From assembly GCF_014696345.1 (NCBI RefSeq), contig NZ_JACJPY010000001.1, forward strand, positions 1 through 42,500: 42,500 bases of DNA, given 5' to 3'. The position numbers were made by a program, and so were the translations under genes. Below, one piece after another: positions 1 through 42,500 of this stretch; positions within the stretch are counted from its first letter, which is position 1, and every line of letters begins with the position of its first letter. The notes beneath the pieces are model-generated. The model did not search any database, was not told where the DNA came from, and saw only the letters and a program-made list of their open reading frames with translations. This stretch comes from Pseudanabaena cinerea FACHB-1277. Its GTDB lineage: Bacteria > Cyanobacteriota > Cyanobacteriia > Pseudanabaenales > Pseudanabaenaceae.

Positions 1-243
1 TTCAATGCTTCTTTGATGGCTTTAAATCTGGCTAAGTTCGATGCTTGGCAATCTCATCTTGCCGCTCATCCTCACAAAACTTTTGTCTTTTCGATGGCGA
101 GTTACAAACGCTTGGCTTTCAATCGCCTTCTCCTTGACCGCTTTATTTCCCTGTTAGATTTAGACCTTACTTCGATTAAATTACACCCTAATTTCCACAA
201 GCTTTGCTCTTACGGCTCTATCTCTGACCAATTTTGTCCGTAG
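1..243 (+). CDS. C-terminal fragment of an unidentified protein, possibly a transposase (5' end outside window)
   Basis: The frame is open from the first base to TAG at 241-243, so the start lies upstream of the window. The visible 80 residues are rich in Leu, His and Phe, with runs such as SMASYKRLAFNRLLLDR. The style resembles C-termini of cyanobacterial DDE transposases, but no catalytic motif is in view and this is only an impression. The 3' end overlaps the convergent CHAT-TPR gene by 34 bases, which is unusual for two intact chromosomal genes and fits a mobile element whose end has run into its neighbour. It could also be a spurious open frame. Confidence 0.35.
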   Translation, partial: FNASLMALNLAKFDAWQSHLAAHPHKTFVFSMASYKRLAFNRLLLDRFISLLDLDLTSIKLHPNFHKLCSYGSISDQFCP

Positions 244-1712
244 TATTGATCTAGGTAAAAGTGTTTAATATTTCCTCTAGACTCATAAGCTTCGGCATAC
301 TTTTTGTTTAGTCGAATTGCTCTTGTATAGTCATTAATTGCACCTTGATAATCTTTTATTATCGTCTTTGCCTCTCCTAAATTATAATAAGCTTCGTGTT
401 TGTTAGGATTGAGACGAATTGATTCATTATAGTCAGCAATTGCTTTTCGATATTTCTCTAAATTGAAATTTGCATCCCCACGAAACAAATATACTTCAGA
501 GCTATTTGGATTAAGTCGAATTGCCTCACTATAGTCAGAGACTGCACCCCTGTAATTACCTGCGTTATTCTTAGCGTGACCAGACATTACGTATGCATCA
601 GTATCATTTGGATTAAGCCGAATTGCTTCACTATAATCATAGATAGCTCCTTGGTAATCTTCCAAATCAAATCGTGCTTCAGCGCGGTATAAATAGCCTC
701 TAGCATGGTTTGGTTCAAGGCGAATAGCTTCACTATAGTCAGAAATCGCATCACGCTGTTCTCCTAAATCAGACTTCACGTTCCCTCGATTGAAATAGGC
801 ATCAGAATAATCAGGTTTGAGGCGGATGGCTTCGTTGTAGTCGGAGATCGCTCCTTGTTTGTCTCCTTTTTCTGCTTTTTCGTAGGCGCGATCAAAATAT
901 TCACTAGCTGACAAAGAACGCTGCGGCATTGGAGGAGGGCTTGAGGGCTTTGTTGGAACGGGACTAGATTGAGAAAACGAATCACCCTTCTTTCTTAAAA
1001 CGAGAATTTGAGAAGCTTGATCGTTTGCCAAATCAAACTCGATCGCCACCTTACCACATTTAAGAGCACTTTCATAACCCTTCCCTGCCCCGATCGCATC
1101 GTAAAACCCCTGCGAAAACTTAATCGCCACATTATCCTTGACAACATCGCGCATCCCAATCGTAAAGGGAATATTTGCCGATATCGCATCACCCTGCACA
1201 TCGGAATAACAAGCATTCAACACCACACATTCCAAATGGTCATCACAAAGCTGTAACAAATTTGCTAACGGCTTTGCAGGTACAAATTTAATTTCGTTAC
1301 TATCAGTCGCACGCGATCGCACCTCTCCACCTTCCGAACGATAGATCGCACTTGCCGACTCATCACTTACAAATAACAGTCCCCGATCTCCCGCACCATG
1401 ACCGCTAAAATGCACAACATGGGGTTCCACATCTAACAAAGCACGGCGCAATTCGGAAGGAGTAGCCGCCAGCCGATATTCCACTACAAAATTGTCACGT
1501 TTGCGCGATCGCCTTAACGCCTCTTGAATTGTTTTCACCTCATGATCGAGTTTCAAAGGTGATGAGCCTAAAGGGTTTGCTGCTACTACCAAAATCCTGA
1601 CGCGATCGCCCGACTGTGCAAGCCTTTCGGCAATACCGACATTGAGGTTCTGCACATTCACAGTACCGCCCTGCACGTTAATACCAATTTTTTCAGTCAA
1701 GGGATCGGTCAT
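210..1712 (-). CDS. CHAT-domain (caspase-like) protease with TPR repeats
   Basis: Predicted cytoplasmic protein of 500 residues with no signal peptide. Residues 1-35 are a short strand-rich lead (GGTVNVQNLNVG) followed by a CHAT domain at about 36-240. The presumed catalytic His is H105 in HFSGHG and the Cys is C168 in LNACYS, the dyad of the CHAT family, which is related to caspases and separase. After a Pro/Ser-rich linker (about 245-270) come about six 34-residue TPRs with the signature AIxDYxEAIRLxP. CHAT proteases with repeat domains act as effectors or processing enzymes in several bacterial defence and cell-death systems; that role here is inference. The last repeat breaks off near YLDQY, and the final residues YGQNWSEIEP do not look like TPR; they overlap the convergent fragment at the window edge, suggesting 3' truncation. 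Its promoter segment is duplicated upstream of the toxin-antitoxin pair at 1839-2548. Confidence 0.85.
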   Translation of the reverse strand: MTDPLTEKIGINVQGGTVNVQNLNVGIAERLAQSGDRVRILVVAANPLGSSPLKLDHEVKTIQEALRRSRKRDNFVVEYRLAATPSELRRALLDVEPHVVHFSGHGAGDRGLLFVSDESASAIYRSEGGEVRSRATDSNEIKFVPAKPLANLLQLCDDHLECVVLNACYSDVQGDAISANIPFTIGMRDVVKDNVAIKFSQGFYDAIGAGKGYESALKCGKVAIEFDLANDQASQILVLRKKGDSFSQSSPVPTKPSSPPPMPQRSLSASEYFDRAYEKAEKGDKQGAISDYNEAIRLKPDYSDAYFNRGNVKSDLGEQRDAISDYSEAIRLEPNHARGYLYRAEARFDLEDYQGAIYDYSEAIRLNPNDTDAYVMSGHAKNNAGNYRGAVSDYSEAIRLNPNSSEVYLFRGDANFNLEKYRKAIADYNESIRLNPNKHEAYYNLGEAKTIIKDYQGAINDYTRAIRLNKKYAEAYESRGNIKHFYLDQYYGQNWSEIEP

Positions 1713-1812
1713 AATGTTATCAATCGCGAACTATCACATTATCCTTAGATTTCGAGTAAATTACAAGTATTTGTATAATTGGCAAAAGTAAAATCTAATT
1801 GAGGCAGCGATC
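1709..1812. repeat. Direct repeat copy 1 (promoter segment)
   Basis: About 103 bases that recur 836 bases further on (2545-2648) with about eight substitutions, roughly 92% identity. Identity begins exactly at the start codon of the leftward gene in each case (CHAT gene here, antitoxin-like gene there), so two unrelated coding sequences share one upstream region. To the right of each copy lies a DUF6516 toxin 3' end, intact here and decayed at copy 2. Confidence 0.85.
1738..1766 (-). promoter_or_regulatory. Putative sigma70-type promoter of the CHAT-TPR gene
   Basis: Read on the minus strand: -35 TTGTAA (1761-1766), a 17-base spacer, and -10 GATAAT (1738-1743), about 25 bases before the ATG at 1712. 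Boxes and spacing are kept unchanged in the second copy at 2574-2602, which supports function. Confidence 0.6.
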
Positions 1813-1838
1813 TTCAAATTTCAGTTTTATTCAAGCGA

Positions 1839-2225
1839 TCAGATTTCAATCTCTTTTTCAAGAATATCTAAAAGATCTTGAATACTCAGCACATAACCAG
1901 AAACAACATTTTCCTCTGACTCAACATGAATATGATGCGGAAAATTAGGCAGATTTGGAAAATGCGGCACATTGTCCCAACGTTTGCGTAAATTAGCGCG
2001 ATCGCTGTCCATCCACTGATAGCGATATCTTGTTGTTGTCACAACATTATTCGTAATTTTGAAATACTCAGCAACTTCCAAGAAATCATCATTACTGAGC
2101 GTCACCCTTGCCCGAAAATAACCGCGATCGCCTAGATCTAATTCTTCAATAATCGTAAATGCAGCGATCGCATTGCTGGCAATAAGCCTAGATTTGATAT
2201 CTTCAAGATATTCATTAGCCTCCAT
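1839..2225 (-). CDS. DUF6516 / TumE-like toxin
   Basis: A 128-residue soluble protein. The central block with WMDSDRANLRKRWDN followed by PHFPNLPNFPHHIHV is the hallmark of DUF6516, the family of the TumE toxin (known from family knowledge, recognised by eye). The conserved R-WD-xP-H--FPHH-H pattern is complete, so the protein appears intact. It starts five bases after the stop of the 105-residue gene upstream, so the two are surely cotranscribed, antitoxin-like gene first. Toxic activity is inferred from the family. The 3' end of a second, decayed copy of this gene is found at 2683-2727. Confidence 0.75.
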   Translation of the reverse strand: MEANEYLEDIKSRLIASNAIAAFTIIEELDLGDRGYFRARVTLSNDDFLEVAEYFKITNNVVTTTRYRYQWMDSDRANLRKRWDNVPHFPNLPNFPHHIHVESEENVVSGYVLSIQDLLDILEKEIEI

Positions 2226-2230
2226 AATCT

Positions 2231-2548
2231 CTACTCAATTTTTGGCTGCAAGACCTTTAAGCGCTCTTGAGTAGATAGCCAAAGCTCATACAGAACACTC
2301 CATTCAAAATAACCGATCTCATCGCCTAAATTCCCATCGTTAAATTTGGGATAGAAAACATCGGAAGTCATTTGATATTGAAGTTCGTATATCTGTAATT
2401 TTGATTGCAATTCTGAAGCTTGTTTGAGGGTATTTGCCTTTTCTAACTCGATAATTTTGTTGAGAGCGCGATCGATTAAGCTATTGCGATAGCCATTGAG
2501 ATAGAGAGAATCAAGGATTTTGAGGGGTTCAGGAATTTGTACAATCAT
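2231..2548 (-). CDS. Probable antitoxin partner of the DUF6516 protein
   Basis: A 105-residue acidic, helix-rich protein with no catalytic motif. The N-terminal part (IPEPLKILDSLYLNGYRNSL, then a Leu/Glu/Lys-rich helix) could form a small DNA-binding or dimerisation unit. The C-terminal half has FYPKFNDGNLGDEIGYFEWS, a motif I associate with genes placed directly upstream of DUF6516 toxins in cyanobacteria. The ATG at 2548 lies at the exact edge of the duplicated promoter segment. The antitoxin role is inferred from gene order, size and the adjacent toxin-family gene. Confidence 0.65.
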   Translation of the reverse strand: MIVQIPEPLKILDSLYLNGYRNSLIDRALNKIIELEKANTLKQASELQSKLQIYELQYQMTSDVFYPKFNDGNLGDEIGYFEWSVLYELWLSTQERLKVLQPKIE

Positions 2549-2648
2549 AATGTTATCAATCGCGAACTATCACATTATCCTTAGATTTTGAGTAAATTAC
2601 AAGTATTTGGATAATTAGCAAACGCAAAATCTGATTGAAGCAGCGATC
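2545..2648. repeat. Direct repeat copy 2 (promoter segment)
   Basis: Second copy of the segment at 1709-1812, offset by 836 bases. Conservation of the -35/-10 boxes together with drift elsewhere points to an old duplication kept under selection for promoter function, or to gene conversion. Confidence 0.85.
2574..2602 (-). promoter_or_regulatory. Putative promoter of the toxin-antitoxin pair
   Basis: Minus strand: -35 TTGTAA (2597-2602), 17-base spacer, -10 GATAAT (2574-2579). It is identical in boxes and spacing to the promoter of the CHAT-TPR gene at 1738-1766. Confidence 0.6.
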
Positions 2649-2682
2649 GCCATGCCATCAACAATTCTTTTTATTCAAGCGA

Positions 2683-2727
2683 TCAAAGCTCACCCCCTTG
2701 CCCAAGAATAACTAAAAGCTCCTGAAC
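2683..2727 (-). pseudogene. Relic of a second DUF6516 toxin 3' end
   Basis: Aligned with 1839-1883, about 32 of 45 bases match and the frame and stop codon are kept. The relic reads VQELLVILGQGGEL-stop against IQDLLDILEKEIEI-stop in the intact toxin. No upstream coding sequence remains; purK's terminator follows. It shows that a tandem copy of the toxin-antitoxin unit once stood here. Confidence 0.6.
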
Positions 2728-2732
2728 AAATA

Positions 2733-2782
2733 TTGCGTAAAAAATAGTAGGTAATGGCAACGTCAGTTATCCATTACCCACT
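2733..2782 (-). terminator. Rho-independent terminator of purK
   Basis: On the minus strand a 12-pair stem (2746-2757 with 2771-2782, one G·U pair) and a 13-base loop are followed by ATTTTTT. It lies about 65 bases after the purK stop. Confidence 0.75.
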
Positions 2783-2847
2783 AAATCTTGTTCAATGAAA
2801 CAATTGAGACGCACACATAAGATCCCATGAAGCGAAATGGCTTTTCA

Positions 2848-4059
2848 TCAGCTAAAGCGCTTATTTGAAATGCTTTCTGTATCAGCATTTTGGCTTGATC
2901 CATACCAGATTTTTTCGATGCGATCGCTGATTGCTAAGGCGGTGTCATAGGTGGGCGCACAGACAGTGACATGACCGAGCTTGCGTCCAAGGGATGATGA
3001 TTTGCCGTACCAATGTATAAAAGTATTTGGGAAAGAGGCGATCGCCTTACGTTGATGGAGATAGTCGGGATCATTGTCTGCATAGCCTTCCGTGCCGAGC
3101 AGATTGATCATGATTGCCACAGGCACAGCCATAGAGACATCCCCCAAAGGCAACCCACTCACTACGCGCAATAGTTGCTCAAACTGGGAAGTGTGACAGC
3201 CCTCAATGGTGTAGTGACCTGAATTGTGGGTGCGCGGCGCAATTTCATTGACAGTTACCTCTGCCGATGCGGTTAGAAAAAATTCAATGCCAATCACGCC
3301 GATCGCATCTAAGCTGACCATGATTTGCTTAGCAATTCTCTCCACTTCAGCCGCGATCGCAGGACTAACCCTAGCAGGGGCGATCGTGCGGCGGCAAACT
3401 TGATCGATTTGCAAAGTCTCGACCACAGGATAAATCACTATGTCACCATGGAGCGTTCGTGCTGCAATTACCGCCAATTCTTGCTCAAAGGGAATAAAGG
3501 CTTCGGCGATCGCTGGTGCTTGGTGTATAGATGTCCAAGCGGTTTGTAATTCCTCTACATTTTTAATCACCCAAGTTCCTTTGCCATCGTAGCCATGTCT
3601 GCGCGATTTTAAAACCAAGGGATAGCCCAAATTTGCCGCCGCATTGATTAAATCTGACTCTTGATCGACTGCATAAAAAGTGGGCGTGGGAATCTGATGG
3701 TCGCGGAAATGTTGACGTTGTTTGAGCTTATCAACGGAAATTTCTAAAGTGGCTAGGCGGGGTAGAAATTTAAAATTATGGTAAGCATGATGGAAGCGAT
3801 CACTATTTTCTAAAGTTTGCAATGCCTCAAGATCCACAAACTCATTCTCAAAGGTAATGACTGGACAATGTTCTGCTAGTTTGGCTGTCGCTTTCGCATC
3901 GCTAACTTTGCCATAAACCACACGATCGGCGATCGCCACCGCAGGCTCTTGATCGTTGGCAGCTTGCACCGATAACTCAATGCCAATTTTCTGAGCCGCG
4001 ATCGCCATCATCCAAGCCAACTGTCCACCACCAATCACACCGACTTTTTGCTGATTCAC
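2848..4059 (-). CDS. purK: 5-(carboxyamino)imidazole ribonucleotide synthase (PurK)
   Basis: ATP-grasp enzyme of purine synthesis that carboxylates AIR to N5-CAIR using ATP and bicarbonate. The N-terminal KVGVIGGGQLAWMM is the classic PurK nucleotide-fold opening. ITFENEFVD, YPLVLKSRRHGYDGKGTW (ATP-grasp lid), EAFIPFEQELAVIAAR and NEIAPRTHNSGHYTIE (metal/phosphate site) follow in the usual order. GTG at 4059 is preferred: a GGGAGA ribosome site lies about nine bases upstream and the protein then starts just before KVGVIGGGQ (403 residues, normal length). The frame stays open to 4167, but that extension is not PurK-like and overlaps folB-rnhA. The gene starts four bases after the stop of folB-rnhA, so the two form an operon linking folate/purine metabolism with RNase H. 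Confidence 0.93.
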   Translation of the reverse strand: MNQQKVGVIGGGQLAWMMAIAAQKIGIELSVQAANDQEPAVAIADRVVYGKVSDAKATAKLAEHCPVITFENEFVDLEALQTLENSDRFHHAYHNFKFLPRLATLEISVDKLKQRQHFRDHQIPTPTFYAVDQESDLINAAANLGYPLVLKSRRHGYDGKGTWVIKNVEELQTAWTSIHQAPAIAEAFIPFEQELAVIAARTLHGDIVIYPVVETLQIDQVCRRTIAPARVSPAIAAEVERIAKQIMVSLDAIGVIGIEFFLTASAEVTVNEIAPRTHNSGHYTIEGCHTSQFEQLLRVVSGLPLGDVSMAVPVAIMINLLGTEGYADNDPDYLHQRKAIASFPNTFIHWYGKSSSLGRKLGHVTVCAPTYDTALAISDRIEKIWYGSSQNADTESISNKRFS

Positions 4060-4063
4060 AACT

Positions 4064-5041
4064 TTAATTCTCCCGCGCCACATAACTACGGGCGATCGCA
4101 TCACAACGCTCATTGTCTGGATCACCAGAATGTCCTTCCACCCAATGCCAGCGTACATTGGACGCATTTAGTTGATCCAGCTTTTGCCAATATTCTTGAT
4201 TTTTGACAGGCTTACGATCCTTAGTTTGCCAACCGTTCTTTTTCCAGCCCTTGATCCATTTGGTAATGCCATCTAAAACATATTTACTATCGGTATATAG
4301 ATCGACGGGCTGCGATTGCGGTTGCACAGCCAAGAATTCTAAGGCAGCGATCGCCCCTTGCAACTCCATTTGATTATTAGTCGTATCGCGCATTCCGCCA
4401 CCGATCTCCTTAATCGAGCCATCGGCAAAATGCACCACCACCCCCCAGCCCCCAGGTCCTGGATTTTTTGAGCAGGCTCCATCAGTATGAATGCTCACAA
4501 TAGTCGAGGTCAAGGCGCGATCAGCAACCTTGGCGGACAGGGTGGGCGTGGGTTTTGGCACTTCCGCGATCGCCGCCTGTTTCGGTTCTGTCGTAATATT
4601 CAGAGCCGCCCCCGCAATGTCCTTTTCGCTAGACTTGTAGCTAGATTTATTGCTAGATTGATCGTTAGGCTGGTCGCTAAATTGGGATGGACGCGATCGC
4701 CTAATCTCCACTGCCACCGAGCCTTGAAAGTTCGGGATGGGCGGACGCTTGATTACCCGCAATTCCACTTGAGCAATTTGGGGATCTTCTAACAAACTGT
4801 CAGCGATCGCTCCCGCCAATCTTTCGATCAACTTATATTTCTGGGTTTGAATTAATTTCTCAATTTTCTGAATGCAGGACACATAATTAACCGTGTCCTC
4901 AATTGCATCACTATAAGTAGATTTTTCAAAATCCACCCATAGAGTTGCATCCACCTCAAACCACTGCCCCAATACATTCTCTTCAGGCAAGTATCCCACA
5001 TAGCCATAGGCTCTCACGCCCTTCAAATAGATTTTATTCAA
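4064..5041 (-). CDS. Fusion of dihydroneopterin aldolase (FolB) and ribonuclease HI
   Basis: One 325-residue frame carries two complete enzymes. Residues 1-117 are Fol[11 protein letters not shown] (E21), VNY (Y53) and VIKRPP (K98) correspond to the usual aldolase catalytic residues; it cleaves dihydroneopterin in folate synthesis. Residues 118-178 are a low-complexity linker rich in Ser, Lys and Pro. Residues 179-325 are RNase HI with [16 protein letters not shown], and acidic residues D187, E226, D251 and D314 forming the DEDD site, plus H304 in WVEGHSG. RNase HI cleaves RNA in RNA-DNA hybrids. Both domains keep their key residues, so both are expected to work. No internal stop or frameshift is present, and the linker has no sign of an internal ribosome site that I could see. 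The two are usually separate genes. Confidence 0.9.
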
Positions 5042-5464
5042 TGCTTTTGTAACTTATTAAGTAGTTTTCCTGATTACATTTATCCATTCTATGATCAAAG
5101 CCGCATCGACAGGCACCTGAACCTATCCATAATTTTCTAAAAATAATTCTTAACATATCAACAAGTCACGCAAAGACAAGGTATTCTATACGCAAATATC
5201 GTTAATAACTTTACTCTCCAAAATCTAAGCTCAAAGCTTAACCACAACTTAAATAGCCAATTACTCTCAGAAATTCAAGCTAACCAACTCTATAAACTAT
5301 TGAGACCATAAAACTTTTATTTTTGTTTCTGCCATAACAGCACAAAGTGCTGAACTGTTGAGGGGAAAACATTAAGGGATGTTTATTGATTTCAACTATT
5401 TAGTTGAGAATTAGTTAAGAAATAGCGATTTGCAGTCAACTTCATAAGATGCAACTAAAAACAC
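5042..5464. other. Divergent intergenic region without a gene
   Basis: A 423-base AT-rich spacer between two divergent transcription units; it must hold promoters for both. No credible frame or RNA gene is seen. Two short inverted repeats stand on the right side: CAGCAC-AAA-GTGCTG (5338-5352) and TCAACT-ATTT-AGTTGA (5392-5407). Both could be operators or leader hairpins of the 5465 gene. Confidence 0.5.
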
Positions 5465-6334
5465 ATGAGAAGAACAGGGTTAGGTAGCCGAAAACCACCA
5501 GAGCCACCTGATTTTGGCAAAGGTGAAGATATTGTTGAGCCACCTTCGTCAAATTTGGGATTGCTGTTAATCATATCTATTGTCAGTTTGTTAGGGATCG
5601 GCTCGATCGCTTTTTTGGCGTTTAATGCTAGTTCCATTGATTTAATTTGTAAGCCTCTTGGTAATTGCAAAAGGTTTAGAGAAGCATCGGAACAGGCTGG
5701 GAAAGCGATTGAATTGGCTCAAAGTAAATTTGAGAGCGGTAAGTCTTTAGCAGATCTAAACAGTGCTAGCAAATTAGTTAATGATTCTAAAAATCAATTA
5801 TCAAGTATTGATGAAAATGCCAAGGATTTACCTATATCTCTGGCGGAACAAAGGGCAAAGGTCGATGAGCTTGATAAAAAAATAGCCGTCTCGGTGGCGT
5901 TAGAGGAAAAGGCAGACCAATCACTTAAGGCAGCGATCGCCAAAATCAAACAGGCGGATGCGCTCAATCGCGACCCACAGGGAGCAAAGGAAGAGCCAAA
6001 CAAGGCACGGGATCGACTCATGCAACCCAAGACAATCTACATTGAGGCGCAATCTTTACTAAAAACAATTCCCGACAAGTCTCTAGTCGCTGCCGAGCGA
6101 CAAACTAACCTTGCTCTAGCCACCGACAAAATTAAGGATTTGGATAACAAGTTGAATGCGATCAAAGCCCTTGATCCTTGCGTGATTAATCCTGATGCCT
6201 GCAAGCCAGTTGATCCCTGTGTTGCTAATCCTGATGCCTGCCGCCCAACTGCTCCTGTCAATGAGCCAGAACCTTACAACCCACCTGCACCCGCGCCTGC
6301 TCGCCCGCCCCTATTTGGACCTGGTTCCTATTAA
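5465..6334 (+). CDS. Membrane-anchored coiled-coil protein with C-terminal Cys/Pro repeat
   Basis: Unrecognised, 289 residues. A Pro/Gly-rich cytoplasmic head (1-29) is followed by one transmembrane helix at about 30-54 (LGLLLIISIVSLLGIGSIAF). A helical, charged region (about 70-230, many Ala/Lys/Glu/Asp/Leu) follows, likely coiled coil and outside the membrane. Near the C-terminus the motif DPCVxNPDAC(K/R)P occurs twice, then a Pro-rich tail. The four Cys in two CxxxxxxC units could form disulfides in the periplasm. It is the first gene of a rightward group with the M48 protease 33 bases downstream, so a scaffold or adaptor role for that protease is possible but unproven. Confidence 0.75.
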   Translation: MRRTGLGSRKPPEPPDFGKGEDIVEPPSSNLGLLLIISIVSLLGIGSIAFLAFNASSIDLICKPLGNCKRFREASEQAGKAIELAQSKFESGKSLADLNSASKLVNDSKNQLSSIDENAKDLPISLAEQRAKVDELDKKIAVSVALEEKADQSLKAAIAKIKQADALNRDPQGAKEEPNKARDRLMQPKTIYIEAQSLLKTIPDKSLVAAERQTNLALATDKIKDLDNKLNAIKALDPCVINPDACKPVDPCVANPDACRPTAPVNEPEPYNPPAPAPARPPLFGPGSY

Positions 6335-6367
6335 TCTAGCTAAACTCACAGTCAAATTCATAAATTA

Positions 6368-8344
6368 ATGCTTACAAAGAAACTGCGATCGCTTTTAGCC
6401 CTATTTGTGGCAGGTCTGTTTACATCCCTGATGTTTGCTAGTTCTGTATGGTCGCTCAATGTTGATGGGTTGCGATCAGGCGATCGCCATCCTCAGATCA
6501 AAGACAATATCATCGCCTTTGGCAAATCGAGATCCCGCCAAAACTATCTTCAACAATTAGAGATCGCCGATCGCTTCTATACGCAGGGCGCAATTTCTGA
6601 AGCCATCAAAATTCAAAAAGAAGTCAAAGCCGATTTTACCAATACTGGTACTGGTCGCCGCCGCGCCATTGATGATCCTGAGCAACTATCAGGAGGTGCA
6701 AGGAGCTATTACCGCAATGGCAAATCAGGGTTAGATGAAAACTTAATTACTAAAGCCTTGATCCCATTGCAACGCCTTTCCGAAGACTATCCCGAATTTA
6801 TCCAAGGGCATATTATGCTTGCCCAAGCCGCCCGCAAATTTAGTGAAGAGGATGCCAAGATTGTTTTAGGCAAGACTAAGTTGGAGGTGGAGTTAGAGGC
6901 ATTGGAAAGGGGCTCATCAATATTTCCTGAACGCAAGGATCTATTAGACGCAAGGCTTAATGCCTTTCTGACCTATGACAAATTTATCGAAGCCTCTGTC
7001 ACTGCCCGTCAGTTTGCCACCCTATTTCCCGATGATCCCGATAGTAATAGCTATCTAAGAAAAGCAGATCTTTACCTTGATAAACATCGCAAAGAAATCG
7101 CCGATAAGCTCCTAGCATTGGGGTTAGTGGGTTCTATATTTGGCGGTAGGAGGGCTGAGGTAAGTATCGCTGCGATTTTATCGCGCAGTGAATCTGAGTA
7201 TGGTGCTTTTTTAGCTGAAAACTACAAAGAACAACTAGAAATAGTTAACGATCCTGAAATTGTCAATTACGTTAACCGAGTGGGACAAAAAGTTGCTAAA
7301 TCAATGGGGCGCAACGAATTTAACTATGAGTTTTATGTTTATAAAGATGATAGTGACATCAATGCTTTTGCATTGCCAGGGGGAAAAGTTTTTATAGCTT
7401 CAGGTATTTTAAATGCCATAGGCTCAGAAGCAGAATTAGCGGGGCTATTGGGGCATGAAGTGGGCCATGCAGTACTTTCTCATGGTTATCTCAAAACAAT
7501 TGAGCGAATTGCAGCAAAGTCTCTTGGTGGCTTTTTTGGAATTTCAGATTTGTTAGCCATTCAACTAGCAGAAAATGCCCGATCAACCGAAAAACAATCG
7601 GATATTTTGGGTACTAGAGCAGCCGTTGCTTCTGGCTATTCTGCCGATGGTTTATGGAACATCACTCGTGTATTTCAGGCAGCTTCTGGCAACCGTAGGC
7701 AAAGCTACATGGATACCCATCCTGCACCTAGCGATCGCGTAGGTTATCTTGAAGACTTTATTACTCGCAACGCCCTTAATCGCTATGCCTATGAAGGGGT
7801 ATCTAACTATCGCAATGTGATGGCGCGGCTCGGTGGTGGCAATAACAATGCGATCGCCAATAGTGGCAGAAATAACGACAGCACCGCCTTTAGTGGAGAT
7901 GGCAATGGCAGACCTGAACGGGATAGCGATCGCCCCCGCCGCAATGATCAACGTGAAGCTGCCAACTCATCAAACGCTTGCCCTCGCGGTAAGGTGTCCT
8001 TAGTGGCAAGACAAGAGCGCGATCGCGTCATCGTCAGACTTGATGGCGGATTTGTGGCGACCAGTTGCTCGTCCTTTAGTGCCAAGGTGCTAATTACCAA
8101 CAACAGCGATCGCCCATTTACCTTTGTCCCTGGCTTTGTCAAAGTCTTTAAAAATAATAGTGATGATCTCAAAGCAAGGCTAACCATGAAAAAAGGTGGT
8201 CAGCCATCAGTGGGTGTGGGCGAAACCGTTGAGGCAGAGATTCAAGTATTCAATCATCGCTGGACTAACCAAGCCAGCCAAGATCTAGTACTTGAGTTAA
8301 AGGAAGGCAGTTCCGTGGCGCGGGTATTTAGACTCGCATTCTAA
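6368..8344 (+). CDS. Exported M48-family zinc metalloprotease with helical-repeat N-terminal region
   Basis: 658 residues with an N-terminal signal or anchor helix (about 9-29). Residues 50-250 form a helical-repeat region of TPR type. The peptidase domain follows (about 265-470): H363-E-V-G-H367 is the zinc motif and E408 in TEKQSD the likely third ligand; NAFALPGGKVFI before it and DTHPAPSDR after it are typical of the BepA/YfgC-like M48 family. A low-complexity linker (about 490-535) leads to a beta-rich C-terminal domain (about 537-658) of unknown type. BepA-like enzymes degrade or assist outer-membrane proteins, so periplasmic quality control is a reasonable inference. It lies between the coiled-coil anchor gene (33 bases upstream) and a trypsin-like protease gene (88 bases downstream). 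Confidence 0.9.
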   Translation: MLTKKLRSLLALFVAGLFTSLMFASSVWSLNVDGLRSGDRHPQIKDNIIAFGKSRSRQNYLQQLEIADRFYTQGAISEAIKIQKEVKADFTNTGTGRRRAIDDPEQLSGGARSYYRNGKSGLDENLITKALIPLQRLSEDYPEFIQGHIMLAQAARKFSEEDAKIVLGKTKLEVELEALERGSSIFPERKDLLDARLNAFLTYDKFIEASVTARQFATLFPDDPDSNSYLRKADLYLDKHRKEIADKLLALGLVGSIFGGRRAEVSIAAILSRSESEYGAFLAENYKEQLEIVNDPEIVNYVNRVGQKVAKSMGRNEFNYEFYVYKDDSDINAFALPGGKVFIASGILNAIGSEAELAGLLGHEVGHAVLSHGYLKTIERIAAKSLGGFFGISDLLAIQLAENARSTEKQSDILGTRAAVASGYSADGLWNITRVFQAASGNRRQSYMDTHPAPSDRVGYLEDFITRNALNRYAYEGVSNYRNVMARLGGGNNNAIANSGRNNDSTAFSGDGNGRPERDSDRPRRNDQREAANSSNACPRGKVSLVARQERDRVIVRLDGGFVATSCSSFSAKVLITNNSDRPFTFVPGFVKVFKNNSDDLKARLTMKKGGQPSVGVGETVEAEIQVFNHRWTNQASQDLVLELKEGSSVARVFRLAF

Positions 8345-8432
8345 GTATTTCCCAAATAGCCAGTGGCATAGCCATTGGCTGTTTGCTAGTAATTCAAAAT
8401 TCATTTGCAAAATAGAGAGGATCATTAAACCG

Positions 8433-10166
8433 ATGAATATCAAACAAATTTATATCGGTCTAGCACTCACTTCAGGATTCGCAATCACGCTAAACCTGTC
8501 CAACCCATCGCCCACGGTTGCCCAAACCCCACAGGAAATCCAAAAAATTGCCCGCGAAATTACAGTACGCATTGATGATAATTTTGAAGGCGGTTCGGGA
8601 GTAATTATTGCGAAACAGGGAAATACTTATTACGTAGCGACTGCGGCTCATGTACTCGAAAGAACTAAGTCTGGTAATTACACTGCCGTTACCCATGATG
8701 GTAAGCGCTATCCGATCAATTCCCTTACTATCAAAAAACTACAGAATGGCGCGGTTGATCTGGCTGTCGTTAGCTTTGTGAGCGATCGCAATTATCCAGT
8801 TGCCAAAATATCCCGCTATCTTGCCCAAACCTACGAACGCCGATCCTTCAATAATGGGGTTTTTGACGGAGCAGCGATCGCCAACCAACAACAGGCAATC
8901 TTCGTGTCAGGCTATCCCAACTTATACGATGAATCTAATCCTGATAATTTTGGTAAGACATACATATTTAACCCTGGGCAAATCATCGACACCTCTGGCT
9001 CTGCCATCTCCGATCCTACCAACCGCTCCCGTGGTTACTATCTCACCTACAGCAATCTCACCCACGAAGGCATGAGCGGTGGTGCTGTGCTTGATGCTAA
9101 CGCAAGGCTAATTGCTATTCATGGTCGCAATGATGGAGTTAAAAGAGTTGGGGATCAAATTATTGCCAGAACTTTAGATGAATCCAAGAAAAACTTTAAT
9201 ATTAATTTTGGCAACAGCATTGGCATTCCCATTACTATTTTTTTAGAATTACTGCCCAGCACAGGTTTGCAACTGAATTTAGAAGTCGAAAATACCGCCC
9301 CCAGAACTATACCTATATCGGCATTAGATTCATGGATGCCACCAATCCTAGCCGATGATCGCGTAAATCCTGTCTATTGGATCAACCGAGGTAATCAGCT
9401 ATGGCGCATTGGCAAAATCAAAGAAGCTCAAGATGCCTTTGATCGCGCCACCCAAATTAATGACAAGGTACTTGACCAAAGCATTGCATGGTATGCCAAG
9501 GGCTTTGTGTCAGGATTTAACCGCGACTTCCAAGGTGCGCTAAAAAGTTGTACTCGCGCCGTTGAGTTATCGCCAGAAACCTATGATGGCTGGCGATGTA
9601 AGGCAGGAGCCGAATATCGCACTGGTAAACTTTCACAAGCACTAATTTCTATTGATCGTGCCATTGAGCTAAACACAAAAGCTCGCCCAAAAACAGGAAC
9701 GCTTTGGCGCGAAAACCCTACCGACTACACCGAACGGGGCGAGATTTTATTTGTATTAGATCGTAAAGCTGAGGCGATCGCCTCCTTTAGAAAAGCGATT
9801 GAACTTGATGATCGCATGGCAGGTGCATGGTCAAATATGGGCTTTGTACAGATGAAAATGGGCGACTTCGCTGCTGCTGAAACTTCCATTGATCGAGCGA
9901 TCGCGATCGATCCTAAATTCGCACCTGCATGGGCTAATCGTGGGCGTTTATTCTATGAGCGCAAGCGCTATATAGAGAGCATTGCCGCCTATGATGAAGC
10001 CGCAAAACTCAACCCCCAAGATCCAGAAATTTGGACGAATCGCGGCGCAGTTCTTTACTTGGCTGGCAATAAAAATCAAGCATTGCAATCCATCGATCAA
10101 GCCCTATCCATCGATCCCAACTACAAACCCGCCCAAGAAATTCGCAGTCAAATTGGCTCTAATTAA
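8433..10166 (+). CDS. Exported trypsin-like serine protease with C-terminal TPRs
   Basis: 577 residues. The signal peptide ends near PTVAQ (about 31). The trypsin-like domain spans about 35-275 with triad H73 (TAAHVL), D109 (VDLAVV) and S215 (GMSGGAV). The second half (about 310-577) is a run of TPRs (AFDRATQIN, SIDRAIELN, SFRKAIELD, SIDRAIAIDP, SIDQALSIDP). There is no PDZ domain, so it is not a standard DegP/HhoA. Proteases of this trypsin-TPR type are common in cyanobacteria but have no assigned substrate that I know. It ends the rightward run of three genes and meets the leftward COP23 operon at a bidirectional terminator. A second trypsin-like protease of similar design, without TPRs, is in that operon. 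Confidence 0.88.
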   Translation: MNIKQIYIGLALTSGFAITLNLSNPSPTVAQTPQEIQKIAREITVRIDDNFEGGSGVIIAKQGNTYYVATAAHVLERTKSGNYTAVTHDGKRYPINSLTIKKLQNGAVDLAVVSFVSDRNYPVAKISRYLAQTYERRSFNNGVFDGAAIANQQQAIFVSGYPNLYDESNPDNFGKTYIFNPGQIIDTSGSAISDPTNRSRGYYLTYSNLTHEGMSGGAVLDANARLIAIHGRNDGVKRVGDQIIARTLDESKKNFNINFGNSIGIPITIFLELLPSTGLQLNLEVENTAPRTIPISALDSWMPPILADDRVNPVYWINRGNQLWRIGKIKEAQDAFDRATQINDKVLDQSIAWYAKGFVSGFNRDFQGALKSCTRAVELSPETYDGWRCKAGAEYRTGKLSQALISIDRAIELNTKARPKTGTLWRENPTDYTERGEILFVLDRKAEAIASFRKAIELDDRMAGAWSNMGFVQMKMGDFAAAETSIDRAIAIDPKFAPAWANRGRLFYERKRYIESIAAYDEAAKLNPQDPEIWTNRGAVLYLAGNKNQALQSIDQALSIDPNYKPAQEIRSQIGSN

Positions 10167-10169
10167 CCT

Positions 10170-10227
10170 CAGCGCTTGGCGCTGAAAACTAAAACTAAAA
10201 AAGAGAAGCATCGCTTCTCCTTTTTTT
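10170..10227. terminator. Bidirectional terminator between two convergent protease operons
   Basis: GAGAAGC-ATC-GCTTCTC (10203-10219) is followed by CTTTTTTT on the plus strand and preceded by an A-rich run that gives a U-tract on the minus strand, so it can stop both operons. A second small hairpin, CAGCGC-TTG-GCGCTG, lies at 10170-10184. The minus-strand gene's stop codon (10226-10228) sits in the T-run. Confidence 0.8.
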
Positions 10228-10957
10228 ACCAAATATTGCGATTATTCCTTGGCGGCGTTTCCACACCAGTTTGCCGATTATTCGGCACAGGGATCACCGT
10301 AGAATTTTGCGAATTATTTTGCGGATTATTTTGTGTCGTCTTGGGATCAGTAGCAGGTGCAATCAACACATAGGGCTGACAAACCATCGGCAGGGTTTCC
10401 ATAGGAGCCTTGCTCAAATGCTCTTGACAACGGATTTTTAAAGCTTGATCATAAGCCGCCACCGACTCCTGAAAACGATTCAGCCGATCCAACGCCCGCG
10501 CTCGTTCCACCCATATTTGTGCTATATCATTAGTCTGCAAATTGTCATTAACTCCCACCGATGACATCGAAGGCGATGCAACTGGCACAGCATTACTCGC
10601 CGACAATAACTTAACCGCTTGATCATAGGCAGTTAAAGCTTCGCGATCGCGCCCTAACTTTTTCAAACAATTGCCTAATAGCTGCCAAGCTAGAGGGTTA
10701 TTAGGATTAGCATCGATCGCCATATTCACAAAACCCATCGACTTATCGTAATTGCCCTGATCAAAAAAGGTTTGCGCCTGCGAGAGATAGATTTGGGTTT
10801 TTGCCTTAACATCAGCATTCGCGTCCAAAACTACACCTTGCTGAGACTGAGCCAAAACAGGACTGACGCTAGCTGTCCCAAGCACAGCCGTAGCTAAAAC
10901 CAACCCCATTAGTTTGGAGCATTGGTTTATTTTTAAAACCTGATAACTTTTAAACAT
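10226..10957 (-). CDS. Exported TPR protein
   Basis: About 243 residues with a signal peptide (hydrophobic stretch ending SPVLAQ), then TPR-like helices: FFDQGNYDKSMGFVNMAIDA, LGRDREALTAYDQAVKLL and NRFQESVAAYDQALKI. The C-terminal tail is rich in Asn, Gln and Pro (TTQNNPQNNSQNS). I chose ATG at 10957 because MFKSYQ begins a cleaner signal peptide; a GTG at 10972 is in frame and possible. It is the last gene of the leftward operon COP23-protease-TPR, 18 or 33 bases after the protease stop. Likely a periplasmic adaptor for the adjacent protease; this is inference. Confidence 0.8.
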   Translation of the reverse strand: MFKSYQVLKINQCSKLMGLVLATAVLGTASVSPVLAQSQQGVVLDANADVKAKTQIYLSQAQTFFDQGNYDKSMGFVNMAIDANPNNPLAWQLLGNCLKKLGRDREALTAYDQAVKLLSASNAVPVASPSMSSVGVNDNLQTNDIAQIWVERARALDRLNRFQESVAAYDQALKIRCQEHLSKAPMETLPMVCQPYVLIAPATDPKTTQNNPQNNSQNSTVIPVPNNRQTGVETPPRNNRNIW

Positions 10958-10990
10958 ATGCTTAGATTCCACTCAAGGTAATGATTATGG

Positions 10991-12001
10991 TTAGGGATTT
11001 TTTTTAGACTCGACTGTTTTCTTTGGCTCGACTGGTATTACCAGCGATCGCGGAATTAATTGAGGCACTGCTAATTGGGGCGCTGTTGATGGCGGCAATG
11101 CCACACAACCTAACGCTTGGCTCGCCCGACTTTGCAAAACATTGGGCATCATCTGACTGCCAATAAAAGGATTAAAATAAACCTGACCATTAAACGCTTG
11201 CTTCACCGTAGACAATGGCGTTGTCCTTAAATGAGTTATGGACTTAACCACCGTTTCCATAGGAATAGACCAACTCAAACTAGCTAAGGCATCCTGCATC
11301 GGCTCACAGGGTTTATTGCCATCAGCATAACGATAGACAGGCTTGCCCCATAGAGGATTAGCATGAACGCCATTAATGGCAATCACCCTACCATACATAT
11401 CCATAACCGCCCCGCCACTCATACCCTTTTCCACATTACTGTTATAGCCAAAAGAATAGCCATACTGCAAAGGCTGCGGCGTTGATAATATATGCTGCCC
11501 TTCTGCAAACTTCCAAGCCTGCGATCGCTTAGGAAAGCCTGAAGCAAACACAAGATCCCCAACCTTTAAATCCTCAGATCTGCCTAAACGCGCAGTTTCG
11601 TAAGGCAATGTGCTTTTAAAAGCAATTAACTCTAAATCCAAATCTTTAAAATCAAAAGACTTAACCATCTCAGCAAGATGAACCTTGCCATCCATCGTCA
11701 CTACCTGCATAGTCTTCACTTTTTCCAAGACATGACGATTGGTGATCACAAAATATACGCCTTTAGTCTTGTCAATAATTACCCCAGAAGCAGCATTGCG
11801 ATCGGAAACCACTCTCACAGTTACATTCTTCGCACGCTGCTCTAACTGTTCAATGGAATAGGGCAGAAATGCTTCAACTGATGGACTAGGCTGAAAAGTA
11901 GATATTAAACCAGCTATAGGTAAAGTCCAAGCAAATCTATTCCTAACTGGACAGGGAATACCAAGTAAATAAGCAACTCCAAACGATTCTAAAAAGCACA
12001 T
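10991..12001 (-). CDS. Exported trypsin-like serine protease
   Basis: 336 residues. A hydrophobic N-terminal stretch (about 24-36) probably acts as signal or anchor. The fold is trypsin-like with triad H90 (ITNRHVL), D122 (LDLELIAF, the usual DLAV position) and S195 (KGMSGGAV). The pattern ASGVIIDKTKGVYFVITNRHV closely parallels SGVIIAKQGNTYYVATAAHV of the protease at 8433-10166, so the two are paralogues. There is no PDZ or TPR here; the TPR part is supplied by the separate gene just downstream. The start is uncertain: a TGTGCTTTTT string is duplicated around 11996-12016 and no clear ribosome site is seen. Confidence 0.82.
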   Translation of the reverse strand: MCFLESFGVAYLLGIPCPVRNRFAWTLPIAGLISTFQPSPSVEAFLPYSIEQLEQRAKNVTVRVVSDRNAASGVIIDKTKGVYFVITNRHVLEKVKTMQVVTMDGKVHLAEMVKSFDFKDLDLELIAFKSTLPYETARLGRSEDLKVGDLVFASGFPKRSQAWKFAEGQHILSTPQPLQYGYSFGYNSNVEKGMSGGAVMDMYGRVIAINGVHANPLWGKPVYRYADGNKPCEPMQDALASLSWSIPMETVVKSITHLRTTPLSTVKQAFNGQVYFNPFIGSQMMPNVLQSRASQALGCVALPPSTAPQLAVPQLIPRSLVIPVEPKKTVESKKNP

Positions 12002-12097
12002 TTAAAAAAAGCACATTTAATATTAGGAGTAATCAGAATTTAAAAAGGCTGGCTATGCCAACCTTTTTAAAGTTCGATAACTTTTCAACTTAGGCAA

Positions 12098-12751
12098 TTA
12101 CCACAAGCGAGGCTTGTTGGTAGAAGTTGGCGCTGCAACTGGAGTAGATGGGGCTACCTTCTTAACAAAACTAGCAGAACCCGACAACCTAGCTGCCCCT
12201 TTAGCGCAGCTTTCGTAAGCACCTTGGCTGCTACCAGCTTCGATCAAGCATTGAGTATTGACATAAGGTCGAGCTTCATTTTCCTCTAAAGCTGAACCTG
12301 CCTGCAATCTCACATTGATTAGCTCCTCTAGAGTCACGCGAGGGTTAACCCCAGGACGCACCGTAATCAGCAAACCTTCAGACTTGAGATCGCGACTACA
12401 ATCGCCGCCTTCACTCCTAGTTACACAGATGACGCTCTGACCATTAATCCTGCCAATAGTCATGAAATCGATCTCCCGCAAGTCATTAAAGTATTGAAAC
12501 CTTGAAGAGATCTCTTCACAACGTCTTTGGTTAGAAAATCCTGCACCTTCAAAAGCACCCGAACTATACCTGATAATTGGGGCTTCTGTACCATCAGGCA
12601 TAACCGCAAGGGTAGCGGGTTTACCTTGATCAGTGCCACACACAAACTTTGTCTTTGATTGGGCATTAACTGACTGATCGGCAATTTGATTGCCCATTAC
12701 CAAAGCCAAAGTCAAGAATCCAGTGTTTAAAACCTTAAAGCAAATCTTCAT
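12098..12751 (-). CDS. COP23-domain exported protein
   Basis: 217 residues with a signal peptide ending near SVNAQ (about 31). The rest matches the COP23 family (circadian oscillating polypeptide of cyanobacteria) by eye: FVCGTDQGKPATLAVMPDG, then IIRYSSGAFEGAGFSNQRRC, ISSRFQYF, MTIGRINGQSVICV and GLLITVRPGVNPRVTLEELI. The family Cys residues are present. Its biochemical role is unknown. It is the first gene of a leftward operon with a trypsin-like protease (96 bases on) and a TPR protein, a grouping that suggests COP23 is a regulator, chaperone or substrate of the protease. Confidence 0.85.
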   Translation of the reverse strand: MKICFKVLNTGFLTLALVMGNQIADQSVNAQSKTKFVCGTDQGKPATLAVMPDGTEAPIIRYSSGAFEGAGFSNQRRCEEISSRFQYFNDLREIDFMTIGRINGQSVICVTRSEGGDCSRDLKSEGLLITVRPGVNPRVTLEELINVRLQAGSALEENEARPYVNTQCLIEAGSSQGAYESCAKGAARLSGSASFVKKVAPSTPVAAPTSTNKPRLW

Positions 12752-12970
12752 TAGTTTAGCCCAAAAATATTTACCCTATCCAACTTAAAATGTACCCTAA
12801 TTTCAGCAATTAGTTACAACAATACCTGTAAATATCAAACAATTACTCCTTTGCCACCAGAGAATTATCCAGAGAATTATTAAAAGTAGCGTTTGGCACT
12901 GCCCTGAGTAAACTTGACAAATTTGTAAACTTTAAAAACCATTGTTCCCTGATATCAACAGCATCAAATG

Positions 12971-12987
12971 TTACATACCTAATGTAA
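12971..12987. promoter_or_regulatory. Inverted repeat overlapping the efp promoter
   Basis: TTACAT-ACCTA-ATGTAA is a perfect 6-base inverted repeat with a 5-base centre. It overlaps a -10-like TAAAAT (12985-12990), 30 bases before the efp start. It could be an operator; the factor is not identified, and it is not the GTA-N8-TAC NtcA pattern. Confidence 0.4.
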
Positions 12988-13016
12988 AATAGTTTTCGGC
13001 TATTACTCAACCTGCA

Positions 13017-13577
13017 ATGATCTCTAGTAACGATTTTCGACCCGGCGTAACAATTGAACTCGATGGCGAAGTCTGGCGTGTAGTTGAATTTTTACACGTT
13101 AAGCCTGGCAAGGGTTCCGCTTTCGTTCGCACTACCCTCAAAAGTGCGATGACAGGTAAAAACTTAGAAAGGACTTTTAGGGCTGGGGAAATGGTTCCTC
13201 AGGCGGTTTTAGAAAAAAGTTCGATGCAACACACCTACAAAGATGGTGATGGTTATGTCTTTATGGATATGCAAAGCTATGAAGAAGTAACCTTAACCAC
13301 AAACCAAATTGGTAGTCGTGTTAAGTACATCAAAGAAGGCATGGAAGTTAATGTTGTCCGTTGGGGCGAGCGCGTGATTGATGTTGAGTTGCCAAACACG
13401 GTTGTGTTAGAAGTGATCGAAACTGATCCAGGACTCAAAGGTGACACCGCCACGGGTGGCACTAAGGCTGCCAAGGTGGAAACTGGCGCAAATATCAATG
13501 TGCCGTTGTTCGTGAACATTGGCGATCGCATCAAAATTGATACCCGTGAAGACACATATTTAGGGCGAGAAAATTAG
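13017..13577 (+). CDS. efp: Translation elongation factor P
   Basis: 186 residues, full length. The N-terminal KOW-like domain has [15 protein letters not shown] with K32 at the loop tip that contacts the P-site tRNA. The two C-terminal OB domains include the EF-P signature [26 protein letters not shown] rescues ribosomes stalled at polyproline. The stop codon is directly followed by the GTG of accB with no gap, so the two are cotranscribed and probably coupled; efp-accB is a common pair in cyanobacteria. Confidence 0.97.
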
Positions 13578-14057
13578 GTGGAATTTAGCTTAGAGCAATT
13601 GCGGGAATTAGTGACGATTCTCAACAAGACAGACATCACCGAGCTAACTTTAGAATCGGGGGATCTGCGTTTGAGTATTCGTAAAAGTGAGACTAAGGTG
13701 GCAGCATTGCCAACCAATGTTTCAGCTTCTGCATTATCAGCACCAGTGATTGACACAGTTCAGCATAATGTACCGACACATAGCGCAACAATTGCCGACT
13801 CGTTGCCTGCAAAGAAACTCATCGAGATTACTTCGCCGATGGTTGGCACTTTTTATCGTTCTCCAGCTCCTGATGAGCCTCCCTTTATTGAGTTAGGGGA
13901 TGTGGTCAAGAAAGGGAGTACTGTTTGCATCATCGAAGCGATGAAGTTGATGAATGAAATTGAATCAGAGTCTACTGGCAAAATTGTGGAGATTTTGGTA
14001 GAAAATACTCAGCCTGTAGAATATGGACAGGTTTTAATGCGGTTAGAGCCAATCTAA
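13578..14057 (+). CDS. accB: Biotin carboxyl carrier protein of acetyl-CoA carboxylase
   Basis: 159 residues. An N-terminal helical and strand region ([20 protein letters not shown]) is followed by a Ser/Thr/Ala/Pro-rich linker and the biotinyl domain (about 80-159). Biotin is attached to K123 in [28 protein letters not shown] is the typical BCCP thumb region. It carries carboxylated biotin between biotin carboxylase and carboxyltransferase for fatty acid synthesis. The GTG start follows the efp TAG without a gap. A strong hairpin terminator follows. Confidence 0.96.
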
Positions 14058-14097
14058 GACCTAATATTAATCAATTTAATCACTTAAAAATTATTTA

Positions 14098-14138
14098 CAC
14101 AAAGAAAGAATAGGGCAATGCCCTATTCTTTCTTTGTG
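14098..14138 (+). terminator. Terminator of efp-accB
   Basis: A perfect 19-pair stem (14098-14116 with 14120-14138) around a 3-base loop AAT. The T-rich half TTCTTTCTTT is inside the stem. The unusual length and perfection make it the strongest hairpin in the window. Confidence 0.75.
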
Positions 14139-14225
14139 ACAACTCATACTTGTGAAGTATTGTGTCAAAATGTAAATATTTGTTAAGCTAGCGTCATAAA
14201 GTTTAGAACAAGTACAGAGCAACTA

Positions 14226-14462
14226 ATGGAAACTAGGTTTAATTTCGATGGCGGAAGTTTATTCACACCGATCGCATTTCGCGAAGACTTTAACCAATTT
14301 GCCAGATTAAGCGCAACCCAAGCATGGTCTTTGTTTTTTACTGCCAGCCGTGAGGATAGTGCATTAGGGCTTAGCCGTGCCGCAGGTAGATTTTGGACTG
14401 GTCTGTTAGTTGCTACGGCGATCGAATCAATTGTGGGCGTAGTAATTTTCCAAGTTTTCTAG
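14226..14462 (+). CDS. Small single-helix membrane protein, unknown
   Basis: 78 residues, not recognised. An amphipathic N-terminal part containing FTPIAFREDFNQFARLSATQ is followed by one C-terminal transmembrane helix (about 57-76, GLLVATAIESIVGVVIFQVF). ATG at 14226 follows ACAGAGCAACTA, a weak ribosome site. It is isolated: the efp-accB terminator is upstream and a convergent gene follows. The clear helix and independent position make it more credible than a chance frame. Confidence 0.6.
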   Translation: METRFNFDGGSLFTPIAFREDFNQFARLSATQAWSLFFTASREDSALGLSRAAGRFWTGLLVATAIESIVGVVIFQVF

Positions 14463-14517
14463 ATGCAAACCCATTGCAGCAACTAAAGAGCAGAATTTCG
14501 TTGGCTCTCGATAATGT

Positions 14518-15057
14518 TTACGCGCCGCGAACGTTATTGAGCAGCCAGTTAAACTTTGCCTCCGCAAGCTCTAAATGACCGAGCATAGACTTGTCAAATC
14601 CACCAATATGTGACTCAAGATTGTCTCCCAAACCATAACCAAGACGAATCACCGTACCGCGCAAGCGATCAGAGAGACAAAGACAAATTGCACGATAGAA
14701 GCGAGAAGAAAAGCTAACATCCTGTTGTAATTTGTTTAGTAACTGTATCCTTGGGATGGATAAAACAACAGACTGCTCAATCGCTCTCACTGTAGCAAGG
14801 GGGAGACGGGTATCGATAAACGACACTTCACCAAGGATTTCTCCCGCAGATATTATGGCTAATTCTTTGTGATCCTGTGATTCGATCGCCACACTAAATG
14901 ATCCATTAACAACAATATAAAGAGCATCACTGATCTGCCCTTCACGAATAAGGACGCGCTCTGGAGTGATTGTTTCCTTTTTGCCTTTCTGCACAAGCCA
15001 GTCAAGATCGCTATTATTCAGTTCACTAAAGAAAAGCAATATCTTCTTCACATTCAA
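14518..15057 (-). CDS. Cyclic-nucleotide-binding-domain protein without HTH
   Basis: 179 residues. A CRP-type beta-roll (about 10-125) with VLIREGQISDALYIVVNGSF and the phosphate-cassette region GEILGEVSFIDTRLPLATVR. In CRP the cassette carries Arg followed by Ser/Thr-Ala; here the matching position reads P-L-A-T-V, so the phosphate-binding Arg appears to be lost. The C-terminal helices (SSRFYRAICLCLSDRLRGTV) replace the DNA-binding domain, so it is not a transcription factor of the CRP type. It may be a regulatory or structural subunit that senses another ligand or none. A copy of the dispersed CAAAGCGCT-type repeat lies 38 bases upstream and probably supplies its -10 region. Confidence 0.82.
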   Translation of the reverse strand: MNVKKILLFFSELNNSDLDWLVQKGKKETITPERVLIREGQISDALYIVVNGSFSVAIESQDHKELAIISAGEILGEVSFIDTRLPLATVRAIEQSVVLSIPRIQLLNKLQQDVSFSSRFYRAICLCLSDRLRGTVIRLGYGLGDNLESHIGGFDKSMLGHLELAEAKFNWLLNNVRGA

Positions 15058-15377
15058 CCTCTGTATACTTTGTAGCGGCTACAAAATTAATAAATATAGC
15101 GTTTTGCTTTCAGCGCCTTGCACTTAAATCCAGACCAAAACTTTTATTTCGGCTTGTTAGTTCGGCGATTGCCGTAGGTCAAACATAATACCCCTACAAT
15201 AGCGATCACTATGCAATAGTCTTAACAAAACAAATTGTTCCTGTAATAAGGTTTTGTAATTACAGTCTACTTAGGCTTTGAGGAATACAAAAACACCTTT
15301 AAGCATCGGCACAAAGCACCGATGCTTAAAAATATCTTTGGGTTTTAAGTTGGCGCAGAGCAAGGCAATCTCTCAAC
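15058..15377. other. Intergenic region with two dispersed-repeat elements
   Basis: A 320-base gap between two leftward genes. 15095-15117 is a repeat tail (minus strand GCAAAACGCTATATTTA) pointing into the CNBD gene. 15270-15360 resembles the element at 17805-17896: both have AGGCTTTGAG, an AT-rich arm, a hairpin and a GGTTTTTAA-type tail. No small gene is seen. Confidence 0.55.
15288..15330 (-). terminator. Terminator of the poly-Asp secreted protein gene
   Basis: Perfect 12-pair stem TTTAAGCATCGG / CCGATGCTTAAA (15298-15309 with 15319-15330), 9-base loop, followed on the minus strand by GGTGTTTTTG. It begins 48 bases after the stop at 15378 and forms the hairpin part of a dispersed repeat. 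Confidence 0.65.
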
Positions 15378-17099
<1,722 letters not shown>

Positions 17100-17225
17100 T
17101 ATGATTTGTCCCCAATTTGGTGAAGTTTATATGAATCACAGAATCATTAATAAACTCCAGCTATGACGCATTAGAGATGAACTAGTTCCAGACCTAATTT
17201 CATGCCTAATTTACTAAGGAAATCT

Positions 17226-17260
17226 TATAGCGCTTTGCGCCCAAGCCCAAACCCAAAAAA
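17226..17260 (-). repeat. Dispersed repeat tail upstream of the poly-Asp protein gene
   Basis: Minus strand reads GGGTTTGGGCTTGGGCGCAA then AGCGCTATAAGATT. The core AAAGCGCT is followed by TATAAG, a good -10, about 125 bases upstream of the leftward gene start at 17099. Confidence 0.5.
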
Positions 17261-17319
17261 ATATTGAGAAATTTGCTTAGCAAAGCTTCCACCAATGTTT
17301 CCCCTGTGATTCGTTTGCT

Positions 17320-17751
17320 CTAAAAAAATCTTGATAACTGAATCTGCGCCCAAAAATTTTGCAAGCGATCTCCGAAGCTAGGATGGGGAAAGTTAGTCTG
17401 TATTTGCCATTTTTCTAATAGTAAATGCCCCATAGGAGTCAAGCGGAAACTATCCGTAATTCCCTGACCATCCACTTCACGGCGCAATATCCCCACTTGA
17501 ATTAGCCATAAGAGCGCATTCTCAACCACAATCAAATTACGGCTCTCGTGCAAATAGCCATTCTTTATCCCTTCATTCCCACAGATCCCCCGCAAACTTA
17601 CCCCTTGCACTGCCATATCTGCAAACAACTTTACGGCAAACGGTGAACAGCGTAAAGCGATTTCAGCACGTTTAATATTCTGCGGCGTATGAGCAGATAT
17701 ACTTGCAGAACGGTCTTGAACCTGAGAATTTTCCAAGTCTTTACCCAACAT
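17320..17751 (-). CDS. Conserved cyanobacterial protein, Npun_F0494-like
   Basis: 143 residues, soluble. The run IKRAEIALRCSPFAVKLFADM, then NLIVVENALLWLIQVGILRR and EVDGQGITDSFRLTPMGHLL, reminds me of the cyanobacterial Npun_F0494 family; function unknown. The C-terminal part has a winged-helix look (LTPMGHLLLEKW), so nucleic-acid binding is possible but unsupported by anything else. The first about 25 residues are poorly conserved in style, so the true start could be a later codon. A hairpin repeat (17829-17896) separates it from psbO, so it is probably transcribed alone. Confidence 0.65.
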   Translation of the reverse strand: MLGKDLENSQVQDRSASISAHTPQNIKRAEIALRCSPFAVKLFADMAVQGVSLRGICGNEGIKNGYLHESRNLIVVENALLWLIQVGILRREVDGQGITDSFRLTPMGHLLLEKWQIQTNFPHPSFGDRLQNFWAQIQLSRFF

Positions 17752-17804
17752 CTAGGATTTTACGTAGGCTTTTAATCGTGGTAATTGACATACTTTTGAG
17801 AAGA

Positions 17805-17896
17805 GCCTATTGAGGCTTTGAGTGGTACAGAAATATTTTTGCAAGCGCCGCTTTCAAAAATATTTCTGGTTTTTAAATAATCGCAAAGCGCTGTAA
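17805..17896. repeat. Dispersed hairpin repeat downstream of psbO
   Basis: Perfect 13-pair arms AGAAATATTTTTG / CAAAAATATTTCT (17829-17841 with 17855-17867) around a GC-rich loop containing AAGCGCCGCTT. It is followed by GGTTTTTAA and the tail CGCAAAGCGCTGTAA (17882-17896). The loop matches that of the element at 37455-37533. It may also help terminate psbO transcripts, although no good U-tract follows on the minus strand. Confidence 0.65.
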
Positions 17897-17948
17897 CAAG
17901 AATGATTGCAAGCAATAAAGGCTAGCCATCATTCCTGTTTAAGTAAAT

Positions 17949-18791
17949 TTAAGCGTTAACTTTTCCGTAAAATACGCCACGGATAAGTACTTCCTTAGGT
18001 TCTACACCACCAAGATCATTATCAGAAGTTTGCTCACATTCAAACGTGCCAGCAATTTCGCCAGTGTCAGCATTTAGCTTCGCAACCTGTAGAGAGAAAG
18101 TACCCTTAGAGGTAGAGTCATCCTTAATGCTGCGATAGTCAAAGCTGTTACGCTTTGCAGGTAGAGCTTCAGCAGCATCATAACCGATCGCCAAACCTCG
18201 TCCCTTAGGATCGATAAATCCAGAACCGCGATAGGTAGGAACCTCAGTAGTACCAACAAAATCAACTGAGGTCGTAATGCCACCAACACCAGGAGCAGTA
18301 GTAGCTTTAAAGCTCTTGATAGTAAACAAAATCGCCACCAGCTCGCCACCAGGCATCTTTACCGTGATAGGTTGATAGTCTAAGCCATCGGTTTCCACCA
18401 AGCTTAAGCTACCGTCAGCATTACCAGTGACTGTTGCCTTCACAAAATCGAGACTAGAGGTTGAACGAGTCATCAATCTGCTAGCTACAAAGTCTGATTT
18501 TTTGCGCTTATTGTTAGATTCTTCTTTGACAAAAAATGCAGTTGGTTCTAGGCAAAGATCGGTAATCTGCACAGATCTGCCAACACCAACGGGGATAAAA
18601 TTACGTCCACCACGAGATGAACTCAAAATGTCGCCACACTTATTAGCTAAGCCAGTGTTTACAATTTGATCATAGGTTAACCCTGGTGGTACAGCAGCGA
18701 TCGCAGTACCTGTAAACATACCGCTTGCCAAAACCATACATAAGCTGATACACAATGTAAAAATTGCTTTCGTAAAAATACGAAATTTCAT
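17949..18791 (-). CDS. psbO: Photosystem II manganese-stabilising protein PsbO
   Basis: Extrinsic lumenal 33-kDa subunit that stabilises the oxygen-evolving Mn cluster. ATG at 18791 is chosen because AGAGG stands seven bases upstream; the protein is then 280 residues. The signal peptide ends near GTAIA. The mature chain starts AVPPGLTYDQIVNTGLANKC and keeps the disulfide pair NKC...DLCLEP, then FFVKEE, LDYQPITVKMPGGE, GFIDPKGRGLAIGYD and the C-terminal GTFECEQ. All are PsbO hallmarks and length is normal. It is transcribed alone. The divergent region upstream carries an iterated TTAGATC motif. Confidence 0.97.
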   Translation of the reverse strand: MKFRIFTKAIFTLCISLCMVLASGMFTGTAIAAVPPGLTYDQIVNTGLANKCGDILSSSRGGRNFIPVGVGRSVQITDLCLEPTAFFVKEESNNKRKKSDFVASRLMTRSTSSLDFVKATVTGNADGSLSLVETDGLDYQPITVKMPGGELVAILFTIKSFKATTAPGVGGITTSVDFVGTTEVPTYRGSGFIDPKGRGLAIGYDAAEALPAKRNSFDYRSIKDDSTSKGTFSLQVAKLNADTGEIAGTFECEQTSDNDLGGVEPKEVLIRGVFYGKVNA

Positions 18792-18890
18792 AAATAACCT
18801 CTTCTTATACAAACGGGTAGTACTTTAGACATAGTAAGACTTAGGTAGTTAGACTCGATTAGGTATAACCAGACTTGAGCTAGGTCTAAT

Positions 18891-18931
18891 TTAGATCAAT
18901 TAGATCTTTAAATAGATCGTTAAATTAGATC
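18891..18931. repeat. Iterated TTAGATC motif between psbO and a divergent gene
   Basis: TTAGATC at 18891-18897, 18900-18906 and 18925-18931, plus ATAGATC at 18912-18918: four units at 9-13 base spacing. Related TTAGAC/TTAGG strings extend left to 18841. Possibly a multi-site operator for the divergent psbO promoter. Confidence 0.45.
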
Positions 18932-18966
18932 GATCATCAATATTATCGCGCACGAGGGCAATTAGC

Positions 18967-19299
18967 TTGGCACAAACTGAAATCCAATCACAGAGAGAAT
19001 CGCAACAAGTCAGTGACTTATTGGCAATTGATGAACTGTGCGATCAGCTATGGCAGATTGCTCAAAACCATAAAGACAATCCCCATGAGCTTTTGAGTAT
19101 TTTGCGTACCTTAGAAAAAGTCCACAAAGACATCAGGGATGATCTATTTCAACCCGCCTTACCAATCAGCCGTCACGAGTTGTTTAATTTACTTCGAGAT
19201 ATAGAAACCAACGGTGGATGGCCGCATATCTACCGCATGAAAATCAATGAAATTTGTCGTTATTTAGAACAAACAGAAGAAACATCTAAGCCCCAGTAA
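18967..19299 (+). CDS. Small helical conserved-looking protein, unknown
   Basis: 110 residues, soluble, not recognised. It is mostly helical with acidic segments: LLAIDELCDQLWQIAQNH, LLSILRTLEKVHKDIRDDLF, ISRHELFNLLRDIETNGGWP. No enzymatic motif. The only plausible start is TTG at 18967 (GAGGGCAATTAGC upstream has a GAGG site at about 12 bases), so the N-terminus is uncertain. It is divergent from psbO and shares the spacer with the TTAGATC iterations. Confidence 0.6.
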   Translation: MAQTEIQSQRESQQVSDLLAIDELCDQLWQIAQNHKDNPHELLSILRTLEKVHKDIRDDLFQPALPISRHELFNLLRDIETNGGWPHIYRMKINEICRYLEQTEETSKPQ

Positions 19300-19412
19300 C
19301 ACCAAGCCCCGATTGACTGACAAATCTCGCCCGAAGGCGGGCAGGCTGTCCGCGCTACAGGGATTTTGAATTTGCAGGTCAGATATCTTGCCTGACGTTT
19401 ACTGGATTATTT

Positions 19413-19455
19413 CCCAAACGAGTTTGCGGTGCATGGCGCAGCAAACTCGTTTGGG
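19413..19455 (-). terminator. Hairpin downstream of petG
   Basis: Perfect 15-pair stem CCCAAACGAGTTTGC / GCAAACTCGTTTGGG (19413-19427 with 19441-19455), 13-base loop, 12 bases after the petG stop. The U-tract on the minus strand is poor (AAATAATCC), so it may act as a 3' stabiliser as much as a terminator. Confidence 0.6.
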
Positions 19456-19467
19456 GCAAATATCTCA

Positions 19468-19566
19468 CTAGACCCTGCGATATTGCTGATAAGCAGCAAA
19501 AAACAAACCGCCTAAAGTAATGAAGATAAGACCGAGGCAAATGCCTGACAAAATTGGTTCTACCAT
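19468..19566 (-). CDS. petG: Cytochrome b6f complex subunit PetG
   Basis: A 32-residue single-helix protein reading [18 protein letters not shown], then [14 protein letters not shown]. This is nearly the textbook PetG sequence ([18 protein letters not shown] in relatives). PetG is a small peripheral helix needed for assembly and stability of the b6f complex in the thylakoid. No Shine-Dalgarno is visible (AATTTTTTT before the ATG). It follows the SGNH-like gene by 183 bases on the same strand and is probably expressed from its own promoter. Confidence 0.95.
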
Positions 19567-19749
19567 AAAAAAATTATTGAAACTATTGCAAAGGATGAAA
19601 ATGGATACTGCCAATAGCTTACCAAAGAAACGGGTTAACTAACTCCATGCTTCTAAGTCAGACCTATGGCAGTTGCCGATCAAAAAACATAAGGTTGCCG
19701 CTAGGTTTTACACAAGAATACGGCATAGCCATTTCCTTGTTTGGGACGA

Positions 19750-21120
19750 TTAGCTTAATGGGCGTTGGGGAGGCACAGCTTCAGGGTTTAGAGGGTTTGG
19801 CGCTGGTTGTACTAAAAATAGCTGTTCGAGATTGTCATAAAGCCGTTTTGCCACTAGATCATTAGCCACTTCAGTTAAATGAATGGGATCAATAAATGCC
19901 TGTTGCTTACTGTCTTGAAACAACTGATAGAAATTAAGAAATTTAGTCGCACCTAACTTGCCATTGAGCGACTGATTCGCCAATTGATAGGACGCGATCG
20001 CGCGATCGCGATAGTCATTCCCCAATGCTTGCAAGATATTTTCTTCATCAGTTGTCAAAGACTTCAGCTTACCCGTAATTTCTGGCTGCAAGACCAAGAT
20101 CATAGGAATATTATTCGCCAGTTTTGCCATTTGCTGAACATTTACCAAATAACGATTAAGTCTGGCTTGAGATTCATTAGCATCCTTGCTTAGCTGATCA
20201 GCGCTAAAAACTTGATAGTCAGAACTAAATGTAGTCACACTGGCGGGCGCAACCCACTTTTGCCAAGCTTTGACTAAATACAAGGAGTTAAGCCAATTAC
20301 TAAATTGCTGCCCTTGGTGCTGACGATATTGGGCAATGGGATCACGCAACAGTTGATCAATATTACCGATTTCTTTGGCAACCTGATTGCTAGGCGATCG
20401 CATATCTTCATAGCCATCCAAAACCACTAATGCATTAGGACTATAAGCCATGACGCGATGGGCAAGCAAAGCCAACTCATTGCCCGAAGCATAACCAGGC
20501 ACCGCCGCCGCAATTACCCGATAGCTGCCATCCCGAATGCGCGGCGGCAAAGCTTGCATTGACTCAATTTGATCGGCAAAATAGGGGGTCTCCTTGGGCT
20601 TAAATCTTTCGGGGTTACTGTTTTGAGCGCGAACTCGATCATTTAGCAATTTTTCGATCTTAAATGCCAAAGCCTTTTGATTCTGCTCCGCCATATTCGT
20701 AAAGGCAGTTGATCCTCCCATCAAAAATACTCGAATCTCATTGGCAGGCTTATCCAATGGTACAGCCGAATCTTGACGGAACCCTTGAGCATTCACCTGC
20801 CAAAATTCACTATTCTGATCAGGCAATAGCTCATAGCCCAGCAAAGGGCTACGCCGCACCCGCAATTTGCCTGCATCGGGTAGCCCTGGATAATTATTAC
20901 CATTGCTATCCTGCAATCTAAAGGCATAGGACTGGGCGATCGCAATAGTCTTGTTAGGAGTTAACTGATTGACTCCCCCTGTTGCCAATACCGCCCCTCG
21001 TGCAATCAACTCCGCCATCAGCACCAATAATGGCAAAGCAATTACAACAATTAACAAAGTATTTCGCAACCAAGATTTACGCTTGGCTTGCCAAGAGGGA
21101 GTATATCGGTATTTACGCAT
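19750..21120 (-). CDS. Membrane-anchored SGNH/GDSL-hydrolase-like protein
   Basis: 456 residues. A basic head and one transmembrane helix (about 19-40) anchor the protein facing the periplasm. The SGNH fold is suggested by VFLMGGST (S137, block I nucleophile), VIAAAVPGYASGNE (block II Gly), VLDGYEDM (block III) and DPIHL (D411/H414, block V). Such proteins act as esterases or O-acetyl transferases or hydrolases on cell-envelope polymers; the substrate here is unknown. The C-terminal 20 residues are Pro-rich. Transcription is leftward toward petG. Confidence 0.75.
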   Translation of the reverse strand: MRKYRYTPSWQAKRKSWLRNTLLIVVIALPLLVLMAELIARGAVLATGGVNQLTPNKTIAIAQSYAFRLQDSNGNNYPGLPDAGKLRVRRSPLLGYELLPDQNSEFWQVNAQGFRQDSAVPLDKPANEIRVFLMGGSTAFTNMAEQNQKALAFKIEKLLNDRVRAQNSNPERFKPKETPYFADQIESMQALPPRIRDGSYRVIAAAVPGYASGNELALLAHRVMAYSPNALVVLDGYEDMRSPSNQVAKEIGNIDQLLRDPIAQYRQHQGQQFSNWLNSLYLVKAWQKWVAPASVTTFSSDYQVFSADQLSKDANESQARLNRYLVNVQQMAKLANNIPMILVLQPEITGKLKSLTTDEENILQALGNDYRDRAIASYQLANQSLNGKLGATKFLNFYQLFQDSKQQAFIDPIHLTEVANDLVAKRLYDNLEQLFLVQPAPNPLNPEAVPPQRPLS

Positions 21121-21201
21121 GACAGGACTATATTTGTGGGTTTTTACAGGAATAAATCAAGAAAAACAAGAAGGCTTGAAAAATTAGCTTCTTCAGCCAA
21201 C

Positions 21202-21600
21202 TTAAATTTTTTCACTATTTTTAAGTTGAATTAATTCAATTTTGTAACCATCAGGATCTTCGACAAAAGCAATTTCCGTAGTACCATGCTTCATCGGACC
21301 TGGCTCACGACTAATCTTGCCACCTTTAGCACGGATTGCATCACAGGCAGCATAAATATTTTCCATACCTAAAGCAATATGCCCATAACCAGTACCGATT
21401 TCGTAAGCATCGGTATCCCAATTGTGGGTTAGCTCAATTACAGCTTGGCTCGATTCATCACCATATCCCACAAAAGCTAAAGTAAATCGCCCCGCAGGAT
21501 AGTCCTTGCGCCGTAGCAACTGCATTCCCAGCACATTAGTATAAAAATCAAGCGATCGCTCTAGTTCTCCGACCCGCAGCATTGTATGTAAGATCCGCAT
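21202..21600 (-). CDS. gloA: Lactoylglutathione lyase (glyoxalase I)
   Basis: 132 residues. It isomerises the methylglyoxal-glutathione hemithioacetal to S-lactoylglutathione. All four metal ligands of the bacterial Ni-type enzyme are at their standard numbers: H5 (ILHTMLRV), E56 (AVIELTHNW), H74 (GYGHIAL) and E122 (GYKIELIQ). Length is typical of the E. coli-type enzyme. Cytoplasmic. It starts 52 bases after the stop of the DUF3531 gene on the same strand. Confidence 0.95.
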
Positions 21601-21657
21601 ATTTGACCTCCACCTATAAATTTCTTAGACATGATGCCTTTGCACCACACTTAACTA

Positions 21658-22107
21658 TTATCGGTCATAGTCTTCATCATCCAAACTTTTTGGCTCCACT
21701 AACCAATCAGAATTTTGCCCACCAATAATTAGTTCATTAATAGCAACATACTCCCGATCAAACTGCCGCATCGCATTTACCAACGTATCAATGGCGATCG
21801 CATCCGATGTCCCCAAGTCCACCCAAATTCTTGCCCATTGATTCTCATACTCTATATCCGCCATATTGTGCATCACCGACATCATTTCATCTTCCGCCGC
21901 CTGATTGTCATAATCAAAATAGCTCACATCCACCCCCGTCTCCTGCACCTGCATATTGCAAGCATTAAAACCACCCAACTTACCCAGCAAAAACCAAGAA
22001 TTAAATACCTCCTCCAACAATTGTTTCTCCGACTGCGAAGGAACCTCGCTAAACTCTATCCAAATCCACAGATCAAACCAGTCACATTCGCGAAATCTAA
22101 CTTCCAT
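21658..22107 (-). CDS. DUF3531 family protein
   Basis: 149 residues. The pattern VRFRECDWFDLWIWIEFS, VPSQSEKQLLEEVFNSWFLL, GKLGGFNACNMQVQETGVD and VDLGTSDAIAIDTLVNAMR is the DUF3531 signature, a family I recall from cyanobacteria and plant chloroplasts; function unknown. No membrane segment. The last 25 residues are acidic. A dispersed-repeat tail (22145-22158) stands 38 bases upstream of the ATG and points into the gene. Confidence 0.82.
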   Translation of the reverse strand: MEVRFRECDWFDLWIWIEFSEVPSQSEKQLLEEVFNSWFLLGKLGGFNACNMQVQETGVDVSYFDYDNQAAEDEMMSVMHNMADIEYENQWARIWVDLGTSDAIAIDTLVNAMRQFDREYVAINELIIGGQNSDWLVEPKSLDDEDYDR

Positions 22108-22248
22108 GGGGCTTCTGACAAAATAGACATGAGTACAAAATCAATTTACAGCGCTTTGTAGTGAAATGCTAATAAATTTTGACAAAAACATAGACATTAA
22201 ATCATCAATGCTCTAACATAGATGATCGCGACTTTTTTGGCATTCCTT

Positions 22249-22611
22249 ATGAACGCTGTTGAAATCATCCGCTCCATTGAAGCTGAGTACATCAAAACGG
22301 ATCTCCCCAAAATCTATGTGGGAGACACTGTGAAGGTTGGCGTTAGGATCAAAGAGGGCGGCAAAGAACGTACCCAGCCATACGAAGGCGTAATCATTGC
22401 TATGCGTGGTTCTGGCATTAACTCCGTCATTACCGTGCGTCGAGTATTTCAAGGAGTAGGAGTTGAGCGAGCCTTCTTGCTACATTCTCCGCAAATTGAG
22501 AGCATCAAAGTGATTCGTCGTGGCAAAGTACGTCGCTCCAAGCTCTATTATCTACGCGACCTAGTTGGTAAAGCAACTCGCCTCAAACAAAGATTTGATC
22601 GTCCTCTGTAA
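22249..22611 (+). CDS. rplS: Ribosomal protein L19
   Basis: 120 residues from ATG 22249, which gives the usual cyanobacterial start [20 protein letters not shown]. An earlier ATG at 22222 would add nine hydrophobic residues foreign to L19. The body [40 protein letters not shown] and [16 protein letters not shown]-type C-terminus is canonical. L19 sits at the 30S-50S interface. It leads the tRNA-Trp-secE-nusG-rplKAJL block. Confidence 0.95.
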
Positions 22612-22750
22612 AGCCAATTTGTTTTATGGCCATTTTATGGTTATACTAAATGCTAAGCGGTATCAATTAATCATGACGAATGTTTAAACACATTCCAATA
22701 TGTAGTTGATCCAAAATACAGGTTTGATTCAAAATCTTGTTTAGCCGCGT

Positions 22751-22823
22751 GCGTCCTTAGTTCAGTTGGTAGAACGCAGGTCTCCAAAACCTGATGTCGG
22801 AGGTTCGAGTCCTCCAGGGCGCG
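22751..22823 (+). tRNA. trnW: tRNA-Trp (CCA)
   Basis: 73 bases. Acceptor stem GCGTCCT pairs with AGGGCGC (one T-G), discriminator G. The anticodon stem CAGGT/ACCTG holds loop CTCCAAA, anticodon CCA. The T arm GGAGG-TTCGAGT-CCTCC is perfect. The 3' CCA is not encoded. Location just before secE is common in cyanobacteria. Confidence 0.96.
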
Positions 22824-22926
22824 CTTCACCAAATCTAGAAATCTAGGTTTCACTTTACATTTACCGATAACCTAAAAGTAACTGCATTCACTATAGATCT
22901 GCAAAGGGATTGCAAGAGTTGCCACT

Positions 22927-23178
22927 ATGACAAAGAACGAACTGAAAGAGCAACCAAAGGAAATAAACAAGTCTGAATCAGATCAAAAACCTGATTCGGC
23001 TGGAGTGACCAAGTTGCTTGCTGAATCCAAAGCTGAATTTGGCAAAATTGTCTGGCCCACCCGCCAACAATTAATTAGTGAATCGGCATCGGTGCTTTTG
23101 ATGATTGTGGCTGTAGCTACCTTTGTGTATCTGATTGATGCTTTATTTAAGGCGATCGCATTGCAGGTGTTTCAATAA
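22927..23178 (+). CDS. secE: Preprotein translocase subunit SecE
   Basis: 83 residues: a charged hydrophilic N-terminal arm (1-30), the amphipathic SecE motif FGKIVWPTRQQLISES, and one transmembrane helix (about 55-78, VLLMIVAVATFVYLIDALF). It is the short, single-helix form usual in cyanobacteria. SecE clamps SecY in the translocon. Its TAA overlaps the nusG ATG by one base (TAATG), implying translational coupling. Confidence 0.95.
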   Translation: MTKNELKEQPKEINKSESDQKPDSAGVTKLLAESKAEFGKIVWPTRQQLISESASVLLMIVAVATFVYLIDALFKAIALQVFQ

Positions 23179-23816
23179 TGTTTACCGATGATGACCAACT
23201 ACTGAGCGATGAGCGATCGGAGGTACTATTTCAATGGTATGCCGTGCAAATTGCTTCAGGTTGTGAAAAAAAGGTTAAATCAAGCCTAGAACAACGCATC
23301 AAAACCCTTGATGTTGAGGACAGGATTAAGCAAATTGAGATACCTCAAACACCAACAGTAAAGCTTCGGAAAGACGGCACTAGGCTCAACTCTGAAGAAA
23401 AAATCTTTCCAGGCTATGTACTAATCCAGATTAAGACTGTCAGAAACGAAATCGGGCAGTTAGAGGTCGATGATGATGCTTGGTTAGCCGTGAAGAGTAC
23501 TCCTCACGTCATTAACTTTGTAGGTACAGAGCAGAAGCGCCACTATGGTCGTGGTCGTGGTCACGTCAAGCCTCGTCCTCTATCTGAAAAAGAAGTTGAA
23601 AGGATCTTCCGTGTCACCATCGAACAGGAGCCAGTTTTAAAAATCAACATGGCTCAAGGCGATAAAATCAAGGTGTTAAACGGACCATTCAAGGACTTTG
23701 AGGGAGAAGTGGTCGAAGTTAGTCCAGAGCGTAGTAAGCTCAAGGCTTTGCTATCAATTTTTGGACGAGATACTCCCGTTGAGCTAGAGTTCAATCAAGT
23801 ACAAAAGCAAAATTAA
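23178..23816 (+). CDS. nusG: Transcription termination/antitermination protein NusG
   Basis: 212 residues. NGN domain with WYAVQIASGCEKKVKSSLEQ and IFPGYVLIQ, and the RNA-polymerase-binding region around TPHVINFVGT. A C-terminal KOW domain follows, with MAQGDKIKVLNGPFKDFEGE. The N-terminal 15 residues (FTDDDQLLSDERSE) are an acidic extension. Coupled to secE by a one-base overlap; rplK follows 113 bases later. Confidence 0.96.
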   Translation: MFTDDDQLLSDERSEVLFQWYAVQIASGCEKKVKSSLEQRIKTLDVEDRIKQIEIPQTPTVKLRKDGTRLNSEEKIFPGYVLIQIKTVRNEIGQLEVDDDAWLAVKSTPHVINFVGTEQKRHYGRGRGHVKPRPLSEKEVERIFRVTIEQEPVLKINMAQGDKIKVLNGPFKDFEGEVVEVSPERSKLKALLSIFGRDTPVELEFNQVQKQN

Positions 23817-23929
23817 ACTCAACTCAAAAACCTATGTGGTGAATGAGTTAAGCTTGAACATCAACGTAAATTGGTCATTAAAATTCGTAATTATTTCTGA
23901 GTAGCTATTAAAAATGGCTAGGTAAAACC

Positions 23930-24355
23930 ATGGCTAAAAAAGTTACAGCAATTATTAAGTTAGCACTCAATGCTGGCAAGGCAACCCCAACCCCACCCGT
24001 TGGTCCCGCCCTCGGTCAGCATGGTGTAAACATCATGATGTTTTGTAAGGAATATAATGCCCGTACTGCTGACCAAGCTGGTATGGTCATTCCTGTAGAG
24101 ATATCGGTATATGAAGATCGTAGTTTTACCTTCGTTCTTAAGACACCTCCTGCATCGGTTCTAATCCAAAAAGCGGCAGGTATTACTTCAGGTTCCGCAG
24201 AGCCGAACCGTAAGAAAGTTGGGTCAATTACTAGGGATCAGTTACGTCAGATTGCTGAAACCAAAATGCCTGATATCAATGCCAATGATATTGATGCGGC
24301 AATGAAGATTATTGAAGGTACAGCTAAGAACATGGGCGTGACTATCGCTGCTTAA
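23930..24355 (+). CDS. rplK: Ribosomal protein L11
   Basis: 141 residues, standard length. [40 protein letters not shown] and the C-terminal RNA-binding domain [20 protein letters not shown], with [20 protein letters not shown], are canonical. It binds the GTPase-associated 23S region with L10. It shares an operon with rplA. Confidence 0.97.
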
Positions 24356-24407
24356 GTTTTTAATGCAACTTCAAATAATTTCCCAGTAAATTCTGACAAA
24401 TATCAAG

Positions 24408-24436
24408 CAAACTTCCAACAAACTTCCAACAAACTT
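24408..24436. repeat. Short tandem repeat between rplK and rplA
   Basis: CAAACTTCCAA twice, then CAAACTT: an 11-base unit repeated about 2.6 times in the rplK-rplA spacer. Significance unknown. Confidence 0.7.
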
Positions 24437-24486
24437 TAATTTGGGGGAGGAAATAGTTTTTCCGATCGCACCCCATAGGAGTAATC

Positions 24487-25200
24487 ATGGCTAAAAAAAT
24501 ATCAAAACGACTCAGAGAAGCACAAAGCAAGGTTGAAGAGCGTGCCTATGCTCCCCTTGAGGCTCTAGAGTTAGTAAAGGCAACGGCAACGGCTAAGTTT
24601 CCTGAATCCGTAGAAGCCCATGTTAGGCTGGGTATTGATCCTAAATATGCAGATCAACAGTTGCGGACGACTGTAACCCTACCTAAGGGGACTGGACAGA
24701 CCATTCGCGTTGCTGTTATCGCCCGTGGTGAAAAGGTGGCTGAAGCAACTGCTGCTGGTGCAGACATTGCAGGTTCTGAGGAATTGATCGATGAAATCAG
24801 CAAAGGTCGCATGGACTTTGACTTGCTAATTGCGACTCCTGACATGATGCCCCAAGTGGCAAAGCTCGGTAAGTTGCTAGGACCTAGAGGCTTGATGCCT
24901 TCGCCCAAGGGTGGTACGGTAACTACTGATTTAGGTGGTGCAATTAATGAGTTCAAAGCTGGTAAGCTAGAATTCCGTGCTGATCGTACTGGGATCGTGC
25001 ATATCCTATTTGGGAAAGCATCTTTTTCTGCCGATGACTTACTTGCTAACCTCAAAGCTTTGCAAGAAACCGTAGATCGTAACCGTCCATCGGGCGCTAA
25101 GGGTCGCTATTGGCGGTCAGTCTATGTATCTGCAACTATGGGACCCGCGATCGAGGTTGATGTAAACGCCTTACGCGATCTCAAGTTGACAGAAGCTTAG
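24487..25200 (+). CDS. rplA: Ribosomal protein L1
   Basis: 237 residues. [20 protein letters not shown] opens the bacterial L1; [40 protein letters not shown] and the L1-type C-terminal [20 protein letters not shown] are all present. It binds the 23S L1 stalk and in many bacteria represses its own operon. The ATG follows CATAGGAGTAATC, a good ribosome site. Confidence 0.97.
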
Positions 25201-25289
25201 TCCCTCTTAGTTCATAAGTGGGCGGCACAAAGGTTTTAAAGTTCGTTTTTAAAAGCTAAGTTAGATGGTTGTAAGAGCCTAGAGAATCA

Positions 25290-25421
25290 AAATTTCCACA
25301 ACTAAATAGCTCCAAAGACAGCAGGTGCTAATGGCTTAAATTCCTGCCGAGGTGACTTTCAAGAGATTTTCTTTTTTGAATATCTTTTATGCCTCGGTCT
25401 GTGAAAGAACGAGGCTTTTTT
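25290..25421 (+). ncRNA. Ribosomal protein L10 leader with attenuator
   Basis: Upstream of rplJ. It holds the typical L10-leader core CCAAAGACAGCAGGTGC ... TTCCTGCCGAGGTGA (about 25312-25355). The terminator is GCCTCG (25391-25396) paired with CGAGGC (25410-25415), extended by TCT/AGA inside, then TTTTTT (25416-25421). CCTCGG (25392-25397) can pair instead with CCGAGG (25347-25352) in the core, giving an antiterminator. So excess L10(L7/L12) binding the core would free the terminator and shut off rplJ-rplL. The Rfam family is L10_leader by recollection. Confidence 0.85.
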
Positions 25422-25446
25422 AATGACTTTAAAATTCGCAAATCTC

Positions 25447-25480
25447 GAAATCAGTCGAAGAAATTGCATCGACTGATTTC
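25447..25480 (+). other. Second hairpin in the rplJ leader
   Basis: Perfect 12-pair stem GAAATCAGTCGA / TCGACTGATTTC (25447-25458 with 25469-25480), 10-base loop, between the L10 attenuator and the rplJ ribosome site (GAGAGGTGAAC). No U-tract follows, so it is not a terminator; RNA processing or stability is possible. Confidence 0.6.
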
Positions 25481-25520
25481 CAAAAAATAATCACTCTAAT
25501 CACAGAGAGGTGAACAATAT

Positions 25521-26048
25521 ATGGGTAAGACCCTAGAGCAGAAAAAAGTATTAGTCGGAGAAATGGCTGAAGAGTTTCAAGGAACTCAGATGGTCATGGT
25601 GATCGATTACGCAACCTTGTCGGTGGCAGAGATCACGAAGCTCCGTCGATCGCTCCGTGCCTGCGGCGCGGTATGCAGAACTACCAAAAACACCTTGATG
25701 AAAAAGGCGATTGCCGATGTACCAGAATGGCAGCCCCTATCAGGCTTTCTCACTGGCCCATCAGCCTGCCTATTTGTCAAAGATGATATTGGCGGCGCAT
25801 TGAAGGCTTATCAAGCTTTTCAAAAGGAATCTAAGAAGACCGAACTGCGCGGCGGTGTCCTAGAAGGTCGGGCTTTAAGCCCTCAAGACTTGCAGGCGAT
25901 CGCCGACTTACCGCCTAAGGAAGTACTGATCGCCCAAATTGCGGGTGCAATCAATGCTGTCACCGCCAAAATTGCGATCGGCATCAAAGAAGTACCGCAG
26001 TCTATGGGACGCGCTATCAAGGCTGTTTCCGAAAAAGAAGCTGCTTAA
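25521..26048 (+). CDS. rplJ: Ribosomal protein L10
   Basis: 175 residues. GKTLEQKKVLVGEMAEEFQG, then VMVIDYATLSVAEITKLRRS and RTTKNTLMKKAI are canonical, with a C-terminal helix for L7/L12 dimers (VTAKIAIGIKEVPQSMGRAI). It forms the stalk base and is the likely repressor acting on its own leader upstream. Confidence 0.97.
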   Translation: MGKTLEQKKVLVGEMAEEFQGTQMVMVIDYATLSVAEITKLRRSLRACGAVCRTTKNTLMKKAIADVPEWQPLSGFLTGPSACLFVKDDIGGALKAYQAFQKESKKTELRGGVLEGRALSPQDLQAIADLPPKEVLIAQIAGAINAVTAKIAIGIKEVPQSMGRAIKAVSEKEAA

Positions 26049-26058
26049 GTTTGGGTTG

Positions 26059-26142
26059 TTAGCTACTAGCGTTTAGCTGTTAGCTATGCAACCTATGAAA
26101 GTCCAAAAAGCTAATAGCTAATCGCTAATAGCCAAAAGCTAA
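26059..26142. repeat. TTAGCTA-type short repeats forming an imperfect hairpin between rplJ and rplL
   Basis: Left arm about 26059-26087 has TTAGCTA-like units (TTAGCTACTAGCGTTTAGCT, GTTAGCTA); right arm about 26109-26142 has the complement (CTAATAGCTAATCGCTAATA). They can fold into a long imperfect stem. Such TAGCTAA heptad strings recur in cyanobacterial spacers. Here it may adjust the rplJ:rplL ratio. Confidence 0.6.
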
Positions 26143-26179
26143 AGAACATCAACCACTAAATTAACTAAAGAGAAAAACT

Positions 26180-26572
26180 ATGTCTGAAAAAATTGCTCAA
26201 ATCATTGAATTGCTTAAAGCTTTGAGCCTTCTTGAAGCTTCTGAGTTGGTCAAGGCGATCGAAGAAACCTTTGGCGTTTCGGCTGCGGCTCCTGTGGGCG
26301 GAATGATGATGGCTGCTCCTGCTGGCGCTGCGGCGGCGGTTGAAGAAGTTGAAGAGAAGACTGCTTTCGACTTGGTGCTTGACGAAGTTCCTGCTGACAA
26401 GAAGATTGCCGTCTTGAAGATCGTTCGCGAAATCACTGGCTTGGGCTTGAAGGATGCGAAGGAAATGGTTGAATCTGCTCCTAAAACTGTCAAGGAAGGT
26501 ATGCCTAAAGCTGATGCTGAAGCCGCCCAAAAACAAATCGCTGAAGCTGGTGGTAAGGCTTCTGTCAAGTAA
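26180..26572 (+). CDS. rplL: Ribosomal protein L7/L12
   Basis: 130 residues. N-terminal dimerisation helices ([20 protein letters not shown]), an Ala/Gly/Met hinge, and the C-terminal factor-binding domain [40 protein letters not shown]. It recruits elongation factors at the stalk. The last gene of the ribosomal block; two tandem terminators follow. Confidence 0.97.
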
Positions 26573-26601
26573 CTACTTAACGGTTGTCTAGCTCTAAACA
26601 C

Positions 26602-26716
26602 TAAATAAACTTAGAAAAGGAAGGGGTAAATCTAATTAATGCTCCTTTCTTTTCTGTAAGGAAGGGGTAAATCTAATTAATGCTCCTTTCTTTTCTGTTT
26701 TGAGTATGCTTTGTTA
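26602..26716 (+). terminator. Tandem rplL terminators; left direct repeat of the RM cassette
   Basis: The first hairpin AGAAAAGGAAGG (26613-26624) pairs with CCTTTCTTTTCT (26644-26655, one G·U). A 41-base unit (26617-26657) is repeated exactly at 26658-26698, giving a second, shorter hairpin. The whole segment, with TTTGAGTATGCTTT after it, recurs once at 28933-29005, behind the RM genes. Confidence 0.8.
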
Positions 26717-26800
26717 TTTTTTTCAGTGATCGCAGCGCTAACCATAGTTTTCACGGGGCTAATTTGTCCTAGTTACTAAGTTATACAAAACATAGAGATT

Positions 26801-27568
26801 ATGGGTCAAAAAATAGAACGATCGCAATGGCAACAAATCATCCAACAACAAAAAGATCAGATTATATTGCCTTCAGATTTTCCGAACGATGCCGAGTTAA
26901 GGCATACTTATCAAGTTGCCCGTGCGCTTGATCCACTACTTCTAGACTATTTCAATAATGTAAGTTTTACAATCGACAAAGAACAGATCCAACAAGGAAC
27001 TGAGTCCATACTAACTCGCTTCAAAGCAGAAATTTTAAAGGGTTTACACACAAAAACACTCTCAGATCAAACAGAAAAAAATGCTAAAAATCAGCGATTC
27101 AGTAATATTTTTGAATTCGCTGGATGTAGAAAACTTTATCTTTCAAGCATATACACTCGCGTTATTTCTGAGAATCTAGGGCATAAAATTGAAGAAATTG
27201 CAAATCTGAGTCCCTACATCTTTAACCCTGAATCCGAGCTAAGTATTTCCCTAAAAGGAATCGATTTCATTGTTTTTTGGCAGACAGACTTATATTATGG
27301 ACAAATGAAGACGAAAAAAGATACACTAACTGGAAGCCAGGGATCTAGGAGTATTAATGAATTACGGATTCATCCTCGCTCTATGTTTATCGCTGCTTTG
27401 GATATGGGAGCAGGTACAAATCCAAGTAAGAAGAAAGCTGAAGCAGCAGGAATTCGGCTAGAAGTTGGTGAATCATTTTGGTCTAAAATTGGTATTGGTT
27501 ATTCCGAGATGCTCAATAAAATTGCTGCCACCTTACGAGATATTGAGCAAGAACTCTATGATGAGTGA
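26801..27568 (+). CDS. Probable type II restriction endonuclease
   Basis: 255 residues, not recognised as a known enzyme. Position directly before a C5-cytosine methyltransferase and the motif KGIDFIVFW ... YYGQMKTKKDT argue for a PD-(D/E)XK nuclease: D155 and Q168-x-K170, with Gln where Glu is usual, a variant seen in some restriction enzymes. The middle part IFEFAGCRKLYLSSIYTRVI is helical. It would cut a site protected by the methyltransferase; the sequence recognised is unknown. The gene lies between direct repeats, so it was probably acquired together with the methyltransferase. 47 bases separate the two genes. Confidence 0.7.
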   Translation: MGQKIERSQWQQIIQQQKDQIILPSDFPNDAELRHTYQVARALDPLLLDYFNNVSFTIDKEQIQQGTESILTRFKAEILKGLHTKTLSDQTEKNAKNQRFSNIFEFAGCRKLYLSSIYTRVISENLGHKIEEIANLSPYIFNPESELSISLKGIDFIVFWQTDLYYGQMKTKKDTLTGSQGSRSINELRIHPRSMFIAALDMGAGTNPSKKKAEAAGIRLEVGESFWSKIGIGYSEMLNKIAATLRDIEQELYDE

Positions 27569-27615
27569 TGATTGTACGCTTAAAGTAATACTTACGATCT
27601 TTGTGATTTGACTTT

Positions 27616-28872
27616 ATGAAAGCAGTCAGTTTAGAAGTTGCGGCTAGTACATTGGGAGTAAAGCCCAGTGATATTTATACATGGGAAAAGAAGCAACTGA
27701 TCAGGAGTTATCTAGGCGATTGTAATAAAAAACGTGTGTTTGATCTGGAAGAAATTAACGCTTTTTATCAACGGCAGCACGGTAAAATCTTTCAGAATTC
27801 TTACAAAATTCTCAAGGCTCCAACGCAAACAGCACTTAATGCCATTGAATTATTTGCGGGGGCGGGTGGACTAGCATTAGGGTTTGAAAATGCGGGTATT
27901 CAGCATCAGCTTTTAGTGGAATACGATTGTGCCTGTTTGGAGACTCTGAGAAAAAATCGTCCCCAGTGGCCAATTATTGGGGCAGATATAAAAACGATCG
28001 ATTTCTCACCATTTTATCAAAAAATTGAGATTGTCGCGGGTGGCTTTCCCTGTCAATCTTTTAGTCATGCGGGCTATCGCCGTGGTTTGGAAGATACACG
28101 CGGCACGCTGTTTTTTGAGTTTGCTCGTTGTCTTCGAGAAGTCCAACCCAAGATAGCGATCGCGGAAAATGTGAAAGGATTATTGACTCATAACAAAGGA
28201 GAAACCCTTCAGATCATGTTAGATGTTCTTGAAGACCTAGGCTATCATACAGAGTATCAGGTAGTCAGAGCGCAATTTTTGGATGTACCACAAAAGCGAG
28301 AACGACTTTTTATTATTGCCACGCGCAAAGATTTAAACTTACAACCAATCTTTCCAACCGAAAATGATTATATAATTTCCCTTAGAGAAGCGTTAAAAAA
28401 TTGCCCCGCTTCGTCAGGATTAATTTACAATAAGCGTAAATACACTATTATGAAACAGGTTCCGCCAGGGGGCAATTGGCGGGATTTACCGATTGAGGTA
28501 CAAAAAGAATATATGAAAAACAGCTATTATCAAGGGGGGGGACGAACGGGTTTTGCCAAACGTTTATCATGGGATGAACCTGCTTTAACGGTAACTTGTA
28601 GCCCAGCACAAACCCAGACGGAGCGCTGTCATCCTGATGAAACTCGCCCATTAACGGTACGTGAATATGCAAGGATTCAAACATTTCCCGATGATTGGGA
28701 GTTTAGCAAAAATCTATCAAGCCAGTACAAGCAAATTGGTAATGCTGTTCCAGTCAATTTAGCCTATCATATCGGTCGTTGCGCGATTGCGACTTTAGAA
28801 AATAAAATACCTCTAAAATCACAACAGAAATCGCCTCTTATTCAATTAATAATTCCTGGTTTACAAACTTAA
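27616..28872 (+). CDS. DNA (cytosine-5-)-methyltransferase with N-terminal MerR-like HTH
   Basis: 418 residues. Residues 1-55 form a MerR-type helix-turn-helix (VSLEVAASTLGVKPSDIYTW, then VFDLEEINAFYQ), which could repress the operon's own promoter, as N-terminal extensions do in some RM methyltransferases. The catalytic part follows in standard order: motif I IELFAGAGGLALGFENAG (78-95), motif IV GGFPCQSFS with C146, motif VI ENV (184-186), motif VIII QKRERLF (226-232), a target-recognition region (about 250-345, VPPGGNWRDLP and GGGRTGFAKRLSWDEPALT), motif IX TVREYARIQTFPDDW and motif X IGNAVPVNLAYHIG (about 374-387). A run of eight G (28534-28541) encodes GGG at 307-309 in the recognition region and could slip. 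Specificity cannot be told from sequence here. Confidence 0.92.
   Translation: MKAVSLEVAASTLGVKPSDIYTWEKKQLIRSYLGDCNKKRVFDLEEINAFYQRQHGKIFQNSYKILKAPTQTALNAIELFAGAGGLALGFENAGIQHQLLVEYDCACLETLRKNRPQWPIIGADIKTIDFSPFYQKIEIVAGGFPCQSFSHAGYRRGLEDTRGTLFFEFARCLREVQPKIAIAENVKGLLTHNKGETLQIMLDVLEDLGYHTEYQVVRAQFLDVPQKRERLFIIATRKDLNLQPIFPTENDYIISLREALKNCPASSGLIYNKRKYTIMKQVPPGGNWRDLPIEVQKEYMKNSYYQGGGRTGFAKRLSWDEPALTVTCSPAQTQTERCHPDETRPLTVREYARIQTFPDDWEFSKNLSSQYKQIGNAVPVNLAYHIGRCAIATLENKIPLKSQQKSPLIQLIIPGLQT
28534..28541 (+). repeat. G8 homopolymer inside the methyltransferase gene
   Basis: Eight consecutive G encode Gly307-309. Gain or loss of one base would truncate the enzyme before motifs IX and X, so it is a candidate contingency tract, though eight G is near the lower limit for efficient slippage. 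Confidence 0.7.
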
Positions 28873-28932
28873 ACAAGGTTACTCTGTAACTGTCAAGTGA
28901 TTAAATTTAGTGATTAAATTTATTGTATTTTT

Positions 28933-29005
28933 TAAATAAACTTAGAAAAGGAAGGGGAAATCTGATTAATGCTTCTTTCTTTTCTGGTTTGAGTATGCTT
29001 TATTA
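28933..29005 (+). repeat. Right direct repeat of the RM cassette; terminator copy
   Basis: Matches the rplL terminator segment (26602-26716, minus one internal 41-base unit) with only a few changes, including the non-hairpin sequence TTTGAGTATGCTTT. The hairpin 28944-28955 / 28974-28985 terminates the methyltransferase transcript. Confidence 0.85.
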
Positions 29006-29052
29006 CTATAGTGGTTAAGAATACATTGATCACGAAAATATCAATAAATACT

Positions 29053-29226
29053 ATGAAATGGCGAGTTGTGCTTGAACCCGATCCAGAAACCCATGATTGG
29101 GCAGTTTGGTGTCCAGAGTTGTCTGGCTGCATGTCTGCTGGTGTTACTCAAGAAGATGCTTTAAGAAATATTTGTGAAGCTATAGAACTTTATTTACAGA
29201 CACAAAAGACACAAAACTCAATATGA
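29053..29226 (+). CDS. HicB-like small protein (orphan)
   Basis: 57 residues from ATG 29053. MKWRVVLEPDPETHDWAVWC and PELSGCMSAGVTQEDALRNI, then EAIELYLQ, match the partial RNase-H-like fold of the HicB antitoxin family (YxVxxExDxxG-W-V-CPELPG-x-S-G-T-EEA). No HicA toxin gene and no DNA-binding tail are present, so it is a solo HicB. Its stop overlaps the hisE start by four bases (ATGA), so hisE translation is probably coupled to it. A GTG at 29011 in frame would add 14 residues and is less likely. Confidence 0.8.
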   Translation: MKWRVVLEPDPETHDWAVWCPELSGCMSAGVTQEDALRNICEAIELYLQTQKTQNSI

Positions 29227-29501
29227 ATGATCCTTTATCAGAATTATTTGCGGTGATTGTCGATCGCCGCGAAAATCCGCAAGAAACTTCTTACACCTGC
29301 AAGCTATTTGCGGGTGGTGATAATAAGATTTTAAAAAAAATTGGTGAAGAGTCTGCCGAAGTGGTAATGGCTTGCAAGGATGATGATCCTGATGCGATCG
29401 CCTCTGAAGTCGCCGACTTGTTTTATCACACCCTTGTGGCGATCGCCCACCACCATGTTGATTTGCAATTGGTATATGACAAACTAGCCCAAAGGCGTTA
29501 G
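29223..29501 (+). CDS. hisE: Phosphoribosyl-ATP pyrophosphatase (HisE)
   Basis: 92 residues. Hydrolyses phosphoribosyl-ATP to phosphoribosyl-AMP, the second step of histidine synthesis. The MazG-like site is KKIGEESAEVVMACKDDDPD, with EVADLFYHTLVAIAHH. It lacks the N-terminal HisI (cyclohydrolase) domain that is fused to HisE in the HisIE proteins known to me from many cyanobacteria. So either a separate hisI or HisIE exists elsewhere, or this lineage has split genes. It is coupled to the HicB-like gene by the ATGA overlap. Confidence 0.9.
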   Translation: MNDPLSELFAVIVDRRENPQETSYTCKLFAGGDNKILKKIGEESAEVVMACKDDDPDAIASEVADLFYHTLVAIAHHHVDLQLVYDKLAQRR

Positions 29502-29618
29502 CTCCTCTTTTTTAGTTAGATTCGCTTAGGTTTCAGTCAAGTGAATGTAGCTGGCTAGATGCGAAATTCTGTTTAATGCAGTAAGATTACCAATTAGTTG
29601 TATAAAGGGTAGATTGCT

Positions 29619-31550
29619 GTGGCATCGAATAGTATAGAGCGCTCTGAATCGCTTACAGGCAGTATTATCAAAGGTACGCTCAAGGCTGTTAGTGGCACTT
29701 TGTTGGGCGTAATCATGATTGGTGGTGCAGCAGTGGCTGGTAGTCTAGTGGGCTTAGCCCTTAGCTTTCGCGATCTGCCTGATGTTAGAGTACTCAAAGG
29801 CTATGTACCTGTAGAAACTACTTACATTTATGATGTTAATGGTGGTCTGATTGCCCGACTGCATGGGGATGTTAATCGGGAGGTTGTTCCCCTTGATCGC
29901 ATATCGCCACACCTCAAGCAATCGGTACTGGCAATGGAAGACGCATACTTCTATACCCACAAGGGTATTGATCCCAGTGGTATTGGTCGCGCAATTCTAG
30001 CAAATTATAGTGCTGGCGGAACCGTTGAAGGGGGCTCAACCTTAACTCAGCAACTAGTCAAAAATTTATTCCTATCCAACGAGCGCAGTCTTAACCGCAA
30101 AGTTGCTGAAGCAGTTTTAGCGATGCGGGTTGAGCAGGTTTTCTCGAAAGAGCAGATCTTAGAAATGTACCTCAATCAAGTATTTTGGGGCAGAAATACC
30201 AATGGCGCAGAAACAGCCTCGCAAAACTATTTCGGAAAATCGGCGGCAGATCTTAACCTAGCAGAGGCTGCCATGCTAGCAGGAACAATTCAAGCCCCAT
30301 CTGTATTTAACCCTGCCGATAATTACACAGAAGCAAAAAAGCGCCAAGCTTTAGTTTTAGATCGATTGCTAGAACTAGGATGGTCTACGCCTGCGGAGGT
30401 CAAGGCGGCAAGGGCGCAAAAGCTAACTATCAAGAAACAGGGTATTTCCTATGAAGCTAGTCGCGTTCCCTATGTGTCACAGGCAGTAACTGCGGAGCTC
30501 GAAGAAAAATTTGGGCGTGAGGTCGTTTTGCAGGGCGGACTCAGGGTACACACCACGATCGATCTCAAACTTCAACGGATCGCCGAGGAAGAAGCGGCGG
30601 CGGGACATCAAGAATTAGTCGATCGCGGAGCCTATGCCGATCAGCTGTCATTGGTGGCAGTTGATCCCCGCAGTGGATTTGTGAAAGCTTTGGTGGGCGG
30701 TGTCGGTGACTTTGACAAAAATCAGTTTAACCGTGCTGTACTGGCAAGGCGGCAGTTAGGATCTTCTTTTAAACCTTTTGTTTACTATGCTGCCTTTGCC
30801 ACTGGCAACTATACCCCTGATTCTAGTATTGATGATAGTCCCATGTCGATCCCCGATGGTGATGAGCCTTATATTCCTCGCAATTATGACAATAAATTTT
30901 CAGGGTCGATGACTATTCGGCAAGCGATCGCTGTCTCCCGCAATATTCCTGCAATCAAGCTAGGCCTAGAGGTGGGGAATGACAATGTGGTTGCCCTCTG
31001 TCGTAAATTAGGCATTAATAGCCCTCTGCTCCCTGTTGTCTCATTACCCCTAGGCTCTGCCGATGTTACACCTATGGAAGTCGCGGGGGCATATGCAGTG
31101 TTTGCTAGTGGCGGGTACAAATCTAAAACCACCTTGATCGCCCGTGTCACCCATCGCAATGGCAATTTAATTCTTGACAATACGCCTAAACCCGAATTAA
31201 TCCTTGATCCAGTCGCAGTTTCCTATCTAACCGATGCCATGCGAAGCGTGGTTACCAGTGGCACAGCTACAGAAGCGCAACTGTCTGATGGTCGCCCTGC
31301 CGCAGGCAAAACAGGCACAACCTCTGACTTCCGTGATGCTTGGTTTGTGGGTTATGTGCCGCAGTTATCGGTGGCGATTTGGATCGGCAATGATGACTAT
31401 TCGCCGATGGCAAATGGGGTTACGGGTGGTGTATATGTTGCACCGATTTGGCGGAAATTTATGGAAAGGGCATTGGCAGGGCAGCCGATTGAGCAGTTCC
31501 CTGTTCCAAGTGAAATCCAAGACAAAGAAAGCGGTAAGAAGAAAAGCTAG
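29619..31550 (+). CDS. Class A penicillin-binding protein (PBP1A type)
   Basis: 643 residues; bifunctional peptidoglycan glycosyltransferase and transpeptidase. A transmembrane anchor at about 27-48 is followed by the glycosyltransferase domain: E107 in MEDAYFYTHKGIDPSGI, then GGSTLTQQLVKNLFLSNERS and KEQILEMYLNQVFWGRN. The transpeptidase has S382 in SSFKPF, SRN and K564-T-G in AAGKTGTTSDFRDAWF. All three active-site motifs are intact. GTG at 29619 follows AAAGGG about nine bases upstream. The Lys-rich C-terminal tail is short, with no extra domain. Confidence 0.94.
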   Translation: MASNSIERSESLTGSIIKGTLKAVSGTLLGVIMIGGAAVAGSLVGLALSFRDLPDVRVLKGYVPVETTYIYDVNGGLIARLHGDVNREVVPLDRISPHLKQSVLAMEDAYFYTHKGIDPSGIGRAILANYSAGGTVEGGSTLTQQLVKNLFLSNERSLNRKVAEAVLAMRVEQVFSKEQILEMYLNQVFWGRNTNGAETASQNYFGKSAADLNLAEAAMLAGTIQAPSVFNPADNYTEAKKRQALVLDRLLELGWSTPAEVKAARAQKLTIKKQGISYEASRVPYVSQAVTAELEEKFGREVVLQGGLRVHTTIDLKLQRIAEEEAAAGHQELVDRGAYADQLSLVAVDPRSGFVKALVGGVGDFDKNQFNRAVLARRQLGSSFKPFVYYAAFATGNYTPDSSIDDSPMSIPDGDEPYIPRNYDNKFSGSMTIRQAIAVSRNIPAIKLGLEVGNDNVVALCRKLGINSPLLPVVSLPLGSADVTPMEVAGAYAVFASGGYKSKTTLIARVTHRNGNLILDNTPKPELILDPVAVSYLTDAMRSVVTSGTATEAQLSDGRPAAGKTGTTSDFRDAWFVGYVPQLSVAIWIGNDDYSPMANGVTGGVYVAPIWRKFMERALAGQPIEQFPVPSEIQDKESGKKKS

Positions 31551-31558
31551 GTCAAGTC

Positions 31559-31783
31559 ATGCAAGAGTCAAACCTATTACCTAGAATTGTTTATATTTTG
31601 CAATTGTTATTGTATTCGGCGATCGCCTCAGCAATTATTAAGTACATCATGCCGCGCTGGTCGTTGCTTGGTGGACTAGTTCTGGACAGTGCAGCCAATG
31701 CCGATGTGATCAATGTAACCGCCTTATATTTAATTACCCTACCTGTATTGCTGCTGGCTTTTATCCTGTGGTTAAAACGGTAG
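31559..31783 (+). CDS. Small two-helix membrane protein, unknown
   Basis: 74 residues, not recognised. Two hydrophobic helices: about 11-31 (VYILQLLLYSAIASAIIKYI) and about 51-71 (VTALYLITLPVLLLAFILWL), with a short polar loop LVLDSAANADVIN between. It starts eight bases after the PBP stop, so it is surely in its operon. An accessory role to the PBP is possible. Confidence 0.65.
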   Translation: MQESNLLPRIVYILQLLLYSAIASAIIKYIMPRWSLLGGLVLDSAANADVINVTALYLITLPVLLLAFILWLKR

Positions 31784-31792
31784 CAGCTTATT

Positions 31793-32257
31793 CTAGGTGG
31801 GTCTAGGAAAATTTTTGGTCATTACAAAACAGTTGCGCCCATCAACGTCTGATTCGTAGTTAATATGATCGGCTACAGTTTTAGCAATGTATAGACCTCT
31901 GCCGCCCGTGGGAATATCGTCAATGTTGAGATTGTCCTGAGAACGTTGCATTCGACAAGTCGCCTTTTCAACTTCAGCATTTAGATCAAATGATTGCCCA
32001 CAGTCCCAAATTCTTAGCTCGATCATGCCGCTATCCTTAGATATAGGATGGATTTTAATTTCAATATCGATGGGTGTTTCTTGGGGCATTCCTTCGTGGG
32101 CATAGGATACAACATTGGTAAACACTTCAACCAAAACTAGATTGCATTGCATCCAAGTGATGTTTGGCAAGAAAGGTTTAAACTGCTGAAACCAAGCTTG
32201 TAGCTTAGTAAGCTCGTAAATATCACTATTAAGTTGAATATGATATTTGTATGACAC
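31793..32257 (-). CDS. Anti-sigma-factor-type ATP-binding protein (RsbW-like)
   Basis: 154 residues. A GHKL ATPase domain: N-box LVLVEVFTNVVSYAHEG, G1-like IWDCGQSFD and G2 GGRGLYIAK. This is the HATPase_c_2 type of RsbW/SpoIIAB serine kinases that bind sigma factors or phosphorylate anti-sigma antagonists. No STAS or PP2C partner is beside it, so its pathway is not known. Convergent with the preceding two-helix gene with nine bases between. Confidence 0.85.
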   Translation of the reverse strand: MSYKYHIQLNSDIYELTKLQAWFQQFKPFLPNITWMQCNLVLVEVFTNVVSYAHEGMPQETPIDIEIKIHPISKDSGMIELRIWDCGQSFDLNAEVEKATCRMQRSQDNLNIDDIPTGGRGLYIAKTVADHINYESDVDGRNCFVMTKNFPRPT

Positions 32258-32335
32258 TGAGGGTTTGTCTAAAAGTTTAAGATTAGCAGCGTAAATATGG
32301 TCAAATGCAGTCGATTATAGTCAAATATGGCTAAA

Positions 32336-33691
32336 TTATTGACGGTTGTACCAACGCATGATTGCACCTGCAAGGCTATCTGAGTCATGACAAACAGTTG
32401 CGTTGCTTTTTTCTTTCATGACGTTGGCAGTCAGCACGGCACAGCCAATATTAATAAGGTTATCACGATCTAACTCAGTGAAGTGTGAACCAAAGGAAGC
32501 ATAGTGATCTAATGAGCGCTGTGAGGGCAAATGTTTCTGCACTAGCACGACATCAAATAGGCGCAAGCCTGCAACTTCGTCTAATACTCGCACATAGTCA
32601 GATACTCGATAGCCATCGGTTTCGCCCACCTGACTCATAATATTACAGAGAAAGATTGACGGAACGCGGCGATCGCGCAGCGCTTGACGAATTTCAGGGA
32701 CAAGCAGGTTAGGAATAATACTGGTGTAAAGGCTGCCAGGACCAATCACAATCAAGTCTGCTTCATAAATGTCAGCGATCGCCTGTGGTAAGCCCTTGGG
32801 ATTCTCAGGTTGGCAACCAATATATTTAATGCGCCCTTTTGCTTTGGGGATATTGGACTCACCCTCGACATAACGCCCATCCTCCATCTCTGCCCATAGC
32901 ACCATATGGTCAAGGGTGGCAGGCAAGACGCGCCCCCGCACCGCCAACACCTGAGAACTAGCGGCGATCGCCTTTTCCAGATCCCCCGTGACTTCGCTCA
33001 TCGCGGTTAGAAATAAATTGCCAAAGCTATGCCCTGAGAGTCCTTCCCCATTTTGAAAGCGATATTGAAATAACTCTGTCACCAGTTTTTCTTCATCGGC
33101 GAGGGCTGCCAAACAATTACGAATATCTCCGGGAGGCAGCACGCCATGCTCGCGGCGCAACCTGCCTGAGGAGCCGCCATCATCAGCCACAGTGACGATC
33201 GCCGTAATATTGGCGCTATATTGCTTGAGACCGCGTAATAGGTTTGACATCCCCGTGCCGCCGCCGATGGTCACAATTTTGGGCCCTCGATTTAGCTTGC
33301 GATGGGAAACGAGTAAATCGAGTAACTCCCGATCTTGATTTGGCAAGAGAACTTGGGTAATTGAACCAAGGGCGCGTTTCTGCCCCACCCAAAGCAAAAC
33401 AAACCCCGCAAGCAAGGCGATGGGCGCACTAAGATTGCGGGGCAGAATCGTCACTAAAGCATCAAGGACATTACCAATCAGGCGGGAGATAAATAAAACT
33501 GGGGTCAGCCTTGCGGAAATCGCAATGCCAAGCACGATCAAAATAACGCCAATAATGCTGACAAATAGCCATCGCTTCACCAATAGTCCTGGCAACAACC
33601 ACTGTAATCCCCGTAGCCATTTTTTATGCCTAACCGTGGATTTGTCGATAGGGCGATAGCGCCTAGCTTGAGGTTTCTTTGTGGTTTTCAT
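32336..33691 (-). CDS. yvcK: YvcK/CofD-like protein with two N-terminal membrane helices
   Basis: 451 residues. Two hydrophobic helices (about 42-63 and 90-104) anchor the N-terminus, a feature common in cyanobacterial members. The YvcK core begins near 138: [56 protein letters not shown], then [20 protein letters not shown]. YvcK proteins bind UDP-GlcNAc and affect carbon flux and cell-wall growth in Bacillus. It overlaps rsmE by four bases (ATGA), so it is translated after rsmE from one transcript. Confidence 0.88.
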
Positions 33692-34485
33692 CTGTCACTA
33701 TCTAGAAATGCGCCAATTATGGACAATGCTACCACTGGTGCAGTGATAGCCGATAACACCCGATCGCCTAGACTTACTGGCTCAAACCCTGCGGCGATCG
33801 CTTTTGCCTCTTCCCGTTCTGTCCAACCACCTTCACAACCTGTGGCGATCGCGATTTGTGAAAACGCTGTGCCACAATTATTTTGTAACCCTGTCCACAA
33901 ATGCGGTACACCACTATGGGTGACACAAATATATTTAGGATATTTGGCGCGATCTGGAGATATTGCTGTGATTTGGGCTAACCACTGCTCAAAGCTCATG
34001 GGGATCATAATTTTCGGCACATGACTTCGTAATGAAAGTTCAGCCGTCTCCTCTGCGATACGTTGCCAGCGATCACGCTTTTGATGACCGATATCAGTAC
34101 CCACCTTGATCACAGTGCGATCGCTAAATAATGGCACAATTTGCCTGACACCAAGCTCTGTGCCTTGACGCACCACCGACTCCATATTGTTCCCCTTGGG
34201 CATGGCAATACCAAGGGTAATTGGCACGGATAGTTCTGAGTTGTTTTCTAGTTGAGCAATAATGTCCGCCCGATCTAAATTATTAGTCAATTGGGCAAGC
34301 CACCACCCCCCCTGGCGATCAAGGGCAATAAATTCAGAATTAGGTTCTAGCCTCAGCACATTGCCCAGATAATGCCTTTGTTCTGGAGTTAAGGCGATCG
34401 CCTGACTAATGCCTAAACCAGACTCGACCTGCTGTGGTTGCAATGTCACCCTTTGCAGTCTTCGTTTTTGCGTTTTCTGTGTCAT
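33688..34485 (-). CDS. rsmE: 16S rRNA (uracil-1498-N3)-methyltransferase
   Basis: 265 residues. A PUA-like N-terminal domain ([19 protein letters not shown]) precedes the SPOUT knot: [55 protein letters not shown] and [20 protein letters not shown]. These are the RsmE hallmarks. It methylates U1498 of 16S rRNA with AdoMet. The first gene of the rsmE-yvcK pair. Confidence 0.93.
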
Positions 34486-34515
34486 CCCTTAATCCTTATA
34501 ATCAGTGATCTAGGC

Positions 34516-35670
34516 TTATTTCGGGCTAAATAACCAACCTTTTTTCCAGAAATAAAATAATAGTCCCCCTGACACCGCCAGAATTACGCACCAAAAGAAG
34601 TAGTAGCCCAAGGGCATTTTTAATTCAGGCATATTTCCTGGGATATCGGTATCAAAATTCATACCATAGACCCCAGAAATAAAGGTGAGGGGAATAAATA
34701 CCGTTGAGATCACGGTCAAAAAGCGCATGATCTCGTTGGTGCTATTACTCAGAGATGACAGGTAAATATCCATTAAGTTGGCAGCGAGTTCGCGATAGGT
34801 TTCCACCATGTCGATCACCTGTACAGTGTGGTCATAGCAGTCCCGTAGAAATATCTGTACTTGGCGATCGATCAAAGGGCTTTCTTCACGAATTAGGGCA
34901 TTAATGGCATCCCGTTGTGGCCAAATGGCACGGCGCAGTAGTAACAATTCCCGCTTGATTTTATGAATTTTATCAAGGGTTTGGCGAGTCGGATTTTCCA
35001 CAACCTCATCTTGCAAATCCTCTAACCGCTCACCATAGTCTTCAAGCACAGGAAAAAAGCCATCCACGATCGCATCGATCAGGGCATAGGTCAAATAGTC
35101 AGCCTTTTGCGATCGGATCACCCCACGATTGCGATGAATGCGTTGGCGAATCGGCTCAAACACATCATTTTCAGGCTCTTCCTGCACCGTCAAAATATAG
35201 TTTTTACCTAAGATCAAGCTTACCTGTTCGTCATAAAATCCACGCCCATCATCACGGCTTGTCACCATATGCAAAATGATCAACTCTTGATCTGCAAAGC
35301 TCTCAACTTTGGGGCGTTGAGGAATATTCACAATATCCTCTAATACTAGTTCGTGAAGATTAAAAACTTTGCCAAGCCGCTTTAATACATCCTCAGAACC
35401 TAGCCCCTGCACATCCAGCCATGAGACTGATTGGCTATCGAGATAAGGAATACAGTCTTCGGGCGTACTAAGTTGCACCCCGATCGCCTCATCCGCGTTG
35501 TAATCAATCAAAAAGATGTTGGGAATGCTTGCGTCTTCGTCAATGATTAATGTCCCTGGAGGACTACCTGGCTCAGGCTCATTAAAATCATAAAATTCTA
35601 ATTCTTCATCATTCTCTTCAAAGTCCTTTTCGATGGGACTGGGCTTAAATCTAGTGGGATTATGAAGCAT
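34516..35670 (-). CDS. corA: CorA-family magnesium/cobalt transporter
   Basis: 384 residues. A long acidic cytoplasmic domain with VSWLDVQGLGSEDVLKRLGK, LVLEDIVNIPQRPKVESF and a helical stalk (YLTYALIDAIVDGFFPVLED). Two C-terminal membrane helices flank the selectivity motif YGMNFD: FLTVISTVFIPLTFISGV before it and YYFFWCVILAVSGGLLFYFW after. Forms pentamers that import Mg2+. The first 45 residues are Asp/Glu-rich. rsmE follows 30 bases downstream, possibly cotranscribed. Confidence 0.94.
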   Translation of the reverse strand: MLHNPTRFKPSPIEKDFEENDEELEFYDFNEPEPGSPPGTLIIDEDASIPNIFLIDYNADEAIGVQLSTPEDCIPYLDSQSVSWLDVQGLGSEDVLKRLGKVFNLHELVLEDIVNIPQRPKVESFADQELIILHMVTSRDDGRGFYDEQVSLILGKNYILTVQEEPENDVFEPIRQRIHRNRGVIRSQKADYLTYALIDAIVDGFFPVLEDYGERLEDLQDEVVENPTRQTLDKIHKIKRELLLLRRAIWPQRDAINALIREESPLIDRQVQIFLRDCYDHTVQVIDMVETYRELAANLMDIYLSSLSNSTNEIMRFLTVISTVFIPLTFISGVYGMNFDTDIPGNMPELKMPLGYYFFWCVILAVSGGLLFYFWKKGWLFSPK

Positions 35671-35844
35671 GACACAGCGCCAAGATGATAGTTAATTGTT
35701 TCTGTTAGTTTGCCACATTAATCTTCGTTTGCCTTTGAAGTATTGCAGATAAATTTTGGCAATCGCTGCAAAGCCAAGCTTGCTAAAGTTTCTTTGGGGT
35801 TCACAGCAGCGATAAAATAGACAAACCAATTAACGTGATAAACC

Positions 35845-37428
35845 GTGATGATAAGAAGGAAATGGTTGCCGATCGCCACTTGTGCTTACATGGGTGCATA
35901 TATGAGTATGCCGTTCAGCATAACGTTTGAGGCGATCGCGGGAGCGTTACCTGACAAAAATCTTTGGGGTAAGCCTAGCTGTGATGTCAACCAAGCTGAG
36001 ATTTTACGGAAGCATGAATTACGGAAATTAGCTCTAGTCAAGGAGACAACAGACAACGCCAAAATTAAAGCCCAAGCCGATTACGCTGCTATTTTGCAAA
36101 AACACAAAGCTGACCTGCAATCTTGCCGCGATCGCCAACCCATTCAAACCCAAGCCACCTGGCTGCGCCTCTATGCCAATGATGCTAAAGCAGGGGTTCT
36201 CGAAGATGTATTCGATCGCATCGTCAATCGCGGCTATAACCAAGTTTTTATCGAAGTATTTTACGATGGGCGCGTATTACTACCCGTCAGTGATAATCCC
36301 ACCCCTTGGCGATCGGTGATGGCAGAAGCGGTTAAGGAGGGATCTGTCTCTGCTGATTACGATCTATGGCAAAAAGCCGTAAAGTTAGGCAAAGAGCGGG
36401 GTATCAAAGTCTATGGCTGGGCTTTTACAATGAACTTTGGCTATGGCTATAGTGAGGTGCGGGGCAAGGCATCGGCTTTGGCATTAAACGGTAAAGGTGA
36501 AAATAGCATTGCCAATACTAATTTCAATCGTCAGCAAGTTGCCAACGGTCGCGCCTTCTATGAAGATGCCTATGAAGTCGACCATCTATTCATTGATCCC
36601 TACAGCCCGATCGCCCGCAATGATCTCATCTCTGCCGTCAAAGCCTTGATGCAGCGCAACCCTGACGGCATGGTATTTGACTATGTGCGTTACCCCACCA
36701 ACGCCACAGGCGCTCTCATCGATGATGTTAAGCAGCTATGGATCTATGGTCAATCCTCACGCTCAACCTTACTCAATAGCATTGGCGATCGCCATGTCCG
36801 CGCCCTCATGGAGCTATATCTCGCAAACGGCGCAGTTACAGGTAGTGATGTTATTGCCACCGAACAAAAGCTTGCCGATGCCATGCGGGTCAAACCCAAC
36901 CCGATCCCCAATCCTAGCCAAGTTGCCATCACCACCAATAATTTTCTCTGGAATATGGCAACTAACCATGCTTATCAAGGTGTGCTTAATTTTGTTAGTG
37001 CAGTTACCACACCGCTTCAGCAAAATAATATCCCCATTGGCACGGTCTTTTTTCCCCAAGGCAACGATCGCCAAGGCAATAAGGTCGCCCCGAAAATGCA
37101 GCCTTGGGAACGCTTTCCTAGTTTTATGGAGCGTCACCCCATGACCTATGCCCTTTGCGCCGATGGCAAGTGCGTTGCCGAGCAGGTTGCCGAAGTCTTA
37201 CAGCAGTCAGCCCCCAATACTCTCGTTTGTCCAGTTTTAGCTGGCACTTGGGGACAAAGTTTTGATGGACATCCCAGCTATGAGATCCAAACCCAAGCGA
37301 TCAAAGCGCGTAGTCCGCAAATTAACTGCATTAGTCATTTTGTCTATTCATGGATGGAGCCTGACAGCGATCGCCTCCGCAAAGCAGGTACAGCCACAGG
37401 TTTGGAAAGTCCCACATTACCCAATTAA
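35845..37428 (+). CDS. Exported glycoside-hydrolase-like protein (GHL10/DUF4015-like)
   Basis: 527 residues with a signal peptide (about 1-33). A charged coiled region (about 45-95) is followed by a TIM-barrel-like domain: TWLRLYANDAKAGVLEDVFD, RGYNQVFIEVFYDGRVLLP, GIKVYGWAFTMNFGYGYSE, LFIDPYSPIARNDLISAVK, and DGMVFDYVRYPTN. The last, D-x-x-RYP, is the motif of GHL10-type enzymes acting on unknown polysaccharides, perhaps peptidoglycan. The C-terminal part has HPMTYALCADGKCVAEQVAE and HFVYSWMEPDSDR. Substrate is not assignable. Confidence 0.78.
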   Translation: MMIRRKWLPIATCAYMGAYMSMPFSITFEAIAGALPDKNLWGKPSCDVNQAEILRKHELRKLALVKETTDNAKIKAQADYAAILQKHKADLQSCRDRQPIQTQATWLRLYANDAKAGVLEDVFDRIVNRGYNQVFIEVFYDGRVLLPVSDNPTPWRSVMAEAVKEGSVSADYDLWQKAVKLGKERGIKVYGWAFTMNFGYGYSEVRGKASALALNGKGENSIANTNFNRQQVANGRAFYEDAYEVDHLFIDPYSPIARNDLISAVKALMQRNPDGMVFDYVRYPTNATGALIDDVKQLWIYGQSSRSTLLNSIGDRHVRALMELYLANGAVTGSDVIATEQKLADAMRVKPNPIPNPSQVAITTNNFLWNMATNHAYQGVLNFVSAVTTPLQQNNIPIGTVFFPQGNDRQGNKVAPKMQPWERFPSFMERHPMTYALCADGKCVAEQVAEVLQQSAPNTLVCPVLAGTWGQSFDGHPSYEIQTQAIKARSPQINCISHFVYSWMEPDSDRLRKAGTATGLESPTLPN

Positions 37429-37454
37429 CCATTACCCAATTAACAAAAATAGCA

Positions 37455-37533
37455 AAACTTTTTGAAAGCGGCGCTTAGCATCGTTTTCAAAAAGTTTACG
37501 GGGTTTTCCCTCCAATTCAAAGCGCTGTATAAT
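37455..37533 (+). repeat. Dispersed hairpin repeat carrying a TATAAT box before the kinase gene
   Basis: Perfect 13-pair arms AAACTTTTTGAAA / TTTCAAAAAGTTT (37455-37467 with 37485-37497) around GCGGCGCTTAGCATCGT. The tail is CAAAGCGCTGTATAAT (37518-37533). TATAAT at 37528-37533 would start transcription at about 37540, the kinase ATG itself. Confidence 0.65.
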
Positions 37534-37539
37534 CCCAAT

Positions 37540-39081
37540 ATGATTGGCAAGTTACTAGACGGCAGATATCGCATCAAAGTGGAACTAGCAGAAGGCGGCT
37601 TCTCGCAAACCTATCTCGCCGAAGATACCCGTTTGCCTAAAAATCCTAAATGCGTAGTCAAACATCTCAATCCCACCATTGACGACCCCATCTTCACCCA
37701 AAAGGCACTAGAGCTATTTAAAGCCGAAGCTGAAACTTTACAGGAACTAGGAAAACACGATCGCATTCCCCAGCTTTACGCATACTTTCAAGAAAACAAA
37801 GAATTTTATTTAGTTCAAGAATATATTGCAGGGCATCCTCTCAGCACCGAAATGCATCCTGGCAGCCGTATGGCAGAAGCCAGAGTGGCAAAGATGATCC
37901 AAGAAATCTTAGAAGTCCTCAATTTTGTCCATAAATACAACGTTATTCATCGTGATATCAAACCTAGTAACGTGATTCGCCGCCATAGTGATGGCAAGCT
38001 TGTTTTAATTGATTTCGGCACAGTCAAGCAAGTACAAATAGAAGTTGCCAATGCCCACCATAAATCAAGGGTAACTTTACCCATTGGCACACCTGGCTAT
38101 ATGTCCTATGAGCAGGAGCGTGGTCAATCGGTGGCAAGTAGCGATATTTATTCCCTCGGCATGGTGGCACTTCAAGCGCTCACAGGCAAGCATCCTAGCC
38201 AATTTACCCGCGATCGCGACAATGAAATTGTCTGGCGCAACCATGCAGGGCGACAGGTGGGGCGCGAGTTTGCTGCCGTCCTTGATCGCATGACCCGATG
38301 CAATCCCCGCGATCGCTATCAAACCGTTGCCGAAGTGCTTAAAGACCTAGGTAGGTTGCCGAAATTAAGCACAGAATCCCCAAAGATTATTGATGATCGA
38401 CAGCCCCAAAAAACTCAACACTCTCTACGCTTATCGATGCTCATCATCGTCTTCGCCGCCATCTTCGCCGCCATTGGCATTTATCAAGCTATTCATCAAA
38501 CCAGCGATCGTCCCCTGTCATTCCAACCATCAACACCTCAAACGATACCAACAACTCAACCATCAAAACCCTCAACTAGCCTAGATCAAGATCCCATCAG
38601 TTTTGATCAATTACGCAAACAACTCCAAGATCAAGACTGGGAATCCGCAGATCAAACCACAAACCTAATCCTACTTCGTGCCGCAGGCAGTCAATCCTTT
38701 AAAGATGGCACTTTTCATCCTGACGAGCTTAATCGCATTAGTTGTGCCGAGATCATCCTCACTGATCAACTATGGACACAAGCCACTAACGGCAGACAAG
38801 GGCTAACTGCTCAAAAGAAAATCTATGAAAGCACATTCAAAGATATTCGCAAAACCTATGAAACCATCGGATGGCTAAAACCATCAGGCGAATTAGCCAT
38901 CAACACTGTCTATAATCGACAAACATCGCGCTGGGAATATCTCGAAGGTAGGCAGCCAAACTTCAAAGCTCCTCCCACAGGTCATCTCCCATTTCTATTT
39001 CGCGAACTATCTACCAAAGCCCTAGACAACTACACCAGCAAAACCTCAGATCGACTAGTAAATTTATACAGGTGTTTCTAA
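37540..39081 (+). CDS. Serine/threonine protein kinase with C-terminal GUN4-like domain
   Basis: 513 residues from ATG 37540; the frame is open from 37462 but that part is the dispersed repeat. Kinase domain about 1-275: GRYRIKVELAEGGFSQTYLA (Gly loop), K41, H137-R-D139-IKPSN catalytic loop and D158-F-G. A transmembrane helix at about 295-317 separates it from a GUN4-like domain (about 350-512): FDQLRKQLQDQDWESADQTT, then CAEIILTDQLWTQATNGRQG and GHLPFLFRELSTKA. GUN4 proper binds porphyrins and stimulates Mg-chelatase, so a kinase reporting tetrapyrrole state is an attractive inference. The kinase-membrane-GUN4 layout occurs in other cyanobacteria. The GUN4 face is divergent, so ligand binding is unsure. 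Confidence 0.88.
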   Translation: MIGKLLDGRYRIKVELAEGGFSQTYLAEDTRLPKNPKCVVKHLNPTIDDPIFTQKALELFKAEAETLQELGKHDRIPQLYAYFQENKEFYLVQEYIAGHPLSTEMHPGSRMAEARVAKMIQEILEVLNFVHKYNVIHRDIKPSNVIRRHSDGKLVLIDFGTVKQVQIEVANAHHKSRVTLPIGTPGYMSYEQERGQSVASSDIYSLGMVALQALTGKHPSQFTRDRDNEIVWRNHAGRQVGREFAAVLDRMTRCNPRDRYQTVAEVLKDLGRLPKLSTESPKIIDDRQPQKTQHSLRLSMLIIVFAAIFAAIGIYQAIHQTSDRPLSFQPSTPQTIPTTQPSKPSTSLDQDPISFDQLRKQLQDQDWESADQTTNLILLRAAGSQSFKDGTFHPDELNRISCAEIILTDQLWTQATNGRQGLTAQKKIYESTFKDIRKTYETIGWLKPSGELAINTVYNRQTSRWEYLEGRQPNFKAPPTGHLPFLFRELSTKALDNYTSKTSDRLVNLYRCF

Positions 39082-39641
39082 AATTTAGAGCGCATTTTGT
39101 TCAAAATATTGTGCTAATCTATAAAGTAGGGAATAGATTAAAACAAAAAATTAAAATTCATGCGTCAAAGCTTCAAGCCCCGATTGAGATCAGACTTTCA
39201 CTGACTCCACAAAAATACACAAAAAAATACACCCAAGAATACACAGAAGCACAAGCAAATAAGTTTATCTTGCGGAAATATCGCCATGTTGTAATCCTTG
39301 TACTTACAGCCAAAGTTTTTGCTGTAAATGCTCGCGCCGCAGCAACAATCGCGTTTATATTCAGCTCCGCAAGGACCATCAATGCCTCGAAATCATGCTC
39401 CCCCATGATCTATGAGGCAGGTTGTGAGGTATAGATATCCCTCGCTACATATTTAGATAACTATACCTCACTTTTCAATCGCCATCCACGGTAATACAGC
39501 GCATTGTGAGTGTATCTCACGAAAATTCAAAACAGTACAAAAGCAATATTAAAGAAATACCTATATTTAATCCGAATTTAGATAAGCAGTTTCACAATAA
39601 ACCTTATCAAAATATTTGCCATCACCCAAAGAAGTAAGCCC
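39082..39641. other. 560-base region without a convincing gene
   Basis: It holds two repeat tails of the dispersed family in minus orientation (39082-39099 with GAGCGCATTTTG; 39491-39508 with CAGCGCATTGTG) and AATACAC strings three times near 39208-39245. There is also a hairpin at 39424-39475. Open frames on both strands (39072-39434 plus; 39173-39406 minus) look non-coding. It probably includes the gltD promoter. Confidence 0.5.
39424..39475 (+). terminator. Possible terminator between the kinase gene and gltD
   Basis: Perfect 11-pair stem GTGAGGTATAG / CTATACCTCAC (39424-39434 with 39461-39471), 26-base loop, then TTTT. It is 340 bases after the kinase stop, so it may belong to an unseen short transcript. 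Confidence 0.45.
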
Positions 39642-41129
39642 ATGGGAAAGCCAACAGGATTCATCGAATACAGCAGAGAAGCACCATCAGAGACTAACCC
39701 AAGCGATCGCATTAAAAATTGGGACGAGTTTCATTTACATATGCCCGAAGAAAACCTGCGTAATCAAAGCGCAAGGTGCATGGACTGCGGCACACCATTT
39801 TGCCACACAGGCAACCTGATCAGTGGCATGGCTAGCGGCTGTCCCATCAACAACCTCATCCCTGAATGGAATGATCTAGTGTATCGCGGACTATGGCGCG
39901 AAGCTCTGGATCGGCTCCACAAAACCAATAACTTCCCCGAATTTACTGGTCGCGTCTGTCCCGCCCCCTGCGAAGGCTCCTGTGTTTTGGGCATTACCAA
40001 CCCGCCCGTAACCATCAAAAATATTGAATACTCCATCATCGACAAAGGCTGGCAAGAAGGCTGGATTGTACCAGAACCACCAACCAAACGCACAGGCAAA
40101 AAGATTGCCATCATTGGCTCAGGTCCCGCAGGACTAAGTGCGGCGGCACAGCTAAACAAAGCAGGACATTGGGTAACAGTCTATGAACGAGCCGATCGCC
40201 CTGGTGGCTTGCTCATGTATGGCATTCCTAATATGAAACTAGACAAGGAAAAGGTATTAATGCGCCGTCTGCATCTCCTTGAGCAGGAAGGAATCAAATT
40301 TGTTTGCAACACCGAAATTGGCAAAGACATCCCCCCCCAACAGCTACTCAATGATTTTGACGCGATCGTTTTATGTACAGGAGCCACTCAGCCTCGCGAT
40401 CTGCAAATTGAAGGCAGAGAACTAAAGGGTATTCACTTTGCCATGGAGTTCCTGACCGCTAACACTCAAGCCCTACTTGATGGTCAACCCAATCAAAATT
40501 ACATTTCCGCCCAAGGTAAAGATGTGGTGATCATTGGTGGCGGCGATACTGGCACTGATTGTGTAGGTACTTCCATTCGTCACGGCTGCAACAGCGTTGT
40601 CCAACTAGAGATCATGCCCAAACCCCCATTGACCCGCGCCAAGGACAACCCCTGGCCCGAATGGCCTAAAGTTTACAAAATGGACTATGGTCAAGAAGAG
40701 GCAAGTGCTAAGTTTGGTGACGACCCTAGAGCTTACATTACTACAGCCACTAAGATCGAAGGAGACGCGGACGGGCAGGTCAAAGCCGTTCATACTGTAC
40801 AAGTGCAATGGGAACGCAACGAAAAAGGGCAGTTTATTCCTAAACAGGTAGCTGGCACAGAAAAGATTATCCCTGCTCAAGTGGTTTTGTTAGCAATGGG
40901 TTTCCTCAGCCCTGAACAGCCTTTGCTTGATGCCTTAGGTGTAAGCAAAGATGCTCGCAATAACGCTAAAGCCGATCATGGTAAATTTTTGACCAACGTT
41001 CCCAAAGTATTTGCCGCAGGTGACTGTCGCCGTGGTCAAAGCCTAGTAGTTTGGGCAATTAACGAAGGTCGTGGGGCAGCCCGTGAATGCGATCGCTACC
41101 TCATGGGTGACACAGATTTACCTGCCTAG
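39642..41129 (+). CDS. gltD: Glutamate synthase small subunit
   Basis: 495 residues. The N-terminal Fe-S region has [12 protein letters not shown] and [12 protein letters not shown], Cys for the 4Fe-4S clusters. The FAD-binding [20 protein letters not shown] and the NADPH site [20 protein letters not shown] follow, with the C-terminal [20 protein letters not shown]. The subunit takes electrons from NADPH and passes them to the large subunit for glutamate synthesis. No gltB is beside it in this window. Start ATG 39642 gives the standard [13 protein letters not shown]. Confidence 0.94.
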
Positions 41130-41215
41130 CTATCTCAATTTTCGCAATGTTGAAGTAGCAATTACGTTAATACTTCAGCATTGCAGATCCAGTCAAATTT
41201 CATCAACAACTAATC

Positions 41216-41437
41216 ATGGAAACAAATACTTTAGTATCCCCCCAAACTGTATTCGAGAATCTCAATCAACTTGATCAGGTTGATTTAACCACCAGTGCCG
41301 AATATCGAGAAATGGCTCAAGATGTTCTCGCCGATTCTCATATAGACTGCAACCTCCGCGAAGCGATTGCCGAACGACTCAACCAAGCCAATCAACAATT
41401 GATCAACAACACCGTCAACAAAACCGACAGTTACTAA
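41216..41437 (+). CDS. Small acidic helical protein, unknown
   Basis: 73 residues, soluble and acidic, with no recognised family. NLNQLDQVDLTTSAEYREMA and HIDCNLREAIAERLNQANQQ are likely helices. ATG at 41216 has no strong ribosome site. It sits alone between gltD (86 bases) and the psaM promoter region. Confidence 0.55.
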   Translation: METNTLVSPQTVFENLNQLDQVDLTTSAEYREMAQDVLADSHIDCNLREAIAERLNQANQQLINNTVNKTDSY

Positions 41438-41456
41438 CAAGTTCTTGCAAAGTAAC

Positions 41457-41491
41457 GACAGAGTTTTAGCGTAAATCAATAAAACTTTGTC
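41457..41491 (+). terminator. Hairpin after the small acidic protein gene
   Basis: GACAGAGTTTTA / TAAAACTTTGTC (41457-41468 with 41480-41491), 12 positions with one mismatch. No U-run follows; it ends 86 bases before psaM. Weak terminator or stability element. Confidence 0.4.
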
Positions 41492-41519
41492 AATAACCGC
41501 TATTCATTTTGGATATGAC

Positions 41520-41549
41520 GGTGTATTGTTAATATCAAATTAATACACC
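41520..41549 (+). promoter_or_regulatory. Inverted repeat in the psaM leader
   Basis: GGTGTATT / AATACACC (41520-41527 with 41542-41549) with a 14-base loop, just downstream of a possible promoter (TTGTCA 41487-41492, GGATAT 41511-41516). It may be an operator or a 5' leader hairpin. Confidence 0.45.
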
Positions 41550-41577
41550 CATAAATAACTATCTAAGGAGAAATTAT

Positions 41578-41676
41578 ATGAATCTTTCAGATACTCAGGT
41601 TTTCACAGCATTAGTAGTTGCCCTAGTTCCTGCCGTACTTGCTGCTTTACTGGGCTCCGCTCTTGCCGACTCTTAG
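41578..41676 (+). CDS. psaM: Photosystem I reaction centre subunit XII (PsaM)
   Basis: 32 residues, one helix. The N-terminal part MNLSDTQVFTALVVALVPAV, then LA, is the PsaM signature (relatives start MALSDTQ and continue ALVVALLPA). The C-terminus reads ALLGSALADS, where most PsaM proteins I know end with an FRLATELYK-like sequence. A perfect AAGGAG ribosome site stands seven bases before the ATG. PsaM lies at the PSI trimer interface. The gene has its own leader with an inverted repeat. Confidence 0.87.
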   Translation: MNLSDTQVFTALVVALVPAVLAALLGSALADS

Positions 41677-41725
41677 TTAACTAAATCATTTACCTATCTT
41701 AACTTTTGAAACCTAGAGGTTGTAA

Positions 41726-42304
41726 ATGGTTGCTAAGCGAAACATATATCCCAACTTCCCGCCACAAGTATCAAGGAAAGCCAATCAGCCAGCCCTTAGT
41801 ATGCAGGGAGGGAAGCGGGTTGTGAGCGTGACTTCGCCCCGCAATCTTACAACCTCCCTAAACAACCAAGCTAATCCCAGAGAAATCAACGATTACAGCA
41901 CAGCAGTTTCTCAAAATATCCAACGCAACCGAGATAAATACTGCCGCACCAAAGCAATTGAAGCAATGGTCGTCATTGCCGTAAACATCGCCCTATCAAT
42001 GACAGCGATCGCCGCGATCGCCAAGCTTCTGCCGTATCACTCATCTCAGAAAGACCGACTCGATGAAATCAACACTGAAGTCAAGTCCGTAGAACAAAGG
42101 GTTAATAGTTTAAGAGACAAACTACCTCAAACCCTTAACTCTGGCAAATCGCAAGAGTTATTACTAAGAAATCAAGGATGGATCAAACACAATCAAATCA
42201 CAATTAAGTTATTAGATCCATCAGAAGTAGCTTCTCCTAATACAGACGGAATAATAACTACGACCACTACCGCGCAAAAAATTAGTCCAAAACAAAAACC
42301 CTAA
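41726..42304 (+). CDS. Single-pass membrane protein with coiled coil, unknown
   Basis: 192 residues, not recognised. A polar, Asn/Pro/Ser-rich, probably disordered N-terminal region (1-75) precedes one transmembrane helix (about 80-103, MVVIAVNIALSMTAIAAIAK). A coiled coil follows at about 107-130 (LDEINTEVKSVEQRVNSLRD), then a Thr/Lys-rich tail. The architecture suggests an anchor or assembly factor. It ends six bases before folD, so the two may be cotranscribed; psaM is 49 bases upstream. Confidence 0.7.
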   Translation: MVAKRNIYPNFPPQVSRKANQPALSMQGGKRVVSVTSPRNLTTSLNNQANPREINDYSTAVSQNIQRNRDKYCRTKAIEAMVVIAVNIALSMTAIAAIAKLLPYHSSQKDRLDEINTEVKSVEQRVNSLRDKLPQTLNSGKSQELLLRNQGWIKHNQITIKLLDPSEVASPNTDGIITTTTTAQKISPKQKP

Positions 42305-42310
42305 GCTGTC

Positions 42311-42500
42311 ATGGCAAAAATTATTGATGGCAAGGCTCTTGCTAAAAAAATACAGGCAGAAATCTCCACGGAAATTGCCGCGCTAAAGCACCGATATGGT
42401 CGCGCTCCCGGACTTGCAGTATTAATGGTAGGTGATAACCCAGCCAGCGCCGCCTATGTTAAGAACAAAGAAACAGCTTGCCACAAAGTGGGCATTGCAT
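42311..42500 (+). CDS. folD: FolD bifunctional methylenetetrahydrofolate dehydrogenase/cyclohydrolase (3' end outside window)
   Basis: The first 63 residues are visible. [40 protein letters not shown] and [12 protein letters not shown] are the FolD opening, including the catalytic Tyr-Lys pattern Y-V-x-x-K (SAAYVKNK). It interconverts methylene-, methenyl- and formyl-tetrahydrofolate. Cut by the window edge. Confidence 0.95.

Follow-up and report, generated by a model that had tools for sequence, protein, structure and literature searches.

Restriction-modification genes between direct repeats of the rplL terminator segment in Pseudanabaena cinerea FACHB-1277: insertion with long target duplication as the best reading

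Genes and repeats between rplL and hisE

The window analyzed here is a stretch of 42,500 nucleotides from Pseudanabaena cinerea FACHB-1277 (contig NZ_JACJPY010000001.1, positions 1 to 42,500). In this window, the gene of ribosomal protein L7/L12 (rplL, 26180..26572, plus strand, stop codon ending at 26572), an open reading frame that aligns with rplL of the genus, is followed on the same strand by a gene for a putative type II restriction endonuclease (REase, 26801..27568, 255 aa) and a gene for a C5-cytosine DNA methyltransferase (MTase, 27616..28872, 418 aa). Downstream of this restriction-modification (RM) pair lie a HicB-like antitoxin gene of 57 aa without hicA (29053..29226, plus strand, PF15919 6e-9) and a hisE-like phosphoribosyl-ATP pyrophosphatase gene (29223..29501, plus strand, PF01503 and TIGR03188), which likewise flanks the locus on its right in those genomes of the genus that were examined. 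An ordinary autoregulatory leader, Rfam L10_leader (RF00557, 71 bits), was found at 25294-25430, before rplJ.

The RM genes are bracketed by two copies of one segment. The left copy (26602..26717, plus strand, 116 bp) carries the terminator-like hairpin of rplL, its basic 75 bp being lengthened by a 41-bp tandem copy inside them, and the right copy (28933..29006, plus strand) is 74 bp long and maintains the hairpin via G-U pairs. With the tandem copy collapsed, 69 of 75 aligned positions are identical, with five mismatches and one gap. The near-identical flanking segments described in the original prediction were thus recovered, as a unit about 1 bp longer than had been given, and TTTGAGTATGCTTT, the non-hairpin string that both copies were said to share, follows the hairpin in each of them. 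The homology breaks off abruptly at both ends, upstream at TAAATAAAC and downstream at TTTGTTAT. The exact 41-base tandem duplication (26617..26698, plus strand, units 26617-26657 and 26658-26698) was also as predicted; it occurs in the left copy only and is missing both in the right copy and in the empty sites described below.

The two copies align locally with a score of 48, whereas 2000 Markov-shuffled pairs reached at most 29 and 689 pairs taken from the window at the same spacing at most 21; chance is therefore excluded for the direct repeats. A candidate extension of the repeat back into the end of rplL (26562 / 28890) was rejected, since an equally high score was reached in 5% of the shuffles and by 7% of segments from the window. 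When the whole genome (4.77 Mb) was searched with the segment, the left and right copies were the sole matches at E<0.1.

Folding energies were -20.3 kcal/mol for the first left hairpin (fold z = -6.6) and -15.6 kcal/mol for the right hairpin, and neither was called by a simple terminator scan. Judged by these energies, it is plausible that the RM operon may have gained a terminator-like end from the right copy. The proposal that rplL now has two hairpins held in part: this is one possible state, but when the left copy is folded in full, the minimum free energy structure is one nested hairpin (-36.5 kcal/mol), so that the tandem-duplicated copy may form either two hairpins or one nested hairpin.

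Other repeats were recorded in the window. A second long direct repeat (1709-1882 / 2545-2726), matching over 104 nt at 93% and over a further 58 nt at 79%, flanks a pair of genes on the minus strand: a member of the TumE toxin family (1839-2225) and, probably as its antitoxin, a gene of 105 aa (2231-2548) with no Pfam match. The pair adjoins a CHAT-TPR gene. This repeat was considered as a target duplication and rejected as a later local duplication, because in two other genomes of the genus (G012 and G020) these genes occur with a single copy of the repeat. Repeats at 286-760 and 16329-16514 are protein-coding; they are TPR repeats of 102 nt and, in a low-complexity stretch, an array of 12-nt repeats.

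The REase-MTase pair and the left end of the insert

The MTase matches PF00145 (3e-84), with a weak N-terminal HTH match, and its PCQ, ENV, QKRER and GNA motifs are all intact. It is 49-59% identical by tblastn, and up to 61% by profile score, to the MTases of Pseudanabaena Eco47II-type systems (HTH-C5 MTase), which are also similar in the central region, expected to hold target recognition. Since its closest relatives in the genus are mostly paired with Eco47II-type endonucleases and share this central region, recognition of GGNCC by the RM pair is possible by analogy. The Eco47II-type endonucleases belong to PF09553, whereas the REase of the window is of another, uncatalogued family. All genus genomes tested avoid GGNCC, with or without this RM pair, which makes site avoidance uninformative on the recognition sequence. 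No flanking repeats were found around the related MTases in the genus.

The REase carries the residues D155...Q168-x-K170 and has no Pfam family. Its sequence gave no match in Pfam, PADLOC or PDB, its sequence profile gave none in PDB, and NCBIfam returned only a meaningless sub-threshold match. Relatives of 29-49% identity were found in 18 of 385 other phylum genomes searched; none was present in the other 25 genus genomes or in any of the 37 other order genomes searched, and a search of genome_contigs, viral contigs, plasmids and phages gave none. A C5 MTase adjoins the REase relative in all 12 phylum relatives examined with extended flanks. The conserved core reads G-[IV]-D ... Q-[MLI]-K-T-x-K-x-T-L-T-G-S-Q, and the AF2 model is confident (pLDDT 86), with Cdn1, a CRISPR-linked nuclease, as its best, weak fold match (prob 0.97, E 0.05). 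Together, core and model suggest that the 255-aa gene probably encodes a PD-(D/E)XK restriction endonuclease with a variant motif. Within the family (GxD...QxKTxKxTLTGSQ core, relatives at loci L070-L081), two subgroups can be separated by gene orientation, with the MTase on the same strand or convergent. No clear flanking direct repeat was seen at the 12 related REase-MTase loci in 11 other cyanobacterial genomes, one of them at a contig end; long duplication is thus not a regular companion of this family. A gappy 63% flanking match at one of these loci (L071, E 2.5e-4) was judged to be AT-rich noise.

The DNA between the two copies, termed the insert here, has a GC content of 38.6% versus 43.6% for the window, and a 13-bp tandem repeat lies close to its right end (28896..28922, plus strand). 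Its leftmost 78 bp are not RM DNA. They represent the truncated 5' end of a Uma2-family gene, about ten codons (MVSAAITEKN) up to the junction with the duplicated segment, together with the upstream region (26715..26792, minus strand, ATG at complement 26743-26745). This was recognized from the one extra intergenic match obtained when the genome was searched with the insert: 26715-26775 is 90% identical, over 61 bp, to G000:C158:24090-24150 in the same genome, where a Uma2-family gene, intact and in the opposite orientation, has its first codons (MVSTAIAEKN) and its upstream region (Pfam Uma2 8e-21; orthologues in several other Pseudanabaena). Away from the junction, the Uma2 homology reaches as far as 26792, and the start codon of the REase gene is 9 bp away.

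At the left junction, the target, which reads TTTGTTAT, and the Uma2 DNA, which reads CAGTATTTTTTTC, have TAT (26715-26717) in common, a 3-bp overlap. The truncated gene start and this overlap indicate that the insert is a fragment broken within a Pseudanabaena-type gene and joined at 3-bp microhomology, and hence that the moved unit was a DNA fragment containing the RM pair rather than a neat RM module. Two observations count against this: no genome was found in which the RM pair stands beside an intact Uma2 gene, so that the donor arrangement is unseen, and a donor search with the right end of the insert gave no convincing match. No inverted repeats were found at the insert ends, such as a self-mobile RM unit with terminal inverted repeats would carry.

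Empty sites and the history of the spacer

The genus genomes were compared in a collection that holds one genome per species. In two of them, G004 (taken as Pseudanabaena sp. SR411) and G022, rplL is followed by one segment copy, hicB, hicA and hisE, without the RM genes. The original prediction had expected relatives of exactly this kind, with a single terminator segment between rplL and the HicB-like gene. On the 3' side of the segment, the empty-site sequence runs into hicB just as it does 3' of the right copy in the window, hicB being the first gene after the empty site, and on the 5' side it matches the sequence before the left copy. With both flanks matching, the DNA missing from the empty sites corresponds to the RM fragment plus one segment copy. 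Two segment copies without an insert were seen in none of the genus genomes examined.

The segment is not a common dispersed terminator: besides having no further copy in its own genome, it matches in 4 of the 26 genus genomes, in each solely behind rplL, and an IUPAC pattern of the segment run against 85,000 GTDB genomes found only Pseudanabaena sp. SR411. The left copy differs from that of G022 at six positions, and all six states are common to the right copy; the left and right copies also differ at six positions, all of which are changes in the right copy alone. Six states shared by both copies against the empty sites and six further changes confined to the right copy indicate, from sequence comparison, that the duplication most likely arose in the own lineage of the window genome. 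Divergence is 8% between the left and right copies and also 8% between the left copy and G022, and the event was therefore not recent, which counts against the insertion model.

In a tree of four genes (L10, rplL, hisE and PBP) the window genome groups with G006 and G010 and is not sister to G004/G022, to either of which it is about 81% identical over the four genes combined. The empty-site genomes are thus not the nearest relatives, which is a further point against that model. Neither G006 nor G010 has the full segment; in G006, a different terminator is present and only the last ~50 bp of hicB remain. G017 has one diverged terminator copy and no hicB. Similarity to G004/G022 is 91-92% in the segment and 89% in hicB, compared with 80-84% in the L10 and PBP genes, and this closer relationship suggests that the rplL-hisE spacer may have been exchanged between lineages. 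The spacer contains complete hicBA in G004/G022, hicB without hicA in the window and the hicB remnant in G006, so this spacer appears as a turnover site for small defence and addiction genes. In another genome, G009, the best rplL match (L037, G009:C12:22000-28000) consists of two partial rplL-like stretches in tandem (66% and 49% identity), and the remaining genes of the locus are absent there.

Origin of the duplication

Insertion with long target duplication, as originally predicted, is supported as the best reading of these comparisons, because the repeats exceed chance, empty sites with one copy exist and the repeat is host target DNA. The lower GC content of the insert and the absence of the REase from the other genus and order genomes searched also speak for it, as does the Uma2 start with its intact paralogue. 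In its specific form, which we consider probable, a 2.2-kb fragment was inserted by illegitimate recombination between rplL and hicB and the 75-bp target was duplicated. The fragment (26718-28932) would comprise the broken-off Uma2 start, its upstream region and the adjacent REase-MTase pair, either imported or copied inside the genome. Its left end would have been joined through the TAT overlap, and the second copy would have been produced when synthesis or end-joining, having left the target, restarted some 75 bp further upstream, through the filling-in of widely staggered breaks or a backward template switch of a repair fork. Later, the left copy, serving rplL, would have remained conserved and gained the 41-bp tandem duplication, and the right copy, now forming the end of the RM operon, would have diverged by drift.

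Direct repeats on either side could also be produced by single-crossover (Campbell-type) integration, in which a circle with the RM genes and one terminator segment recombines with the chromosomal copy, and the six differences between the copies could then predate the event, separating donor from host. We regard this as quite unlikely: the segment is known solely behind rplL in a few Pseudanabaena, the exact pattern of its core is absent from the viral contigs searched, no plasmid or phage record searched matches the REase, and the six states shared by both copies against the empty sites mean that the donor would have to come from the same lineage. Somewhat less unlikely is a local duplication preceding the arrival of the RM fragment between the copies, or the arrival of one copy with hicB by strain exchange. 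The segment is prone to tandem duplication, as its 41-bp copy indicates, the closer similarity of segment and hicB to G004/G022 hints at regional exchange, and the repeat around the TumE-family pair in the same window proved to be a local duplication and not a target duplication; however, two events are required, the insert has to hit the junction between the duplicated segments precisely, and no genome was seen to carry both copies without the insert.

A coincidence of dispersed terminator-type repeats on both sides would fit the hairpin-forming, terminator-like nature of the segment, but it is refuted in this assembly by the single-locus occurrence of the segment and retains practically no probability. 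Self-directed mobility, in which the RM enzymes themselves drive insertion, for example via restriction breaks, is favoured by reports of RM genes accompanied by long target duplications (PMC3874152, PMC3031569, PMC1643837). The truncated non-RM gene start within the insert weighs against the RM module as the moving unit, however, and together with the TAT overlap it favours illegitimate recombination of a piece of chromosome over self-mobility. Terminal inverted repeats were not found, the related REase-MTase pairs of other cyanobacteria have no clear flanking direct repeats, and type II enzymes are not known to leave 75-nt overhangs, so that RM-driven insertion is very improbable here.

The original prediction had referred to insertion with long target duplication as a mode already described for RM modules, and the literature bears this out. 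Insertion of this kind was reportedly treated by Nobusato et al. in 2000 and by Furuta et al. in 2010. RM genes have been found inserted with long target duplications, variable in length and on the order of 100 bp (PMC3874152, PMC3031569), including an example in Helicobacter pylori (PMC1643837). The window resembles these cases in having an RM pair between direct repeats with a single copy in insert-free genomes, a repeat of that order (75 bp) and no inverted terminal repeats found. It differs in being located in a cyanobacterium at the terminator of a ribosomal protein gene, in the truncated start of an unrelated gene and the 3-bp junction overlap, and in the 8% divergence of its repeats, all on one side. 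The spacer of G004/G022 shares the place, the terminator segment and hicB, but has a single segment copy, hicA and no RM genes.

The mode of insertion is therefore known, and the window is a well-resolved cyanobacterial example with empty sites and a recognizable broken gene at one end, added to a pattern best known from Helicobacter pylori. Tentatively, and with somewhat less than even confidence, we suggest that long RM-flanking duplications might be a by-product of general illegitimate fragment capture, by microhomology joining and a backward jump of repair synthesis, the RM and addiction genes being merely what selection keeps; if so, the Uma2 start at the left insert end would be a trace of this general process. 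Because the broken gene start has a paralogue that is intact in the same genome, the mechanism of long duplication becomes testable, as microhomology-mediated fragment capture versus self-movement. The locus also points to an uncatalogued family of cyanobacterial restriction endonucleases.
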